Assembly (NCBI RefSeq): GCF_034259325.1 | Contig: NZ_JAXIVS010000016.1 | Location: forward strand, 62,001-126,000 | Direction of reading: 5' to 3' | DNA: 64,000 bases | From: Hyalangium ruber | Lineage (GTDB): Bacteria > Myxococcota > Myxococcia > Myxococcales > Myxococcaceae | Shown: in pieces, positions 1-64,000 of the stretch | Layout: each line of letters starts with the position of its first letter | Numbering within the stretch: the first letter of the stretch is position 1 | Position numbers and translations under genes: made by a program | Notes under the pieces: model-generated | Told to the model about the DNA's origin: nothing | Databases searched by the model: none | Seen by the model: the letters and a program-made list of their open reading frames with translations, nothing else

Positions 1-2
1 TC

Positions 3-2684
3 ACGCTGTGGCCGGGCCACCGGCCGCTCCAGGCACTCGCCGCCGCGCTCGCGCCGCTGCTCGGGCAGAAGGAAGCGGAGCTCGTCACCGTGCTGCTCAC
101 GGACCTGCCCGCATGGCTGGGGCAGACCCTGCGCGAGAGGTACCACGGCAAGCGTGGGCTGCTCCTCTTCATCGATCAGCTCGAGGAGATCCTCACCCAG
201 GCTGCGCCCTCCGAGGCGACCCGCTTCGCCGCCATCCTGGGAGGGCTGGCACTACCGTCCTCCGGGGTGCGCGTGCTCCTGGCGGTGCGGGGCGATTTCC
301 TGACGCGCATCTGCGCGCTGCCGGGCCTGGGCGAAGAGGCGGAGCGCGCGCTCTACATCCTCCGCCCGATGTCGCCCGAGGGGACCCGCGAGGCCATCGT
401 GGACCCGGCGCGCACCCGGGGCGTGGTCTTCGAGTCCGATGAGCTCATCCAGACGCTCGTCGCATCGACAGCGCACGGCGCGGGCAGCTTGCCCCTGCTG
501 CAATTCGCGCTCGCCGAGCTGTGGGAGCGGCGCGACTCGGCGCGAGGCTGCATCACCCTGGAGTCCCTGGGAGAGATGGGAGGCGTGGCCGGAGCGCTCT
601 CCCGGCACGCCGACGGGGTGATCCAGCGGCTGAGCCCCACCGAACAGCAAGCGGCGCGGCGCATCCTCCTCCAACTCGTGACGGCGGACGGCACGCGCTC
701 CAATCGGAGCGAAGAAGAGCTCGTCTCGGCGCGAGACCCCGCATCCGGCGCCGCCCTTCGCGCGCTCCTGGAAGGCCGGATCCTCCATGCGCACACGGCG
801 GGCGGACAAGCCCGGTACGAGCTGGCCCACGACTCGCTTCTGATGAGCTGGGGGACGCTGCGCAACTGGGTCGATGACGACATTGGCCATCGCGCGGTGC
901 GCCAGCGCGTCGAGCAGGCGAGCACCGAATGGGAGCGCCTGGAGAGAGCCCGGGACGTGCTCTGGGCGCAGCGTCAGCTCGATGAGGCACGCCCCCTCGA
1001 CCCCAAGACCCTGAGCCCCCAGGCCCGCGCCTTTCTCTTCACTTCTCGCCGCGCACTGAGGCTCCAGCGGTGGGGCCGCTACCTCTCCGTCACCCTCCTG
1101 GTGCTCGCCCTCGCCGCGACCTACGGCGGTCTTCGCCTGCATGCGTCCTTCGAGGACAAGCGCTTCGTCACCGCCGAACTCGGCAAGGCAAGGCAGTTGC
1201 TGGGGGAGGGACACGCCCTGGCGGAGAAAGCCCGCACCACCCGAGAGGAAGCGCTCACACTGTTCGGAGGTCGGGGCGCGCTCTCCTCCAACCCTGGAAC
1301 ACCCCAGAGCGCGCCGGACCTCTGGAACTCCGCTGAGCGGCGATGGACCGAAGCACTCGCCCTCTTCGAGCGGGCGGATGCAGCCTACGCCTCCGCCGGT
1401 CAGCCTCTTGAGCGGGCCCTTGAACGCCAATATGGCCATGAGGAGGCCCGCCAGCTCCGCCTCGAAGTCGCCTACGAGCGTCTGCTCCTCGCCGAAGACT
1501 TCCACCAGAAACGCCTGCGCACTGAACTCCAGCGGAGCCTCGAACGGCTGACCGACCACCCGAAAGAGGGCGCGGAGTGGCGGCAGCGACTCTTCGCGCC
1601 AGCCGAGCTCGAACTCGTGATCGATCCGCCCGGGGCGCGCGTCGAGTTCCAGCGATACATCAGCGATGACCAGCGAGTCCGTCACCTCGAGCCAGCTCCG
1701 GACCTCGGTCAGATGCCTCTCCCCCGCCTGCAGCTGCCCCCAGGTTCCTATCTCCTCCACATCACGCATCCCTACCGCCCGCCGCTGGACCTGCCCCTGC
1801 TTGTGACACGCGGTGCTCGCGAGACACTCCGCCTCACGCTCCCCACGGCCCCGCCCCCTGGTTATGCCTACATCCCGCCCGGCTGCTTCCTGTCGGGCAG
1901 CGCCGAGCCGGAGGAGGTGCGCAGGTTCATGCAAAGCCCGCCGCTCCATCCCACCTGTCTCACCGAGGGCTATGTGATCGGAAAGACCGAGGTGACGTTC
2001 GGAAACTGGCTGGAGTACCTCAACACCCTGCCCCCAAACGCGCGTGCGAGGCACATCCTCGCGAAGCCGATCTTCAGCTCCGCCGGAGCGGTCACGCTGC
2101 AACATCAGCCTGGCGTGGGCTGGCTCTTCTCCTTCTATCGGTCGAGCACGGACATCTTCACGGCGCGAGTGGGAGAGCCCCTCCACTACCCTGGCAGGTC
2201 CAGGCGCAACACCGCCGACTGGCGCCAGTTTCCTCTGTCCGGAGTCTCCGCCGAGCATCTCGCCGGTTACTTCTACTGGCTCGACCACACGGGGCGATTA
2301 CCCGGAGCGCGCCTGTGCAGCGAGCACGAGTGGGAGCGTGCCGCCCGCGGCGCCGATGGTCGCGGATACCCGCATGGCGACGTGCTGATGCTCGATGACG
2401 CCAACATCGATGAGACCTACCAGCGGCAGCACCTGGCTTTCGGTCCCGACGAGGTGGGCTCCCATCCCGCTTCGACGAGTCCCTTCGGCCTCGCCGACAT
2501 GGCGGGCAACGCGTACGAGCTCACGCGCTCGGTGACATCGGACCTCGGCCGCATCGTCCTGCGAGGGGGCGCCTGGTACTACAACAGCGCAACCGCGAGG
2601 GCCGCCAACCGCGAGGCCGGTGACCCCACCCAGAGCTCGGTGACGGTGGGCGTGCGTGTCTGTGCCTCATACGCTGCTCGCTAG
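3..2684 (+). CDS. nSTAND1 NTPase / FGE-sulfatase domain membrane protein (5' end missing)
   Basis: The reading frame is open from the first base, so the gene starts upstream; 893 residues are visible. Residues about 30-330 look like an nSTAND1 NTPase: a Walker-B-like LLLFIDQLEEIL and the downstream helical part (GSLPLLQFALAELWE, AHDSLL). A membrane segment follows near residues 355-380 (YLSVTLLVLALAATYGGL), then a coiled region, a PEGA-like beta segment (LELVIDPPGARVEF), and from about residue 620 a formylglycine-generating-enzyme (SUMF1) fold (GYAYIPPGCFLSGS, GARLCSEHEWERAARG, LADMAGNAYELT, LRGGAWYYN). In myxobacteria such proteins often begin with a Ser/Thr kinase domain, which would lie outside the window; that is inference. 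Likely a membrane signalling protein with the FGE fold as a ligand or effector domain. Domain calls are firm, function is not. Confidence 0.88.
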   Translation, partial: TLWPGHRPLQALAAALAPLLGQKEAELVTVLLTDLPAWLGQTLRERYHGKRGLLLFIDQLEEILTQAAPSEATRFAAILGGLALPSSGVRVLLAVRGDFLTRICALPGLGEEAERALYILRPMSPEGTREAIVDPARTRGVVFESDELIQTLVASTAHGAGSLPLLQFALAELWERRDSARGCITLESLGEMGGVAGALSRHADGVIQRLSPTEQQAARRILLQLVTADGTRSNRSEEELVSARDPASGAALRALLEGRILHAHTAGGQARYELAHDSLLMSWGTLRNWVDDDIGHRAVRQRVEQASTEWERLERARDVLWAQRQLDEARPLDPKTLSPQARAFLFTSRRALRLQRWGRYLSVTLLVLALAATYGGLRLHASFEDKRFVTAELGKARQLLGEGHALAEKARTTREEALTLFGGRGALSSNPGTPQSAPDLWNSAERRWTEALALFERADAAYASAGQPLERALERQYGHEEARQLRLEVAYERLLLAEDFHQKRLRTELQRSLERLTDHPKEGAEWRQRLFAPAELELVIDPPGARVEFQRYISDDQRVRHLEPAPDLGQMPLPRLQLPPGSYLLHITHPYRPPLDLPLLVTRGARETLRLTLPTAPPPGYAYIPPGCFLSGSAEPEEVRRFMQSPPLHPTCLTEGYVIGKTEVTFGNWLEYLNTLPPNARARHILAKPIFSSAGAVTLQHQPGVGWLFSFYRSSTDIFTARVGEPLHYPGRSRRNTADWRQFPLSGVSAEHLAGYFYWLDHTGRLPGARLCSEHEWERAARGADGRGYPHGDVLMLDDANIDETYQRQHLAFGPDEVGSHPASTSPFGLADMAGNAYELTRSVTSDLGRIVLRGGAWYYNSATARAANREAGDPTQSSVTVGVRVCASYAAR

Positions 2685-2793
2685 CGCCCCGTGGACGTGA
2701 GCCCCCTCACACGCAGCCAGTGAAGGCGCTCACAGCCCGCCAGGCCTCCCGTTGGTACTTCATGAGCCACCCACCCAACGGAGAGGTGTCTCC

Positions 2794-3852
2794 ATGAACG
2801 TGTCGCCCAAGTCTGTTGTTGCCTCGCTGTTCCTGCTGTTCACAGCGCCCGCGTTCGCCTCGAGCCCGGCGTCCTCCCACTCCCCGAATCTGAAGTCCGG
2901 GAGCGCGGCGCCGGGGGAGTCGGAGTCGGCACGGTACGCGCGCCGCTGCCAGAACCACGCACCCACCCGCGGTTCCAGTGAGCAGGGGACGCTCCTGTGG
3001 GGCACCCGGCAGGCGTGGCGCTCCCGGCAGGGGAGCGAGACGCAGCGCAGCGTGCTCGTCTCGGTCGACATCCAGGCCTCGTTCCACCCCGACGGCAAGA
3101 CGCAGAGCGTGCGGCTGGAGAATGGGCGCCTCGTGGCCGAGCACGACACCACCCGCAGCCTGCTGGGCACCGTGTTCCAGGGCACCTCCAGCGACGGCAA
3201 ACCCGTGGAGGTGGCGCTCTGCGGCGCCGAGCCGGCTCCCGACGATCCCGAACTGGTCTGGTACCGCATCGAAGCCTGGAACCCGGTGGCCCAGGAGTGG
3301 GAGAACCCGTGCGCCGCCACCGGCAACCTGCCCGATCCCCGAGCCCTGGCGGTGAGCGGCTTCTGGGACTCCCGCGGAGCCCACCACGCGACGCCGGGCA
3401 AGTTCACCCTGGCCTGTGAGGACGGCGCCATCACCAAGTGCATCCGCTGGGGTTACAAGCCCTGGGCCTCCCGCGACGGGCAGTCGCTGGCCGACCTGCA
3501 CCAGGCCTGCACGCGCATGGCCCGCGCGGACTACTGCGGCAATGGCCGCAGCCACACGCGCCAGGGCACCACCATCGACATGTATGACGCCTTCGGCATG
3601 CTCTCTCCGACGACGGAGGCCTCGGCGGCCTGGAACCCGGCCCACGCCTCATTCGAGGCGGCCTGGGCGCCGGATGGGGCCACCTGCATGGCGCGCACGC
3701 GCCAGGGAGAAGCGCTGGAGAAGATCCTCCAGGAGTGCCCTGGACGCTTCAGCACCAGCGCCGCCGCGTCGCTGGGAGGAGGCGACGACTGCGCGGTGCA
3801 GCGCGTGAAAGAGAGCGACAGGACAGCGCTGCTGCGCAACCGCTCCTACTGA
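2794..3852 (+). CDS. exported ADYC-domain protein
   Basis: A 352-residue protein with a clear signal peptide (MNVSPKSVVASLFLLFTAPAFA). The ATG at 2794 is preferred to an upstream in-frame ATG at 2752 because the signal peptide begins exactly there and GAGAGG lies a few bases upstream. The C-terminal half carries the signature ARADYCGNGRSHTRQGT with nearby cysteines, which gives the ADYC domain its name; this domain is found largely in myxobacterial secreted proteins and lipoproteins of unknown function. About ten cysteines suggest disulfides in the periplasm or outside the cell. A strong hairpin terminator follows, so it is probably transcribed alone. No enzymatic motif was recognised. Confidence 0.85.
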   Translation: MNVSPKSVVASLFLLFTAPAFASSPASSHSPNLKSGSAAPGESESARYARRCQNHAPTRGSSEQGTLLWGTRQAWRSRQGSETQRSVLVSVDIQASFHPDGKTQSVRLENGRLVAEHDTTRSLLGTVFQGTSSDGKPVEVALCGAEPAPDDPELVWYRIEAWNPVAQEWENPCAATGNLPDPRALAVSGFWDSRGAHHATPGKFTLACEDGAITKCIRWGYKPWASRDGQSLADLHQACTRMARADYCGNGRSHTRQGTTIDMYDAFGMLSPTTEASAAWNPAHASFEAAWAPDGATCMARTRQGEALEKILQECPGRFSTSAAASLGGGDDCAVQRVKESDRTALLRNRSY

Positions 3853-3876
3853 GCCCCAGCCCACCCCACATTGAAG

Positions 3877-3915
3877 ACCGAGCCAGCAAGCCCATGAGCG
3901 GCTTGCTGGCTCGGT
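3877..3915 (+). terminator. Rho-independent-type hairpin after the ADYC gene
   Basis: A perfect 16-bp stem (3877-3892 with 3900-3915) and a 7-nt loop, followed by TCGTTTTG. It sits 24 bp after the stop codon of the ADYC gene and isolates it from the next operon. Confidence 0.85.
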
Positions 3916-4046
3916 TCGTTTTGTGCGTTCAACTCCCTCCGCGCGCAGAGGTGAACGAATTCATACAAAGCATGTAAAGACAGTCACAGCGGGATCCAGA
4001 CCATCCTTGGTAATTCCTTACATACCTACTCAAGGAGAAGTCCCGC

Positions 4047-4181
4047 ATGAAGACGTCCAACACTGTCCTGTTCCTCTCGAATCCTCTGCTGTTCACCCTG
4101 ACCCCGTTCCTCTCCCACCGCCTGAGGGCGCACGGGTGGTCGGCGGCGCAGTGGGCCCTGGCTGAATTCGCCGAGGAATGA
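4047..4181 (+). CDS. 44-residue ORF coupled to the CHAT gene
   Basis: A short ORF (MKTSNTVLFLSN... ending AEFAEE) with a textbook AAGGAG ribosome site nine bases before its ATG. Its TGA ends one base before the ATG of the CHAT gene, so the two are almost certainly translationally coupled. It has a hydrophobic N-terminal third (NPLLFTLTPFLS) and an acidic tail, and may be membrane-attached. No family was recognised. It could be a small partner or regulator of the CHAT protein, or a leader ORF that only serves to load ribosomes. The ribosome site and the exact junction argue that it is translated; its function is unknown. Confidence 0.55.
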   Translation: MKTSNTVLFLSNPLLFTLTPFLSHRLRAHGWSAAQWALAEFAEE

Positions 4182-4182
4182 C

Positions 4183-6255
4183 ATGCGGCGCGCACTCGGA
4201 TGGATGATGGTGGCCGCCCTGTGCAGTACGGCGAATGTGGCGGCTGGCAAGGAGCTGACGAAAGCCACACAGGCCCAGACGCTCCGTGAGCAGGCCTGGA
4301 CGCTCGTGGCCCAGCGCCGCTTGGAAGAGGCCGTACCGCTCTTCCTGCGTGCCTTCACCCTCTCGGAGGAGTCCCTGCGCGAGGAGGTGCTCGACCTCTC
4401 CGAGGACCGCCTGATGCGCCTCCTGCAAGCGCTCCGCCCCGAGGAAGAGCGCCTCTATGCCCTGCTCCGGGCGCATCCGAATGACGCTCGTTTGCAGCAC
4501 CTGGCGCTGACCGTCGTACTGCTGCGCAAGGGCCGCGCCATCGAGGAACTCTCCCACACCTCGCGCAGCGTCCACCTGGGCGCCGAGGCTGGGGACCGCG
4601 AGAGCTTCGACCAACTGCGCGCCCTGCGTACCCAGCTCGCCAGGCTGAAGCTCCGAAACATTGGCCAGCGTCCCACCGCGGAGTACCGAGGGCGCCTGAC
4701 CGCCCGGATTGACGACCTCGAAGCCATGCTCGCCAGGCGCTCGGCCCCCCTGCGTGCGCGCACCGCCCTTCCCGCTCCCGCCGAGATGGTCGACCGTGTC
4801 GCGGCCTCCCTGCCCCGGGACGCGGCCCTCATCGAGTTCGTCGCCTACGAGGACCGTCCGCTCATCCCTGGCGCTTCTGGCTCCGGGCAGCCTCGCTACC
4901 TGGCCCTGCTGCTCTTCCCCAATGGCCGTATCCACACGGTCGACCTGGGGCCTTCGGCGCCCATCGACGCGGCCATCACGGATCTGACCAGTGCCATCTC
5001 CGACCGAGACGTCGCGTACCAGGCCCCGGCGCGGACGCTCTACTCGCGAGTGTTCCAGCCGCTGCGGCCGCTCCTGGGCAACATCCACCACGTCAACATC
5101 GCTCCAGACGGTCAGCTCTGGCGCATCCCGTTCTACGCGCTTCACGATGGCCACAAGGAGCTGATCGAGTCCTTCGACTTCAGCAACCGCACCTCGGGCA
5201 GGGACTTGCTGCCCCGCGTCCAGCCCGTCGCCCCCTCCCGTGCTGTCGTCGCCCTCGCGGACCCCAAGGTGGAGCGTCCTTGGGCGCCGCTTCCCGGCTC
5301 CCGCGCGGAAGCGCTGGCCATCCAGCGGCTGCTTCCCCAGACCCAGCTCTTCCTCGACCGCAACGCGACCCTGGAGCGCCTGCATCAGTTGAGCGCGCCC
5401 GGTATCCTCCACATCGCCACGCATGGCTTCTTCCGCGAGAGCGCCGCGCCCTCTCAAGGTTCCCGTGCGGTCGGCCAGGTCGGCTTCTTCAGTGGCGGCA
5501 TCGAAGCGCAGCTCCCATCCCATCCGCAGCTCCGCTCCGGGTTGCTCTTCTCGAACCCTGACGGTGCGGGCAGTGACATGGTCAGCGCGCTCGAGTTGGC
5601 CAGCCTCAACCTGTGGGGCACGGAGCTCGTCGTGCTCTCCGCCTGCGAGACGGCTCTCGGCGCCGTGGAGCTCGGCCAGGGCGCCTACGGCCTGAGCCGC
5701 GCGTTTCTCACGGCGGGCGCGGAGACGGTGGTCTCGAGCCTGTGGCAGATCAACGACGACACCACGAGCGTGCTCATGAAGTTCTACTACCGCAACCTGC
5801 TGGAGGGCCGAGGCCGGGGCACGGCACTGCGAGAGGCCATGCTCACCTTGCGGAAGACGCACCCCCATCCGCAGGACTGGGCCCCCTTCATTGCATTGGG
5901 TCGAGCTGAGCCCCTGCGCTCCATCGCCCCGAGCCCTCTGAACAGCCACCCTCGGGTGGAGCTGCCAGCCCCGGTTCCCTCCCTCCACGCCTCACCGGAG
6001 TGGCAAGGTGGGCTGCTGCAAGCGCAGGCGTACGAGCCTCTGGAGCTTGGACGAAGTGGCCTGTCCATGCGCTTGCATCGCCCGCATGTGGAGAGCCATG
6101 TCCCAGCTCCGGTTCGCCCGACGGCTGAGCTGTCGCAGCTCAGCCTCGACCCGCAGTCTTCCGTGCGACTCGCCTACGGACACCAGCACCGCCGCAGGGG
6201 AAGGCTCCGTGTCGAGGAAGCGCCGCCATGGGTACATGGCGAGCGCACGGCGTAA
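4183..6255 (+). CDS. exported CHAT-domain (clan CD) protease-like protein
   Basis: A 690-residue protein. It starts with a probable signal peptide (RRALGWMMVAALCSTANVAA), followed by a helical, TPR-like region to about residue 200. The C-terminal half is a CHAT domain (Caspase HetF Associated with TPRs): the catalytic His in ILHIATHGFF (His414) and the catalytic Cys in VLSACETALG (Cys488), then the conserved AYGLSRAFLTAGAETVVSSLWQ block (given here in part) and a WAPFIALG end. The dyad is intact, so a cysteine protease acting in the periplasm or outside the cell is plausible. About 100 extra residues follow the domain. It is coupled to the 44-residue ORF upstream and converges on a Ser/Thr kinase gene. 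CHAT proteins take part in programmed proteolysis and defence; the substrate here cannot be inferred. Confidence 0.88.
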   Translation: MRRALGWMMVAALCSTANVAAGKELTKATQAQTLREQAWTLVAQRRLEEAVPLFLRAFTLSEESLREEVLDLSEDRLMRLLQALRPEEERLYALLRAHPNDARLQHLALTVVLLRKGRAIEELSHTSRSVHLGAEAGDRESFDQLRALRTQLARLKLRNIGQRPTAEYRGRLTARIDDLEAMLARRSAPLRARTALPAPAEMVDRVAASLPRDAALIEFVAYEDRPLIPGASGSGQPRYLALLLFPNGRIHTVDLGPSAPIDAAITDLTSAISDRDVAYQAPARTLYSRVFQPLRPLLGNIHHVNIAPDGQLWRIPFYALHDGHKELIESFDFSNRTSGRDLLPRVQPVAPSRAVVALADPKVERPWAPLPGSRAEALAIQRLLPQTQLFLDRNATLERLHQLSAPGILHIATHGFFRESAAPSQGSRAVGQVGFFSGGIEAQLPSHPQLRSGLLFSNPDGAGSDMVSALELASLNLWGTELVVLSACETALGAVELGQGAYGLSRAFLTAGAETVVSSLWQINDDTTSVLMKFYYRNLLEGRGRGTALREAMLTLRKTHPHPQDWAPFIALGRAEPLRSIAPSPLNSHPRVELPAPVPSLHASPEWQGGLLQAQAYEPLELGRSGLSMRLHRPHVESHVPAPVRPTAELSQLSLDPQSSVRLAYGHQHRRRGRLRVEEAPPWVHGERTA

Positions 6256-6289
6256 GCCTGGAGCCCCCGCTCCTTGATGAACCGACCTC

Positions 6290-7855
6290 CTATGGATCCG
6301 AGGTAGCGGGTGGCTGGGGCCCCATGAATGGCCAGTAGCACCTGTCCTTCCACGCGTAGGCCTGGTCTCCGCACGGTGGGGCCTCATCTATCGGGCCCCA
6401 GCACCCACCATGAATCTCGACCGTGGGCTTCTTGCAGGGAGGCCGGCGCTGACCTGGAAGAGGCTTCTTCGGCAGTTCGAGGGCGATGTCGCGCCGCGCC
6501 CGCTCGTGTGCGGCCACGCTCGCGGGAGTCGAGAGCGTGGCGTCACCGAGCCCCACGGCGCCCCCGTCCTCTTTACCGTCGTCTTGCGTTTGCTGGCCCT
6601 CCTCGGCGAACTCACCGAAAGAAGTCCGGTGCTCAGGCCACCACGCATGAACGGCCAGGAGGGCGCAACCCGCCACCGCGAGCCATGACAGCCGAGCCCA
6701 GGCACGGCGCGGCGGCGTGGCCCCAGGCTTGTGCTCTATAGGGAGCTGCACAGGAGCCTCGCGTCTCTCGGGCGTGGAAGTCTGCCGCGGGGGCGGCTGC
6801 TCAGCCTCCAGTGGGATGGGTGTTCGCTGCTCGGCATGGGCGCGCTCGACTTCAGCAGCCACCTGCCGCGCGACCTCCCCCACGCGTGCTTCCGCCAACA
6901 GCAACTCATACGCCACACGGGACTGGTGGCGCCGTCCCGGCATCTGGAGGGTGGACTCCGTCTCCCAGGCAAAGAGCAGGTCCTCCCAGGTCTCCTCGGG
7001 AGCCTGCACCATGGCTTCCAGAGACCGCGCCACCTCATGCGCAGAAGGGCGCTCTTCGGGCCGGGGAGCCATCATCCGCAGCACCAGCGCGCTCAGTTCC
7101 TGCGGCACGCCTGGGTTCAGCTCATGCGGCGCGAGAGGAAGGAGGCCTCGCAGGCGCGCCTGCGTCCGCTCAGCCTCGTCCAAGTCCAAGAAAGGGTAGC
7201 GGTCCGTCAGCAGCCTGAAGGCAGTGACACCCAGGCCATACACATCATCCGCTGGCCCAGCACCACTGGGAGCGTCCGGCGGCAGCAGGCTCAGGTGAGC
7301 GCGCAGCCGCTCGGGGCTGTAGTACAGCGGAGTGCCCGGCGGACCGCCCACTGTCAGCGGAGCGGCTCCCGTCCACGTGCCCGCGCCGAAGTCCATCAGC
7401 ATCGGCTCGCCGTCCGCGAGGCGCACCAGCACGTTGGCGCCCTTCATGTCGCGGTGCTGCCCGCCCACCTCGTGGACCGCACTCAGCGCTCCGGCCAGCT
7501 TCGCCAGCAACCGCGTTACCTGCTGCCGGGACGGATTACCCAACCGGGCCCATCGGTACAGGTCCACCCCCGCCACCCACTCCATCACGACATACGGAAA
7601 ACCGTGCCAGTCGCCGTGTCCCCGCAGCCTGGGCACATGGGGGTGATGCACCCGAGCCAGCAACTCCACCTCCCTCGCCAACCGTGCATCTGCCCGGCTC
7701 CGCGCCAGTTTCAGCGCGCACGGCCCAGCCGCCTCCTCACCCACACGGACCGCCAGGTACACCACGCCGAAGGTTCCCGACTCGTGAAGCGCCAGCACTC
7801 GCCAATCACCCATCCGCGTTCCGGCCATCAACTGGGACGGCTCCCTGCCACGCAT
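6290..7855 (-). CDS. membrane Ser/Thr protein kinase
   Basis: A 521-residue Hanks-type kinase. Residues 15-290 hold the kinase core: glycine loop (HESGTFGVVY), ATP lysine (CALKLARS), catalytic loop HRDMKGAN, MDFG, and GTPLYYSPERL. The canonical residues are present, so it should be active. A linker leads to a single membrane segment near residue 400 (LSWLAVAGCALLAVHAWW) and a short outer domain with paired cysteines (GGCWGPI, PPCGDQ, DRCYWP), a tail common in myxobacterial kinases. The ATG at 7855 is supported by GGAGGG about eight bases upstream. It converges on the CHAT gene with a 34-bp gap, so the two share only a 3' end. Confidence 0.92.
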   Translation of the reverse strand: MRGREPSQLMAGTRMGDWRVLALHESGTFGVVYLAVRVGEEAAGPCALKLARSRADARLAREVELLARVHHPHVPRLRGHGDWHGFPYVVMEWVAGVDLYRWARLGNPSRQQVTRLLAKLAGALSAVHEVGGQHRDMKGANVLVRLADGEPMLMDFGAGTWTGAAPLTVGGPPGTPLYYSPERLRAHLSLLPPDAPSGAGPADDVYGLGVTAFRLLTDRYPFLDLDEAERTQARLRGLLPLAPHELNPGVPQELSALVLRMMAPRPEERPSAHEVARSLEAMVQAPEETWEDLLFAWETESTLQMPGRRHQSRVAYELLLAEARVGEVARQVAAEVERAHAEQRTPIPLEAEQPPPRQTSTPERREAPVQLPIEHKPGATPPRRAWARLSWLAVAGCALLAVHAWWPEHRTSFGEFAEEGQQTQDDGKEDGGAVGLGDATLSTPASVAAHERARRDIALELPKKPLPGQRRPPCKKPTVEIHGGCWGPIDEAPPCGDQAYAWKDRCYWPFMGPQPPATSDP

Positions 7856-8167
7856 GGGGTGCCTCCCTCCTCATTCCAGGTCGGCAGCGCGAGGACGCGT
7901 ACGCCGAATGCTACAGGTCCTCTATCGCTCGCCTACCCCGGGGGGGAGAACACCTCGTGCGGCCTGAAGCGTGCGCCAGCCGTGCAACGCATGAAGGAGC
8001 TTCGGCATTGCCACGAGGAAGTGACTGTTCGGCCTGCACTGGAGCCGCTGGCGGCGCCGCCATCAGGCCATCGCCAAACTCTGTCACTACCGACGCAGAG
8101 CCCCTCAAGCCAAAGTCCCACTGTAGTACTTTGGGGCGACAGGCAGGCTCTACGTTGGGTATTCCTC
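7856..8167. other. 312-bp intergenic region
   Basis: It holds the upstream region of the kinase gene (leftward) and the downstream region of the RCC1 gene. Short open frames here lack ribosome sites and recognisable products. A weak imperfect repeat around 8112-8140 (CAAAG ... CTTTG) might mark the end of RCC1 transcription. Nothing else was seen. Confidence 0.4.
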
Positions 8168-10408
8168 TCAATACAGCAGAGAGAGAATAGGTGTGTTTGT
8201 GTATTGGGTAGACCCATCATTGCCAATCTGGCCGTCTGAGTTGGAGCCCCAAGCCCATACAGTACCATCTGAGCGCACAGCCAATGAGTGGGACCAGCCC
8301 ACAGCCAGGCCCCGAAAGCCGCTTATCTCTGGCACTTGCATGGGCCCCGCGCATAGTTTCATGTTATCATACCCCATCTGGCCACCGAAGTTGCAACCCC
8401 AAGACTGAGCAGAGCCGTCGGAGCGCGTTGCCACCGAGTGGTAGATACCCGCCGACACGGCCACCACACCACTCAGCCCTGGCACTTGCACGGGCGAGGT
8501 GCGGTCAGCTGTGGTGCCATCTCCTAGCAAGAAGTAGCTGTTGTCGCCCCAAGCCCACACCGTGCCGTCGGAGCGTGTAGCCAGCGAGTGGTATTCACCC
8601 GCCGATACGGCCACCACACCGCTCAGCCCCGGTACCTGCACAGGCGTGGTGCGATCAACAGTGGTGCCATCCCCTAGCTGACCAGCAGCGTTGTTGCCCC
8701 AGGCCCACACAGTGCCGTCAAAGCGCATGGCCAGCGAGTGGATAGCTCCCGCCGAGACGGCCACCACACCACTCAGCCCTGGCACTTGCACGGGTGCGGT
8801 ACGAGTAGCAGTGGTACCATCCCCTAGCTGGCCAGCAAAGTTGCCACCCCAAGCCCACACCGTGCCATCGAAGCGCACGGCCAGCGAGTGGTAGTTACCC
8901 GCCGACACGGCTACCACACCGCTCAGCCCTGGCACCTGCACTGGGACAAAACGGTAAGTCATCGTCCCATCCCCCAATTGTCCGGCGTTGTTACCGCCCC
9001 AGGCCCACACCGTGCCATCGAAGCGCACGGCCAGCGAGTGGTCGTCGCCTCCATCCGCAGTGACGATCCCACTTATTCCTTGCACCAACACGGGCGAGGT
9101 GCGGCGATGCGTAGAGCCATCTCCCAGTTGGCCGGCGAAATTGGCTCCCCAAGCCCGGACCGTACCGTCGAAAAGCACGGCCAGCGAGTGGTCTTGGCCC
9201 GCAGCCACGCTCCGTGCGCCGCTCAGCCCAAGCACCTGCAAGGGCGCGATAGGGCGATACGGGGTACCAGTTCCCAATTGGCCGTGGGTGTCGGCCCCCC
9301 AGGCCCACAACGTGCCGTCGGAACGGACTGCGAGCGCGTGCCACCCGCCTGAGGTCACCGCCACCACCCCGCCTAGCCCCGGCACCTGCACCGGCGCGAG
9401 ATGGGACGTCGTACTATCCCCCAACTGGCCGTTTGAGATGTTGCCCCAAGCCCGCACTGTGCCGTCAGAGCGCAATGCCAACGAATATGAGGTGCTTGCG
9501 GCCACAACCACTACCCCGCTCAGCCCTGGAACCTGCACGGGAACGTTGCGGTCTGTCATCGTCCCATCCCCCAACTGGCCCCAATAATTTTCGCCCCAAG
9601 CCCACACCGTGCCATCAGAGCGCAATGCCAGCGAGTGCCGGCTCCCCCCTGCCACTGAGACCACTCCGCTCAATCCTGGCACCTGCACGGGTGCGATGCG
9701 GTCCGTCGTAGTCCCATCGCCCAGTTGGCCGTCTGAGTTGTCGCCCCAAGCCCAAACCGTGCCGTCAGAGCGCAATGCCAGCGAGTGTCGGGCGCCCGCA
9801 GCCACTCCCATCACTCCGCTCAATCCTGGCACCTGCGCGGGGACTGTATGAGTTGTTGTTGTTCCATCGCCCAGTTGGCCGTCTGAGTTGTCGCCCCAAG
9901 CCCAAACCGTGCCGTCGAAGCGCACTGCTAACGAGTAAAGGGGACCCGCCGCAACAGCCACCACCCCCGCCAGCTCAGGCACCTGCACAGGAACGATGCG
10001 GTCTGTCGTAGTCCCATCACCCAGTTGGCCGTCTGAGTTGTCGCCCCAAGTCCAAACGGTGCCGTCAAAGCGCACGGCTATCGAGTGGGCGAAGCCCGCA
10101 GCCACTGCTATCGCCCCACTCAGCCCCGTCACCTGTGCAGGGACAAAGCGGTCGCTTTCTTTGGTACCATTGCCCAGTTGGCCGTAACTGTTATAGCCCG
10201 CCGCCCACACGGTGCCATCTGGACGCACTACCAGAGAATGATACCCCCCCGATGCGATGCGTGCTTGTGCTTGCCCCCCCCATAAAGCAGAGAAGAGCGA
10301 CACTTGCTCTTCTGGCGCCCTTATAGGCTGCTCACAACCGACTAGCGGCCAAATCCCAAACCATACTCCCAACACCATCGTCATCCATCTCGTTGCCTTG
10401 CTATGCAT
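8168..10408 (-). CDS. RCC1-repeat outer-surface lipoprotein
   Basis: A 746-residue protein. The start at 10408 (MHSKATRWMTMV) is chosen over an ATG 27 codons upstream because it has AGGGGG just before it and leads straight into a lipoprotein signal ending in PLVGC. After a short linker it consists of 14 consecutive RCC1-type repeats of about 50 residues (pattern HSLAVRSDGTVWAWGDN, GQLGDGTT, VPVQVPGLSGVVAV). Known RCC1 propellers have seven blades, so 14 repeats would build two propellers. Such proteins usually bind other macromolecules; no catalytic motif is seen. Its bases are less GC-rich than its neighbours and it lies beside insertion-sequence remnants, which suggests acquisition or repeat expansion. 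Confidence 0.9.
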   Translation of the reverse strand: MHSKATRWMTMVLGVWFGIWPLVGCEQPIRAPEEQVSLFSALWGGQAQARIASGGYHSLVVRPDGTVWAAGYNSYGQLGNGTKESDRFVPAQVTGLSGAIAVAAGFAHSIAVRFDGTVWTWGDNSDGQLGDGTTTDRIVPVQVPELAGVVAVAAGPLYSLAVRFDGTVWAWGDNSDGQLGDGTTTTHTVPAQVPGLSGVMGVAAGARHSLALRSDGTVWAWGDNSDGQLGDGTTTDRIAPVQVPGLSGVVSVAGGSRHSLALRSDGTVWAWGENYWGQLGDGTMTDRNVPVQVPGLSGVVVVAASTSYSLALRSDGTVRAWGNISNGQLGDSTTSHLAPVQVPGLGGVVAVTSGGWHALAVRSDGTLWAWGADTHGQLGTGTPYRPIAPLQVLGLSGARSVAAGQDHSLAVLFDGTVRAWGANFAGQLGDGSTHRRTSPVLVQGISGIVTADGGDDHSLAVRFDGTVWAWGGNNAGQLGDGTMTYRFVPVQVPGLSGVVAVSAGNYHSLAVRFDGTVWAWGGNFAGQLGDGTTATRTAPVQVPGLSGVVAVSAGAIHSLAMRFDGTVWAWGNNAAGQLGDGTTVDRTTPVQVPGLSGVVAVSAGEYHSLATRSDGTVWAWGDNSYFLLGDGTTADRTSPVQVPGLSGVVAVSAGIYHSVATRSDGSAQSWGCNFGGQMGYDNMKLCAGPMQVPEISGFRGLAVGWSHSLAVRSDGTVWAWGSNSDGQIGNDGSTQYTNTPILSLLY
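8190..10260 (-). repeat. 14 tandem ~150-bp RCC1-coding repeats
   Basis: The RCC1 gene is visibly repetitive in the DNA: units of about 150 bp recur with near-identical stretches encoding DGTVWAWG and GQLGDGT. Neighbouring units are the most alike (for example those around 9720 and 9880), as expected if copies spread by unequal recombination. Confidence 0.85.
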
Positions 10409-10611
10409 TCGATACCCCCTGAGTGCGCATTTAGTGAACACGAATGTGTCGAGAACCATAGTGTCACGGGCACGCAATGAACAGAACACCTGATAATCTT
10501 AGCAGAGAGGTCGACTGACTGGCAGTCAATCCATCTGGAATACAAGATTCGAGCGGCATTGGCAGCAGCATCGTCCAGGACAGAAATCCCCTTGTCGTCT
10601 AGCAGAGCAAT
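10409..10611. other. upstream region of the RCC1 gene, no gene seen
   Basis: A more AT-rich stretch than the surrounding DNA. It should hold the RCC1 promoter (minus strand). No credible coding region or known element was recognised before the transposase remnant begins. Confidence 0.4.
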
Positions 10612-10824
10612 AAAGAAAAGAAAATTCGACCCATGATTGCTAGGCGGCGGCCGGCTCATGGTTGCAGGTTGGGCAAGACGCGTTGGCCCATCGAGCGGAG
10701 CCTGTCCTGGCTACACCAGTTCCGCAGGCTCCGCATCTGATTCGAGAAGACGGTGCCACCTCACCGAGCGCTGCTGCTGCTGCTGACGTGCTCGCTCATT
10801 TGCTACTGGCGGCCGTCCCCTTAA
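10612..10824 (+). pseudogene. IS5-family transposase, C-terminal remnant with nonsense codon
   Basis: One frame reads KIRPMIARRRPAHG, then LGKTRWPIERSLSWLHQFRR, which is the C-terminal DDE region typical of IS5-group transposases (RWxVERxxxWLHQFRRLRxRxE). Right after RRLRI the frame has TGA (10738-10740) where the family has Arg, consistent with CGA to TGA; it then continues as FEKTVPPHRALLLLLTCSLICYW up to a TAA at 10822. The N-terminal two thirds are missing or unrecognisable upstream, so this is a dead fragment. Family assignment rests on the motif and is fairly secure. Confidence 0.75.
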
Positions 10825-11044
10825 GTTTGAAATACGCTCTTAATTCGAGTTTCTCAGATTTGAGCGGGTAGAGGAGCATGCGGTTGCTGCGCGTTGGAGC
10901 CCAGCGCGGTGGCGCTCCCTGAGTTGGGCGGAGACAGCCCAATGCAGAGGGCCGTCCAGCGCGAGGCAGTAGGACTTCATAATTCAGGAGGCAGGAGCCC
11001 TAGCCCGAGGGGCGACGTGCCCCTTTTGCCAAGGGGAGGCCGCC

Positions 11045-11240
11045 ATGAAACTGCCGGAAAGCTTTCTCCAACTCGTCGCCTGCTTGGGTGCCAGCATGAC
11101 GATGCCGACGCTCACTTCGCTGGTGACAGTGGTGCAGGGCTGGCTGTTCGCCGGACGGCACAACCTGACGGGGGTATTCGTTGCGCTGGGCAAGGGTAGC
11201 GCCAAGCATTTCTCGGCGTACTACCGACTGTTCGCCACGG
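11045..11240 (+). pseudogene. IS701/IS4-like (DDE_5) transposase, N-terminal remnant
   Basis: The frame from the ATG at 11045 (MKLPESFLQLVACLGASM) reads like the start of a DDE_5-type transposase: TLTSLVTVVQGWLFAGRHN, LTGVFVALGKGS, KHFSAYYRLFATA, matching the family pattern in which a GW(L/V), an RR/HxxT and a KHxSxxHRFFS block follow each other. Similarity stops exactly at 11240, where an inverted repeat begins; the open frame runs on to 11335 with unrelated residues. A ribosome-site-like AAGGGGAGG precedes the ATG. No continuation was found after the inserted element, so the gene is truncated as well as interrupted. Confidence 0.6.
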
Positions 11241-11479
11241 CTGTTCGGAAATGTCGGGACTTTTCGTGCTCAATCCCATTCAGGTCAGTGAGTGAAGACC
11301 TCGCCCCCAGCGACGCTGCCGCCCAACCTGTCTGATGTCTGACAGGTTTGCCCAGAGCCATCCCGGGCAGGCCCCCAGTTCGGAGCGCACTCCCCTCCTG
11401 GCACCGGTGGCAATCCCTCAGCACCTTCAGCAACCCTGCGGAAGGTGTTCAAACCAAAACCCCCGACATTTCCGAACAG
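11241..11479. mobile_element. 239-bp element with 18-bp terminal inverted repeats (MITE-like)
   Basis: CTGTTCGGAAATGTCGGG at 11241-11258 is the perfect reverse complement of 11462-11479. The match goes on inward with mismatches (a shared TTTT/AAAA block after two mismatches). The interior has no credible gene but contains a perfect 8-bp hairpin (11325-11332 with 11341-11348). Size, end structure and lack of a gene fit a miniature inverted-repeat element. No clear target duplication is visible. It begins where the upstream transposase fragment is cut, implying insertion into that older element. Confidence 0.65.
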
Positions 11480-11559
11480 GAGCTCAGGAAGCCGAGCCGG
11501 GTGACTCCAGGGGCGATGCGAGCACTCCCAGCCGCGGCTGCTCGCGTCGAGACATCCGC

Positions 11560-13896
11560 TCAGCTCTTGAGGTTGCGGAACGGGTTGTTGAAAGGCTCGG
11601 GCCCCTTCTTCTCCGTCTTCTCCGGCGGCTTGCCCCCAGCAGGCCGTGCTGAAGGCGGTGCGCCCTTGCCTCCCGAGGCGGCTGCTGTCACCCGGCCCGC
11701 GCCTCCACCGCTCGGTGGCCGACCCGACGACGGTTGAGGCGTCCCACCCTCCTGCGCCGCGCGCACCGAGAGCGCCAGCCGCTTTCGCGCCAGGTCCACG
11801 GTGAGGACCTTCACCGTGAGCCGATCGCCCACCTTCACCACCTCCGAAGGGTCCTTCACGAAGCGCGTGGAGAGCTGGGACACGTGGACGAGCCCGTCCT
11901 GATGCACGCCCACATCCACGAAGGCGCCGAACGCGGTGACGTTGGTCACCACGCCCTGAAGCACCATGCCCTCCTTCACATCCTCCAGCGTCTTCAGGTC
12001 CTCCCGCATCGCGGGAGCGGAGAAGTCCCCGCGAGGGTCCCGGCTGGGCTTCTCCAACTCGGAGAGGATGTCCTGAAGCGTCAGCTCTCCCAGGTCCGGC
12101 CCCAGGTAGCGCTTCGGATCGATCTTCCGCACCAGCGTGGCGTTGCCCACCAGCGCGCTCACCTCCACGCCCAGGTCCTTCGCCATGCGCTCCACGACGG
12201 CGTAGCGCTCGGGGTGGACGGCGCTCGAATCCAGCGGCTCGCGGCCCCGCACACGCAGGAAGCCCGCGGCCTGCTCGAACGTCTTCGGCCCCAGCCCGCC
12301 CACCTTGAGCAGCTCGCGCCGCGTGGTGAACGCGCCCTTCTGGCTGCGGTAGGCCACCAGCTTCTTGGCCAGCGTGGGCCCCACGCCGGACACATGCTCC
12401 AGCAGTTGCGGCGAGGCGGTGTTCACATCCACGCCCACCGCGTTCACGCACGAGTCCACCACCTCGCCCAGCTTCTTCTTCAGCATCCCCTGGTCCACAT
12501 CGTGCTGGTACTGCCCCACGCCGATGCTCTTGGGGTCGATCTTCACCAACTCCGCCAGCGGATCCTGCAGCCGGCGCCCGATGGACACCGCGCCACGCAG
12601 CGACACATCCAGCTCGGGGAACTCCTCGCGCGCCACCTCGGAGGCCGAGTAGATGGAGGCGCCCTGCTCGCTCACGGAGACGACGGGAACCTTCGTCCCC
12701 AGCCCCTGGAGCACCTCGCGCACGAACCCCTCGGCCTCGCGGCTGCCGGTGCCGTTGCCCACGGCGATCAGCTCCGGCTTGTGCTTCTGCACCACGGTGG
12801 CGAGCTGCCGTGCGGCACGGGCCCGCTCATCCGGAGAGCGCTCGGTATAGAGCGTGGCCGTCTCCACCACGGTCCCGGTGGCATCCAGCATCACCATCTT
12901 CACGCCGGTGCGAAGCCCCGGGTCCAGCGCCACCACGGCCCGGGTACCCGCGGGCGGGGACAGCAGCAGGTGGCGCAGGTTCTCGCCGAACACGCCAATG
13001 GCCTGCCGGTCCGCGCGCTCCTTCAGCTCCGCGCGCAGCTCCGACTCGAGCGAGGGCCCCATCAGTCGCTCCCAGGCGTCCTCCGTCGCCGCGCGCAGCT
13101 CCGAGGCGAACAGGGCCTGCGGCTTGTTCACCACGCGGGAGCTGAGCTGTCCCTTCACCTCGTCATCCGGGAAGGCGAGCTTCACCCGAAGCACCTCCTC
13201 GGCCTCGCCGCGCATCAGCGCCAGCACGCGGTGCGAGGGTGCCTGGGCGAGCGGCTCTTCGTGGGAGTAGTAGGCCTCGAACTTGGTGGTCTCGTTCTTC
13301 TTGGCGGAGACGACGGCCGAGTGCAGGCGCCCCTTGCGCACGCACAGCTCGCGCGCCTCGCGGCGCAGCGCCGCGTCCTCGGAGACGCGCTCGGCGCAGA
13401 TGTCCCGCGCGCCCGCCAGCGCCGCGTCCACATCGGGCACGCCCTTCTCCGCGTCCACATAGGGCCGCACGCGCGCGGCCACGTCCTCGCCACGCTTGCC
13501 CTCCTGCTTCCAGAGGAGGTCCGCGAGCGGCTCCAGCCCTCGCTCCCGAGCGATGGCGGCCCGGGTGCGGCGCTTGGGCTTGTAGGGCAGGTACAGGTCC
13601 TCCAGCTCCGCGCGCGTCCGGGCACGCTGGAGCGCCTGGGCCAGCTCCGGCGTCAGCTTCCCCTGCCCCTCGATGGTGCGCAGGATGGTGTCGCGCCGCG
13701 AGTCCAGCTCCGCGCGCTCCCCGGCACGATCGAGGATGGCTTGGATCTGCACCTCGTCGAGGCCGCCGGTGGCCTCCTTGCGGTAGCGGGCGATGAACGG
13801 GACGGTGGCGCCCTCTTCATGAAGCGCGAGGGTCTTGTCCACCTGCTCGGGCCTGAGGCCCAGCTCCTTGGACAGCTCGACGGCGTAGGCGTGCAT
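11560..13896 (-). CDS. tex: Tex-family RNA-binding transcription accessory protein
   Basis: A 778-residue protein with the full Tex order: an N-terminal helical region (GATVPFIARYRKEATGGLDE, LEDLYLPYKPKRRTRA), a YqgF/RNase-H-like domain from about residue 325 (VALDPGLRTGVKMVMLD), helix-hairpin-helix motifs near residues 500-560 (VDVNTASPQLLEHVSGVG, GGLGPKTFEQAAGFLR) and an S1 domain near 655-725 (GVVTNVTAFGAFVDVGVHQD, HVSQL). Tex binds nucleic acids and influences transcription and expression; it is conserved across bacteria. The C-terminus extends into a low-complexity Gly/Pro/Lys-rich tail ending in NPFRNLKS, common in myxobacterial versions. The length is normal for the family and the start is unambiguous. 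Confidence 0.96.
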   Translation of the reverse strand: MHAYAVELSKELGLRPEQVDKTLALHEEGATVPFIARYRKEATGGLDEVQIQAILDRAGERAELDSRRDTILRTIEGQGKLTPELAQALQRARTRAELEDLYLPYKPKRRTRAAIARERGLEPLADLLWKQEGKRGEDVAARVRPYVDAEKGVPDVDAALAGARDICAERVSEDAALRREARELCVRKGRLHSAVVSAKKNETTKFEAYYSHEEPLAQAPSHRVLALMRGEAEEVLRVKLAFPDDEVKGQLSSRVVNKPQALFASELRAATEDAWERLMGPSLESELRAELKERADRQAIGVFGENLRHLLLSPPAGTRAVVALDPGLRTGVKMVMLDATGTVVETATLYTERSPDERARAARQLATVVQKHKPELIAVGNGTGSREAEGFVREVLQGLGTKVPVVSVSEQGASIYSASEVAREEFPELDVSLRGAVSIGRRLQDPLAELVKIDPKSIGVGQYQHDVDQGMLKKKLGEVVDSCVNAVGVDVNTASPQLLEHVSGVGPTLAKKLVAYRSQKGAFTTRRELLKVGGLGPKTFEQAAGFLRVRGREPLDSSAVHPERYAVVERMAKDLGVEVSALVGNATLVRKIDPKRYLGPDLGELTLQDILSELEKPSRDPRGDFSAPAMREDLKTLEDVKEGMVLQGVVTNVTAFGAFVDVGVHQDGLVHVSQLSTRFVKDPSEVVKVGDRLTVKVLTVDLARKRLALSVRAAQEGGTPQPSSGRPPSGGGAGRVTAAASGGKGAPPSARPAGGKPPEKTEKKGPEPFNNPFRNLKS

Positions 13897-13979
13897 GGCG
13901 GCGATACCCTATCAACCCGCCGCTCACGCCGCCCGTTTCCGCCACGGCGCGGCGCTGCCACGATTCACGGATTGCACGC

Positions 13980-14516
13980 TCAGTGCGAAGAGCGCGCTTC
14001 CCACTCCGTCCGCAGCAGGCCCCAGATCTGCTGGTCCAGCCTCCGCCCCTGGACGACGCAGTGCTCGCGCAGCACGCCCTCCAGGCGGAAGCCCAGCTTG
14101 CGCGCCACGGCCTGCGAGGCGAGGTTCTCCACGGTGGTACACAGCCAGATGCGCTGGAGCACGGGAATGGTGAACAGGCGCTCGAGCATCATCGCCACGG
14201 CGCGGGAGCCAATGCCACGGCCGATGAACTCCTCGGCGAGCATGTAGCCCACCTCCACCCGCCCCTGCGTCCGGGACAGCTCTCGCGCGGACACGGTGCC
14301 GGCGATGCGGCCATCGGCCTCCACCATCCACCGGAAGCTCGTGGCGCGCGGGTCGCTCACATCGCTGCTCGCCTCGCGCAGGCGCTTGAGCAGGACTTCG
14401 GGGCTGTCCTCATCCATGGAGACGAGGCGCTGCGAGGTGGCACCGGCGCGGATGGCGCTCCACGCCTCCACATGCTCGGGCAACGCGGCAACGAGCCTTA
14501 CTTCAGGGGTACTCAT
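13980..14516 (-). CDS. GNAT-family N-acetyltransferase (RimJ/RimL type)
   Basis: A 178-residue protein. It shows the RimJ/RimL layout: RWMVEADGRIAGTVSAREL, then VEVGYMLAEEFIGRGIGSRA, which carries the acetyl-CoA pyrophosphate-binding Q/R-x-x-G-x-G/A pattern (GRGIGSRA), and the late motif NLASQAVARKLGFRLEGVLR. Members acetylate protein N-termini, amino groups of small molecules or antibiotics; the substrate cannot be told from sequence. It lies between tex and the PhoD gene on the same strand, with 83 and 54 bp on either side, so read-through from tex is possible. Confidence 0.9.
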   Translation of the reverse strand: MSTPEVRLVAALPEHVEAWSAIRAGATSQRLVSMDEDSPEVLLKRLREASSDVSDPRATSFRWMVEADGRIAGTVSARELSRTQGRVEVGYMLAEEFIGRGIGSRAVAMMLERLFTIPVLQRIWLCTTVENLASQAVARKLGFRLEGVLREHCVVQGRRLDQQIWGLLRTEWEARSSH

Positions 14517-14570
14517 GGGAGGCGCAGCGTACCGCCTGCGCCTCCCGAGCAGGAACTGCTCCCCGCGCCG

Positions 14571-16754
14571 CTAGGCGAGGGTGATGGCGCCGTTCTGGAC
14601 GCGCAGCTTCTGGCTGGAGGACTTCGCCTCCAGCTCCGAGGCGGCCCGGAGCGAGTAGTCCTTGCTCACCTCGGTGCTGGGGATGAGGTGGTAGGTGGCC
14701 AGCGCCTCCGTCCCGTTCACCTCCAGCATCACGAAGCCGTGGGCATCGGAGTTAGAGTAGACGAGACCCGGGTTACCCGCCTTGAGCGTCTCGTCCATCT
14801 GGGCGACGACGTAGCCGAAGAGCGGGCTGCCCTGCGCGTAGCCCGCCGCCAGCACGGCGTTGCCCGCCAGCTCCTTCACCGAGCCGGAGGAGATGGCCGG
14901 AGCCGTCAGCGCGGGGATGCCGCTCTCCACCGACGCGTACGAGGCGTGGATGTCGCCGGAGATGAACAGCGCGTTGCTCACGTTGGTCTGCCGCAGGAAG
15001 CCCAGCAGCTCCTGCTTCTTCGTCGGGAACCCGTCCCACTGGTCCGCGTTGAAGTAGAAGCGCTGGCGCAGCGTGGCGTCCGGGATGTCCGTCTTCCCGC
15101 GCAGGTCCCACACCAGCGCCGTCATCGACACGGAGCTGACGATGATCTTCCAGGTGTTGGCGCTCGCCACCTTGCCCTTGAACCAGGCCTCCTGCGCATC
15201 GCCCAGCGCGTTCTCGCTGGCCTTCGGCGCGGCGGGGTTGGCGTAGCGGTAGGCCGCGTACAGATCGTAGGTGTCCTTCACCACGATGTAGCGCGTGCCC
15301 CGGATGTCGAACAGGCCCAGCTTGCCCATGTGCAGGTAGGCCATGCCCCGGTCCTTGCCCCCCGGGGAAATGTTCAGCGCCGACTGGCCCGCGGCGGCCA
15401 GCACCTGGTTGACGTAGGCCAGGGCCATGTTGCCCTGGACCCAGGTGTTCGCCTTGGCGGTCGCCTCCTCCGGGGTCAGCCCAGCCTTGGTGGCCTGGTC
15501 CAGGTAGGCGGCCCGCAGCACGGCCTTGTGGTTCGCGTACGCCGAATCGTCGATGTTGACGTAGGCGAACAGGTCATTGGCGAACTGCGCCGAGATCTGC
15601 GCCTTCTGCTCCGGAGAGAAGGGCAGCGCCGCGATCGTCCCCGCCAGCGCCTCCTTGGTCATCACCACCCCGCCCGGGTAGGCGTCCTCGGCGATGAGGT
15701 GGTCGGGCCGGTAGGTGCGGTAGTCGGTGACGATGAGCCGCAGGTTCTTGCCGAACTCGAAGTCCCGGTAGATGTGCGTGTTGGGGTACGTCGGCTCGGC
15801 GTTCACGTCGATGGCGCCCTCGCCAGCTCCGTTGGGGTTCGCCTCGATGGGGACGTACTCGAAGAAGGCCCGCTCGGCGTTCTTGCGCCGCTCGTCGTTC
15901 TTCTCGTCCTTGCGCCCGTCCTGGTACGTGGCGACCGAGCCCCAGCAGTCGTCCGAGTACTCGTGGTCGTCCCACATGACGATGAACGGGTAGCGCTCGT
16001 GGACCTTCTGCATCACCGGGTCCATGCGCAGGTTCTTGTAGATGTCGCGGTAGTTGGAGAGCGAGGAGGCGGCCCGGTACGTGAAGATGCCGTTCTTCTG
16101 GAGGATGGCCTCGTCCGGCTTGGAGAAGCTGACCCCGCGCAGGGTGTTGGTGGACTGGAAGGCCGGGTCACCCGTCGTCTCGTAGATGTAGTCGCCGAGG
16201 AAGACGATGAACTCCACGTCATCGTCCTCGAGCTGCAGCAGCCGGCTCCAGGCGTTGTAGTAGCGGCCCACGTAGTCCTGGCAGCTGGCGAACACGAACT
16301 TCACCGGCACGTCATCCCCGGCCGCGGGCGCGGTGCGGGTGCGGCCCACTGGCGAGGTGAAGCGCTCGCCGTCGTGCTCGAAGACGAAGCGGTAGTAGTA
16401 GGTGGTCCGCGCCTGAAGGTTCGTCACCTTCACCTTGATGGCGTGGTCGTTGTCGGCCAGCGCCTTGAGCCCATCCTGCTTCAGCACCAGGGTGCCGAAG
16501 CTCTCCGAGGTGGACACCTCGAGCGACAGCGTCGAGTCCCCCGCGCCATGGTCGTGCTCGGAGTCCAGCGCACGCGTCCACAGCACCACGCTCTCAGCGC
16601 GAGGCTCTCCCGAGGCAACCGACTGCGGGAAGAACCTGCGACTGGCCTCTGCCTGTGTGACGGTCGTCTCTTCGTCGCTGCATCCGAAGGCAGTCGTCGC
16701 CGCGACGGCGACGATCGACTGCAGGATGGTGCGGCGGTGCAGTTTGTTGGACAA
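14571..16754 (-). CDS. PhoD-like alkaline phosphatase/phosphodiesterase, exported
   Basis: A 727-residue PhoD-family metallophosphatase. The N-terminus has a twin arginine before a hydrophobic stretch (LHRRTILQSIVAVAATTAFGC), suggesting Tat export, and the AFGC end could be lipidated. A fibronectin-like PhoD N-terminal domain (FPQSVASGEP, VVLWTRA) precedes the catalytic part: FASCQDYVGRYYNAW, FLGDYIYE, MWDDHEYSDDCWG, FISGDIHAS. These supply the metal ligands of the family. The start is a TTG at 16754, placed a few bases after a strong GGAGGG; the nearby ATG is out of frame. It probably releases phosphate from phosphate esters or diesters at the cell surface. Pho-box-like control was not evident. 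Confidence 0.92.
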   Translation of the reverse strand: MSNKLHRRTILQSIVAVAATTAFGCSDEETTVTQAEASRRFFPQSVASGEPRAESVVLWTRALDSEHDHGAGDSTLSLEVSTSESFGTLVLKQDGLKALADNDHAIKVKVTNLQARTTYYYRFVFEHDGERFTSPVGRTRTAPAAGDDVPVKFVFASCQDYVGRYYNAWSRLLQLEDDDVEFIVFLGDYIYETTGDPAFQSTNTLRGVSFSKPDEAILQKNGIFTYRAASSLSNYRDIYKNLRMDPVMQKVHERYPFIVMWDDHEYSDDCWGSVATYQDGRKDEKNDERRKNAERAFFEYVPIEANPNGAGEGAIDVNAEPTYPNTHIYRDFEFGKNLRLIVTDYRTYRPDHLIAEDAYPGGVVMTKEALAGTIAALPFSPEQKAQISAQFANDLFAYVNIDDSAYANHKAVLRAAYLDQATKAGLTPEEATAKANTWVQGNMALAYVNQVLAAAGQSALNISPGGKDRGMAYLHMGKLGLFDIRGTRYIVVKDTYDLYAAYRYANPAAPKASENALGDAQEAWFKGKVASANTWKIIVSSVSMTALVWDLRGKTDIPDATLRQRFYFNADQWDGFPTKKQELLGFLRQTNVSNALFISGDIHASYASVESGIPALTAPAISSGSVKELAGNAVLAAGYAQGSPLFGYVVAQMDETLKAGNPGLVYSNSDAHGFVMLEVNGTEALATYHLIPSTEVSKDYSLRAASELEAKSSSQKLRVQNGAITLA

Positions 16755-16864
16755 GCATCCCTCCGTTGGGCCGGGCCGGTGGGCCTCCGGCGGGCGCGGA
16801 GTCTATGGCGCTTCTTTGTCCTCCAGGCAAACAACCGCTTTGACGCACCGCGCCTGAAACGAAA

Positions 16865-16894
16865 GGGGCTGCCCACCTCTCGGCGGACAGCCCC
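16865..16894 (-). terminator. recA terminator hairpin
   Basis: GGGGCTG at 16865-16871 pairs with CAGCCCC at 16888-16894, and the stem extends inward with one mismatch. On the minus strand it follows the recA stop codon and is followed by TTTCGTTT, as expected for an intrinsic terminator. Confidence 0.7.
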
Positions 16895-16920
16895 TGGAGC
16901 TTCGACACCCGGTGAAGGAA

Positions 16921-18009
<1,089 letters not shown>

Positions 18010-18053
18010 CTCTCTACTCCTCCAGTCGTATGCGGTGGACCACCCCGGCCCAC

Positions 18054-18069
18054 CTGAACCCGCGTTCAG
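18054..18069 (-). promoter_or_regulatory. LexA-type operator upstream of recA
   Basis: On the recA strand the sequence is CTGAACGCGGGTTCAGG, a perfect CTGAAC-N4-GTTCAG palindrome. From memory, the LexA motif described for Myxococcus xanthus is CTRHAMRYBYGTTCAGS; this site differs at one position. It lies between a possible promoter and the recA start, where repressor binding would block transcription, so damage induction of this recA is likely. Confidence 0.65.
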
Positions 18070-18142
18070 AACGCGGTTCGTATTACTACGCGACGGGTTG
18101 CGTATAGTCCACCCCTCTGACACGGGGCTCGAGAAGAACAGT

Positions 18143-18958
18143 TCAGCTCTCGTGGTTAGCGAACAGGGCAGCGGCCCCCAGAGCGGCCAGGCCGGACACC
18201 AGGCCAGCGTAACCCGGCAGACTTCCTAGGAATACGGAGAGCAGGCCCGCCACCACCATCACCGCCAGCCCCATCTGGCGCATGGGGCTGCCCGGCTTGC
18301 CCCGGAGCACGGCCACCAGCGCCGCACACACCGCCCCTACCTCCAGCGTGAGCCCCGCACTGGGCATCGCGCCGTGACGTGCCAGGTCCAATACGAGCTG
18401 CAGCAGGCACCCTCCTGCCGCCACCGTCGCCGCCAAGGGCTTGATGCTGGAGCCCCGAGCTCGGCGGCCCGCCTTGAGCCGCACGCGCGCCAGGTCCTCG
18501 GGGCGGACCTCCAGCGCGTAGGGAAAGCCCATGGTCAGCAGGCCCTGAATGGCCGTCTCGTGGCAGGCGAAGCCGCCTCCATCCACGAGCCCCTCCAGCC
18601 TGTCGCTCTCGATGAGGTGGTGGAACCAGTCGGCCAGATGCCGTGAGCCCCCCTCGAGCACCATTTGCTCCAACAGCCGGTTGATGCGGTAGGCCAGCGC
18701 CTGCCGCTCCTCGCCGGTGGCGGCCTGGGCCTGCGCTATCAGCAGCAGCACCGGCAGCGGCGTGCCCGGCGGCGGCGTCTTCTCGCCGGGGAGCGCCTCG
18801 GAGCTCGGGAAGAGCGTCATCTCCCCTGGCTCCATGGCGATGTAGGGGAGCTCCTCTTCGGGCGGGTTCACCTCAACGGAGGGCGCCCACGCGGGCACCT
18901 CCGCTGGGAGCGCGTCGCGCACACCCTCGCCCGAGAGCTCGCTGGAACCCTCACCCAT
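18143..18958 (-). CDS. hypothetical membrane protein upstream of recA
   Basis: A 271-residue protein from the ATG at 18958 (an in-frame GTG 11 codons upstream is the alternative; neither has a clear ribosome site). It has an acidic, Pro-rich N-terminal 80 residues, a helical soluble region ([39 protein letters not shown]), and three or four hydrophobic segments in the last 100 residues. No family was recognised; proteins of this style are found in myxobacteria only as far as I can judge. It is on the recA strand, 133 bp upstream, and diverges from the ECF sigma operon. Confidence 0.75.
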
Positions 18959-19068
18959 AGTGGGAGGACGTGTGCTGGAGGCGGTCGCCACGCTGAAAAC
19001 TGTACCCAGGAGTGGTGCTGGGGTTCAAAGCGCACAGGCCCCGCAACTTTTCCAATCCAACAGGGTTG

Positions 19069-19677
19069 ATGCCCGACGTGGACGCGGATTCGGACGCACA
19101 ATTGATGCAGAGGGTGGCGGCAGGCGACCGCAAGGCGTTCGCCCTGCTCTTCGACCGCTACCACGCGAGCGTGGCGCGCTTCGCCCTGCGCTTCGTGGGG
19201 GACACGGCGCGGGCGGAGGAGCTGACGCAGGACATCTTCGTGAAGCTGTTCCGGAACGCGAAGGCCTACAAGCCCACGGCGCAGTTCAAGACGTTCCTGT
19301 TCCGGGTGGCGACCAACCACTGCCTCAATGAGGTGCGCCGGGGGGAATACCGGGTGACCCACACGAGCACGGCCCCCACGGAAGAGGACGCGCAGGGAGT
19401 GGACGTGGCGGGGCCCGAGGGAGAGCAGCCGGATGCGGCGGTGGCGGGGCGGGAGCTGGAGCGGGCCGTGGGCGAGGCGCTGAAGGGCATGAGCGAGCGG
19501 GAGCGAGCGGCCTTCACCATGTGCCGCTTCGAGGGCATGGCGTACCGGGACATCGCGGAGGCGCTGGAGGCGAGCGAGGCGGCGGTCAAGAGCCTCATCC
19601 ACCGGGCGACGCTGGCGGTGGCGCGGAAGATCGAGGAATTGCAGGCGGGCACGGCGCCCGCGAGGAGCAGGGCATGA
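19069..19677 (+). CDS. ECF RNA polymerase sigma factor
   Basis: A 202-residue sigma-70-family protein of the extracytoplasmic-function type. Region 2 is seen in LFDRYHASVARFALRFVGD, AEELTQDIFVKLF and TFLFRVATNHCLNEVRR; region 4 in MSERERAAFTMCRFEGMAYR and DIAEALEASEAAVKSLIHRA. The start at 19069 (MPDVDADSDAQLMQRV) fits the family start; the frame is open further upstream. It overlaps the anti-sigma gene by four bases (ATGA), the classical arrangement in which the membrane anti-sigma holds the sigma factor inactive until an envelope signal arrives. The target regulon is unknown; such factors often drive their own operon. Confidence 0.95.
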   Translation: MPDVDADSDAQLMQRVAAGDRKAFALLFDRYHASVARFALRFVGDTARAEELTQDIFVKLFRNAKAYKPTAQFKTFLFRVATNHCLNEVRRGEYRVTHTSTAPTEEDAQGVDVAGPEGEQPDAAVAGRELERAVGEALKGMSERERAAFTMCRFEGMAYRDIAEALEASEAAVKSLIHRATLAVARKIEELQAGTAPARSRA

Positions 19678-20141
19678 GCTGCACGTTCGAGGAAGACCTG
19701 ACCGCCTATATCGACGGCGAGCTGCCCGCGGCGCGTCGGGAGGAGCTCCAGGTACACCTGGGCACGTGCGCGGAGTGCCAGCGCACGGAGGCGCTGCTGC
19801 GGACCACCGTGGCCCGCATGGCGGAGCTGCCCGAGCCGGTGCTCTCGACGAACACCCGGAGGGCGGTGCTGGCGAAGGTGGACGCGCTGCCACCTCCATT
19901 GAAGGAGCGGCTGCTGGCGCTCCTGCGTCCGCCGGTGCTGGTGCCCTCGCTGGGGCTGGCGGCGGCGCTGGCGCTGGTGGTCTACGCCAGCCGCGACACG
20001 CAGGGCGTGGACGTGCCGGACGCGGGGACGCTGGAGCTGGCGGCGAACATGGAGCTGATGGAGGACTACGACGTCGTGGGCCTGGACAGCTTCGAGGACC
20101 TGGAGGTCGTCGAGAACCTCCACGAGCTGGAGGTGCAGTGA
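19674..20141 (+). CDS. zinc-finger anti-sigma factor (membrane)
   Basis: A 155-residue protein starting at the ATG that overlaps the sigma gene stop. The N-terminus is an anti-sigma ZAS/zf-HC2 domain: DLTAYIDGELPAARREELQ and the zinc ligands H-x3-C-x2-C in VHLGTCAECQR. A membrane segment (VPSLGLAAALALVVYA) follows at about residues 100-115. The outer part is short and very acidic (ELMEDYDVVGLDSFEDLEVV, ENLHELE). Its role is to bind the ECF sigma factor and release it on an envelope signal. The stop overlaps the next ATG by one base. Confidence 0.92.
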   Translation: MSCTFEEDLTAYIDGELPAARREELQVHLGTCAECQRTEALLRTTVARMAELPEPVLSTNTRRAVLAKVDALPPPLKERLLALLRPPVLVPSLGLAAALALVVYASRDTQGVDVPDAGTLELAANMELMEDYDVVGLDSFEDLEVVENLHELEVQ

Positions 20142-20635
20142 TGAAGCGCACGGGGGCAATCATCGCCGTGGTGGTGGCGCTGCTGGCGGGGACGCCGGGC
20201 CAGGCGCAGGAGACGGACAAGCAGCGGACAGCCGCCGAGCGCTTCGAGAAGCTGTCGCCCGAGCAGAAGGAGGCGCTGCGCGCGAAGCTGCGCGAGTTCA
20301 AGGCGATGCCCAAGGAGGAGCGGGAGCGCATCCGCGGCAACCTGGAGCGCTACAAGCGCCTGCCGCCCGAGGAGCGTGAGCGGCTCAAGGGCAACCTGCG
20401 CGAGTTCCAGCGACTGACTCCGGAGGAGCGGAAGCTGATGCGCGAGCGCTTCGGTGAGTTCCGCAAGCTGGATCCGGAGCGCCGGGCGGAGCTGCGCAAG
20501 CGGATGCGGGAGTACATGCGCGCGCACCCGGAGCGGCGCGAGCAGATGATGGAGAACATGCGCCGCTGGCGGCAGCTGTCGCCCGAGCAGCGCCAGCAGC
20601 TGCGTGAGCGCATGCGCGAGAGGCGGCGCCCGTGA
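20141..20635 (+). CDS. DUF3106-like exported basic helical protein
   Basis: A 164-residue protein with a signal peptide (MKRTGAIIAVVVALLAGTPGQAQ). The mature part is a charged helix built of about seven near-repeats of the form LSPEQ/LPPEERERLKxNLREFQR, the hallmark of DUF3106 proteins. It is extremely rich in Arg, Glu and Lys and strongly basic near the end. Such proteins often sit beside ECF sigma/anti-sigma pairs and may act as periplasmic sensors comparable with CpxP/Spy-like chaperones; that comparison is inference. It shares a 1-bp overlap with the anti-sigma gene and a 4-bp overlap with the next gene. Confidence 0.88.
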   Translation: MKRTGAIIAVVVALLAGTPGQAQETDKQRTAAERFEKLSPEQKEALRAKLREFKAMPKEERERIRGNLERYKRLPPEERERLKGNLREFQRLTPEERKLMRERFGEFRKLDPERRAELRKRMREYMRAHPERREQMMENMRRWRQLSPEQRQQLRERMRERRRP

Positions 20636-20877
20636 GGCGCGTTCTGGCCCTCTGGCTGGCCACCAGCCTGTATGCGGGCGCGGCCCTGGCGGGAGAACAG
20701 AAGCCCCCTGCCCCCCCTCCTCCCACCCGTGCCCCCGAGCCCGCGCCGGCACAGGGGGCGGACAAGCCCGAGCTGTCCGCGGAGGACCAGGAGGTGGTGG
20801 AGAACCTGGAGCTGCTCGAGAGCCTGGACGAGGCGGAGGACTTCGAGCTGCTGCTGGAGTTGTCCCGGGAGGAGTGA
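20632..20877 (+). CDS. small exported acidic protein, last gene of the ECF operon
   Basis: An 81-residue protein starting at a GTG that overlaps the stop of the DUF3106 gene (GTGA). It has a signal peptide (RRVLALWLATSLYAGAALA), a Pro-rich linker, and an acidic helical tail (QEVVENLELLESLDEAEDFE). This tail resembles the acidic C-terminus of the anti-sigma factor in the same operon (DLEVVENLHELE). It is likely a periplasmic partner; the opposite charge of the DUF3106 protein suggests binding, which is inference. No known enzymatic function. Confidence 0.8.
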   Translation: MRRVLALWLATSLYAGAALAGEQKPPAPPPPTRAPEPAPAQGADKPELSAEDQEVVENLELLESLDEAEDFELLLELSREE

Positions 20878-20934
20878 GGCCGAAGCGGACAGATTGCGCC
20901 CCCGCGCGCTGACCGGCCACAATGGCGGCCCCGG

Positions 20935-22470
20935 ATGCGACTCTCCCTCTCACGCAAGCTCGGCCTGACGACCCTGGGCACGGCAGTGCTGCTCGTCGCG
21001 CTCTCCTTCGGTTACCTCCTTCCGGAGGTGGAGTGGGCCTTGGAGTCCCAAGCCCGCATCCAAGGACAGAAGACGGCCGCAAGCCTGGCCTCGACCCTGG
21101 CCGAGCTGGCCTCCACCCGTCAGCAGGCCGCGCTCCAGCGGGCCCTCGACGAGGTGGTCACCTCCCTCCAGCCCGCCTACATCCTCATCGTCGATCCCTC
21201 CGGAGAGCTCATCGCCAGCGCCGGCGCCCTGGCTCCGCGGATGGCGGACTCCCAGAAGCTCCTGGGCAGGAGCCAGGAGGCCCGGGCCCTCCAGTTGGAG
21301 GGGCGAGACGTCTTCAACGTCCCAGCCTCCATCAGAGGCGGCTCGGGCGGCACGCTCCACATGGGCTTCAACCTCTCGGTGGCGCGCACGGGGTATCGGT
21401 CCATCTCGTTGAAGTTCGGCCTGGTCATCTCCTTGAGCGTGCTGGCCTTCAGCCTCACCAACGCGCTGCTGAGCCGGCGCATCGTCTCTCCCCTGGTGCG
21501 GCTGACGGAGGCGGCCCGGCGCATCGCCGAGCACGGCGACCTGCGGGAGCAGGTGCGGGTGGACTCGGGGGACGAGGTGGGCCAGCTCTCCAGCGCGTTC
21601 GCGTCGATGGTGGGGCGGCTCAAGGACGTGCTGCACCAATTGCAGTCCTCCTCGGCGCTGCTGGCCGACGCGGTGCGCACGCTCAACACGTCCGCCGAGG
21701 CCCAGAGCCAGGCGGCCAACCGGCACGTCAACGCCCTGCGGGAGACGCAGGGCGTGGCCAGGGAGATCCGAGAGACCTCCCTGCTGGCCTCGCAGACGGC
21801 GGAGTCGGTGCTCCAGGTGGCGGAGCGGGCGGACACGCTGGGACAGACGGGCGAGGCGGCCATCGCGCAGAGCATCGAGGGGCTGATGGAGCTGCGCGCG
21901 GAGGTGCAGCAGATCGCCACGCAGATCGCCTCGCTGAACACGCGCACCCAGCAGATCGGCGGGATTACCCAGACGGTGAAGGGGTTGGCGGACCAGTCGA
22001 ACATGCTGGCGGTCAACGCGGCCATCGAGTCGGTGCGCAGCGGCGAGCATGGCAAGGGCTTCGGCGTGGTGGCGCGGGAGATTCGCGGCCTGGCGGACCA
22101 GTCCATCCGGGCGACGTCGCAGGTGCGCGAGCTGCTCACGGACATCAGCGACGCCATCGCGGCCACGGTGCGCATCATCGAGCAGGGCACGCAGCGCATG
22201 GAGAGCGGGCTCGCGCAGACGCGCAAGTCCGGGGACAACATGCGGGCGCTGTCGACCATCGTCCGGGACAGCTCGGCATCGGTGCGGCACATCGCGCAGA
22301 CGGTGAACCAGCAGACCTACGGCATCGAGCAGATCTTCTCGGCCATGAGCGAGCTGAACACGCTGATGGACGCCAGCGTGGCGCACCTCACGGTGACGCA
22401 GGACAAGGTGGCGGCGCTCGAGCGGCTGTCGGCGCACGTGACACGGGTGCTGAAGGACTACCGGGTTTGA
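20935..22470 (+). CDS. methyl-accepting chemotaxis protein
   Basis: A 511-residue chemoreceptor. It has an N-terminal membrane segment (LGLTTLGTAVLLVALSFGYL), a sensory region of about 120 residues (AYILIVDPSGELIASAGAL), a second membrane segment near 165-185 (FGLVISLSVLAFSLTNALL), a HAMP domain (SRRIVSPLVRLTEAARRIAE) and a long signalling coiled coil with the conserved tip (SNMLAVNAAIESVRSGEHG, FGVVAREIRGLADQS). The tip usually reads AIEAARAGE; here it is AIESVRSGE, a mild variant. The sensor looks like a small extracytoplasmic domain of unknown ligand. It follows the ECF operon by 57 bp and precedes a kinase gene. Confidence 0.95.
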   Translation: MRLSLSRKLGLTTLGTAVLLVALSFGYLLPEVEWALESQARIQGQKTAASLASTLAELASTRQQAALQRALDEVVTSLQPAYILIVDPSGELIASAGALAPRMADSQKLLGRSQEARALQLEGRDVFNVPASIRGGSGGTLHMGFNLSVARTGYRSISLKFGLVISLSVLAFSLTNALLSRRIVSPLVRLTEAARRIAEHGDLREQVRVDSGDEVGQLSSAFASMVGRLKDVLHQLQSSSALLADAVRTLNTSAEAQSQAANRHVNALRETQGVAREIRETSLLASQTAESVLQVAERADTLGQTGEAAIAQSIEGLMELRAEVQQIATQIASLNTRTQQIGGITQTVKGLADQSNMLAVNAAIESVRSGEHGKGFGVVAREIRGLADQSIRATSQVRELLTDISDAIAATVRIIEQGTQRMESGLAQTRKSGDNMRALSTIVRDSSASVRHIAQTVNQQTYGIEQIFSAMSELNTLMDASVAHLTVTQDKVAALERLSAHVTRVLKDYRV

Positions 22471-22524
22471 GCACCGCTACCAGGATGCCAACAACTTGTC
22501 CTGGGATGGCTTAGACTGAGCAGC

Positions 22525-23466
22525 GTGGAGCCCGGACAGAACAAGCCCGTGGAGGTGCCCTCGCGGCGGTATGGCCGCTACCTGGTGCGCTCGCGGCTGG
22601 GCGAGGGCGGGATGGCGGAGGTCTTCCGGGCGGACGCGCTGGATGCCCGGGGCGAGCAGTTCCCGGTGGCCCTCAAGCTGATGCGCAAGGACGTGCCGCC
22701 CGAGGCGTTCGCCGACGAGGCGGACCTGATGGGGCTGCTGGACCACCCGAACCTGGTGCGCCTGCTGGAGACGGGACAGGCCTTCGGGCGGCCCTTCATC
22801 GCCATGGAGTTCCTCGTGGGAGGAGACCTGCGGCGGCTGATGCAGGCCCACGGGACGTTGAAGCGGCGCTTCCCGGTGGGCATCGCCGTGTACGTCTGTA
22901 TCGAGGTGCTCCGAGCGCTCTCCTACTTCCACCAGGTGCGCACGCGCAGCGGTCGACCGCTGGAGCTGGTGCATGGGGACGTGAACCCCACCAACATCTT
23001 CTTCTCGGGCGATGGAGAGGTGAAGCTCGGGGACTTCGGGGTGGCGAAGGCACGCGGGGCGGACATCGGCCCGCAGGACGGCATCACCGCGGGCAAGCTG
23101 CACTACCTCTCGCCCGAGCAGACGCGTGGCGAGCCGCCCCTGCCCGCCACCGACCTGTTCGCGATGGGCATCGTGCTGCACGAGCTGGTGGTGGGCACCC
23201 ACCCCTTCCTCCGCCCGGAGGAGCCGGATGAGCAGGCGGCGATGGCGGCCCTGCGCGCGGCGCGGCTGAGCCTGCCGGACACGGTGGACAAGCCCCTGGC
23301 CCAGGTGCTGCGAAGGGCGCTCGCGCCGGACACGGCGACCCGCTACCGAACGTCGGGCGAGTTCGCCGGGGCGCTCTTCACCTGGGCCCTGGACTCGGGC
23401 CTGCTCCCCACGCGCCAGCACGTACAGGCCTGGCTGCTGAAGACGCTGAGCTACGCCGGGCTGTAG
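22525..23466 (+). CDS. Ser/Thr kinase-like protein with HGDxN catalytic loop
   Basis: A 313-residue protein consisting only of a kinase fold. The start is a GTG at 22525. It has the glycine loop (LGEGGMAEVFRA), ATP lysine (VALKLMRK) and DFGVAKARG, but the catalytic loop reads HGDVNPTN: the Arg of HRD is Gly and the usual Lys is Asn. The metal-binding Asp and Asn remain. Similar loops are frequent in myxobacterial kinases. Such kinases may be weak or may use a different activation mode, because the HRD Arg normally senses activation-loop phosphorylation. No membrane segment or extra domain is present. It ends 10 bp from the convergent M13 peptidase gene. Confidence 0.9.
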   Translation: MEPGQNKPVEVPSRRYGRYLVRSRLGEGGMAEVFRADALDARGEQFPVALKLMRKDVPPEAFADEADLMGLLDHPNLVRLLETGQAFGRPFIAMEFLVGGDLRRLMQAHGTLKRRFPVGIAVYVCIEVLRALSYFHQVRTRSGRPLELVHGDVNPTNIFFSGDGEVKLGDFGVAKARGADIGPQDGITAGKLHYLSPEQTRGEPPLPATDLFAMGIVLHELVVGTHPFLRPEEPDEQAAMAALRAARLSLPDTVDKPLAQVLRRALAPDTATRYRTSGEFAGALFTWALDSGLLPTRQHVQAWLLKTLSYAGL

Positions 23467-23476
23467 GCCTGGCGCC

Positions 23477-25528
23477 TCACCAGACCTCGCAGCGCTTGGC
23501 GGCCGGCCGCACCATGGGCGCGCCTTCCTTGCATCCGAACGTGCGCTGGAATTCGGGCATGTTCGACAGCGGGCCGATGACCCGGTACTTCCCGGTGGGG
23601 TGCGGGTCGGACTGCACCATCAGGCGCTGTGTCTCGGGACGGATGGCATCGCCGCGGAACTGCCCCCAGGCGATGAAGAACTGCTGCTCGGGCGTGAAGC
23701 CATCCACGGTGGGCACCGGCTGCTGCTTCATCGCCTTCTGCAGCGCCACGTACGCGATCTTCGCGCCGGCCAGGTCGCCAATGCTCTCCCCGAGCACCAG
23801 CTTGCCGTTGTGGTGGATGCCCGGCTCGATGAAGTAGCCCTCGAACTGGTCCACCACGCACTGGCCGCGCTCCTCGAAGCGCTTGAGGTCCTGCTCCGTC
23901 CACCAGTTCTTCAACCGCCCCTGGGCGTCGAACTTGGCGCCCTGGTCATCGAACCCGTGGCTGATCTCGTGCCCGATGACGACGCCGATGGCGCCGTAGT
24001 TGACGGCATCGGTGGCCTCCATGCTGAAGGCGGGCGGCTGGAGGATGCCGGCCGGGAAGACGATCTCGTTGAGCAGCGGGTTGTAGTAGGCGTTGGAGGT
24101 GGGCGGCGTCATCCCCCACCGGTCGCGATCGACGGGCTTGTTGAGCGTCGATCGGTCATCGACCACATCGAACGTGCGGCCCGCCACCACGTTCTGCCAG
24201 AACTGATCGCGCGAGACGGGAACCTGGCTGTAGTCCTTCCACTTGTCCGGGTAGCCGATCTTCGGGTTGAACGTGGAGAGCTTCTCGAGGGCCTGCTTCT
24301 TCGTCTCCGGCCCCATCCAGGCGAGCCCCTCGACCGAGTCCTTCATCCCCGCCAGCAGGTTGGTGACCATCCCCTGCATGCGCGCCTTGGCCGCGGGGGG
24401 GAAGTACTTCTCGGCGTACTTGCGCCCGAGCGCCTCGCCGAGCAGGTCATCGGTGGACTCCACGCAGCGCTTCCAGCGCGGCTTCATCTCCTTGGCGCCG
24501 CCCAGGTACTTGTCGTTGAAGTTGAAGCTCTCCTCGGCCAGCGCCTTGGACAGGAACGGCGCCGCAGAGCGCACCACGTGCCACTTGAGGTACGTCTTCC
24601 AGCTCGCCAGCGGCGTCTCCTTGATCTGCCGATCGAACTCCGCCAGGAACTTCGGCTCGAAGACGTTGAGATCCGCCTCGGCGATCTTCGCGTTGCGGAA
24701 GTACCCGGCCCAATCGAAGGCGGGCGCCATCTTCTTGAGCCCGGCGAAGGTCGTCTTGTGGTCGAGGTTCGCGGGGTTGCGCAGGCCGACGATGTCGAGC
24801 GAGTCCTCGGCGAACGCCGTCTCCATCTTGAAGACGACCTCTGCGGCCTGCTTGGCGGCCTTCTCGCTGGAGCCCGCGAGCTTGAACATCGTCGCGATGT
24901 GCGCGCGGTACTTCTCGCGCGCGTCGGCGAAGCGGGGCTCCGTCTTGAAGTAGTAGTCGCGATCCGGCAGCCCGATGCCGTTGGAGAAGATGTGGGCGAT
25001 CACGTTCGTGGGCGTCGCGAAGTCGGACTCGGCGGCGATCCCGAACGGCACGGGGATGCGCTGGGCATGCAGCTCGCTGAGCATCCGCTGGAGGCCCGCG
25101 ATGTCCTTGAGCGCGTCGATCTTCTTCAGGAGCGGCTGCAGCGGCTTGACGCCCTGGGCCTCGACGCGCGCCTCATCCATGCACGCGCCGTAGTAGTCGC
25201 TGATGAGCTGCTCGACGCTGGCCTTGGGCCAGTCCTTGCGCTGCGACACCTCGTCGAGGATGCCCCGGAGCTGCTCCTTGGCGAGCTCCCCGGACTGCCA
25301 GCGGCGGCTCCAGCGCACCATGGAGTCGGGGATGGGGTTGTTCGTCCGCCACGCCCCGTTGGCGTAGTCGAAGAAGTCGTTGCAGGGATCAGCCTTGCGG
25401 TTGATGTCCTCGATGAACACCCCGCGCTGCTTCACCGGCTGCGCGGTCGGAGTCGTCGCGGCGCTCGGTTGCGCGAGCGCCGTGGAGGAACACAGGGCAA
25501 GGGCGAGCCAGGCCGTGCCAATTCTCAT
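23477..25528 (-). CDS. M13-family (neprilysin-like) zinc metallopeptidase, exported
   Basis: A 683-residue protein with a signal peptide (RIGTAWLALALCSSTALAQ). It shows the M13 start (NRKADPCNDFFDYANGAW), the zinc motif HEISH (His520, His524) within VIGHEISHGFDDQG, the third ligand in GESIGDLAG, and the substrate-binding NAYYNPLLNEIVFPAGIL. It ends in CEVW, the typical short C-terminus of the family. The enzyme should cleave peptides in the periplasm or outside the cell, and M13 enzymes of predatory bacteria may help digest prey peptides (inference). The length matches the family. It is monocistronic: a terminator separates it from glmS. Confidence 0.95.
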   Translation of the reverse strand: MRIGTAWLALALCSSTALAQPSAATTPTAQPVKQRGVFIEDINRKADPCNDFFDYANGAWRTNNPIPDSMVRWSRRWQSGELAKEQLRGILDEVSQRKDWPKASVEQLISDYYGACMDEARVEAQGVKPLQPLLKKIDALKDIAGLQRMLSELHAQRIPVPFGIAAESDFATPTNVIAHIFSNGIGLPDRDYYFKTEPRFADAREKYRAHIATMFKLAGSSEKAAKQAAEVVFKMETAFAEDSLDIVGLRNPANLDHKTTFAGLKKMAPAFDWAGYFRNAKIAEADLNVFEPKFLAEFDRQIKETPLASWKTYLKWHVVRSAAPFLSKALAEESFNFNDKYLGGAKEMKPRWKRCVESTDDLLGEALGRKYAEKYFPPAAKARMQGMVTNLLAGMKDSVEGLAWMGPETKKQALEKLSTFNPKIGYPDKWKDYSQVPVSRDQFWQNVVAGRTFDVVDDRSTLNKPVDRDRWGMTPPTSNAYYNPLLNEIVFPAGILQPPAFSMEATDAVNYGAIGVVIGHEISHGFDDQGAKFDAQGRLKNWWTEQDLKRFEERGQCVVDQFEGYFIEPGIHHNGKLVLGESIGDLAGAKIAYVALQKAMKQQPVPTVDGFTPEQQFFIAWGQFRGDAIRPETQRLMVQSDPHPTGKYRVIGPLSNMPEFQRTFGCKEGAPMVRPAAKRCEVW

Positions 25529-25601
25529 GAGGGAAGTCCTTGGGAGACAGGTCCGCGGGACTTCTACCTGAGGAAGGCAGCCTCCGGAGGCTGAAAAGGC
25601 A

Positions 25602-25638
25602 AAGGGTCCGGAACCGCATGGAGCGATCCCGGACCCTT
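25602..25638 (-). terminator. glmS terminator hairpin
   Basis: AAGGGTCCGG (25602-25611) and CCGGACCCTT (25629-25638) form a perfect 10-bp stem. On the minus strand it lies 23 bp after the glmS stop and is followed by TGCCTTTT. It separates glmS from the M13 peptidase gene. Confidence 0.8.
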
Positions 25639-25661
25639 CTGTCTCACCGACAGTGCGGCGA

Positions 25662-27497
<1,836 letters not shown>

Positions 27498-27656
27498 AGG
27501 TCAGACCTCTCTCTCACTCGCCCACGCCCGCCGAAGCACTCCGCGGGACTGCCCAAGTCACTGCTGAATTCCGTTTGACGAATTCTTACCGAGCAAGAGT
27601 CGCGCCATTCTAGGTGACGCGGGCGGTGCTCGGGAACCGCCCCTGATTTCAGGGGG

Positions 27657-29045
27657 TTAGCCCTGCCGCTGCTTCTTCCGGGCCACCCAACCCTCCTTGT
27701 TCACCTGTGGCACCCTGGACACGGCGAGGCTCCCAGGCGGTACATTTTTCGTCACGGTTGTCCCCGCGCCGACATACGCCCCGTCCCCGACGATCACTGG
27801 CGCGACCAGCTGGGTGTCCGAGCCGATGAACACGCCGTCGCCCAGCTCGGTGACGTGCTTGTTCACCCCGTCATAGTTACAGGTGATGGTGCCCGCCCCA
27901 ACGTTGACCCCGGCGCCGATCTTCGCGTCGCCCAGGTACGACAGGTGGCTGGCCTTGGAGCCCTTGCCGATGCGGGCCTTCTTCGTCTCGACGAAGTTGC
28001 CCAGGTGTACCTCCTCGGCCAGCTCGGTGCCGGGGCGCAGCCGGGAGAACGGGCCGATGATGCACCGCTCGCCCACCTTCGCCTCCTCGAAGACCGAGTA
28101 GGGCTTGATGGCCGTGCCATCCGCCACGCTGGAGGCCGTGAGCACGCTGCCCTGGCCGATGGTGACGTTGCGCCCCACCACCGTGCCGGCCGCCAGCATC
28201 ACCATGGGACCTACTTCCGTGTCCGAGCCGATGGTGACGTCGTCCTCGATGAAGGTGGTGGCGGGATCCATCAGGGTGACGCCCGCGCGCATGTGGTGCT
28301 CGTTGATGCGCTGCTGCATCACTCGGGCGCGCGCCGCCAGCTCCACGCGGTCATTCACCCCGGCCGTCTCCGTGGCGTCCGCGTCCACCGAACCCACCGG
28401 GCCCTGCCGAGCGGCCATCTCCACCAGATCCGTGAGGTAGAACTCGCCCTGGGCGTTCTGCGGTTTGATCTCCGCCAGCGCCCTCCAGAGGAAGGACGAC
28501 TCCACCACGTAGATGCCGGCGTTGCACTCGCGCACCTTGCGCTGCTCCGGGGTGCAGTCCTTGTGCTCGACGATGCGCGTCACCTTGCCACCCTCACGGA
28601 TGACGCGGCCGTAGCCCGTCGGATCCTCCAAGGTGGTGCCCACCAGCGAGAGCACGCCCTTGCTGGCCTCGTGCGCGGCGAGCAGCGCCTCGAGCGTCTC
28701 GCGGCGCAGCAGCGGCACATCGCCATAAAGGATGAGGACACGCCCCGAGAAGTCCTTCAGCGAGGCTTCCGCAGACCGGACCGCGTCAGCGGTGCCGCGC
28801 TGCTCCTTCTGGAGCGCGAAGCGCAAGGAGGCTTGAGGGAGCTGCGCCCGGATGGCCTTCTCCACCTCGGCGGCCTGGTGGCCCACCACAGGTACCAACG
28901 GAGAGGCGCCCAGTTCGAGCGCACGCTTCAAGGGATATGCACACAGGGGTCTGCCCAGGATGGGGTGAAGGACTTTCGCCTTCTCCGACTTCATCCGGGT
29001 GCCCTTGCCGGCACACAACACCACCGCCGCGAGGGGAGAGGACAT
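27657..29045 (-). CDS. glmU: bifunctional N-acetylglucosamine-1-P uridyltransferase / GlcN-1-P acetyltransferase
   Basis: A 462-residue GlmU that converts GlcN-1-phosphate to UDP-GlcNAc. The N-terminal pyrophosphorylase domain shows [28 protein letters not shown] and [12 protein letters not shown]; the C-terminal left-handed beta helix shows hexapeptide repeats ([20 protein letters not shown]) and the acetyltransferase motifs [19 protein letters not shown] and [10 protein letters not shown]. The length is normal. It starts 33 bp after a small ORF on the same strand and is followed by glmS, so the genes act in the same pathway from one transcript. Confidence 0.97.
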
Positions 29046-29078
29046 GCGGCGGAGAAATAGGGACAGCCGTTCTGATCG

Positions 29079-29249
29079 TCAACCGCGCTTGGGCTTCTCG
29101 CGCTCCTTGTCCTTCTCCTGGCGGGCACTGACATCTACTGACAGTCCACAACCCTGGGCTTTGATCCCAAAGTGCGGGCGGAAGAACACCTTGACCTCCT
29201 GTTGAGGTGAAGGTGGTTGCTGCATGGGCTTGACGGCGGTGGTGCTCAT
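29079..29249 (-). CDS. 56-residue protein ahead of glmU
   Basis: A short ORF (MSTTAVKPMQQPPSPQQEVK... ending REKPKRG) with GGGGTGAG just upstream of its ATG and third codon positions rich in G/C. Its middle (VFFRPHFGIKAQGCGLSVDV) looks like a small beta-rich core and its tail is highly charged (RQEKDKEREKPKRG). It ends 33 bp before glmU and is probably the first gene of the glmU-glmS transcript. No family was recognised. Frame, codon use and ribosome site support it as a real gene, but it is short. Confidence 0.55.
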   Translation of the reverse strand: MSTTAVKPMQQPPSPQQEVKVFFRPHFGIKAQGCGLSVDVSARQEKDKEREKPKRG

Positions 29250-29342
29250 AATCTCACCCCGGTTAGCGACTCATGGCGTTTTCCATCATGTGCGGATTCC
29301 TACACTCACACAAGTAGAAATCTACTGCCACGCTGAAATCCC

Positions 29343-29377
29343 GTGCTGGGTCCACGACTTTGGTCCACACCCAGCAC
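29343..29377. other. perfect 9-bp inverted repeat in the glmU/ggt intergenic region
   Basis: GTGCTGGGT (29343-29351) and ACCCAGCAC (29369-29377) are perfect reverse complements around a 17-nt spacer. It lies between two divergent promoters (the glmU side and the gamma-glutamyltransferase side) and could be an RNA hairpin or a protein-binding site. Confidence 0.4.
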
Positions 29378-29501
29378 TGGGCTCGGGGATACTGACGCAC
29401 CGAATCCCCCCCGAACGGCGGCGGCAAGGAGCCTGAATCCCGGCCGCGGTTCAAGAGGTTCGAAGCAAAGTGCCGAATGTCCAGCATTGGGTGCCCAGGG
29501 A

Positions 29502-29519
29502 GTGTTGGCGAGCCAACAC
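29502..29519 (+). promoter_or_regulatory. 8-2-8 palindrome upstream of the gamma-glutamyltransferase gene
   Basis: GTGTTGGC-GA-GCCAACAC is a perfect palindrome ending 20 bp before the GTG start and 7 bp before the GAGGAG ribosome site. The 2-bp centre is too short for an RNA loop at full pairing, so a dimeric repressor operator is the more likely reading. Confidence 0.45.
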
Positions 29520-29539
29520 AACCAGTGAGGAGCAACGTC

Positions 29540-31288
29540 GTGTCCAGGCGGTCTGTCTCTAACGCGGCGCATTACGCCGTGCAAGTGGTGGTGTCGGTGG
29601 TGGTGCTGGTGGCGGCCTCGGCGCACGCGGGGCGGCCGTACCGGGGCGGCGCGGTGGCCTCGGCGCACCCGATGGCGAGCGCGGCGGCGCTGAAGATGTT
29701 GGAGCAGGGAGGCAACGCCACGGATGCGGCGGTGGCGGCGGCCTTCACACTGGCGGTGGTAGGGCCGTATCACTCAGGGTTGGGCGGCGGCGGGTTCGCG
29801 CTGGTGCATGAGGCGAAGACGGGAGAGACGCGGGTGCTGGACTTCCGCGAGGTGGCTCCGAAGGCGGCCACGCGGGACATGTACGTGAAGGACGGACAGG
29901 TGGTGCCGGGGCTGTCCACGGACGGGGCGCTGAGCGTGGCGGTGCCGGGCGCGGTGGCGGGCTACCTGGAGCTGCTGCAGAAGCACGGGAAGCTGAAGCC
30001 GGCCGTGGTGATGGCACCGGCCATCGAGGCGGCGCGCAAGGGCTTCTGGGTGACGCCGAAGTACCATCAGATGGCCACGGACCGGCTGGCGTGCCTGCGC
30101 AAGGATCCGGAGGCCTCGCGCCTGTTGCTGGTGAAGAACTCGGAGGGGGTGCCGGACGCACCGCCCATCGGCCATGTGCTCCGGCAGCCGGAGCTGGCGC
30201 GCACGCTCACGCAGCTGAGCCAGCGCGGCGCGAAGGCCTTCTACGCGGGCCCCATCGCCCAGGCGATGGTGGACACGGTGAAGGCCGGCGGAGGCATCCT
30301 CACGCTGGAGGACCTGAAGGACTACAAGACGCGCAGCCACCAGCCGCTGGAGGGCAGCTACCGCGGCCACCGCATCCTCACCATGCCACCGCCGAGCGCG
30401 GGAGGAATCACCGTGGTGCAGGTGCTGGCGGCGATGGAGAAGCTGCTTCCTCAGATGAGCTTCCGCGACCCGGAGGCGCTGCACCTGTACGCGGAGGTGC
30501 TGCGGCGGGTGTACGTGGACCGGGTGAAGTACCTGGGAGACCCGGCGTTCGTGAAGATTCCGCTCGAGCGGCTACTGTCGCCTGGCTACATCGCGGACCT
30601 GGCGGGCAGCATCGATCCGAAGAAGGCGACGCCGAGCGCGTCCCTGCTGCCGCTGAAGGAGAGCGTACCGTCCAGCACGCCGCCACGAGAGCCGAAGAAC
30701 ACCACGCACATCTCGGTCATCGACAAGGACGGCAACGCCGTGGCGCTGACGACGACGTTGAACTACGCGTTCGGCTCATGCGTGGTGGCCAAAGGCGTGG
30801 GGGTGCTGCTCAATGATGAGATGGATGACTTCTCGGTGCAGCCGGGGGTGCCCAACGTCTTCGGGCTGGTGACAGGCGATGGTAACGCCATCCAGCCGGG
30901 CAAGGTGCCGCTGTCGTCGATGTCTCCGACGCTGGTGTTCGCCAAGGAGGACCCGAAGCGGGTGATGCTGTCGGTGGGCAGCCCGGGAGGCCCGTCGATT
31001 TCGACCACGGTCATCCAGACGATCTCCAACATGGTGGACGGAGGGATGAACGTGGCGCAGGCGGTGGGCGAGGGCCGACTGCACCACCAGTACCTGCCGG
31101 ACGAGCTGTGGGTGGACCAGTTCGGCGCGGAGCCGGCGACGCTGTCGGCGCTGGAGGCCAAGGGCCACAAGCTCCGGCGGCTGATCGTGTGGGGCGACGC
31201 GGAGGCGGTACACAGCGACCCGAAGACGAACCTGCGCTACTCGGCGAGTGATCCTCGCAACGAGGGCATGGCCCTGGGTCAGGACTGA
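29540..31288 (+). CDS. ggt: gamma-glutamyltransferase, exported
   Basis: A 582-residue precursor. The GTG at 29540 is chosen because GAGGAG precedes it and a signal peptide follows (AVQVVVSVVVLVAASAHA); an upstream in-frame ATG at 29477 lacks support. The large-subunit start PYRGGAVASAHPMASAAAL and the GLGGGGFALVHE block are typical. Autocleavage should occur before Thr388 in NTTHISVIDKDGNAVALTTT, which becomes the catalytic N-terminal Thr of the small subunit. The GSPGG motif is also present. The enzyme hydrolyses or transfers the gamma-glutamyl group of glutathione and related peptides in the periplasm. Seven bases separate it from the TatD-like gene. Confidence 0.94.
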   Translation: MSRRSVSNAAHYAVQVVVSVVVLVAASAHAGRPYRGGAVASAHPMASAAALKMLEQGGNATDAAVAAAFTLAVVGPYHSGLGGGGFALVHEAKTGETRVLDFREVAPKAATRDMYVKDGQVVPGLSTDGALSVAVPGAVAGYLELLQKHGKLKPAVVMAPAIEAARKGFWVTPKYHQMATDRLACLRKDPEASRLLLVKNSEGVPDAPPIGHVLRQPELARTLTQLSQRGAKAFYAGPIAQAMVDTVKAGGGILTLEDLKDYKTRSHQPLEGSYRGHRILTMPPPSAGGITVVQVLAAMEKLLPQMSFRDPEALHLYAEVLRRVYVDRVKYLGDPAFVKIPLERLLSPGYIADLAGSIDPKKATPSASLLPLKESVPSSTPPREPKNTTHISVIDKDGNAVALTTTLNYAFGSCVVAKGVGVLLNDEMDDFSVQPGVPNVFGLVTGDGNAIQPGKVPLSSMSPTLVFAKEDPKRVMLSVGSPGGPSISTTVIQTISNMVDGGMNVAQAVGEGRLHHQYLPDELWVDQFGAEPATLSALEAKGHKLRRLIVWGDAEAVHSDPKTNLRYSASDPRNEGMALGQD

Positions 31289-31295
31289 GGACGCC

Positions 31296-32078
31296 GTGCC
31301 CGAGCTGCTCCCCCTCTTCGACGCGCACCTGCACCCCGAGTCCCTGAGCGATCAGGACCTCGAGTCGATGCGCTTCTTCGGGGTGGAGCGGGCGCTGGTG
31401 GTGGCCCACCACTTCGCGGAGCCGACGCCCAAGGCGCTGCGGCAGCACTTCGATGATCTGGTGGGCCGGCAGCTCCCAAGGCTGGAGCGGTTGGGCATCC
31501 GCGCGTACGCGGCGCTCGGGGTACACCCACGCTGCATCCCCCGACGCGGGTTGTCCGAGGTGCTCTCCAGCCTGCCGGATTACTTCCAGGGCGGGCGCGT
31601 GGTGGCGCTGGGCGAGACGGGGCTGCACTCGGGAGGCGAGGAGGAGGAGGAAGCCTTCCTGGAGCAGCTCGCGCTGGCGCGGCGGCTGAAGCTGCGGGTG
31701 GTGGTGCATACGCCCACGCGGGACAAGGAGCGCCACACCCGGCGCATCCTCGTGCTGCTGCGCACCTCGGGGGTGCTGCCCTCGCGGGTGCTGGTGGACC
31801 ACGCCACGGGCCGGACGGTGAGCGCCATCCTTGGTTGTGGCCACTGGGCGGGGCTGACGCTGCACCCGGAGGCGCTGAAGGCCGAGCGCGCGGTGGCGCT
31901 GGTGCGCAAGCTTGGCAGCGAGCGGCTGTTGCTCAACTCGGACGCGGGCGATGGAGCCGGAGACATCCTCGGACTGGCGCGCCTGGCCCGCCTGCTGGTG
32001 AAGGCCAACCTCTCCGAGCGGGTGGTGCGGCGCGTCGCCTACGAGAACGCCGAGCGCTTCTTCCAGCTCAAGGACTGA
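31296..32078 (+). CDS. TatD-like metal-dependent hydrolase
   Basis: A 260-residue TIM-barrel hydrolase. The GTG at 31296 follows the ggt stop by seven bases and is preceded by GAGG. Metal-binding motifs are FDAHLHPE near the start, ALGVHPRC, ALGETGLHS, VVHTP and LLNSDAG. The pattern is close to TatD/YcfH DNases but with variations (LLNSDAG instead of ETDxP), so nuclease activity is only one option. Organisation suggests co-transcription with gamma-glutamyltransferase, though no shared pathway is evident. It is probably cytoplasmic (no signal peptide). Confidence 0.85.
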   Translation: MPELLPLFDAHLHPESLSDQDLESMRFFGVERALVVAHHFAEPTPKALRQHFDDLVGRQLPRLERLGIRAYAALGVHPRCIPRRGLSEVLSSLPDYFQGGRVVALGETGLHSGGEEEEEAFLEQLALARRLKLRVVVHTPTRDKERHTRRILVLLRTSGVLPSRVLVDHATGRTVSAILGCGHWAGLTLHPEALKAERAVALVRKLGSERLLLNSDAGDGAGDILGLARLARLLVKANLSERVVRRVAYENAERFFQLKD

Positions 32079-32155
32079 CTTCCCTCCCTGGGAATGCTCT
32101 CCTGGGCGGCGAGTTGAAGAAGGCTGTCTCCATTTCACTGGAGGGGAATACCCCC

Positions 32156-34219
32156 GTGCGTCGTCTCACACTCGCTCTCGTGGCTGCCTCTGCGCTCGCA
32201 GGGTGCGCCAGCTCCACCGCCAACGCTCCGGCGCCCCAGGCCGCCGCTCAGGCATCGCCCTCCCCCGCGGCGCCGGCGCCGCTCGGGGTGGACGCGGCGC
32301 GTCACCTCACGGGCACCGTGGCCCAGTTCCAGGAGTCCTGTCGCCAGGACATCCAGAAGGCCCAGGAGGGCTTTGCCCGCTTCAAGGCCCTGCCCGCGCC
32401 TCGGGACACCGCCGTGGCCCTGGGCCTCTATGACGATGCCAGCGCCCTGCTCGCGGACACCGCCGGACGCTCGGCCATCGCCACGAACTCGCACCCGGAC
32501 GAGGCCCTGCGCAGGGCCGCCGAGGACTGCGAGCAGCAGGTCGCCAAGGTCCAGGCGGAGATCGACCTGGACCGAGGCGTCTACGACGTCCTCGCCAGCC
32601 TGGACTTGAACGGTCAGGACGAGGCGACGCGGCACTACGTCACAAATGAGTTGAAGGCCTTCCGCCGAGGCGGCGTGGACCGCGACGAGGCCACGCGCGC
32701 GAAGCTCAAGGCGCTCAACGACGAGCTCATCAAGCTCGGCCAGGAGTTCGGCCGCAACATCCGCGAGGACGTGCGCTCCGTGGAGTTCGACCCGAAGGAG
32801 CTCGCGGGCCTGCCCGAGGACTACGTGCGCGCCCACCCCGCCGGGACCAACGGCAAGGTGCGCATCACCACCGACACCCCGGACTACCTGCCCTTCCAGA
32901 CGTACGCCAAGAGCGCCAAGGCCCGCGAGGCCCTCTGGCGCGCCTTCCGCAAGCGCGGCCACCCGAAGAACCTGGACACCCTCTCGCGCCTCATCGCCAA
33001 GCGCCATGAGATCGCCACGCTGCTGGGCTACCCCAGCTGGGCCTCCTTCATCACCGAGGACAAGATGATCCGCAGCGACAAGGCCGCCGCGGAATTCATC
33101 GAGAAGATCACCACCGCCTCGGCCGCCCGCGCCAAGAGCGACTACGACGCGCTGCTCGCGCGCAAGCGCAAGGACGAGCCCAAGGCCACCGTCGTCAACC
33201 CCTGGGACCAGGCGTACCTGGAGGACCGGGTGCGCGCCGAGCAGTACAGCTTCGACTCGCAGGCGGTGCGCCCCTACTTCGAATACACGCGCGTGCGGCA
33301 GGGCGTGCTCGACATCACCTCGCGCATGTTCGGCATCACCTACAAGCCCCTGCCGGACGCCCAGGTGTGGCACCCGGACATCGAGGCCTATGACGTCTAC
33401 GAGGGCAGCAAGCTCCTGGGCCGCATCTACCTGGACATGCACCCGCGCGCCGACAAGTACAAGCACGCGGCGCAGTGGGACCTGGCCAGCGGCAAGGCCG
33501 GCAAGACGCTCCCCGAGGGCGTGCTGATGTGCAACTTCCCCAAGCCCGGCGCCGAGCCGGCCCTCATGCAGCACAGCGACGTGGAGACCTTCTTCCACGA
33601 GTTCGGCCACCTGCTGCACCACATCCTCGGCGGCCACACGCGCTGGGCGGGCGTGTCCGGCACCCGCACCGAGCACGACTTCGTCGAGGCCCCCTCGCAG
33701 ATGCTCGAGGAGTGGGCCTGGGCGCCCGAGTCGCTCCAGACGTTCGCCAGGCACCACCAGTCCAACGCGCCGCTGCCCACCGAGACCATCGCCCGCATGA
33801 AGCGCGCCGATGAGCTCGGCAAGGGCCTGTGGGTGCGCCAGCAGATGTTCTACGCGGCCACCAGCCTGCGCTTCTACAACCGCGACCCCAAGGGCCTGGA
33901 CACCACCGCCACCATCCAGGAGCTGCAGGAGCGCTACACCCCCTTCAAGTACGCCCCGGATACCTACTTCCACCTGTCCTTCGGCCACCTCGATGGGTAC
34001 TCGGCCGTCTACTACACCTACATGTGGTCGCTGGTCATCGCGAAGGACCTCTTCACGCCCTTCCAGACCGAGGGGCTGATGAACCCCGCCCCCGCCCTGC
34101 GCTACCGCCGCGCCGTGCTCGAGCCGGGCGGAGCCAAGGATGCGGCCGTGCTGGTGAAGGACTTCCTCGGCCGCGACTACGGCTTCGAGGCCTACGAGCG
34201 CTGGCTCAACGGCACCTGA
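32156..34219 (+). CDS. M3-family oligopeptidase lipoprotein
   Basis: A 687-residue zinc metallopeptidase of the thimet oligopeptidase/Dcp family. The GTG at 32156 has GGAGGGG upstream and starts a lipoprotein signal ending in SALAGC, followed by an Ala/Pro-rich linker; most M3 enzymes are cytoplasmic, so surface or periplasmic anchoring is unusual. The catalytic motif HEFGH (His481, His485) lies in ETFFHEFGHLLHHILG, with the third ligand in VEAPSQMLEEW. A C-terminal substrate-binding region (DGYSAVYYTYMWSLVIAKD) completes the fold. It should degrade short peptides; together with the M13 peptidase and gamma-glutamyltransferase it adds to an exported peptide-degrading set. A terminator follows. 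Confidence 0.94.
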   Translation: MRRLTLALVAASALAGCASSTANAPAPQAAAQASPSPAAPAPLGVDAARHLTGTVAQFQESCRQDIQKAQEGFARFKALPAPRDTAVALGLYDDASALLADTAGRSAIATNSHPDEALRRAAEDCEQQVAKVQAEIDLDRGVYDVLASLDLNGQDEATRHYVTNELKAFRRGGVDRDEATRAKLKALNDELIKLGQEFGRNIREDVRSVEFDPKELAGLPEDYVRAHPAGTNGKVRITTDTPDYLPFQTYAKSAKAREALWRAFRKRGHPKNLDTLSRLIAKRHEIATLLGYPSWASFITEDKMIRSDKAAAEFIEKITTASAARAKSDYDALLARKRKDEPKATVVNPWDQAYLEDRVRAEQYSFDSQAVRPYFEYTRVRQGVLDITSRMFGITYKPLPDAQVWHPDIEAYDVYEGSKLLGRIYLDMHPRADKYKHAAQWDLASGKAGKTLPEGVLMCNFPKPGAEPALMQHSDVETFFHEFGHLLHHILGGHTRWAGVSGTRTEHDFVEAPSQMLEEWAWAPESLQTFARHHQSNAPLPTETIARMKRADELGKGLWVRQQMFYAATSLRFYNRDPKGLDTTATIQELQERYTPFKYAPDTYFHLSFGHLDGYSAVYYTYMWSLVIAKDLFTPFQTEGLMNPAPALRYRRAVLEPGGAKDAAVLVKDFLGRDYGFEAYERWLNGT

Positions 34220-34249
34220 GCGCCGGAACGCATCGCGTCGTAAAAAAGC

Positions 34250-34281
34250 CGGGCCCCGTGCCAGTCAAGGCGCGGGGCCCG
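34250..34281. terminator. bidirectional terminator between the M3 gene and a convergent small gene
   Basis: CGGGCCCCGTGCC (34250-34262) pairs with GGCGCGGGGCCCG (34269-34281) with one G-U pair. AAAAAA lies just to the left, giving a U-run for leftward transcripts. Confidence 0.75.
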
Positions 34282-34329
34282 TGTGCTGTTAAGCGGTGAA
34301 CATCGAGCCGCCCGAGGGCGGCCCCACGC

Positions 34330-34602
34330 TCAGTGAACGGCGATCTCGACCCGCTCGGGCTGGACCGTGACGTCCTGCGAGTCCGGATCCATGCGCACCT
34401 GCACGGGGATGCCCTGCTGCCGGTACTGGGCCAACGAATCCGCCACGTTGTCCAGCATGCGCTGGTAGCGCTCCTCGAGCTCCACCGCGATCAGCATCAT
34501 CGTCTCGCCGGCGTCGTCCACGCCCGGCCGGTACACCCGGCACCGCTGGAACCGCGCCCAGCGACCGTTCTCCATCTTTACAAGCTCGCCGTCGTAAGCC
34601 AT
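34330..34602 (-). CDS. 90-residue hypothetical protein
   Basis: Starts at the ATG at 34602 (MAYDGELVKMENGRWARF), preceded by GGGGGG; an in-frame ATG 17 codons upstream is less likely. It has a short beta-rich start, a helical middle (LIAVELEERYQRMLDNVADS) and a beta end (VQVRMDPDSQDVTVQPERVE). It has no signal peptide or membrane segment and is probably a small cytoplasmic protein. No family was recognised. Codon use matches the neighbours, and it has terminators or hairpins on both sides. Confidence 0.7.
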   Translation of the reverse strand: MAYDGELVKMENGRWARFQRCRVYRPGVDDAGETMMLIAVELEERYQRMLDNVADSLAQYRQQGIPVQVRMDPDSQDVTVQPERVEIAVH

Positions 34603-34910
34603 CGCGCAGCCCCCCAAGGGAAAGTGGGAATGATGTTGGAGCACTCTAAACACGAATTAACTCCGCGTCATCCCCCCCCTTGAAAATTCGTCAAAGGCCT
34701 GGAGTTTCCGTTGGTTAATGGATGCTTCGATCGGTTTTCGGTACAAGTCCCAGGGGTGCGGGGTCCATTTTGTAAATTTGCCGACCTGTAAACCTGTTGA
34801 TGGTTGACCCTCCGCGTCAACCGCTCTGCCAGCCGATCAGGGGCTCTGCCTCCCGGTCCGAGGGCCTGCGGCTGGCACCAGGGCGAGGCATCCCTTAGAT
34901 TGAGCGGGCT
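34603..34910. other. 308-bp AT-richer intergenic region with a hairpin
   Basis: Less GC-rich than its surroundings. A perfect 7-bp hairpin lies at 34802-34822 (GGTTGAC, 7-nt loop, GTCAACC). The minus strand around it reads GGCAGAGCGGTTGACGC, which resembles the D-arm of a class II tRNA, but no anticodon arm or acceptor pairing could be drawn. It may contain an old tRNA or integration-site remnant, or just promoters for the two flanking genes. Confidence 0.4.
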
Positions 34911-35141
34911 ATGAAGTTGCCACTGCTGTTCCGGCGCGACAGGAGCATCCTCAAGCGGCCGGACGCCCAGGATCAGGTGGAGAAGGTGCTCGCCGAGTCC
35001 CTGCGCACCATGGGCCAGATCTGCGCCAAGGTGGCGGACCTCATCGAGGCCCAGCGCCTGGAGCGCCAAGGCTATTCGCAGCAGCAGGACTTCCTGCGCC
35101 GCGTCGACCAGGAGAAGGGGCCTGGCCCCAAGAAGGAGTAG
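34911..35141 (+). CDS. 76-residue hypothetical helical protein
   Basis: An ORF starting with ATG at 34911 (MKLPLLFRRDRSILKRPDAQ), 13 bp before the amidohydrolase gene. It is almost fully helical (QVEKVLAESLRTMGQICAKV, DLIEAQRLERQG) and highly charged, ending in Lys-Pro-rich PGPKKE. It has no signal peptide. Possibly a coiled-coil adaptor; no family was recognised. The upstream ribosome site is weak (GAGCGGG). Codon use is typical for the window. Confidence 0.6.
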   Translation: MKLPLLFRRDRSILKRPDAQDQVEKVLAESLRTMGQICAKVADLIEAQRLERQGYSQQQDFLRRVDQEKGPGPKKE

Positions 35142-35154
35142 CCTCCCCTTCCGT

Positions 35155-36090
35155 ATGGCCTCCCATGAAGCCCAGGGGTGTCTCGGCGCCGCCTCCGTTT
35201 GGCTGGACCCCAGCCGCTCGCTGCCACTGACCGCGCTCCAGGATGAAGAGGGGCCCAGACTGCCTGCGGGGCTCCCCCCGGTGGTGGATGCCCACGTCCA
35301 CCTGTTCCCGGACGGCGTCTTCGAGGCCATCTGGCGCTGGTTCGAGCAGTACGGCTGGCCCATCCGCTACAAGCTCCACACCCCCGAGGTGCTGGCCTTC
35401 CTGCTGTCGCGCGGGGTGAGCCGGGTGGTGGCGCTGGCCTACTCCCACAAGCCCGGCATGGCGCGGCTCCTCAACACCTACATGGCCGAGGTGATGCACG
35501 CCGAGCCGCGCGTGCTGGGGCTGGCCACCGTGCTCCCCGGAGAGGAGGGGGCTCCCGCCATCCTGGCCGAGGCCTTCGCCGCGGGGCTCAAGGGCGTGAA
35601 GCTGCACTGCCACGTCCAGTGCTTCGCCCCGGATGCGCCCGAGCTCCACGAGGTGTACGCCGCCTGTGCCCAGGCGGGGCGCCCCCTGGTCATGCACGCC
35701 GGCCGCGAGCCCGCGAGCCCTCATTATAAGTGCGATCCTCACGCCCTCTGCTCGGCGGAGCGGGTGGAGCGGGTGCTGCGGGACCACCCCACCCTGAAGC
35801 TGTGCGTGCCCCACATGGGGGCCGACGAGTTCGACGCCTACGCGCGCCTGCTGGAGCGCTACGACACGCTCTGGCTGGACACCACCATGGCGATGGCGGA
35901 CTACTTCCCCATCTCCCTGCCCCGTCGAGCCCTGGAGGTGCGCCCCGAGCGCATCCTCTATGGAACGGACTTCCCCAACCTGCCCTACGCGTGGGATCGC
36001 GAGCTCAAGCAGCTCTTGGGGCTGCGGCTGGGAGACGCGGTGGAGGCGGGGCTGCTGGGGCAGAACGCGCTGCGTCTTTTCGGAGGGTGA
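35155..36090 (+). CDS. amidohydrolase-superfamily protein (Amidohydro_2 type)
   Basis: A 311-residue TIM-barrel hydrolase. Motifs in order: VVDAHVHLFPDG (metal-binding H-x-H), KGVKLHCHVQ, LVMHAGREP, CVPHMGADEF and the C-terminal LYGTDFPNLPY with the catalytic Asp. This set fits amidohydrolase-related enzymes (PF04909), which include decarboxylases and lactonases as well as amidohydrolases, so the reaction is open. An N-terminal 40-residue extension precedes the barrel. It has no signal peptide. It sits 13 bp after a small helical ORF. Confidence 0.87.
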   Translation: MASHEAQGCLGAASVWLDPSRSLPLTALQDEEGPRLPAGLPPVVDAHVHLFPDGVFEAIWRWFEQYGWPIRYKLHTPEVLAFLLSRGVSRVVALAYSHKPGMARLLNTYMAEVMHAEPRVLGLATVLPGEEGAPAILAEAFAAGLKGVKLHCHVQCFAPDAPELHEVYAACAQAGRPLVMHAGREPASPHYKCDPHALCSAERVERVLRDHPTLKLCVPHMGADEFDAYARLLERYDTLWLDTTMAMADYFPISLPRRALEVRPERILYGTDFPNLPYAWDRELKQLLGLRLGDAVEAGLLGQNALRLFGG

Positions 36091-36228
36091 AGTCGAGGCG
36101 GTGGCTCACTTGCTGAGCAAGAAGGTGTTGAAAAATGGATCCCCCCCTTCCGCAAAGCGGGAATCGATCCCATCTTTGCGTCCATAGAAGCACACCACCC
36201 CCGCAGCTTGTCGCACCGAGGCCCCGCC

Positions 36229-36606
36229 ATGTCGCAAATCCTGGTCGTTGACGACGACGCGAGCCACCGCACGCTCATCTGCGATGCCCTCGAGGAAATG
36301 GGCTACGCCACCGTCGAGGCGGCCAACGGCCGCGAGGCTCTGGACTTCCTCGAAGAGGACATGCCCAGCGCGGTGCTGTTGGACCTGCGCATGCCCGTCA
36401 TGAGCGGCTGGGGGCTGCTGGACGCGCTCAAGAAGATGCCCCGGGCGCGCGGGCTGCCCATCATCATCATCTCCGGCTACGGCTTCGAGTGGGAGGCGGA
36501 GCTGGTCGGCGCCGCCGGTTACATCTCCAAGCCGGTGGACCTGGACAAGGTGCGCATGACGGTGCAGCAGATCGTCGGCCCGCCCGAGATGCCCCTGATG
36601 CACTGA
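36229..36606 (+). CDS. single-domain response regulator
   Basis: A 125-residue receiver domain only. The ATG at 36229 (MSQILVVDDDASHRTL) is chosen over an upstream TTG because it has GAGG at a proper distance and begins at the usual receiver start. The phosphoacceptor Asp is in AVLLDLRMPVMSG, with the acidic pair in VVDDD, the conserved Ser in IIISGYG and the Lys in ISKPVDLDK. With no output domain it should act by phosphorelay or protein binding. The partner kinase is not in the window. A 58-bp gap precedes the ABC transporter genes. Confidence 0.93.
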   Translation: MSQILVVDDDASHRTLICDALEEMGYATVEAANGREALDFLEEDMPSAVLLDLRMPVMSGWGLLDALKKMPRARGLPIIIISGYGFEWEAELVGAAGYISKPVDLDKVRMTVQQIVGPPEMPLMH

Positions 36607-36664
36607 CGTCGGTCGGAGGGGGGATTGTCGGCGGGGGCTCGGTCGTCCGAGACTGGGGCCCTCC

Positions 36665-37483
36665 ATGTCGCTCCCCTCTTCTGATTTGGCTGTCGACGCC
36701 CGCGGGCTCGTCAAGCGCTTCGGCAGCTTCACCGCGCTCAACGGCCTGGACCTGCAGATTCCCCGAGGCGCCTTCTACGCCTACCTGGGCCCCAACGGCG
36801 CCGGGAAGTCCACCTCCCTCGCGCTGCTCACGGGCGTGTATGGCCCGGACGCCGGCTCCATCCAGCTCCTGGGCATGGACGCGGTCCGCCAGCCGCTGGA
36901 GATCAAACGCCGCATCGGCATGGTGCCCGAGGAGCTGAGCCTCTTCGAGCGGCTCACCGGCCGGCAGTACCTCACCTTCTGTGGCCGCATGTTCGGCCTG
37001 AGCGGAGATGAGGCCGCCGCGCGCGCCGCCGAGCTGCTGGAGCTCACCGAGCTGACCTACAAGGCCGGCTCTCTGGTCGCCGAGTACTCCAAGGGCATGC
37101 GGCGGCGGCTGGCCATCGCCGCGGCGCTGATTCACGCCCCGGAGCTCATCTTCCTGGACGAGCCCTTCGAGGGCATCGACGTGCTCGCCGCCGGCGTCAT
37201 CCGCGAGCTGCTGCGGGAGCTGAGCCGGCGCGGCGTCACGCTGCTGCTCACCACGCACGTGCTGGAGATCGCCGACCGGCTGGCCACCCACGCCGGCATC
37301 ATCCGGGGCGGGCGGATGCTGGACCAGGGCACGGTGCCGGAGCTGATGAACCGCCACGGCGTGTCCTCGCTGGAGGCCGTCTTCGAGAAGCTCATCTCCG
37401 TGCCGGCGGCCCGCAACGCGCGCCTGTCCTTCTATGGGGATGCGCCCGCCCCCGTGGTGCCGCTGCGCCGGGAGTCCGCGTGA
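36665..37483 (+). CDS. ABC transporter ATP-binding protein
   Basis: A 272-residue ATPase with Walker A GPNGAGKST, the signature EYSKGMRRRLAIAAAL, Walker B LIFLDEPFEGID and the switch His in LLTTHVLE. The order and the short size fit an exporter of the CcmA/DrrA/NatA class. The last 60 residues after the switch are a C-terminal extension. It overlaps the permease gene by four bases (GTGA), so the two form a transporter of the ABC-2 style. The substrate is unknown. Confidence 0.94.
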   Translation: MSLPSSDLAVDARGLVKRFGSFTALNGLDLQIPRGAFYAYLGPNGAGKSTSLALLTGVYGPDAGSIQLLGMDAVRQPLEIKRRIGMVPEELSLFERLTGRQYLTFCGRMFGLSGDEAAARAAELLELTELTYKAGSLVAEYSKGMRRRLAIAAALIHAPELIFLDEPFEGIDVLAAGVIRELLRELSRRGVTLLLTTHVLEIADRLATHAGIIRGGRMLDQGTVPELMNRHGVSSLEAVFEKLISVPAARNARLSFYGDAPAPVVPLRRESA

Positions 37484-39141
37484 ACCCGCCTCCCGCTCCC
37501 GGCTTCTTCCGCCACCTGTGGCTCTTGTGGGGCCTGCGGCTGCAGATCGGCCTCAACCGGGGCTCCGGTCGGCCCAGCAAGCTCCTGGCGGTGGCCACCT
37601 TCGTGGCCTCGAGCGCCCCGGCGCTCTTCTTCGGGCTCGTTTTCTTCGGGCTCATGCGGCTGCGGCCCGTGGCCATGAGCAACGTGTGGCCCTACTTCAT
37701 CCTCAACCTGCTGTGCTTCGTCACCGCCGCCGTGTGGGTGACCTGGCCGCTGCTGTCCGCGGGCGTGGATGACCACTCGGAGTTGAGCCGGTACGCCGCC
37801 TTCCCCATCTCGCCCTTCCGGCTGCTCATCTCCTCCACCGTGGCCAGCCTCTTCGAGCCGCGCGCGCTCGTCTTCTACGCGCCCCTCACGGGCGCCGCCG
37901 TGGGCTACGCCTCGGTGTACCGCCTGCACGCGCCGTGGATGGCCGCGCTCAACTACGTGCTCTTCGCGCTGCTGTGCGCCGCCTGGAGCCGCGTGGGCCT
38001 CTATGCCGTACTCAACGTGCTGCGTGAGAAGCGCAGCGCTGAAATCATTGGCGGCGGCTTCGTCCTGTTCCTCGTCGCCGCCTCGTTCATCCCTCCCGTG
38101 GACACCTCGTGGCTCACGGAGGTGATGGGCGAGGCCGGCGTGGGCGGGCTGGACATGAGCATCATCGTCAACGCCGCCCGGGCGCTGGGCCGCGTTCCCA
38201 GTGGCTTCTTCGGGGACTCGCTGCGGCAGCTCGCCCTGGGGCGCCTGCGCATCGCCACCATGGAGTCGTTTGGGCTGGGCTTCTTCGCCCTCGTCGGCCT
38301 GGTGGTGGCCTACATCCTGCTGCTGCGCTTCCACCGCCAGGCGGGGCGCGCGGGGCCGGCGATGAAGGAGTCGGGCGACAATGATCCGTTCGCCCGGACG
38401 TCCACGCGCTTCCGCACGCTCGTCGTCCGCGAGGCGCTGGACCTGTGGCGCAACCCGCGCGCGCGGCTGCTCATCTCCGTGCCGTTCGTGCTCGCCATCC
38501 TCCTGAAGCTGCTGTCCGGACGCGCCCTCTTCGTGTACCTGCTCGGGCAGTCGGCGGATGCGTGGCTGATGGGCGGCCTGGCCGTCTATGGCGCCGTCGT
38601 CATCTCCTCCACCTTCTCGCAGAACACGTTCGCTTATGACGGGCACGGCTTCGCCGTGTTCCTCACCGCGCCCATGGAACTGGCGGACGTGCTCCGCGCC
38701 AAGAACCTGGTGCAGGGCACGGCGGGCTTGAGCATGGCGCTGTTGGTGGGGCTGTTCTACCGGGTCTACTTCGGCCACGGCACGTGGGTGGACTTCCTGT
38801 GCGCGGTGGCCTCGGTGGCCGCGGTGGTGCCCGTGCTGTTGGCCGCGGGCAACTTCCTGTCGCTGTACTTCCCGGTGAAGTTCCACGCCAGCCTGAAGCG
38901 CCGCGACAAGCTGCCGCTCATGGCCTCCATGCTGGGCATCGTCGCCGCGAGCGTGGGCTGCATGCCCTTCGGCTGGGCGCTGCGGCTCGCGGGCAAGTCG
39001 GGGCCCACGCTGCAAACGGTGGCGATGATCGCCCTGTTCGCCGGGCTGTACGCCGTGCTCTACCGGGCCGTGCTTCCCCTGGCGCTGCGCCTGCTGGAGC
39101 AGCGCCGGGAGATCGTCCTGCGCGCCGTTACCCGGGAGTAG
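37480..39141 (+). CDS. ABC transporter permease, multi-span
   Basis: A 553-residue membrane protein from the GTG overlapping the ATPase stop. It has about 12 hydrophobic segments, for example LAVATFVASSAPALFFGLVF, PYFILNLLCFVTAAVWV, MIALFAGLYAVLYRAVLPL, in two halves separated by a charged loop near residues 290-320. That is roughly twice the usual ABC-2 permease, so one polypeptide may supply both membrane halves. No known family name was recognised with certainty. It forms an exporter with the upstream ATPase. Confidence 0.85.
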   Translation: MNPPPAPGFFRHLWLLWGLRLQIGLNRGSGRPSKLLAVATFVASSAPALFFGLVFFGLMRLRPVAMSNVWPYFILNLLCFVTAAVWVTWPLLSAGVDDHSELSRYAAFPISPFRLLISSTVASLFEPRALVFYAPLTGAAVGYASVYRLHAPWMAALNYVLFALLCAAWSRVGLYAVLNVLREKRSAEIIGGGFVLFLVAASFIPPVDTSWLTEVMGEAGVGGLDMSIIVNAARALGRVPSGFFGDSLRQLALGRLRIATMESFGLGFFALVGLVVAYILLLRFHRQAGRAGPAMKESGDNDPFARTSTRFRTLVVREALDLWRNPRARLLISVPFVLAILLKLLSGRALFVYLLGQSADAWLMGGLAVYGAVVISSTFSQNTFAYDGHGFAVFLTAPMELADVLRAKNLVQGTAGLSMALLVGLFYRVYFGHGTWVDFLCAVASVAAVVPVLLAAGNFLSLYFPVKFHASLKRRDKLPLMASMLGIVAASVGCMPFGWALRLAGKSGPTLQTVAMIALFAGLYAVLYRAVLPLALRLLEQRREIVLRAVTRE

Positions 39142-39150
39142 CGGCGGAAC

Positions 39151-39840
39151 TCAGTACTGCAGGCCGGGGACGCGAGCGCCCGCCGTCCAGCCGCGGTTGT
39201 GGGCGCTGAAGACGCCCACGCCGTAGGCGCTGCCCTTGGCCTCGATGGTGCGCCCATCGCCCAGGCTGATGGCGACGTGGCCGGGGCGGAAGAGCAGCGC
39301 GCCGCGGGTGCGCAGCGCCTCTTCCACGGACATCGTCGTTCCCGCGCGCTGCGCGTGGGGCAGCTGGTTCATCGTCCCGTCCGGGATGGAGACACCCGCC
39401 TGGTGCGCGGCCCACTGCACCAGCTCCGAGCAGTCGAAGGCGCGGGGGTTCGAGTCGTTCAGGTTGACCTCGGCGCCGAAGATGTAGCGGTCACCGGCCT
39501 GGGACAGCGCGCGCTGCACGAAGTTCTCGGCGGTGCCACGGCCACCAGGGCCCGGCTGCGGCGCGGGAGGCGTCGCGCCACCGGTGCGGTTCAGCTTGCC
39601 CCACGTCTGGGGACCGACGACGCCGTCCGTGCTGATGCCCTGGGCGCGCTGGAAGGCCACCACCGCCGCCTTCGTCTTCGGGCCAAAGGCGCCGTCCACG
39701 GGACCGGGGTTGAAGCCCGCGGCCTTCAGCTTGTTCTGAAGATCCGTCACCGCGGGGCCCTTGGAGCCCTCACGCAGGGTGGGGAGGTTGGTACGAGCAG
39801 TCTGGGCGGTGACGCGGCTGGAAGAGATAGGAGCAACCAT
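39151..39840 (-). CDS. peptidoglycan-binding NlpC/P60-type hydrolase without signal peptide
   Basis: A 229-residue protein. Residues about 20-85 are a PG_binding_1 domain (LREGSKGPAVTDLQNKL, VDGAFGPKTKAAVVAFQ), then a Pro/Gly linker, then an NlpC/P60-like domain with the catalytic Cys in AFDCSELVQWA and the His in PGHVAISLGDGRTIE. Substrates are peptide crosslinks of peptidoglycan. The N-terminus (MVAPISSSRVTAQTART) has no signal peptide, so export would need a different route (type VI or lysis-type release), or the protein acts after lysis. A hairpin overlapping its ribosome site may control translation. Confidence 0.9.
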   Translation of the reverse strand: MVAPISSSRVTAQTARTNLPTLREGSKGPAVTDLQNKLKAAGFNPGPVDGAFGPKTKAAVVAFQRAQGISTDGVVGPQTWGKLNRTGGATPPAPQPGPGGRGTAENFVQRALSQAGDRYIFGAEVNLNDSNPRAFDCSELVQWAAHQAGVSIPDGTMNQLPHAQRAGTTMSVEEALRTRGALLFRPGHVAISLGDGRTIEAKGSAYGVGVFSAHNRGWTAGARVPGLQY

Positions 39841-39848
39841 GACAACGA

Positions 39849-39876
39849 CCTCATGTCGGAAGTGGCTTACATGAGG
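39849..39876 (-). promoter_or_regulatory. hairpin covering the ribosome site of the NlpC/P60 gene
   Basis: CCTCATGT and ACATGAGG (39849-39856 and 39869-39876) form a perfect 8-bp stem with a 12-nt loop in the mRNA leader. The only Shine-Dalgarno-like GAGG lies inside the 3' arm, eight bases before the ATG. Pairing would hide it, so the hairpin may act as a translational switch or thermosensor. Confidence 0.5.
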
Positions 39877-39919
39877 GTTATCGGCAGAGGTGGCGCGGAG
39901 TTGCTGAAAAAGCCTTCCT

Positions 39920-41071
39920 TTACCTACCTCCGAGCCACCGGAGGCCCCAGGCCGTCAATAATCCCAGGTAGTTACCCAACGCGAAGCCGGCCAGCGCCAG
40001 CGTGAGGCCCGGCCCCACCAGCACCCGGTTCTTCAGCGCGGCGGCCATCGGGCCGATCTGCGCCGGCCCGTAGATGGTGGCCGTGGAGCAGATCAGCGTG
40101 CTGTCCACATCGATGCGCAGCAGGACCGAGAGCGCGGTGTGGATGACGATGGCCAGCCCCATCACCAGCCACACATAGAGGAACAGGGTCATGCTGCCCC
40201 CGCTCAGCATCCGCAGGTCGGCCAGCGAGCCCATGGCCACGCAGAAGATGAGGAGCAGGTACTCCCCCAGTTCGTAGGCGCCCCGGAGCGTGCGCACCCG
40301 GGGGAACAGCGAGGCCACGATGCCCAGCGTGGTGATGATCAGCAGCGCCGGACCGGCCTCCAGCTTCTCGACGAGGAGCAGCGTCCCGCCAAGCCCCACC
40401 ACCGCGATGAGGAGCGAGAGCCCGAAGCCCAGTCCCATGTCTCGCAGGTGGTGCCGCGTCCACGCGCCGAGCCCCTCGCCCGGGTGCTCGAAGGCCTCAT
40501 GATGCGGCGCGGCGGTGAACGGGGGCAGCAAGCGCAGCAACAACCGCTGCGCGAACGTGAGCATGAAGATGAGGTAGACGCCGCCCGCGGCCAGGTCCGC
40601 TGTGTTGAGCAGGACGAACGTCTCGCTGCGCACCTCCAGCGCGCGCCCGATGGCGGCCATGTTGGCGGTGCCCCCGACGTAGACGCCCACCAGCATGCCA
40701 GCGATCTTCCACCACTCGTCGGTCCGATCCCGGAAGTACCAGCCCACGACGGCGGCTGCCGCCACCGCCGCGACACAGGCTCCCACGAAGGAGATGAGGA
40801 GGGAGCGCGCGAGCCTGGGCCACTGGCGCACGTCGGTGGAGAACAGCAGCAGGGGAATGGCCAGCGGGACGGCGGCCTCGCTCACGCGCATCGAGGTGTC
40901 CTGGGACAACCGGAGCCCTGGCACGTTCCCGGCCAGCACTCCCGCCACGTAGCAGAGCGTCACCGGGCCCAGGAACTTCGCCAGGCGGAAGCGCTCGCCC
41001 GCCCAGAGGGCCCCCGCCGGCAAGAGCAGACAGAACAACACCTGGAGGACGGTCATCCCGAGGCCGCTCAT
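39920..41071 (-). CDS. DUF819-family membrane protein
   Basis: A 383-residue polytopic protein with about 10-11 membrane segments (VLQVLFCLLLPAGALWAGER, SLLISFVGACVAAVAAAAVV, PGLTLALAGFALGNYLGLL). Family features: PLAIPLLLFSTDVRQW near the start, GVYVGGTANMAAIGRAL in the middle and STATIYGPAQIGPMAAALKN near the end, which match DUF819 (YjcL-like) proteins. The transport substrate of the family is not established to my knowledge. The ATG at 41071 overlaps the stop of the PLP-enzyme gene (ATGA), so the two are translated together and may act on the same compound. Confidence 0.85.
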   Translation of the reverse strand: MSGLGMTVLQVLFCLLLPAGALWAGERFRLAKFLGPVTLCYVAGVLAGNVPGLRLSQDTSMRVSEAAVPLAIPLLLFSTDVRQWPRLARSLLISFVGACVAAVAAAAVVGWYFRDRTDEWWKIAGMLVGVYVGGTANMAAIGRALEVRSETFVLLNTADLAAGGVYLIFMLTFAQRLLLRLLPPFTAAPHHEAFEHPGEGLGAWTRHHLRDMGLGFGLSLLIAVVGLGGTLLLVEKLEAGPALLIITTLGIVASLFPRVRTLRGAYELGEYLLLIFCVAMGSLADLRMLSGGSMTLFLYVWLVMGLAIVIHTALSVLLRIDVDSTLICSTATIYGPAQIGPMAAALKNRVLVGPGLTLALAGFALGNYLGLLTAWGLRWLGGR

Positions 41072-42387
41072 GCGCGGTCGAAGGTGCCGTCGAGGAAGTC
41101 CAGGAGGAAGCCATCCACCTGCTTGCGGTCCGGAATGGCCCCGACCATGCCGTACATCGCCGCGCTGCCCTCCGGCGCCGGCTCTCCCGCCGCGAGCTTC
41201 GAGGCGCAATCGCGCAGGTCCGCGAGCAGCACATCCGCCACGCGCTCATGCGCCGGGGTGATCATGCAGTGCAGCGCCGGGGGCGACTGCTGCCGGTCCA
41301 ACTTCCAGCCCCGGGCCTCCATCGCATCGCCCAGCTCGTACACGTTGAGCGAATCCGAGGCGAACGCGAACACGCTCATGTGCGGCGAGCCCAGCACCTG
41401 CAGGCCGGGGATCGCCCGGATGCCGGCGATCAGCTTGTCCGTCGTGGCGAGGATGCGCCGCGCGTTGTCGAGGTAGCCCTCCTCACCCAGGTAGTGCATC
41501 ACCGCCCAGGCCGCGGCGATGGCACCGCCCGGCCGCGTGCCCGTCATCGACGGCGAGGCATACAGGCCTCCGGGCCAGTTCGAGTACGTATAGAACTGGT
41601 TCCGCCGCAGCGCCCGGTTGCGGTGCAGCACCACCGAGGCGCCCTTGGCGGCGTAGCCGTACTTGTGGAGGTCCGCGGACATCGAGGTGACGCCCGGCAC
41701 CGAGAAGTCGAAGGGAGGAATGTCCCGGCCGAGCTTCCGGACGAACGGCAACATGAAGCCCCCGAGGCACGCGTCGACGTGGCACAGCAGCCCGCGCGCC
41801 TGTGCCAGCGCGGCCAGCTCGGTGATGGGGTCGACGACACCATGCGGGTACGGCGGGGCGCTGCCGACGATGAGCGCCGTGTTCGGAGTGATGAGCCGCT
41901 CTACGTCCCGCACGTCCACCCGGAAGTCCGGAGCCACGGCCGCGTGACGCACCTCGACATCGAAGTAGTGCGCCGCCTTCTCGAAGGCGGGGTGGACCGT
42001 GGTGGGGACGATCATCTCCGGGCGGGCGATGCCCTTCTCGTTGCGGGCCCACTCCCGGGCGGCCTTCACCGTCATCATGATGCTCTCGGTGCCGCCCGTG
42101 GTCATCGTGCCAGCCACGTCCGCATCGCCCTGGAAGAGCTCGGTGGCCATGGACACCACCTCGCACTCCATCCGCCGCAGCGAGGGAAAGGCGAGGGGCG
42201 ACAGCCCGTTCTCCGACATGAACTCGCCGTAGGCCTCGCGCAGCAGCCGCGAGTGCTCCTCGTCCACGTAATAGACGAGGCTGAACGTGCGGCCTTCCTT
42301 CCACCGCGCGTCCTCCGCGTGCATCGCCCGCAGCTCGGCGAGCACGTCATCCTTCGTTCGCTTCGTCTTCGGCAGCGACTTCGACAT
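41068..42387 (-). CDS. PLP-dependent group II decarboxylase / sphingosine-1-phosphate-lyase-like enzyme
   Basis: A 439-residue aspartate-aminotransferase-fold enzyme. The PLP lysine is in SADLHKYGYAAKGASVVLHR, the phosphate-binding region in GTMTTGGTESIMMTVKAARE, and the Asp contacting the ring in LCHVDACLGGF. The blocks NWPGGLYASPSMTGTRPGG and YLGEEGYLDNARRIL resemble eukaryotic sphingosine-1-phosphate lyase more than glutamate or aromatic decarboxylases. Some bacteria, including myxobacteria, contain sphingolipids, so cleavage of a long-chain base phosphate is a possible role; amino acid decarboxylation remains an alternative. There is no membrane anchor, unlike the eukaryotic enzyme. It is coupled to the DUF819 gene. 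Confidence 0.88.
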   Translation of the reverse strand: MSKSLPKTKRTKDDVLAELRAMHAEDARWKEGRTFSLVYYVDEEHSRLLREAYGEFMSENGLSPLAFPSLRRMECEVVSMATELFQGDADVAGTMTTGGTESIMMTVKAAREWARNEKGIARPEMIVPTTVHPAFEKAAHYFDVEVRHAAVAPDFRVDVRDVERLITPNTALIVGSAPPYPHGVVDPITELAALAQARGLLCHVDACLGGFMLPFVRKLGRDIPPFDFSVPGVTSMSADLHKYGYAAKGASVVLHRNRALRRNQFYTYSNWPGGLYASPSMTGTRPGGAIAAAWAVMHYLGEEGYLDNARRILATTDKLIAGIRAIPGLQVLGSPHMSVFAFASDSLNVYELGDAMEARGWKLDRQQSPPALHCMITPAHERVADVLLADLRDCASKLAAGEPAPEGSAAMYGMVGAIPDRKQVDGFLLDFLDGTFDRA

Positions 42388-42620
42388 CCGGGCCTCCCGC
42401 GCGGCCGCTCTCGGCCCGCCGGGCGGATTACGGCTGCTTTTTCACGGCGAGTCCTCTGTTTTCGTGTCGCGGGCGCCGTCTCTTGCAGCTCCAATCCCTT
42501 ACAGCATTGTCCGGAAATCCTCGGTTCCCTGCAGCTTCCAGGGGAAGCGCGGGCCTCTGCCACCAAAGTGGAGTCGCCGAGAAGATGCACTTCACTGGCG
42601 GTGGCGCGTAGCATTGCGCC

Positions 42621-43109
42621 ATGAGCATCAACGCGTGGCTCCAGGAGTTTCGCGCACTCCATAAGCGTGCGCGGCAGAAGCAGCTGAACGCCGAGGAGAA
42701 GGAGCTGTACCTCACCGCTCGCGAGCAGTTCGCGCGCGCGCTGACGGCGGCCCAGGGGATGACGCTCAAGCCTGGGGAGATGGCGCGCCAGACGTTCCGC
42801 GTCGCGCAGGCGATGCAGATCGAGCTCAGCCTCAACTCGGGCATCGTCCGCGCGATGACGCTGGACGTCTCCCGAGGCGGCTTCTCGGTCGTGCTCGGCA
42901 AGCCTCCCGGGGAGAACGAGCAGGTGGGCTACACGCTGAGGATGCCGGATGGGATGGACCCCATCATCGGCCGGGCGCGTGTGGTCGCCTCGAAGAAGCA
43001 GATTGGCAACTACCGGCTCTCGTTCTCGTTCGAGAACATGTCCGACCATGACGGGGAGCGGCTGGAGGGGGTGCTGTTCGACGCCGCCCTCTCGCGCATC
43101 CCGGGCTGA
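42621..43109 (+). CDS. PilZ-domain protein
   Basis: A 162-residue protein. An N-terminal charged helix (LQEFRALHKRARQKQLNAEE) precedes a PilZ-type beta barrel: RQTFR (the RxxxR c-di-GMP motif), LDVSRGGFSVVL (the D/NxSxxG motif), VGYTLRMPDG and GRARVVASKKQIGNYRLSFS. Both c-di-GMP motifs are present, so binding is likely. The gene lies eight bases before a ParA-like ATPase gene, suggesting a two-part module linking a second messenger to cell polarity or localisation. It diverges from the PLP-enzyme gene. Confidence 0.9.
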   Translation: MSINAWLQEFRALHKRARQKQLNAEEKELYLTAREQFARALTAAQGMTLKPGEMARQTFRVAQAMQIELSLNSGIVRAMTLDVSRGGFSVVLGKPPGENEQVGYTLRMPDGMDPIIGRARVVASKKQIGNYRLSFSFENMSDHDGERLEGVLFDAALSRIPG

Positions 43110-43117
43110 GCAGACAG

Positions 43118-43879
43118 ATGCCGATGCTCGGGTTCTCCACCATCAAGGGTGGAGTCGGGAAGACCACCCTTTGCGTCCACGTCGCCGCCGCCCTGGCGGA
43201 TGCCGGGCACCGGGTGCTGCTGATGGACCTGGACCCGCAGGCGCACGCCTCGCTGGTGCTGGGCCTGGAGCCCGCGGATGTGCCCTGCGTGGCGGATGCC
43301 TTCGGTCCCCGCCCCCGCCACAAGCTGGAGGAGGTGGTGGTGGCCTCGCCCAAGCGGCCCAACCTCTTCATCGCCCGAGCCCACCCGCGCATGGCGACGC
43401 TGGAACGTGAGCTCTTCCAGTGGGGCCATCGCCTGCAAGCCATCCCCCGAGCGCTCAAGACGCTGAGCTGGACGCCGGACATCGTCATCGCCGACACGCC
43501 CCCGAGCCTCGGCGCCTTCACCGAGGCAGTGCTCCACTCCGCCGATGTGGTGGCGGCTCCGGTGCCCACCGGCGCCTTCGCGCTGCAAGGGCTGGGAGAG
43601 ATCGAAACCGCCTGGCGCGAGGTGCGCGAGGAGGGCGGCCAGCTGGTGGCGGTGGTCAACCTGTGGGACCGCCGCACCACGGCCACCAACGACGCGATGG
43701 ACGCCGCGCTGAAGGAGTCCACCGTGCCCGTGCTGCGCATGCGCATCCCTCGCTCGGAGGCCATCAACCAGGCCGGCCTCGGCTACGAGGTGGTCTTCGA
43801 TACCAGCCCCAGCGCCCCGGGCGCGGAGGAGCTGCGCGAGCTGGCCCGAGAGCTGGGCCGCCGCGCCGGGCTGCGCTGA
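43118..43879 (+). CDS. ParA/MinD-family ATPase (orphan)
   Basis: A 253-residue P-loop ATPase. The deviant Walker A motif is KGGVGKTT at residues 10-17, with Walker A' LLMDLDPQAHASL and Walker B DIVIADTPPSLG. There is no adjacent parB and no DNA-binding helix-turn-helix, so it is an orphan ParA that more likely positions a protein complex than a chromosome. The coupling to a PilZ gene fits polarity or motility systems. It has no C-terminal amphipathic MinD-like helix. Confidence 0.92.
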   Translation: MPMLGFSTIKGGVGKTTLCVHVAAALADAGHRVLLMDLDPQAHASLVLGLEPADVPCVADAFGPRPRHKLEEVVVASPKRPNLFIARAHPRMATLERELFQWGHRLQAIPRALKTLSWTPDIVIADTPPSLGAFTEAVLHSADVVAAPVPTGAFALQGLGEIETAWREVREEGGQLVAVVNLWDRRTTATNDAMDAALKESTVPVLRMRIPRSEAINQAGLGYEVVFDTSPSAPGAEELRELARELGRRAGLR

Positions 43880-44045
43880 AGCCGGAGGCACGTCTGGTCG
43901 GCCCCCCTTGAGGAGCCGGGCCACCGAGCCGCCACCGCATGCGCCGTCACATCGGCGCCGTGCCCAATCTAGCCGCAAGAAACCAGTCCGAGGCCGACGA
44001 ACGGCGGCAGCGCCGTGCGCCCTCACCGAGGAGCGTGAACCCGTG

Positions 44046-45098
44046 ATGCCAGTCGATTCGACTCCGGCGGCCCGTTACGTGGAGCACATCGTCCCCTTCC
44101 AGGCAGGGGACGGCCGCCCGCTCAACCTCGTCCACATCCAGGGGCACCGGGAGCCGACCAAAGGACCGGTCGTCCTGGTCCATGGGGCGGGGGTCCGCGC
44201 CAACATCTTCCGTGCGCCCGTGAAGCAGACGGTCGTCGATGCCCTGCTCGAGGCCGGCTACGACGTGTGGCTGGAGAACTGGCGCGCGAGCATCGACCTC
44301 GAACCCAACGAGTGGACGCTCGACCAGGCAGCCGTCCACGACCACCCGAAGGCCATCCAGAAGATCGTCCAGGAGACGGGGCGGGACGAGGTGAAGGCCA
44401 TCGTCCACTGCCAGGGCTCGACGAGCTTCATGCTCTCGGCGGTGGCGGGGCTCGTGCCACAGGTGAAGGTCATCCTCAGCAATGCCGTCGCCCTGCACCC
44501 GAGGGTGCCGCGCTCGGCCCAGCTCAAGGCGCGCTACGCCGTGCCGCTCGTGGCGAGGATGACGCACTACTTGGATCCGCAGTGGGGCCTCGAGGCGAAG
44601 GGCTTCACCCCCAAGGCCATCACCCTGCTGGTGAAGGCCACCCACCACGAGTGCGACAACACGGTATGCCGGCTGGCGAGCTTCACCTACGGCACGGGGT
44701 TCCCGACGCTCTGGCGGCACGAGAACCTCAACCCCGAAACGCACGAGTGGCTGAAGCACGAGCTGGCCAAGGTGCCCCTCACCTTCTTCCAGCAGATGGC
44801 CGAGTGCCTGCGCGCGGGCCACCTGGTCCCCGTGGAGGGCTACCGGGAGCTGCCCGAGGACGTGTCCGAGCGCCCGCCGGAGACGGACGCGCGCTTCATC
44901 TTCCTCGCGGGGGAGCTCAACCAGTGCTTCCTGGCGGAGAGCCAGCGCCGCACCTATGAGCATCTGTCGCGCTACCGGCCCGGCTACCACGCGCTGCATG
45001 TGATTCCCGAGTACGGACACCTCGACATCTTCATGGGCAAGGACGCCGCCCGGGATGTCTTCCCCCTCATCGTCTCCGAGCTGGACAAGCCGGTCTGA
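44046..45098 (+). CDS. alpha/beta hydrolase with cysteine nucleophile, first gene of the GMC cluster
   Basis: A 350-residue alpha/beta-hydrolase fold. The ATG at 44046 is chosen because GAGGAG precedes it; the frame is open upstream. The oxyanion region is VVLVHGAGVRANIF and the nucleophile elbow is IVHCQGSTSF, with Cys122 where most lipases have Ser, as in PHA synthases (GxCxG). The general-base His is in IPEYGHLDIFMG. The acid position (FLAGELNQCF) has no clear Asp. It is the first of five packed genes (gap to the next: 12 bp). In other bacteria, similar hydrolase domains occur fused or next to cholesterol-oxidase-like GMC proteins, so lipid ester or thioester chemistry is likely. Confidence 0.88.
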   Translation: MPVDSTPAARYVEHIVPFQAGDGRPLNLVHIQGHREPTKGPVVLVHGAGVRANIFRAPVKQTVVDALLEAGYDVWLENWRASIDLEPNEWTLDQAAVHDHPKAIQKIVQETGRDEVKAIVHCQGSTSFMLSAVAGLVPQVKVILSNAVALHPRVPRSAQLKARYAVPLVARMTHYLDPQWGLEAKGFTPKAITLLVKATHHECDNTVCRLASFTYGTGFPTLWRHENLNPETHEWLKHELAKVPLTFFQQMAECLRAGHLVPVEGYRELPEDVSERPPETDARFIFLAGELNQCFLAESQRRTYEHLSRYRPGYHALHVIPEYGHLDIFMGKDAARDVFPLIVSELDKPV

Positions 45099-45110
45099 AG
45101 GAGCACCGCC

Positions 45111-46043
45111 ATGTGGATGATGCCCAGACGAATCAAGCGGCAGCAGGGACGCTACTCGAAGGTGGATGGCATTCCCTACGAGCTCCCCATCAACTCCCAG
45201 GCGTCCCCCGCGCTGATGGCGGCGTTCACCATCGACGCGCGAAAGGCCGCCGCGCTGCTGCCCGGCAACGAGGTGCATCCGCTGCGGCTGTGGGGCAACA
45301 AGGGCGTGCTGTTCGTCACCGTCATCGACTACCGCACCACCGACATCGGGCCCTACATCGAGTTCAGCATCGCCATCGCCTGCACCCATGGGCCCAAGTC
45401 CGCGCCGCCGCTGCTGCCAGTCCTCTTCCAGAAGCACTACGGGCTGGGCCAGTACGTGGTGGACCTGCCGGTGAGCACGGAGATCTCCGTGAAGGGCGGC
45501 AAGGGCATCTGGGGCATGCCCAAGCACCAGGCCAACCTGGACTTCCAAATCACGGAGCGCACGGTCAGCAGCCAGTACGACAAGGACGGCCAGCTCGCGG
45601 TGCGCATCGAGATCGACAAACCCCGGCGCTCGTGGCTGCCCATACGCGCCAGCGGTGCCAACTACTGCCAGTTCCGCGGGATGCTGATGAAGTCCTTCAT
45701 CTACTTCCGCGGGAAGTTCGGCTTCATCCTCGGGCGCAAGGCCAAGGCCCGGCTGACGTTGGGACAGCACCCACGCGCGCAGCCGCTCAAGTCGCTGGGC
45801 ATCGCCTCCAAGCCGTTCTTCGTGGGCTTCCTCCCAGCCTCCAGCGGCGTGCTGGACGACCACTTCGAGTGCTGGTTCCTCAGCTACCCCGAGCTGCCCG
45901 CCACGCAGCCCGAGGGCCTGGAGAGCGTGGTGGACCTCGGCCTGAGCCAGCAGTGGCTATCGCCCCCCGGTGAGGAGCCGAGCCAGCCCGAGCCCCGTCG
46001 GCTCGACAGCGGCGCGGACCTCGGAATGGGGCTGCACTCATGA
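45111..46043 (+). CDS. acetoacetate-decarboxylase-fold protein
   Basis: A 310-residue protein with AGGAG before its ATG. It has the ADC-family motif around IWGMPKHQANLDF; Lys138 matches the Schiff-base lysine of clostridial acetoacetate decarboxylase, but the following lysine, which tunes its pKa, is His139. It also keeps GIPYELPINSQASPALMAAF at the start and a long beta region. The change suggests a related reaction (aldol, retro-aldol or decarboxylation of a larger keto acid) rather than acetone formation. Second gene of the cluster; 34 bp precede the patatin gene. Confidence 0.85.
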   Translation: MWMMPRRIKRQQGRYSKVDGIPYELPINSQASPALMAAFTIDARKAAALLPGNEVHPLRLWGNKGVLFVTVIDYRTTDIGPYIEFSIAIACTHGPKSAPPLLPVLFQKHYGLGQYVVDLPVSTEISVKGGKGIWGMPKHQANLDFQITERTVSSQYDKDGQLAVRIEIDKPRRSWLPIRASGANYCQFRGMLMKSFIYFRGKFGFILGRKAKARLTLGQHPRAQPLKSLGIASKPFFVGFLPASSGVLDDHFECWFLSYPELPATQPEGLESVVDLGLSQQWLSPPGEEPSQPEPRRLDSGADLGMGLHS

Positions 46044-46077
46044 AGCGCCCGCTCCTTCCGCGGGTGGAGGCGCGGTC

Positions 46078-48084
46078 ATGAGCGTCCGAACCGAGCGGTG
46101 GCTGCGATGGCTGCTGATGGCCATCTCCGCGGCCACGGTGGTGAGCGGCGCCGTGCAGCTCATCGCTCCGGGCTTCGTCCTCGGGTTCCTCTCCGCCGAG
46201 TCGAGTCCGGCGAGCCGCCACTTCTTCGGCATCGTCGGCATGTTCATGGTCCTCTTTGGAGGACTGCTGTTCCATGCGCTGGTGCGCCGGAAGGAGAACC
46301 CCGCCGCCTTCGTGTGGGCCGGCCTGCAGAAGCTCGGCGCGAGCGTGGCGGTGGGCCTGGGCGTGGCCCGAGACCTCTTCTCTCCGCTCGCCCTCGGGGT
46401 CGCGGGGTTCGACCTCGTCTCCGGGTTGTTGATCCTCGGCTACTTCAGCCTCTCGCGCCGCCCCGCGCGACAGGCCGTGTCTCCGCCTCTCAAATCCGCC
46501 CCCGTGGTGCGCCTCTCCCCAGAGCCACGCCCTGTGGCTCCCCCGCTGGCGGCGGACGGGCGGCGCAGGGCCCTCATCCTCGCGGGCGGGGGAATGCGCG
46601 TGGCGTGGCAGGCCGGCGCCATCCGCGCCCTCTCGGACGCGGGCCTCACCTTCGCTCATGGCGATGGCACCTCGGGTGGCATCATCAACCTGGCCATGAT
46701 GCTCTCCGGCCAATCGCCCGAGCAGATGTGCGAGCGCTGGCAGACGCTGCGCGTGAAGGACTTCGTCTCCTTCGTCTCGCCTGAGAAGTACCTGAAGGCG
46801 TGGGACATGGAGGCGCTCGGGGACGCGGACGGCATCATCGAGCGTGTCTTCCCGCACCTGGGCATCGACGTGGACGCCATCCGCGCCAACACCGAGATGG
46901 AGGGCACCTTCAACGTCTGCAACTTCGCGCGCAAGACGAACGAGGTCATCCCCCACACCCAGGTGGACCAGGACCTGCTCGTCGCCGGCATCTCCCTGCC
47001 CATCTTCATGCCCATCGTGCGCAAGGGCGCGGCGCTGTACACCGACTCGGTCTGGATCCAGGACGCCAACCTGCTCGAGGCGGTGCGACGCGGGGCGGAC
47101 GAGTTGTGGGTGCTGTGGTGCATCGGCAACACGCCCACCTATGAGCGCGGGGTGTTCCGCCAGTACGTCCACATGATCGAGCTGAGCGCGAATGGCGCGC
47201 TCTTCGCGCAGCTCGAGCGCATCGAGGAGATCAACGCGCGCATCCGCGCGGGCGAGGAGGTCCACGGCCACCGCCAGCCCATCGTGGTCCACCTCGTCAA
47301 ACCCGAGCAGCCCCTGCCGCTCGACCCGGACTTCTACGCGGGCCACATCACCGCGGGCTCGCTCATCGACATGGGGTACGCGGACGCCTGCCGCTACCTC
47401 TCTACCCGCAGCACACAAGGCCTACCGCTCACACCGGAGATAACTCAGATGACCGCATCCGCACCCGACCTCACCTTCCGCGAGACCATGTCCGGTCCCC
47501 TGGCACTCGGCGAGCAAGACCCGCTCTCCGGTGCGGGCAAGGGACGCCACACGCCCTTCACCTTCCACGCCACCATCAGCGTGGATGACATGGAGGCGTT
47601 CATCCGCGACCCCGAGCACGCGGCCCGGCTCGTGGCCCACATCTCCTATCCCCCGCTCGGGGACTTCCTGCCCGTGAAGCGGGGGAGCTTCAACCTGTTC
47701 AAGGCGGGCGACGACCCGAACACCCGGCTGATGACCTACGGCATGGCCTTCGAGCACCAGGGCCGCGAGTACTATCTGTCGGGCACCAAGACCATCCGCG
47801 ACGAGAAGGGGCCGGACCTCTGGCACGACACCACCCGGCTCTACTGCCGGCTCCATGAGGGCACCGATGAGCGAGGCCCGGTGGTGGGCGCGGGCATCCT
47901 CAAGCTGGGCATGGGAGATCTCCTCAAGCTGGTGTCCAGCATGCGCTCTTCTCGCGAGGGCACCGAGGGACTCAAGGCGGTCGCCCAGTTCGGCCAGTTC
48001 TTCCTCGGCACCCTCTGGGACGTCTACATGCCGCTCGCCAAGGAGAAGGCCGCCTCGGAGAGCGAACCGAGTGCCCCCCTCTGA
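46078..48084 (+). CDS. membrane patatin fused to a GMC-associated domain
   Basis: A 668-residue fusion from the ATG at 46078 (GGTGGAGG upstream). Residues 1-130 hold about four membrane segments (LRWLLMAISAATVVSGAVQL, IVGMFMVLFGGLLFHALV). Residues 160-430 are a patatin-like phospholipase: oxyanion GGGMRVAWQAG, nucleophile GTSGG with Ser199, and the catalytic Asp323 in LYTDSVWIQDA, where the usual DGG is DSV. Residues 458-668 (TFHATISVDDMEAFIRDPEH, LPVKRGSFNLFKAGDDPN, AVAQFGQFFLGTLWDVYMPL) form a domain otherwise found at the C-terminus of cholesterol-oxidase-like GMC proteins. Met458 has its own ribosome site. Probably a membrane acyl hydrolase feeding the GMC enzyme encoded 17 bp downstream. 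Confidence 0.87.
   Translation: MSVRTERWLRWLLMAISAATVVSGAVQLIAPGFVLGFLSAESSPASRHFFGIVGMFMVLFGGLLFHALVRRKENPAAFVWAGLQKLGASVAVGLGVARDLFSPLALGVAGFDLVSGLLILGYFSLSRRPARQAVSPPLKSAPVVRLSPEPRPVAPPLAADGRRRALILAGGGMRVAWQAGAIRALSDAGLTFAHGDGTSGGIINLAMMLSGQSPEQMCERWQTLRVKDFVSFVSPEKYLKAWDMEALGDADGIIERVFPHLGIDVDAIRANTEMEGTFNVCNFARKTNEVIPHTQVDQDLLVAGISLPIFMPIVRKGAALYTDSVWIQDANLLEAVRRGADELWVLWCIGNTPTYERGVFRQYVHMIELSANGALFAQLERIEEINARIRAGEEVHGHRQPIVVHLVKPEQPLPLDPDFYAGHITAGSLIDMGYADACRYLSTRSTQGLPLTPEITQMTASAPDLTFRETMSGPLALGEQDPLSGAGKGRHTPFTFHATISVDDMEAFIRDPEHAARLVAHISYPPLGDFLPVKRGSFNLFKAGDDPNTRLMTYGMAFEHQGREYYLSGTKTIRDEKGPDLWHDTTRLYCRLHEGTDERGPVVGAGILKLGMGDLLKLVSSMRSSREGTEGLKAVAQFGQFFLGTLWDVYMPLAKEKAASESEPSAPL
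47436..47451 (+). promoter_or_regulatory. internal ribosome site and ATG in the patatin fusion
   Basis: GGAGA lies eight bases before an in-frame ATG at 47449 (Met458), exactly at the junction between the patatin part and the C-terminal domain. It could produce the 211-residue domain as a separate protein, or be a relic of a former gene boundary. Confidence 0.5.
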
Positions 48085-48101
48085 TTCCCCGGAGCCTGTC
48101 C

Positions 48102-49862
48102 ATGCGACGCGAACACTTCGATGTCATCATCGTCGGCTCGGGCTTCGGAGGCTCGGTCATGGCCTACCGCCTGGCCGAGGCGGGCCTGCGTGTCTGCGTC
48201 CTGGAACGCGGCAAGGCCTGGCCGCCCGGCTCCTTCCCGCGCAGCCCCTACGGCATGCGTCGCAACTTCTGGGACCCCAGCGAGGGCCTGCACGGGCTCT
48301 TCAACCTGTGGTCCTTCCGAGGGCTGGGCGGCGTGGTGGCGAGCGGGCTGGGCGGCGGCTCGCTCATCTACGCCAACGTGCTGCTGCGCAAGGAGGAGAA
48401 GACCTTCGTCCGGGAGAACCTTCACGACGGCGGCTATGAGTACTGGCCCGTCACCCGCGCGGACCTGGAGCCCCACTACGACTCCGTCGAGAAGATGATG
48501 GGGGCGCAGCGCTACCCCTTCGAGCACGCGCCCTACCGCGACACCGCGAAGACGATCGCGATGAAGCTGGCCGCCGAGCGCATGGGGCACCCGGACGACT
48601 GGCAATTGCCCCCGCTGGCGGTGACCTTCGGCAACCCGGGCCAGACTCCCGTGCCGGGGGACCCCATCCCGGAGGCCCACCCGAACCTGCATGGGCGGGC
48701 GCGCAGCACCTGCCGGCTGTGTGGGGAGTGCGACATCGGCTGCAACTTCGGAAGCAAGAACACGCTCGACTACACATACCTGTCGGCCGCGAAGCGCCTG
48801 GGCGCGGAGATTCGCACCCGGGCCGAGGTGAAGGCCTTCTGGCCCGAGGATGGCGAGTACGTCGTGGAGTACGTGGACCACTCGGAGGCGCGCGAGGGCG
48901 AGCGGCCCGAGGTGCCCTCCGCGATGCTGCCGCGCACGGTGCTCTCCGCGGACCGGCTCGTGCTCGCGGCGGGGACCTTCGGAACGAGCTACCTGCTGCT
49001 GAAGAACCGGGATGCGTTCCCGGGCCTCAGCGAGCAGTTGGGCACGCGCTTCTGTGGCAACGGAGACCTGCTGGGCTTCCTCTACAAATGCACGGACGGC
49101 AGCAAGACTCCACGCGAGCCGCGCGTCCTGGATGGAGGCCATGGGCCCGTCATCACCAGCGCCCTCCACGTCCGGGACGCGACCGAGGGCGGCTCGGGTC
49201 GCGGCTATTACGTCGAGGATGCCGGCTACCCGGAGTTCTTCAACTGGCTCTACGAGGGCAGCAACCAGTTCGCCGTGGCGCGCCGCGCCCTGCGGCTCGG
49301 CCAGCGGCTCTTGAAGGGGTGGTTGCGCCTGTCGCGTGACAGCGACGTCAGCGCGGAGATCGCCGAGATGATGGGCGACTGCGTGGGCTCGTCCAGCTCG
49401 CTGCCGCTGCTCGCCATGGGCCGCGACATCCCGGACGGGCGGATGCGGCTGACCCGGGATGGGATGCTGGACGTGGACTGGCGCATGAAGCGCTCCTCCA
49501 GCTACTTCCGGCGCGTCCGCGAGACCATGGAGGAGATCGCCGACGCGCTCGGGGGGAAGATGGTGCATAACCCGCTCAGCGCGCTCAGCCGCGTCATCAC
49601 CGTACACCCGCTCGGGGGCTGCCCCATGGGCCGTACCGCCTCCGAGGGCGTGGTGGACGCCAACGGCGAGGTCTTCAACCACCCGGGCCTCTACGTGGCG
49701 GACGGTGCGGTGATGCCGGGGCCCACGGGCCCCAATCCGAGCCTCACCATCGCCGCGCTGGCCGACCGCTTCGCCGAGCACATCATCGAGCGCTCCCGCC
49801 GGCCCGGCGCTCCACAGCCCAGCACCCAGGAGGCGCCGCCATGGCCTCGAGCACACACGTAA
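48102..49862 (+). CDS. GMC-family oxidoreductase (cholesterol-oxidase-like)
   Basis: A 586-residue FAD enzyme. The FAD motif GSGFGG is at residues 12-17, the second FAD contact is GGVVASGLGGGSLIYANVLL, and the C-terminal active site has His502 in VHPLGGCPMG and Asn545 in GPNPSLTIAAL, the His-Asn pair that cholesterol oxidase uses. It also has CRLCGECDIGC (Cys204, 207, 210, 214), a CX2CX2CX3C motif that could bind an iron-sulfur cluster and is shared by this GMC subgroup. There is no signal peptide. It likely oxidises a sterol, hopanoid or other lipid alcohol. Fourth gene of the cluster; its end overlaps the next gene by 22 bp. Confidence 0.92.
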   Translation: MRREHFDVIIVGSGFGGSVMAYRLAEAGLRVCVLERGKAWPPGSFPRSPYGMRRNFWDPSEGLHGLFNLWSFRGLGGVVASGLGGGSLIYANVLLRKEEKTFVRENLHDGGYEYWPVTRADLEPHYDSVEKMMGAQRYPFEHAPYRDTAKTIAMKLAAERMGHPDDWQLPPLAVTFGNPGQTPVPGDPIPEAHPNLHGRARSTCRLCGECDIGCNFGSKNTLDYTYLSAAKRLGAEIRTRAEVKAFWPEDGEYVVEYVDHSEAREGERPEVPSAMLPRTVLSADRLVLAAGTFGTSYLLLKNRDAFPGLSEQLGTRFCGNGDLLGFLYKCTDGSKTPREPRVLDGGHGPVITSALHVRDATEGGSGRGYYVEDAGYPEFFNWLYEGSNQFAVARRALRLGQRLLKGWLRLSRDSDVSAEIAEMMGDCVGSSSSLPLLAMGRDIPDGRMRLTRDGMLDVDWRMKRSSSYFRRVRETMEEIADALGGKMVHNPLSALSRVITVHPLGGCPMGRTASEGVVDANGEVFNHPGLYVADGAVMPGPTGPNPSLTIAALADRFAEHIIERSRRPGAPQPSTQEAPPWPRAHT

Positions 49863-51556
49863 TCACCAGTCCCGCGCCCTCCCCTGCGACTCCGCCGCAG
49901 CGTCCACCGGGACGGAGGATGGTGCGCTGGTTCGACCCGCTCATCCTGGCGCGAACGGGGGTGCGCTCCGTCATCTCCGCCACCATCGGCAAGCAGGCGG
50001 ATCGCCGACTGCTGGACGCGCTGGCGGCGCCCAAGGTGGAGCCCAGCGACTTCTCGGTCGATGCGGCGGGCAACCCCCGGCAGGAACTCTGGCTCGACTA
50101 CGTGTCGGACCTGGGCGATGGCTGGGACTCCACGTACGCGGTGGCTCACACGGTGGCCAGGCCCTCGCTGACGGTACAGGACGAGACAGGCAAGACCTAC
50201 GACACGCACGGTGGCGAGCTGCTCGTGTTCGGCGGAGACGCCGTTTACCCGGATGCGAGCGTAAAGGAATACGAGGAGCGGACCATTCAGCCTTGGGCTT
50301 CGGCGATGCGCGGGCAACGCCCCCGGCCTCACCTCTTCGCCATCCCCGGCAACCACGACTGGTACGACGGACTGGTCTCCTTCATCCGCCTGTTCTGCCA
50401 GGAGCGCGCGCTGGGGGGCTGGACCACGCACCAGCGACGCAGCTACTTCGCGGTGAAGCTGCCCCATGGGTGGTGGCTGATCGGCACGGACATGCAGCTC
50501 GAGTCGGATCTCGACGACCCCCAGGTCCAATACTTCCAGGAGGTCGCCAAGCTGATGAACAAGGATGACCGCGTCATCCTCTGCCTCGCGGAGCCCGCCT
50601 GGCTGCGCGCCCAGGTCCGTACGCCCGCGATCCGGTTACACCAGGAGAACAACCTCGACTTCCTCCAGCACCAGGTGCTCGGCAAGAAGGTCAGCGTCTT
50701 CCTGGCGGGAGATCTCCACCACTACCGGCGCCACGCCAACGACGCGGGGCAACAGAAGATCATCGCGGGAGGAGGCGGCGCCTTCCTGCACCCGACGCAT
50801 GCGCCCCGAAAGCAGCGGCCACTTCCCGAGGGCTTCACCGCGCGCAAGTGCTTCCCGAGCGCCACGGAGTCCCGGCGGCTGTGCTGGCACAACCTCGCGT
50901 TCCTGAAGCACAACCCTCGCTTCGGGATGCTCACCGGGCTGCTCTACATGCTGCTGGCCTGGGCGCTCTCGACGAACATCGGCGCCTCCACCGCGCCCAA
51001 GGCGCTCTCGCTGGTGGTGAGCACGGCGCTGGGCTCACCGGGCGTCGTCATCATCGCGCTGCTGATCATCCTCGGGCTGATCGGCTTCGCGGATGCGCGG
51101 TTTGGCCGCTTGCGCCCGGTGGTGGGAGTGCTCCACGGCCTCGTCCACCTGCTAGCGGTGTTCCTGATCGCCTGGGGCGTGTCCTACCTCGTGGGCCCGG
51201 TCCTCGACCTGCCCTTCCGAAGCCTGCAGCGGGATCTGGTCAGCGCCGCGCTCATCTTCCTCGGAGGGCTGGTGGTGGGACCGACCCTCATGGGCCTGTA
51301 CCTGCTCATCTCCCTCAACGTCTTCAGCGCCCACGCCAACGAGGCCTTCGGCTCCCTGTCCATCCCGGACTGGAAGAACTTCGTTCGGATGCGGATCGAC
51401 AAGAACGGGCGCCTGTGGCTCTTCCCCATCGGCATCCGGCGAGTGCCTCGGTCCTGGAAGCCCGGCAGCACGGTCCGCGAGCCGGAGTGGGTGCCGGACC
51501 CGGCGGACAAGCGCGCCACGCCTCCCGCGCTCATCGAGCCTCCCATCATCGTCTGA
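49841..51556 (+). CDS. membrane metallophosphoesterase
   Basis: A 571-residue protein starting at an ATG inside the end of the GMC gene, with GGAGG upstream. The first 300 residues are a calcineurin-type phosphoesterase: LLVFGGDAVYPD, AIPGNHDWYDG, and LAGDLHHYRRHA, with the first metal site possibly in SDLGDGWDST. Residues 355-500 hold four to five membrane segments (LLYMLLAWALSTNIG, VVIIALLIILGLIGFAD, LVVGPTLMGLYLLIS), followed by a soluble C-terminal part (DKNGRLWLFPIGIRRVPRSW). It may remove phosphate from a lipid or prenyl phosphate used in the cluster; that role is inferred from the overlap. A hairpin follows. Confidence 0.88.
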   Translation: MASSTHVITSPAPSPATPPQRPPGRRMVRWFDPLILARTGVRSVISATIGKQADRRLLDALAAPKVEPSDFSVDAAGNPRQELWLDYVSDLGDGWDSTYAVAHTVARPSLTVQDETGKTYDTHGGELLVFGGDAVYPDASVKEYEERTIQPWASAMRGQRPRPHLFAIPGNHDWYDGLVSFIRLFCQERALGGWTTHQRRSYFAVKLPHGWWLIGTDMQLESDLDDPQVQYFQEVAKLMNKDDRVILCLAEPAWLRAQVRTPAIRLHQENNLDFLQHQVLGKKVSVFLAGDLHHYRRHANDAGQQKIIAGGGGAFLHPTHAPRKQRPLPEGFTARKCFPSATESRRLCWHNLAFLKHNPRFGMLTGLLYMLLAWALSTNIGASTAPKALSLVVSTALGSPGVVIIALLIILGLIGFADARFGRLRPVVGVLHGLVHLLAVFLIAWGVSYLVGPVLDLPFRSLQRDLVSAALIFLGGLVVGPTLMGLYLLISLNVFSAHANEAFGSLSIPDWKNFVRMRIDKNGRLWLFPIGIRRVPRSWKPGSTVREPEWVPDPADKRATPPALIEPPIIV

Positions 51557-51613
51557 AGACTGTCCCGCCTTTGTTCACCCACAGTGGAATCCTGTCGGGA
51601 ACGAAGGCCAGCG

Positions 51614-51647
51614 GGCGTGGGTTTCTCCTAATCGGGTTTCCCACGCC
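51614..51647 (+). terminator. hairpin between the GMC cluster and glnS
   Basis: GGCGTGGG (51614-51621) pairs perfectly with CCCACGCC (51640-51647). It lies 57 bp after the metallophosphoesterase stop and 71 bp before glnS. No strong U-run follows, so it may be a weak terminator or part of the glnS leader. Confidence 0.4.
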
Positions 51648-51718
51648 TCGGCGCTCTCTTGCATGCCGGGCACACAGCCTCTTGCCGACGCTGGGAAGCT
51701 CCAAGAGGATGCGCCCCC

Positions 51719-53404
<1,686 letters not shown>

Positions 53405-53420
53405 TCCCCGAGGCAGCGGG

Positions 53421-53451
53421 CCGGAGCGCCAGCTCAGTCCTGGCGCTCCGG
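53421..53451. terminator. bidirectional terminator between glnS and def
   Basis: CCGGAGCGCCAG (53421-53432) and CTGGCGCTCCGG (53440-53451) make a perfect 12-bp stem with a 7-nt loop. The def stop codon lies in the loop, so the last codons of def form one arm of the hairpin. Confidence 0.75.
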
Positions 53452-54036
53452 GAGCCCGAGCGCCTCGCGCACCTGCTCCACCGTGCGCGCCGCCCAGTGC
53501 CGCCGGTGGTTCTCGGAGGTGGTGAAGCTGCGCGTCTCCATCCGATCGAGGTAGAGCGCCCCATCCAGGTGGTCCACCTCGTGCTGGAGAATCCGGGCAT
53601 ACCAGCCCTGCGCCGAGATGGAGACAGGCGCCCCGTTCTCGTCGAGCGCCTCCACGCGCACCCCGCGCGCCCGGGGAACCAGGGCCGCGAAACCATTGAC
53701 GCTCAGGCAGCCCTCGTGGAACTCCACCAGCGTCGGGTCCTCGATGACCAGCTCCGGGTTGATGAGGACGTGGAAGTCCACGGGCTTGCGTCCTCGACGC
53801 GCCAGCTCTTCCGGGGGAAAGCCAGCCTGGTACTCGGCTCGGTCCTCCACCACCACCAGACGAATGCCCACGCCCACCTGAGGGGCCGCGAGCCCGACGC
53901 CGGGGGCGTCACGCATCGTGTCTCGCATGAGCGCGATGAGCCCCTGCACGTGCGGACTGGCGATCTCCTCGGGCGTCAGCTCCCGCGCCCGCTGCCGCAA
54001 CACCGGCTCTCCCGTCTGGACGATCTTCAGCACCAT
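53434..54036 (-). CDS. def: peptide deformylase
   Basis: A 200-residue metalloenzyme that removes the formyl group from nascent protein N-termini. All three motifs are present: GVGLAAPQVG (motif I), EGCLSVNG (motif II, with the metal-binding Cys) and QHEVDHLDG (motif III, HExxH). Motif II usually ends in a Pro (EGCLSxP); here the residue is Asn. An insertion with REPAEYQAGFPPEEL-like character sits between motifs I and II. The genome may hold a second deformylase, as many bacteria do. It converges on glnS. Confidence 0.94.
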   Translation of the reverse strand: MVLKIVQTGEPVLRQRARELTPEEIASPHVQGLIALMRDTMRDAPGVGLAAPQVGVGIRLVVVEDRAEYQAGFPPEELARRGRKPVDFHVLINPELVIEDPTLVEFHEGCLSVNGFAALVPRARGVRVEALDENGAPVSISAQGWYARILQHEVDHLDGALYLDRMETRSFTTSENHRRHWAARTVEQVREALGLPERQD

Positions 54037-54296
54037 GGCGCCCCTTTCGCGCGACCAGGACGTAACAACCGCTCCGTTCGATCTCCGAGGAATGGCCGCG
54101 CAAGGCCTTGCGCCCTAATCGACCTTCGGCGCCCGTGCAATGGCGGACGTTCTCGGCGCGGGTTGTCCGCTGCGGGACGGCCTCGGTGTCCGAGGGTGAT
54201 CACGCTCCGGCGCATTGAGTGGGCAGCAGGCTGACAAGCGATCCACAGGAGCGCACCTTGCGCCGCGGGAATGGTCCCTCTGTGACAGGAGCACGC

Positions 54297-54617
54297 ATGC
54301 CGCCTCGTGGAGTGAAGAGTCCCAAGCGCCAGCGCCAGTACGAGCACATCAAGGAGTCCACCCTCGCGCGAGGCGCGAGCGAAGGGCGCGCCGAGGAGCT
54401 CGCCTCGCGCACCGTCAACAAGCAGCGGCGCAAGGCCGGAGAGACCAAGAAGGCGCCGCGCCGTGCCACCGCGGGCAAGACCTCCCGCAGGAAGACGGGG
54501 ACCACCAGCTCGCGCGGCATCAGCAGCGCGCGGGGCAAGACCAGCGCCCGGGGAACCACCCGTGCGCGCGGCAAGAGCAGCTCGAGCCGCAAGAGCCCAA
54601 GCCGCAGCCGGAGCTGA
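54297..54617 (+). CDS. small basic histone-H1-like protein
   Basis: A 106-residue protein from the ATG at 54297, with GGAG upstream. The N-terminal 50 residues (KSPKRQRQYEHIKESTLARG, EGRAEELASRTVNKQRR) match a family of small proteins annotated as plasmid-stabilisation-like, whose pattern is KRxxEHIxxxxxxRGxxxxxAxxxAxxTVNK. The C-terminal half is a low-complexity tail of Ser, Arg, Lys, Gly and Thr (TSSRGISSARGKTSARGTT), like histone H1 or SR-rich proteins. It probably binds nucleic acid. The net charge is strongly positive. Confidence 0.8.
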   Translation: MPPRGVKSPKRQRQYEHIKESTLARGASEGRAEELASRTVNKQRRKAGETKKAPRRATAGKTSRRKTGTTSSRGISSARGKTSARGTTRARGKSSSSRKSPSRSRS

Positions 54618-54691
54618 CACCTCCCGTACGGCGGCGCGCGAGGCTCCAGGCTTCGCGCGCGGCTCGCGGGTTCTGTACTAGAAGGCTCGGC

Positions 54692-55474
54692 ATGCCTATC
54701 GCCGAGCTCAATGGACAGGGGATCTTTTTCGAGGACTCGGGTGGCTCCGGCCGCCCCATCATCCTGGGTCACGGCTTCCTCATGGACGGCCGCATGTTCG
54801 ATGCCCAGGTGGCGGCGCTGGCCCCCGAGTTCCGCGTCATCCGCTGGGATGCGCGAGCCTTCGGCCGCACCCGCTGGGATGGAAAGCCCTTCACCCTCTG
54901 GGACTCGGCCACGGACTGCATCGCCCTGCTGGACCACCTGGGCATCGATCAAGCCGTCGTGGGAGGCATGTCCCAGGGAGGCTATTGCGCCCTACGCATC
55001 GCCCTGCGCTATCCCGATCGCCTCAAGGCCCTGGTGCTCATGAGCACCCGCGGCACCAACGACGATGAGCAGACGAAGGCCGGCTACCTGCAGTCCGCGC
55101 AGGTCTGGTCCACCGTCGGCCCCGACCCGATCGTCCAGGCCCTCTCGGGGCCCGTCCTCGGAGATCCGCGCTACTTCACGCCGTGGCTCGACCGCTGGCG
55201 GCAGCTCCCCGCCGCCAACTACATGGCCGCCGTGCGCAATCTCGTGGACCGCGACGACATCACCAGCCGACTGAAGGAGATCCGCTGCCCGGCCATCATC
55301 TTCCACGGGCTGGAGGACTCCGGCATTCCCCCCTCGGATGGGGAGTTCCTTCACAAGACCCTGCCGGGCAGTGTCCGCTTCGTCCCGGTGCCCGGCGCCA
55401 CGCACGCCGCGAACCTCACCCACCCGGAAGTCGTCAACCCGCCGCTGCTCGAGTTCCTCCGCGCCTACGCGTGA
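54692..55474 (+). CDS. alpha/beta hydrolase, copy 1 of a tandem pair
   Basis: A 260-residue alpha/beta-fold hydrolase with GAAGG upstream of its ATG. It has the oxyanion region IILGHGFLMDGRMF, the nucleophile elbow GGMSQGGYCAL (Ser), an acid in FHGLEDSGIP, and the base His in VPGATHAANLTHPE. It starts MPIAELNGQGIFFEDSGGSG. The layout fits 3-oxoadipate enol-lactonase, haloperoxidase or esterase relatives; the substrate cannot be set. No signal peptide. It was duplicated to give the next gene. Confidence 0.9.
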   Translation: MPIAELNGQGIFFEDSGGSGRPIILGHGFLMDGRMFDAQVAALAPEFRVIRWDARAFGRTRWDGKPFTLWDSATDCIALLDHLGIDQAVVGGMSQGGYCALRIALRYPDRLKALVLMSTRGTNDDEQTKAGYLQSAQVWSTVGPDPIVQALSGPVLGDPRYFTPWLDRWRQLPAANYMAAVRNLVDRDDITSRLKEIRCPAIIFHGLEDSGIPPSDGEFLHKTLPGSVRFVPVPGATHAANLTHPEVVNPPLLEFLRAYA

Positions 55475-55540
55475 AGCGACGTACGTCTTTGGTGGTATCC
55501 GCTCCCGGAGCGGGCCTGGGCATTGTGTTTTCGACACGAC

Positions 55541-56326
55541 ATGCCCATCGCCGAGCTCAATGGACAGGGGATCTATTTCGAGGGCTCGGGTGGCTCCGGC
55601 CGCCCCATCATCCTGGGCCATGACTTCCTCATGGACGGGCGCATGTTCGACCTCCAGGTGGAGGCACTGGCTCCCGAGTTCCGCGTCATCCGCTGGGACG
55701 CTCGGGCTCTCGGCCGCACGCGGTGGGACGGCAAGCCCTTCACGCTCTGGGACTCGGCCTCCGACTGCATCGCCCTGCTGGACCACCTGGGCATCGATGA
55801 GGCCGTGGTGGGGGGCATGTCCCTGGGAGGCTACTGCGCCCTGCGCGCCGCCTTGCGCTTCCCCGATCGCGTGAAGGCCCTGGTGCTCATGAGCACCCGT
55901 GGCACCAGCGACGATGACGACGCGAAGGACATCTATATGGATCTGGCGCGAATCTGGTCCGCCTACGGTCCGATCGAGCCGGTCGTCCATATCCTCGCGG
56001 ACCCCTTCCTCGGGGATCCGCGCTACTACGCGCCCTGGCTCGACCGCTGGCGGCTGCTCCCTGCCTCCAACTACCTTGCCGCCACGCGCAGCCTCGTCGA
56101 GCGCGACGACATCAGCCATCGGCTCCGGGAGATCGCCTGCCCGGCCATCGTCTTCCACGGGACGGAGGACACCGGCATTCCCGCTTCGGACGGCGAGGAG
56201 CTTCACTACTCCCTACCGGGCAGCGTCGGCTTCGTGCCGGTGCCCGGTGCCAGCCACGCCGCCAACCTCACCCACCCCGAGCTCATCCACCCGCCCCTCA
56301 TCGAGTTCCTCCGCAGCTTCGCGTGA
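55541..56326 (+). CDS. alpha/beta hydrolase, copy 2 of a tandem pair
   Basis: A 261-residue protein closely similar to the preceding gene, starting MPIAELNGQGIYFEGSGGSG. The nucleophile elbow is GGMSLGGYCAL, the acid lies in FHGTEDTGIP and the base His in VPGASHAANLTHPE. The oxyanion loop differs by HDF instead of HGF, and the cap region (DIYMDLARIWSAYGPIEPVV) is the most divergent part, which may shift substrate preference. Its start lacks a clear ribosome site and lies 66 bp after copy 1, so it depends on the same transcript. It converges on the VWA gene. Confidence 0.9.
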   Translation: MPIAELNGQGIYFEGSGGSGRPIILGHDFLMDGRMFDLQVEALAPEFRVIRWDARALGRTRWDGKPFTLWDSASDCIALLDHLGIDEAVVGGMSLGGYCALRAALRFPDRVKALVLMSTRGTSDDDDAKDIYMDLARIWSAYGPIEPVVHILADPFLGDPRYYAPWLDRWRLLPASNYLAATRSLVERDDISHRLREIACPAIVFHGTEDTGIPASDGEELHYSLPGSVGFVPVPGASHAANLTHPELIHPPLIEFLRSFA

Positions 56327-56344
56327 GGGGCAGGGAGGCGGCGC

Positions 56345-57547
56345 TCAGTAGGCCACGCCGAAGCTGGCTGCCTGCGTCCGCACGCTCTTCATCACGTTGT
56401 CATCGAAGCTGTCGGACTTCTCCGCCACGTTCTTCACCCGCCACGAGTCACGCTCCGCGGCCAGCTTCGAGGCCTGCGCCTCCAGCACCCGGCGCTCCTC
56501 GGCGAGCTGCGTCACCTTGGCCACCTGGGCCTCCTTGCTCAGCCCTTTCAGCTCCGCCGGCAGTTCAGCCTCCTGCACCTTTGCCAGGCCCTCCGGCTGC
56601 GCCGCCAGGTCCATCGCTCCGCCCACCGCCATGGGCGCGCTGCTGGCCGGCATGGCGCTCCCCGGCACCTTGCCCTTGGCCTTCTTCATGTAGCTGATGC
56701 GCTCGGCCGCGACCTCGGGGGCCATCGCGCCCATCTGCTCCGCCCGCCCGCGGTTCTCCGCCTGCACAGCCGCCGAGCCCGTGTAGAGCGTCTTGCTGGC
56801 GATCTCCGCGTTCACCCGCGCCAGCTCCGCGTCGTAGGGCGTCGCCACGGCCAGCATCCCGCCCGCCTGGTCGATGGTGTCGAAGGTTCCGTCCGTCAGC
56901 TTCGCCACGAACTGCCACGCCGTGGCCGTCTCCTCATCCTCGCCACAGCGCACCGTGTTCACCACGATGTGCTTCTCCTTGGCCTGCTTCGACCAGTGCT
57001 TGAAGTCCCACTCCTGCTCGCGGATGGCGGGCGGCGCATCGCCCACCAGGAAGATGACCTTCATCGTCTCCCGGCTGGAGCTCCACGACATCTTCGACAC
57101 GGCCTCGCCCAGCCCACGCCCCACGTGCTCCGGCGTGTCCCCGCCCCCGTCCGCGCTGAACTGGCGCAGGTTCGTGAACACCGTGTCCAGGTCCTCGCTC
57201 AGGTCGAAGCGCTTCGTCACGTAGTCGTCGCCCTCGTCCCGGTAGGCCACCAGTCCCACCTTCAGGCGCGGCGTCGGCTTGCCCGTGGCGATCCGAGAGG
57301 CGATGGAGAAGATCTTCTGCTTGGCCCCTTCGATGAGGCCGCTCATCGAGCCGGTGGTGTCCAGCACGAACACCACTTCGATCTCGGGCCGGGCGGCTTG
57401 CGGCGGCGAAGCCTTTTCCTGGGTCTGGGCCTGAGCCTGCTTTGGTGCGGGGGCGGTGGGCGTACGGCTGACGGCCAGGGGAACAGCGATCGCAGCAGCG
57501 GCGAGCGCGGCAGCCAGAACGGACCGAACGAGGAATTTCGGGGACAT
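56345..57547 (-). CDS. VWA-domain protein, membrane-anchored or exported
   Basis: A 400-residue protein. An N-terminal hydrophobic segment (SVLAAALAAAAIAVPLAV) is followed by a Pro/Ala/Gln linker, then a von Willebrand factor A domain from about residue 55: MIDAS start VVFVLDTTGSMSGLIEGAK, then VGLVAYRDEGDDYV and MKVIFLVGDAPPA. The C-terminal 130 residues are helical with a coiled region (EERRVLEAQASKLAAERDSW). VWA domains bind protein partners through a metal; a role as a partner of the upstream caspase-WD40 gene (83 bp away, same strand) is possible. No enzymatic motif. Confidence 0.9.
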   Translation of the reverse strand: MSPKFLVRSVLAAALAAAAIAVPLAVSRTPTAPAPKQAQAQTQEKASPPQAARPEIEVVFVLDTTGSMSGLIEGAKQKIFSIASRIATGKPTPRLKVGLVAYRDEGDDYVTKRFDLSEDLDTVFTNLRQFSADGGGDTPEHVGRGLGEAVSKMSWSSSRETMKVIFLVGDAPPAIREQEWDFKHWSKQAKEKHIVVNTVRCGEDEETATAWQFVAKLTDGTFDTIDQAGGMLAVATPYDAELARVNAEIASKTLYTGSAAVQAENRGRAEQMGAMAPEVAAERISYMKKAKGKVPGSAMPASSAPMAVGGAMDLAAQPEGLAKVQEAELPAELKGLSKEAQVAKVTQLAEERRVLEAQASKLAAERDSWRVKNVAEKSDSFDDNVMKSVRTQAASFGVAY

Positions 57548-57630
57548 GGAAGGCTCCAGGAACGGAAAGCAGCGGTAAATGGCGCGCGTGTCCTCCTGTA
57601 ACGGGCGAGCCCACCAGAAGGTCTAAGCGC

Positions 57631-60600
57631 TCAGGGCAGTGCAGCGCAGGTCTTCTGCTGCGACTCCATCCCGCTGAGGAACTGATTCCATTCCTGGGGG
57701 GTCATGTTGCGACGAAGGCGGGCACAGGCCTGATGAGCGAGGTCCTCCGGACGCCAGGCCATGACGGAGTAGACCAGCCTGCCGGAGTCGTCCTCGTACC
57801 CTGTCACCACGAACCGGCCATCCGGGCTGAGGAGGACACCCTCGAGCGGTGTCTCTTCTTGTCCGCGTGCCACTTCCCGACCCGAGTTCGCCTCCCAGAG
57901 GCGCCACCCCTTCTCCCGAGTCGCCGCGATCAGGTGATGCCCCTCCTCGCTGTACTGGAGCGAGGTAATCCCACTCTCCGCCATCAGGTGGACCTTCTCC
58001 TGGCCTGTCTCCACGCCCCAGACCCTGGCTTCCGGCACCCCCGTGGCGATGGCCAGGTCCCCTCCATCCGCGCTGAACGCCAGGGTCCTGATGAGGTCCT
58101 GATGGTGCCGCAGCAGGCGTTCACGTCCCAATTCTATGTTCCAGACGCGGACCACGGCATCCTGGGTGGCGGTGGCCAGGTAGCGCCCATCCCCGCTGAA
58201 GACCAGGAGCTCTGGGACCGACTCCACCCCGACCAGGCGTGCTCTTCCGCATCCGAAAGTGCCTGCCTCGGGTGTCTCCACGCAGGCCAGGAGCTTGTGA
58301 TCCAGGATGGAGAGCTCCTTGCCCGACGGCAGGTCCCAGAGGCGCACCTTCAGGTCACTTCCTCCCGTGGCCAGACGCTTGCCATCCGGACTGATGGCCA
58401 CGGACCACACCGTGCCGGCATGCACCACCCGCACCTGCTCACGCCCCGTGGCCGCCTCCCACACACGCACCGTGCCGTCTCGGCTCGCGCCCGCCAGCAG
58501 CGTCTCATCCGGGCTGAAAGCGAGGACACGGGTGGGGCCGTCCTGCTTCAAGTTCGCGAGCTGCTTCTCGGATGCCACATCCCACACATGCACTGACGCG
58601 TCCTGCGCGAGCGCCAGCAACTTGCCGTGCCGACCGAGGGCCTTGGCACTGGCTCCCGACATGGGCGGCAGCTGGGCCCGCTCACGCAGGGTGGTCGTCT
58701 CCCAGGCCCGGACCTGTTCATCCTCGGTCATGGTGACCAGCGTGTGACTGTCTCGGCTGAAGGCCATGTCCGAATGCCGGCCCCACGCCTGCCCACGTGC
58801 CACGGCATCACCCGCCGCACCCCAGATGCACACCGCCCCGTCACCGCTCGCCGTGGCAAGCTGGTTTCCATCCGGGCTCCATGCCACCGCGTTCACGGAC
58901 TCACGGTGGTTCAGCCGCATCACCTCCTGCCCTGTCTGGAGACTCCGCACGCTGGTGGCATGCCCCCCCTGCCACGTCGTGGCGAGTTGCTGCCCATCCG
59001 GAGAGAGCGCCATGGACTCGAGTCGCTCTTCGTGGGTCATCCGCATCCGCTCATCCCCATTGACAGGCTTCCAGCGCCGAACCGTCTTGTCCTCGCTCGC
59101 CGTCAGCAGGGTCCCATCCGAAGCGAAGGCCAGGGCCTTCACGTTGGCCTCATGGCTGAACTGAGAGAGCTGCCGCCCTCCCTCCACATCCCAAACCTGC
59201 ACAAGCCGGGCTCCTTTGCTCGCAAAAGCCAGGAAGCTTCCATCCTCGCTGATGGCCAGCACGTCGGGCGGAGCCAGGAACTCCTTGAGCTTCACCGCGA
59301 AGACTTGCTTCAGGGTGGCGACATCCCAGACCCGCGCGTGGCCAGTGAGCGGATCCAGATTCACCAGGAATCGCCCGTCCACACTGAACCTCACCAGGGG
59401 TCCTACGCCCGGCACCGTCAAGAGGATGGCCGCGTCGGAGCGCTGCAGGAGACTGAGCTCGCCCTTGTAGTCCACGAAAGCCAGGTACCTTCCCGTCGGC
59501 TCGAAGGAAATCGTGCGCACGGTGGGCTCCCGAAACTTGTACAGGGGGTTCTTCCCGCGATTGAACTCCCACAGAAAGGCTTCTTCCTGGCCCTGCTGTG
59601 TGCTCAGCAAGAGGCCATCCTGGCCCCAGGCGACCTCCGTCACCGGTTGGCCATGCGGCAGCGAAGTCACCATGGCGCCTGTCTCCGCGTCCCAGATCCG
59701 AGCCAGCTTGTCGACGCTCCCCGTGACCAGTTGCCGCCCATCCGGTCGCCACGCCACGGAAAGGACGGGGGAGGGGTGCTCCATGCAAACTCCCGAGCGC
59801 GGCAGTCGCTCCAGCGCCTGGCGCAGCTCCTGATGCGCCTCCACGGAGGCATGGTTCCGCAAGGCTTCCACGGCCAGCAGGGTGCGGAGTTCCAACTGCT
59901 CGGGGTGCTGCTTCCGGAGCTGCGCTGCCGCGGCCGTCAGCTTCTTGCCGAGTGCCTCGGAGATCTCCGCTGCTTCCGGGCGCCTGGGGGTTCCCTTTTT
60001 AGGCCCTCCTTCGGAGAGCGGAACGTTCCGATAGGACAGCGTAGAGGTGTCGCGAAGATCTCCTTTCTTCAGCTGTACGAAAGCAACTCGATAGTGGGCG
60101 TCCTCGCGACACATGATCTCGTAGCTTCCCTCAGGGACCGCCAGCACTGCGGGCTTACCATCCCCTGCAGTGACCTCCGCGACCAACTTGCGTTTCTGCT
60201 TGTCGATCACGAAGCAGGGCTGTTTATTCGGAGGGAACTTCAAGCGCCCACCGCGGTGATTGAGCTGGGTGAGATAGAGATTGCCCTGGCCTTTCAGGTC
60301 ATCGATGCGCCAGCGAGGCTTCTGGAGGCCCGCAGGCATGTCAGTGGTATCCGCCTGGGTGCGGCCATACGCGTAATCGTATGCCTCCTCGATGCTCACC
60401 CCATTGTCTTCATTCTTGTCCGCGACCCCGCGCAGGCCACTCACGAAGTGGTGTGTAAACAAGGAACCTGAAAGCGCGCTTGCTTCCAGAGACAACTCCG
60501 CCGCCCCGGAGGAGGTGAAGATGACGGTTCCGCTCACGGAGAGGTCATCTTCGACTTTGACGTCGAAGGGAACAGTGGTGGATGTGGCCCCCTTGAAGTT

Positions 60601-61053
60601 GAGGATCGCGCCGCTGTTGCAAGCATCCAGGATACCCACCTTCACGGTGGCGGGCATTGCACGCAGAAGGCCGTGCAACTCCTCCAGGGAAAACGGCGGC
60701 TCGCCCTCGAGATGCAAGTGCTTCGCGTCGGCATGTCCTGAGTAGTAGAAGAGGAAGTAAGACTTCTCCTTGGCCGCGCCGGCCAATTTCTTCTTCATCG
60801 CCTCGAGCTCACTCCGAAGCTTCTGCACGCTGGGCTCTTTCAGGGTGACGATGTTCTGGGAGGGAATGCCCCCAAGTTCCTTGAGCACGCCCTCGAACTG
60901 ACTCACGTCGTTATCGGCATACTGGAGCTTGCTGTCCTGCGCCCAGCCCTTGTTGGCCCCCACCAGCAAGGCCATACGCTTCTCCGCGAGTGCGGGCAGC
61001 GGGGTGAGGAGGAAGGCAAGCAGAAGAACGAGAGGGTAACGACCGCGTGTCAT
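57631..61053 (-). CDS. exported caspase-like (peptidase C14) protein with WD40 propellers
   Basis: A 1140-residue protein. The ATG at 61053 (MTRGRYPLVLLLAFLLTPLP) has AGAGGA upstream and begins a signal peptide cleaved after ALA; an ATG 25 codons earlier is less likely. Residues 25-290 are a caspase-fold domain: MALLVGANKGW, the catalytic His107 in YYSGHAD and Cys145 in GILDACNSG. After a linker, about 16 WD40-like repeats run from residue 430 to near the end (VLSVAWRPDGRQLVTGSVDK, ARIWDAETGA, VRVWNIELGR), enough for two propellers. Export means that proteolysis would occur in the periplasm or outside. The WD40 part may sense or hold a substrate. Dyad intact; target unknown. Confidence 0.93.
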   Translation of the reverse strand: MTRGRYPLVLLLAFLLTPLPALAEKRMALLVGANKGWAQDSKLQYADNDVSQFEGVLKELGGIPSQNIVTLKEPSVQKLRSELEAMKKKLAGAAKEKSYFLFYYSGHADAKHLHLEGEPPFSLEELHGLLRAMPATVKVGILDACNSGAILNFKGATSTTVPFDVKVEDDLSVSGTVIFTSSGAAELSLEASALSGSLFTHHFVSGLRGVADKNEDNGVSIEEAYDYAYGRTQADTTDMPAGLQKPRWRIDDLKGQGNLYLTQLNHRGGRLKFPPNKQPCFVIDKQKRKLVAEVTAGDGKPAVLAVPEGSYEIMCREDAHYRVAFVQLKKGDLRDTSTLSYRNVPLSEGGPKKGTPRRPEAAEISEALGKKLTAAAAQLRKQHPEQLELRTLLAVEALRNHASVEAHQELRQALERLPRSGVCMEHPSPVLSVAWRPDGRQLVTGSVDKLARIWDAETGAMVTSLPHGQPVTEVAWGQDGLLLSTQQGQEEAFLWEFNRGKNPLYKFREPTVRTISFEPTGRYLAFVDYKGELSLLQRSDAAILLTVPGVGPLVRFSVDGRFLVNLDPLTGHARVWDVATLKQVFAVKLKEFLAPPDVLAISEDGSFLAFASKGARLVQVWDVEGGRQLSQFSHEANVKALAFASDGTLLTASEDKTVRRWKPVNGDERMRMTHEERLESMALSPDGQQLATTWQGGHATSVRSLQTGQEVMRLNHRESVNAVAWSPDGNQLATASGDGAVCIWGAAGDAVARGQAWGRHSDMAFSRDSHTLVTMTEDEQVRAWETTTLRERAQLPPMSGASAKALGRHGKLLALAQDASVHVWDVASEKQLANLKQDGPTRVLAFSPDETLLAGASRDGTVRVWEAATGREQVRVVHAGTVWSVAISPDGKRLATGGSDLKVRLWDLPSGKELSILDHKLLACVETPEAGTFGCGRARLVGVESVPELLVFSGDGRYLATATQDAVVRVWNIELGRERLLRHHQDLIRTLAFSADGGDLAIATGVPEARVWGVETGQEKVHLMAESGITSLQYSEEGHHLIAATREKGWRLWEANSGREVARGQEETPLEGVLLSPDGRFVVTGYEDDSGRLVYSVMAWRPEDLAHQACARLRRNMTPQEWNQFLSGMESQQKTCAALP

Positions 61054-61158
61054 GCAGAGTCCTCTGGCGGTAGCTCGCACGCTGAGGCTCCTCAGACCGC
61101 GCCAATACCACTTTCTAGGGATGGACATACCTTGGCACTACCTATAACATTGGATGGC

Positions 61159-61998
61159 ATGCGCAACCCAGTACGTCGTGTCTCCGCCGCTCTCTTGGGC
61201 TGCCTCTTCCTTTTCCCGACGCTGGGGCAGGCGAGCAGTGCAGAGGAGTTCGAGCGAGTCCTTCAGGACGTCCAGGAACTGACAGAAGGTGCGAAGTACG
61301 ACCAGGCCTTGGAGCGGCTGAAACAAGCCAGCACGCTCGCGGCGGATGAGGCGCAGGACGCCGCCACGGTCCTTTATGAAGGCCTGCTCCTGGCAAGCTT
61401 GGGAGCACAGCAGTTCGAGCACGCCGAGACTGCCTTCGACGTCGTGCTGCGGCGGGACCCCAAGGCCAAGCTGCCGCTCAAGGCCTCTTTCGAAGTGGAG
61501 CGAGCCTTCGAAAAGACCCGGGCACAGGTCATGAAGGAGAAGACCTATCTCACGCCCCCTGTGTGGAATATGGGTTCCCAGGATTCCACGGCCCCGGCTT
61601 CAACAGACGCCGCGACGGTTCCATCCATTGAGCCACAGGACCTCGATCGCACCCTGCGTGAAATTCGTGAAAGCCTTACATGGAAGGAGTACGAGTTGGC
61701 GCGGGAGCGACTCCAGAAGGCCCATCAGCTCGTGCGCCAGGAGGAGCAGCACACCGCCGTCATGCTCTACGAGGGGCTCATCCTCGCGAGTCTCGGAAGA
61801 CACCATCAAGCCCAAGCCCTGGGTGCCCTTCGTACCGCGCTGCAGCAGGAGCCCGGCGCGAAGTTACCCGTGAAGGTACCCTTTCAGGTCGAGCAAGCTT
61901 TTGAGGAGCTGAGGACACACCTTTTCGCCCCGGAGAGCGCTCCCGATCTCCTGGACAACCCGTTCATCAAGGAGCACGTCGCCTCCGACGAAAAATGA
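61159..61998 (+). CDS. exported protein with an internal duplication (TPR-like)
   Basis: A 279-residue protein with a signal peptide (VRRVSAALLGCLFLFPTLGQ). The ATG at 61159 is chosen; a TTG nine codons upstream is also in frame. It consists of two homologous halves of about 95 residues: EEFERVLQDVQELTEGAKYD ... LYEGLLLASLG ... PKAKLPLKASFEVERAFEK, and DLDRTLREIRESLTWKEYEL ... LYEGLILASLG ... PGAKLPVKVPFQVEQAFEE. Each half looks like a pair of TPR-like helices plus a conserved AKLPxK loop. It diverges from the caspase-WD40 gene with only 105 bp between the starts, which suggests a shared control region and a functional link. Confidence 0.85.
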   Translation: MRNPVRRVSAALLGCLFLFPTLGQASSAEEFERVLQDVQELTEGAKYDQALERLKQASTLAADEAQDAATVLYEGLLLASLGAQQFEHAETAFDVVLRRDPKAKLPLKASFEVERAFEKTRAQVMKEKTYLTPPVWNMGSQDSTAPASTDAATVPSIEPQDLDRTLREIRESLTWKEYELARERLQKAHQLVRQEEQHTAVMLYEGLILASLGRHHQAQALGALRTALQQEPGAKLPVKVPFQVEQAFEELRTHLFAPESAPDLLDNPFIKEHVASDEK

Positions 61999-62046
61999 GC
62001 CCCGGCCCCGCACGGCAATGATCCTACGGGTCTCTTCGTACATAGG

Positions 62047-63576
62047 ATGAATGCACGTCTTAACTCCATGTGCGGGGGCAGCAGAATGAGGTCCGGGATT
62101 TCTCTTGAGTCCACCGTTCGAGCATCGGTGGTTGCGTTCGCATTACTGCTCACGGGTTGTGCGACTTCGAGCAGCGCCTCGAAGCCCACCCGGCTGGAGT
62201 TGCAGTCCTGCCGAGTGCCCGAAGTCGAGGAGGCACTGCGCTGCGGGACCTTCCATGTCCCCGAGAATCGGCAGACGGGCCAGGGCCGGACGCTGCCGCT
62301 GCGCGTCATCGTCATTCCAGCCCGCGCTGAACGCCCAGGGGAGCCTGTCTTCTTCCTCTCGGGAGGCCCTGGCCAGGCCGCGACCGAGAGCGCTCAGTGG
62401 ATGGTCAAGTCCTGGGAGCGGGAGAACCATGACGTCGTCCTGGTCGATATGCGCGGCACCGGCGAAGGCCACCGCCTGGACTGCCGGCTTGGCGGCTCCG
62501 ATGACGATCCGCAGGCTTACCTCGATCCGATCTTCTTCGAGGGCACCCTCTTCCGCTCCTGCCGGGAGGAGCTCGAGAAGCAGGCCGACCTCACCCAGTA
62601 CACGACGCCGATCGCGATGCAGGACCTCGACGCGCTTCGCCAGGCGCTGGGTTACGACAAGATCCATCTCGAGGGCGGCTCCTATGGAACCCGCGCCGGG
62701 CTCACCTACCTACATATGTACGGGCAGCATGTGCGCAGCGCGCTGCTGACCGGCCTCGTTCCTGTCTCCAACCGCAGCCCGCTCTTCCACGCAGCCGCCG
62801 CCCAGCGGGCATTCGAGCAGTTGCTAAAGGAGTGCGCGGCGGAAGCGCCTTGCCATGCGGCCTATCCGAACCCTCGGGAAGACCTGGCGGCCATCCTCCA
62901 GAGCCTCCGTGAGAAGCCGGCGCGCGTCCGCGTTCCCCACCCCGTCACCCAGGCTCCAACCGAGCTGCTGCTGTCCGAGCCGGGGTTCACGGACGGGCTT
63001 CGCGTCATGCTCTATTCGGCCGAGGCGGGGCGGCGCGTTCCGCTGCTCCTGCAGCGTGCCCGAGCCGGTGAGTTCACCCCGTTCGCCGAAGCCGCTCTTC
63101 AGAGCAGCCGTGGCGTCAAGACGTCCCTGCGACTCGGATTGTTACTGTCCGTCACCTGCAGTGAAGACGTCACCCGCATCCGTCCCGAGGAGATCGATCG
63201 CGAGACCGCCGGGAGCTTCATCGGCTCCCACCGCGTTCGCGGGCAGATGGCGGCCTGCGCCGAGTGGCCCAAGGCCCAGGTGCCCGAGGACTATTTCCGC
63301 CCGTTCTCCTCCGAGGTCCCGGTGCTGCTGATCTCCGGCAATCTCGACCCCGTGACGCCGCCGCACTGGGCCGAGGAAGCCAGGCGCTCCCTCCCCAACA
63401 GCATCCATGTGGTGACGCCCGGCGCGCACACGGCGAGCAACGACTGCATCGAATCGCTCGGGCGTAAGCTGTTCCGGACGAGCACGATTCGAGGGCTGGA
63501 TACCCGTTGCGTGGAGGCGATCCGCAACCCGGCTTTCACCCTGCCCACGGATTCCGCGGCCAAGAGTGCCCCCTGA
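62047..63576 (+). CDS. alpha/beta hydrolase lipoprotein (tripeptidyl-aminopeptidase/S33 type)
   Basis: A 509-residue protein. A lipoprotein signal ends in ALLLTGC; the ATG at 62047 has AGGA upstream, while the ATG at 62086 would give a more usual signal length. The fold shows EPVFFLSGGPGQAATE (oxyanion), VVLVDMRGTGEGHRLDC, the nucleophile elbow LEGGSYGTRAGL (Ser in GGSYG), an acid in LLISGNLDPVTPP, and the base His in VVTPGAHTASNDC. The set, with a TAP-like C-terminal domain, matches exported proline-type or tripeptidyl aminopeptidases (family S33). It probably trims peptides at the cell surface. Confidence 0.92.
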   Translation: MNARLNSMCGGSRMRSGISLESTVRASVVAFALLLTGCATSSSASKPTRLELQSCRVPEVEEALRCGTFHVPENRQTGQGRTLPLRVIVIPARAERPGEPVFFLSGGPGQAATESAQWMVKSWERENHDVVLVDMRGTGEGHRLDCRLGGSDDDPQAYLDPIFFEGTLFRSCREELEKQADLTQYTTPIAMQDLDALRQALGYDKIHLEGGSYGTRAGLTYLHMYGQHVRSALLTGLVPVSNRSPLFHAAAAQRAFEQLLKECAAEAPCHAAYPNPREDLAAILQSLREKPARVRVPHPVTQAPTELLLSEPGFTDGLRVMLYSAEAGRRVPLLLQRARAGEFTPFAEAALQSSRGVKTSLRLGLLLSVTCSEDVTRIRPEEIDRETAGSFIGSHRVRGQMAACAEWPKAQVPEDYFRPFSSEVPVLLISGNLDPVTPPHWAEEARRSLPNSIHVVTPGAHTASNDCIESLGRKLFRTSTIRGLDTRCVEAIRNPAFTLPTDSAAKSAP

Positions 63577-63585
63577 CTCCACGGG

Positions 63586-63834
63586 TCAGCGCGGTGCGTC
63601 CGCACGCAGCGCGGCCAGCAGGCCCTGCACCATGCGACGCACCGCGTAGCCCTCGAAGTCCTCCACCGGGTCCACCGAGCTGGGGAACACGTCCAGCGTG
63701 CTCTCCAGGTAGTCCACCGCCGCCTTCAGGCCGCTCGGACGGGCAGAGCCCTCGCCTCCTTGGAGCTGTTCCTCGAGGAGGAACGCCCGGGAGACGAGGT
63801 TCTGCCAGCGATCGTCCCGCTTCTGCTCATCCAT
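63586..63834 (-). CDS. 82-residue hypothetical protein
   Basis: A small ORF (MDEQKRDDRWQNLVSRAFLL) with normal codon use. It is helical and acidic (GLKAAVDYLESTLDVFPSSV, GYAVRRMVQGLLAALRAD) and has no signal peptide. No family was recognised. It follows the partial pirin gene on the same strand with a 36-bp gap and may be co-transcribed with it. It converges on the S33 hydrolase gene 9 bp away. Confidence 0.65.
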   Translation of the reverse strand: MDEQKRDDRWQNLVSRAFLLEEQLQGGEGSARPSGLKAAVDYLESTLDVFPSSVDPVEDFEGYAVRRMVQGLLAALRADAPR

Positions 63835-63870
63835 TCCACACGCTCCGCTCCAGGACTTGCCTGGAACGAA

Positions 63871-64000
63871 TCATGCCAGATCGAACAGCAGCGCTTCGAT
63901 GGGCTCGTCCGCAGTGAGCACCAGCGCACCCTCGTCGGACACCGCCGCCCCGTCACCCGCCTTGAGCGCGATGCCGTTGAGCGTGCCCGAGCCGCGCGCC
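63871..64000 (-). CDS. pirin-family protein, C-terminal end (partial)
   Basis: The minus-strand frame entering from the right edge reads ARGSGTLNGIALKAGDGAAV and ends LTADEPIEALLFDLA before a stop at 63871. This is the C-terminal end of a pirin/YhhW-type cupin (pattern VxVNGxxLxxGDGAxxxDE ... EVLLFDL). The rest lies outside the window. Pirins include quercetinase-like and regulatory proteins; nothing about the metal site can be seen here. Confidence 0.7.
   Translation of the reverse strand, partial: ARGSGTLNGIALKAGDGAAVSDEGALVLTADEPIEALLFDLA

Follow-up and report, generated by a model that had tools for sequence, protein, structure and literature searches.

An ECF sigma factor operon of Hyalangium ruber with a DUF3106 protein and a small acidic protein that resembles the anti-sigma tail

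In the CnrYXH system of Cupriavidus metallidurans, metal on CnrX is thought to switch CnrY towards release of CnrH, as stated in an excerpt of PMC4598750, and in the RpoE–RseA–RseB(–DegS) system of Escherichia coli the excerpted text of PMC8103513 describes binding of RseB to the periplasmic part of RseA, with an envelope-stress output. The signature of class I zinc-binding anti-sigma factors is given, in a partial text of PMC7406223, as Hx3Cx2C in an N-terminal helical domain. Here we compare with these systems a four-gene operon of Hyalangium ruber (genome of 10.77 Mb; nearest named relatives among the genomes compared, a Myxococcaceae MAG and Corallococcus terminator), which lies in the window, that is, the whole 64,000-nt stretch of DNA that was analysed. 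On its 5′ side the minus strand carries a recA-like open reading frame (ORF; 16921–18123) and then a further ORF (18143–18991). The features of the operon are as follows.

19042–19067, plus strand: ECF-type promoter CGCAACTT-N13-GGGTT, an exact match and the sole one in the window on both strands
19069–19677, plus strand: ECF sigma factor (Sigma70_r2 and r4_2), start probably at GTG 19078
19674–20141, plus strand: anti-sigma factor of class I type (zf-HC2), with zinc finger HLGTCAEC, one membrane helix and an acidic C-terminal tail
20022–20138, plus strand: acidic anti-sigma tail, residues 117–155, conserved in 59 of 59 loci
20141–20635, plus strand: DUF3106 protein (PF11304), signal peptide (by eye) and basic helical repeats
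20632–20877, plus strand: small secreted acidic protein with GTG start, signal peptide (by eye), Pro-rich linker and acidic two-helix motif
20773–20865, plus strand: tail-like motif in the small protein (consensus of 31 rows), a profile match to the anti-sigma tail

Judging from sequence comparisons and predicted structures, we consider it somewhat better than an even chance (about 0.55) that the four genes form an envelope-stress ECF system under its own control, with the DUF3106 protein serving as a periplasmic co-regulator and the small protein mimicking the tail in free form.

Gene products and conservation of the operon

A preliminary description of this DNA had read the four ORFs as sigma factor, anti-sigma factor, DUF3106 protein and small protein, overlapping at every junction and bearing complementary charges; all of this holds, with overlaps of 4, 1 and 4 nt and net charges in the window of +17 for the DUF3106 protein from residue 24, −14 for the last 45 residues of the anti-sigma factor and −14 for the last 35 residues of the small protein. 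The product of 19069–19677 is an ECF sigma factor with sigma-70 regions 2 and 4 (PF04542, Sigma70_r2, 60.6 bits; PF08281, r4_2, 55.2 bits) and a TIGR02937 match of 92 bits against a cut-off of 42.9. The −10 element reaches 19067, 2 nt short of the ATG at 19069, so that translation of a nearly leaderless message probably begins at GTG 19078 instead. The gene overlapping it encodes an anti-sigma factor (zf-HC2, 39 bits) that, by the Hx3Cx2C form of its HLGTCAEC motif and its place beside the sigma gene, appears to belong to zinc-motif class I. Its structural model has a compact N-terminal helical part (helices 6–83), a helix at 86–106 that we take as the membrane helix, and short tail helices at 117–131 and 140–147, the tail being modelled with low confidence (pLDDT about 60). 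The tail has the consensus NLExxEDYDVxGLxSxEDLEVVAxLHELE (31 rows), with D142, L149 and L152 invariant over 59 loci and a net charge of −17 to −8 across the family loci.

The third gene encodes a clear member of DUF3106, scoring 86.2 bits with PF11304 against a curated cut-off of 24.3, and 31 of 31 relatives match the same family at E ≤ 0.001. The earlier picture of a basic repeat helix is borne out by the charge and by an AlphaFold2 model containing helices only (pLDDT 82.5, pTM 0.50): seven helices recur at 18-residue spacing, and the model shows eight helices past the signal peptide. Across the family loci the net charge of the protein ranges from +8 to +19. Searches with the model returned no member of the CnrX/Spy/CpxP fold family, either from Foldseek (2 matches, best E 8.3) or from VIA (10 chains aligned, best Z 2.4); sequence and profile searches of solved structures gave weak matches to other proteins only, with no CnrX chain at E ≤ 1, and a search against plasmids gave no match. 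DUF3106 is also known from other Proteobacteria, where it neighbours ECF genes. In the literature searched no paper names DUF3106 or PF11304, alone or with a sigma factor, and no title among the literature matches listed for anti-sigma tails and small periplasmic proteins describes this system.

Metal sensing was considered on account of a match to PF13801 (Metal_resist; 32.9 bits against a cut-off of 29.2) and was rejected as noise, because only 9 of 31 relatives share that match, fewer than match FliG_N (16 of 31), IBN_N (15) or the HMG box (12), and because the 31 DUF3106 rows contain no His or Cys column at 80% conservation or above.

The small protein matches no Pfam or NCBIfam family. 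Its motif has the consensus LSxEDxEVVENLELLExLDxAxDLELLxELS (31 rows); 58 loci show no variation at E54, L59, L61 or L62, and the net charge of the last 35 residues lies between −16 and −7 across the family loci.

Strong anti-sigma relatives (E ≤ 8e-14) were found in 59 of 96 genomes of the same family, and all 59 loci were used (two others, L032 and L033, are the same contigs as L003 and L009 and were dropped before counting). Alignment across homologous operons, a check set beforehand with a motif confined to the strain as its refuting outcome, showed that this outcome does not hold and that the motif is conserved well beyond the strain: the acidic tail is present in 59 of 59 loci and the small protein in all 58 readable ones, the 59th (L018) stopping at a contig edge in a genome that carries the small-protein motif at the edge of another contig. 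In all 59 loci DUF3106 is the next gene, overlapping by 1 or 4 nt. The overlap of sigma and anti-sigma genes is 4 nt in 57 of the 58 loci where it was measured, and the small gene starts with a 4-nt overlap in 54 of 58 as assigned. In these figures each start codon is the one closest to the stop before it, a choice biased towards short overlaps; the start of the small gene is uncertain in L034, L041 and L054 (+25, +10 and +13), and the small protein of L017 comes from a separate ORF assignment. Several other loci have a possible sigma start at the position matching GTG 19078. Of 29 loci (L034–L062; flanks of at most 3 kb, much less in seven), 12 have a recA match upstream, as do L032 and L033, which suggests an old position of the operon and its loss where it is missing.

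Across 195 genomes of the phylum, the small-protein profile matched 65 (E ≤ 0.001; 61 within the family), DUF3106 99 (E ≤ 0.001; 59 within the family) and the tail profile 89 (E ≤ 0.01; 59 within the family). Within the family the tail-profile and DUF3106 genomes are the identical 59 of 96, and the two extra small-protein genomes (G019 and G026) have their match at a contig edge. The tight link of DUF3106 to the motif, which supports the first reading, extends through the phylum, with DUF3106 present in 88 of the 89 tail genomes (29 of 30 outside the family). The one exception, G156, has an in-frame TAG inside its tail match (G156:C523:5343-5486) and no DUF3106 match; this is perhaps a decaying copy.

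Outside the family we examined 38 of 40 DUF3106 genomes (E ≤ 0.001), leaving out G151 and G175, both weak. An acidic-tail anti-sigma gene, with a tail net charge of −3 to −17, lies in the same cluster in 34 of the 38 loci; three others (L133, L148 and L156) are cut by contig ends, and L145 has DUF3106 and a small gene with no anti-sigma gene nearby. The small gene changes place among families, as follows.

Family f2: fourth in 9 of 10 loci, the tenth being cut
Family f6: after DUF3106 in both loci
Families f11, f17 and f19: third, before DUF3106
L160 (f28) and L161 (f31): before sigma
L147 (f7): unlinked

The small gene was not found in L146, L154, L159 and L162, and is absent, within the stretch fetched, from the f3 loci; since these have tail and DUF3106 alone, the small protein seems dispensable in places. 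On the decoy reading set out below, the module would be old and phylum-wide, its pairing kept though the decoy gene moves.

Several neighbours of these loci deserve mention. In f3 an exported barrel-like protein of about 520–545 residues follows DUF3106 in all loci that reach that far (9 of 10); such proteins (312–545 aa as read) lie 3′ of DUF3106 in L134–L143 (f3) and 5′ of sigma in L149 and L151–L153 (f11), the seven scanned had no Pfam family over the cut-off, and they possibly represent the envelope function served. In L150 a FecR-domain protein (1061–2221) is encoded between the small gene and DUF3106. In the genome of L147 (G155) the unlinked acidic small-protein motif lies close to the C-terminal end of an ORF whose neighbour encodes a membrane protein.

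The promoter and its probable targets

The promoter, with at most one mismatch, precedes sigma in 46 of 57 upstream regions and occurs in 0 of 1,140 shuffled ones. In other families a site with up to two mismatches, often ending in GTGTT, lies before sigma in 10 of 25 loci, a count made with no shuffle control. We searched for the exact pattern in 16 of the 59 operon genomes and in 26 of the 35 family genomes lacking the small-protein profile. It occurred 37 times in 15 of the 16 operon genomes (reversed-pattern control, 0) and 5 times, in 3 genomes, among the 26 operon-less ones (control, 7). Promoter sites are nearly absent from the operon-less genomes tested, and their occurrence tracks the operon. 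One of the five operon-less occurrences, L195 (G077:C1:1637961), is a relict of the operon, in which the promoter and roughly 25 sigma codons are followed by unrelated sequence; G077 is a case of operon loss. With this promoter before its own sigma gene, the operon may be an autoregulated ECF system.

We inspected 30 of the 37 exact occurrences by their neighbouring ORF. The operon itself accounted for 13, and 16 of the 17 others sit directly 5′ of an ORF with an export-signal-like start (by eye); the occurrence at L165 has no clear gene downstream. The promoter-bearing genes were these.

104-aa family: 3 occurrences, one in the H. ruber genome
78–80-aa family: 5 occurrences
EF-hand protein type: 3 occurrences (Pfam checked for L175)
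Two alike lipoprotein-like proteins: L178 and L188 (no Pfam family for L178)
Beta-lactamase-family protein: L191
224-aa charged protein: L163
Lipoprotein-like ORF: L192

By coordinates, none of the remaining seven exact occurrences lies at the operon of its own genome, and two precede genes of the 104-aa and 78–80-aa families. The H. ruber members of these two families lie at G000:C2:481934 and G000:C3:444015. Both families are exported and charged, and neither the 104-aa (L171, 1581–1892) nor the 78–80-aa (L184, 1225–1458) protein had a Pfam family over the cut-off.

For each of these two families, promoters were counted over its best 30 loci. A promoter with no more than one mismatch precedes the 78-aa gene in 19 of 23 operon genomes, H. 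ruber included, and in 0 of 7 operon-less genomes, where the gene is still present and where 4 of the 7 have a decayed −35 yet a retained −10; three operon genomes of genus g3 (G002, G003 and G005) have the gene without the promoter. For the 104-aa gene the promoter was found in 16 of 29 with at most one mismatch and in 26 of 29 with at most two, and the single operon-less case, G093 (85% complete), has this gene with the promoter. Among shuffles, a site with one mismatch or fewer occurred in 0 of 600 for each gene. For the most part the sites disappear together with the operon, pointing to this sigma factor as their reader; another ECF sigma factor could also read the motif. Small secreted helical or charged proteins, including the 104-aa and 78–80-aa families, are the probable targets. 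The conserved promoter, the probable targets and the near absence of sites from the operon-less genomes tested are new to this follow-up.

Relations among the tail, the small protein and DUF3106

The preliminary description proposed that the anti-sigma tail and the small protein share a motif. Aligning a profile of 31 tails with one of 31 small-protein motifs in hhalign gave a probability of 91% (P 9e-7). In a rerun the score was 26.4, a value reached by none of 200 column shuffles (best 18.1) and none of 200 shuffles keeping the hydrophobic pattern (best 24.8); a control pairing with a reversed profile scored 10.1. By these comparisons, then, the likeness exceeds composition, and that part of the proposal stands. 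The register is ambiguous: cyclic shifts of the small-protein profile bring the score to as much as 32.4, above the true register, so that both sequences are built of a repeated acidic helix unit, EDxE-VV-xxL-xxL. The preliminary description had matched tail helix 2 to small-protein helix 1; in hhalign the first helices align with each other, as do the second.

Pairwise comparison of each tail with the small protein of its own locus gave, for the 58 family loci, a median z of 4.3; in 53 of these pairs no more than 10 of 200 shuffles did as well, in the other five more than 10. Outside the family, 12 of 14 pairs from seven families had 0–6 of 500 shuffles as good, the two weak pairs being L158 (10 of 500) and L161 (48 of 500). 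Since the motif is acidic and leucine-rich, the likeness is possibly convergent.

The charges of the three proteins vary together. DUF3106 and tail charge gave a Spearman coefficient of −0.58 over 92 loci and −0.63 over 12 family means, figures that ignore relatedness; DUF3106 charge gave −0.65 against the tail and −0.77 against the small protein. To allow for ancestry, we computed independent contrasts for 56 family loci, on a tree built from sigma plus anti-sigma, with sign-flip p values. Uncorrected over seven pairs, DUF3106 charge was inversely related to that of the tail (r −0.42, p 0.006) and of the small protein (r −0.38, p 0.045), and tail and small protein gave r 0.31 (p 0.10). Controls with sigma gave r 0.09 (p 0.61) for DUF3106 and −0.08 (p 0.64) for the tail; with the anti-sigma N-terminus, the cytoplasmic part, the tail gave 0.14 (p 0.15) and DUF3106 gave r 0.26 of opposite sign (p 0.025, likewise uncorrected over seven pairs). 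The inverse covariation fits electrostatic partners, but it is modest, and weaker for the small protein.

The earlier idea of a charge-based competition thus keeps its inverse DUF3106/tail relation, with a weaker one for the small protein, and loses its purely electrostatic form: among the positions conserved most strongly in tail and small protein, many hold Leu, Val, Ala or Gly. For that reason we expect amphipathic docking between the basic repeats with an electrostatic share, charge explaining at most a part of the putative interaction.

These results bear on three other explanations. The likeness could be chance or convergence between unrelated acidic leucine-rich helices, with DUF3106 a general periplasmic chaperone co-regulated by chance. 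The low complexity of all three proteins, the ambiguous register and some weak pairwise scores would suit this; we regard it as improbable in view of the 0 of 400 column shuffles, the co-occurrence of tail and DUF3106 in 88 of 89 genomes, the charge compensation, and the fact that in the H. ruber genome the tail and small-protein profiles match this operon only, save for one tail match at E 0.42.

The tail might instead be the site of a site-1 protease, with the small protein a soluble decoy substrate providing feedback and DUF3106 shielding the tail as RseB does. This would account for a free copy that resembles the tail and follows a textbook precedent, RseB on RseA with DegS cleavage (in the excerpt of PMC8103513). 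Against it, the operon lacks a protease gene, and charge covariation with DUF3106 is not what a protease-only role predicts, which makes it a poor candidate.

Thirdly, DUF3106 might hold tail and small protein together in a co-inhibitor complex without competition, the small protein being a stabilising structural subunit. With eight helices, the DUF3106 model could accommodate two acidic partners; two acidic stretches are present in the tail and likewise in the small protein, and the genes are co-encoded in most lineages examined. Such a complex leaves the likeness between small protein and tail unexplained. In addition, the f3 loci yielded no small gene, and in one f7 genome this gene is unlinked. 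We think this explanation rather unlikely, at perhaps one chance in a few.

Proposed mechanism and comparison with known systems

In the autoregulated envelope-stress system that we favour, the basic helical repeats of DUF3106 would bind the acidic amphipathic helices of both the tail and the small protein. Bound to the tail, DUF3106 would hold the anti-sigma factor in its inhibiting state; a periplasmic signal would pull it away and free the sigma factor, which would then transcribe its own operon and the genes for small exported charged proteins. As a free tail mimic, the small protein would set how much DUF3106 is available, and with it threshold and shut-off. More tentatively, and as a possibility that we do not favour over its negation, this exported free copy of the anti-sigma's sensory tail may act as a titrating decoy, with DUF3106 as the receptor of both, and with threshold and shut-off set by the relative amounts of DUF3106, tail and decoy, all products of the one autoregulated operon. 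If the decoy reading is true, the operon would embody a simple threshold device based on charge and helices, of which we know no example in other ECF systems. The analysis gives a testable role, with probable ligands, to DUF3106, a family with no paper in the literature searched, and it supplies a promoter and candidate targets with which the signal can be sought by means of a reporter.

Proteins of the Spy/CpxP/ZraP type are exported, helical and charged, with an envelope-stress output. The DUF3106 protein is like them in being exported, helical and charged, and unlike them in that no solved relative of it was found. The CnrX/Spy/CpxP fold is a hooked helical hairpin; CnrX binds metal through conserved His/Cys ligands in its periplasmic helical domain, and CnrY has no zinc finger. 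DUF3106 differs from CnrX in having no conserved His or Cys column in 31 rows, a comparison confined to His and Cys ligands (the only Met column being the start Met). To our knowledge CnrYXH includes no free tail mimic. It is similar, as far as the excerpted source describes it, in combining an ECF sigma factor (CnrH), a membrane anti-sigma factor (CnrY) and a third, periplasmic protein (the sensor CnrX).

RseB is a beta-rich, two-domain protein, not an all-helix one, and DUF3106, all-helical in its model, does not share its fold. Compared with RpoE–RseA–RseB, the tail here is only about 40–50 residues long, and the operon has an extra exported tail-like protein and no protease. The two systems would nonetheless resemble each other, within what the excerpt on RpoE covers, in a periplasmic operon protein bound to the periplasmic part of the anti-sigma factor, as proposed here for DUF3106, and in an envelope-stress output.

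Follow-up and report, generated by a model that had tools for sequence, protein, structure and literature searches.

Does the gene at 46078..48084 (+ strand) of the window, i.e. the 64,000-nucleotide stretch of the Hyalangium ruber genome analysed here, encode one protein or two? The genome has a size of 10.8 Mb and belongs to a family (f1) whose named members are Myxococcaceae. The full-length open frame is intact, with a stop-free translation of 668 aa, and joins a membrane patatin to a C-terminal domain associated with GMC oxidoreductases (hereafter Cdom; the fusion is written patatin::Cdom). Its ATG is preceded by GGTGGAGGCGCGGTC. At the junction of the two parts lies an in-frame ATG (47449..47451, + strand; Met458), which is preceded by CCGGAGATAACTCAG; the core of a Shine–Dalgarno (SD) sequence, GGAG (47436..47439, + strand), stands nine bases before this ATG, or eight if read as GGAGA. 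This is exactly as the sequence-only reading had described it, and two outcomes had been proposed from it: a recent fusion of two genes, or a single gene with two products, one full-length and one short.

The gene lies in an operon of five same-direction genes, all on the + strand. These encode (i) an alpha/beta hydrolase (ABH; operon gene 1, 44046..45098; Pfam Abhydrolase_1, 29 bits), (ii) an acetoacetate-decarboxylase-like protein (ADC; 45111..46043; Pfam ADC, 60 bits), (iii) patatin::Cdom, (iv) a cholesterol-oxidase-like GMC oxidoreductase (48102..49862; Pfam GMC_oxred_C and GMC_oxred_N) and (v) a calcineurin-like metallophosphoesterase (MPE; 49841..51556; Pfam Metallophos, 25.6 bits). The order is conserved in relatives for both ABH and ADC, and a metallophosphoesterase is a neighbour in Hyphomicrobium too. 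The nearest solved structures to the GMC protein are cholesterol oxidases (E 1e-21), and its sequence carries a cysteine cluster (CRLCGECDIGC). A 13-codon open reading frame (46040..46081, + strand) overlaps both the ADC stop and the patatin start. Compared by eye, its two ends match both ends of a small membrane-protein gene of a relative (L077, 5400–6010), and it is likely to be the scar of an internal deletion in this gene, which lies between ADC and patatin in relatives.

The N-terminal membrane domain (46078..46455, + strand) has predicted helices at residues 3–29, 44–69, 75–97 and 105–126 (AlphaFold model m84e7f9e3752d, mean pLDDT 58). It is followed by the patatin domain (46552..47418, + strand), for which Pfam Patatin (PF01734) matches residues 166–327 with 60.9 bits against a cut-off of 27.7, and the best Foldseek match is the patatin PlpD (E 6e-6). 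The domain resembles the PlpD (5fya) patatin-like phospholipases in this fold match, in a serine within GTSGG (Ser199) and in a catalytic-type aspartate (Asp323), but the window protein has DSV in place of DGG/DGA and, unlike them, carries a membrane domain at its N-terminus and Cdom at its C-terminus. The replacement of DGG by DSV had been pointed out from the sequence, and is confirmed: the motif at D323 is invariant in the 24 fusions that occupy the same operon (copy A, described below), as is GTSGG (24/24). In ten paralogous fusions (copy B), the serine is invariant within a GTSSG consensus and the aligned, likewise invariant aspartate stands in a DSL consensus; in a distant fusion (G151) the motif is DAV. 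A degenerate patatin can be ruled out since the catalytic serine and aspartate are kept in all 24 copy A and 10 copy B fusions. Judged from these alignments, DSV is a trait that this subfamily of patatins maintains, and not a sign of decay.

The C-terminal part, Cdom (47449..48084, + strand; 211 aa), is the part that is also predicted as a free protein. These 211 residues of the window protein have no Pfam or NCBIfam family match, and a weak match to DUF7162 (E 0.019) appears in one of 15 Cdom members. The AlphaFold model of Cdom is barrel-like, with eight strands and C-terminal helices (pLDDT 88; the Cdom part of the full-length model is unreliable). Foldseek returned nothing for it at E ≤ 0.001, the best match being LmcA (E 0.015, TM ~0.3). 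Matches from a second structure aligner (Z up to 9.8) to assorted beta-barrels, including annelid haemoglobin linker chains, were set aside as a common arrangement only, and the best hit of a sequence search against solved structures (E 0.023) was discarded. With no convincing structural match, the role of Cdom has to be deduced solely from gene order and from the fusions in which it occurs. Among 22 distant Cdom loci, 19 have the domain in frame behind a GMC oxidoreductase (12 GMC::Cdom and 7 GMC::Cdom::ABH), while two loci encode Cdom::ABH and one has neither partner. This bears out the earlier claim that the last 211 residues represent a domain that is typical of the C-terminal end of cholesterol-oxidase-like proteins. 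The cholesterol-oxidase-like GMC::Cdom and GMC::Cdom::ABH proteins of Hyphomicrobium and myxobacteria thus share with the window the same Cdom and the same partner families, and the Hyphomicrobium loci also have a second GMC gene and a metallophosphoesterase nearby; by contrast, GMC, ABH and Cdom are encoded separately from one another in the window, where Cdom is joined to patatin instead. When the patatin and ADC fusions are added, Cdom is found joined to four enzymes that co-occur in this operon. From its fusions and gene order we infer that Cdom may act in a single lipid-oxidising pathway, as a module for docking or for the handling of substrates.

We searched a sample of 96 genomes of the family, in which the patatin::Cdom fusion was found in two settings. 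Copy A (24 loci: the window, L031 and L077–L098) occurs in 24 genomes of four genus groups and always in the same operon, ABH–ADC–patatin::Cdom–GMC, usually accompanied by MPE; in the retrieved stretch of the five copy A loci from the Myxococcus/Pyxidicoccus group, no MPE gene was detected. Copy B consists of the ten paralogous fusions, all from the Myxococcus/Pyxidicoccus genus group and all without the window-type N-terminal domain. MPE follows the fusion in 7/10 of them, and a GMC gene was not detected near any of the ten within the retrieved stretch (up to 14 kb). A further copy-A-type fusion, with CCGGAGATCACGCAA before the ATG, is found in a record labelled Polyangium sp. y55x31 (L124). 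The whole operon is present there, with 65–86% protein identity to the window, through either horizontal transfer or mislabelling of the genome. Another family of the order contains the distant patatin::Cdom of G151 (L174; 513-codon open frame), which shares 38–40% identity with most copy A proteins along the entire fusion. It has the same two-domain order as the window protein and is followed by a GMC gene, but differs in its DAV motif and in the lack of an N-terminal membrane domain, and no internal start codon was seen at its junction. The earlier suggestion that the fusion is recent is therefore not borne out, because the fusion is spread over 24 genomes and the Polyangium-labelled record, also exists as a clade of paralogous fusions and has a distant version in G151. 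Both this distribution and the trees reject it, and support the view that patatin::Cdom is an old fusion.

Relatives in which the two parts are separate do exist, and in most of them the patatin seems to have been lost later. A standalone Cdom occurs in G014, G076 (Corallococcus sicarius), G111 and G113 (Myxococcus xanthus AM003), as well as in the g12 and g8 genus groups (four g12 genomes and three Archangium-group genomes). In G029 (L032, 8585–10171), ADC runs in frame into Cdom, and the resulting ADC::Cdom fusion also contains the internal ATG. In G014, the sister of G029, a TAA immediately precedes the ATG, and the leader has diverged but still contains GGAG. In the trees of both Cdom and GMC, G029/G014 and G076 group among fused relatives. 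For the g12 group this holds in the GMC tree only, where support is moderate; the position of G111/G113 is likewise only moderately supported. We read this as several patatin losses from a fused ancestor, with Archangium as an unfused outgroup, in trees whose root position the Cdom tree by itself leaves undecided. The ATG equivalent to 47449 is kept in three patatin-less lineages (G029/G014, G076 and G111/G113), and a CTCAC...GGAGAT leader is recognizable by eye in G029, G076, G111 and G113; the Cdoms of g12 and Archangium have different beginnings. A separate observation concerns Corallococcus terminator, in which Cdom is cut after about residue 69 at two loci of the same record (L109 and L138) and is followed directly by a GMC match from about residue 40, in an open frame of 1226 codons. 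This could reflect either a genuine deletion or an error of the draft assembly.

The standalone Cdom of the Archangium outgroup implies that a start existed before the fusion. The gene could thus be an ordinary fusion that yields the 668-aa product only, in which the ATG, the SD sequence and the start-like codons are a relic of a formerly separate Cdom gene; for eukaryotes, it has been argued that unusual codons at the ends of genes arise non-adaptively (PMC11249729). Conservation at the junction in copy A does not fit this explanation well. The ATG (Met458), CCG at Pro(−5) and GAG at Glu(−4) are all invariant in 24/24 loci, but synonymous sites have turned over elsewhere, with one codon kept in only 12 of the 94 fourfold columns that have an invariant residue. 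Two of 14 invariant-Pro columns are codon-fixed, and position −5 is the only one fixed as CCG; position −4 is the only codon-fixed column among six with invariant Glu. Met458 also stands alone among 14 internal Met columns in combining Met with an SD-like motif in 24/24 loci. A start signature of this kind thus persists across genera on a background of synonymous turnover.

Codon usage downstream of the ATG points in the same direction. The excess of A/T-ending codons reaches z 11.9 at Met458, compared with −2.4 to 4.5 at the other internal Met columns, and GC3 of codons +1..+7 is 0.70 against 0.94 gene-wide, being lower only in windows that overlap +1..+7. Over codons +1..+8 there are 50 A/T-ending codons where 11.4 are expected from each gene's own codon usage, and 0 of 2000 synonymous resamplings reach 50; the 24 sequences are related, so these counts are not independent, and the resampling controls for codon usage and residues, not for ancestry. 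At true starts of the same loci the counts are 46 against 15.7 expected (GMC), 61 against 14.1 (ABH) and 43 against 12.7 (ADC), and at the fusion gene's own upstream start 22 against 16.6. Codon +2 ends in A/T in 22/24 loci while its residue varies between Glu, Ala and Thr, and this retention of A/T despite residue change is also at odds with a relic. In addition, the signature is gone in copy B, a paralogous clade of the same fusion. We therefore consider it unlikely that the signature is a mere remnant of a separate gene.

Predicted mRNA folding in the 60 nt around ATG 47449 has a mean of −6.2 kcal/mol, the weakest of 87 windows. When residues are kept and codons resampled, −10.7 is expected, and 0 of 200 resamplings reach the observed value. 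The low folding comes partly from amino-acid composition, because copy B is also weakly folded there. Around the upstream start (46078) the mean is −25.4, which would favour the internal start, though expression levels cannot be read from folding alone.

Copy B provides a natural control for these signals. The ATG position is ACC in 10/10 copy B loci, in which the same linker is present. CCG (6/10) and GAG (8/10) are no longer fixed, GGAG is intact by eye in 4/10, there are 5 A/T-ending codons where 7.5 are expected, and folding does not depart from what the residues predict (55/200). That the linker can occur without these two signals is evidence that the protein sequence does not require the copy A signal; the contrast represents one clade and perhaps one event. 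This bears directly on another possible explanation, i.e. that the junction is a peptide linker (LPLTPEITQM) under amino-acid selection and that its SD resemblance is coincidental. Conservation of LPLxPE as a protein sequence in both copy A and copy B is consistent with it, but this explanation does not account for why CCG and GAG are fixed among synonymous codons, for the A/T-ending excess or for folding that is weak beyond the residue content. Furthermore, Met is replaced by Thr in copy B although the linker is retained there, some of the leader is still present in lineages that have no preceding patatin, and the leader in M. xanthus-type loci appears, by eye, to be one base out of frame. 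A linker under protein-level selection is thus a very improbable source of the signal. The short form could alternatively arise from proteolysis at the junction instead of internal initiation, given that the linker connects a membrane enzyme to a separate domain; cleavage, however, is not expected to select synonymous codons, an SD sequence or open mRNA, and we give this possibility very little credence.

Based on these comparisons, it is very likely that the internal start has been retained by selection in this lineage. The gene would probably have two starts: (i) initiation at 46078 would yield the 668-aa membrane-anchored protein, a predicted patatin lipid hydrolase with Cdom as its C-terminal tail; and (ii) initiation at 47449, through the SD sequence at 47436–47439 and an mRNA stretch kept unstructured, would yield a free 211-aa Cdom. 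The membrane form would supply Cdom to the patatin and the free form to the adjoining GMC oxidase. Supply of free Cdom to this oxidase is a plausible purpose of the internal start. The two outcomes first proposed for this gene have thus fared differently: two products are strongly supported by the comparative evidence, while a recent fusion is not. In G151, no ATG, GTG or TTG occurs among the codons read from the junction up to the conserved EFTEEM motif. A GMC gene follows this fusion, and hence not every fusion next to GMC needs an internal start. More tentatively, Cdom may roam, becoming attached in different lineages to GMC, ABH, patatin or ADC; the internal start would then serve to supply GMC, and the GMC-less duplicate would have lost it.

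A comparable gene design is known for Cas11, which is produced from internal starts inside cas8 or cas10 in type I-B, I-C and I-D CRISPR-Cas systems, and the internal start in an archaeal cas8b was shown by mutating the Met codon (PMC11899642). In both cases one gene with an in-frame internal ATG gives a full-length protein and its C-terminal part as a separate subunit (predicted for patatin::Cdom), but the Cas11 start is experimentally demonstrated, whereas the evidence here is comparative and concerns an enzyme operon unrelated to CRISPR. Other CRISPR-Cas systems encode the small subunit as a separate gene. Our literature search found no paper that combines four of the subjects patatin, GMC, oxidoreductase, acetoacetate decarboxylase and Myxococcus, and otherwise returned general background only.

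Internal starts are usually detected by ribosome profiling in a few model bacteria. The putative internal start of patatin::Cdom was read from evolution alone, with a paralogous clade that has no such start as a natural control, and would exemplify a kind of product that is missed by annotation. This analysis also marks out the unnamed Cdom as a common attachment of a little-studied pathway that may link GMC, ABH, patatin and ADC enzymes in myxobacteria and Hyphomicrobium.
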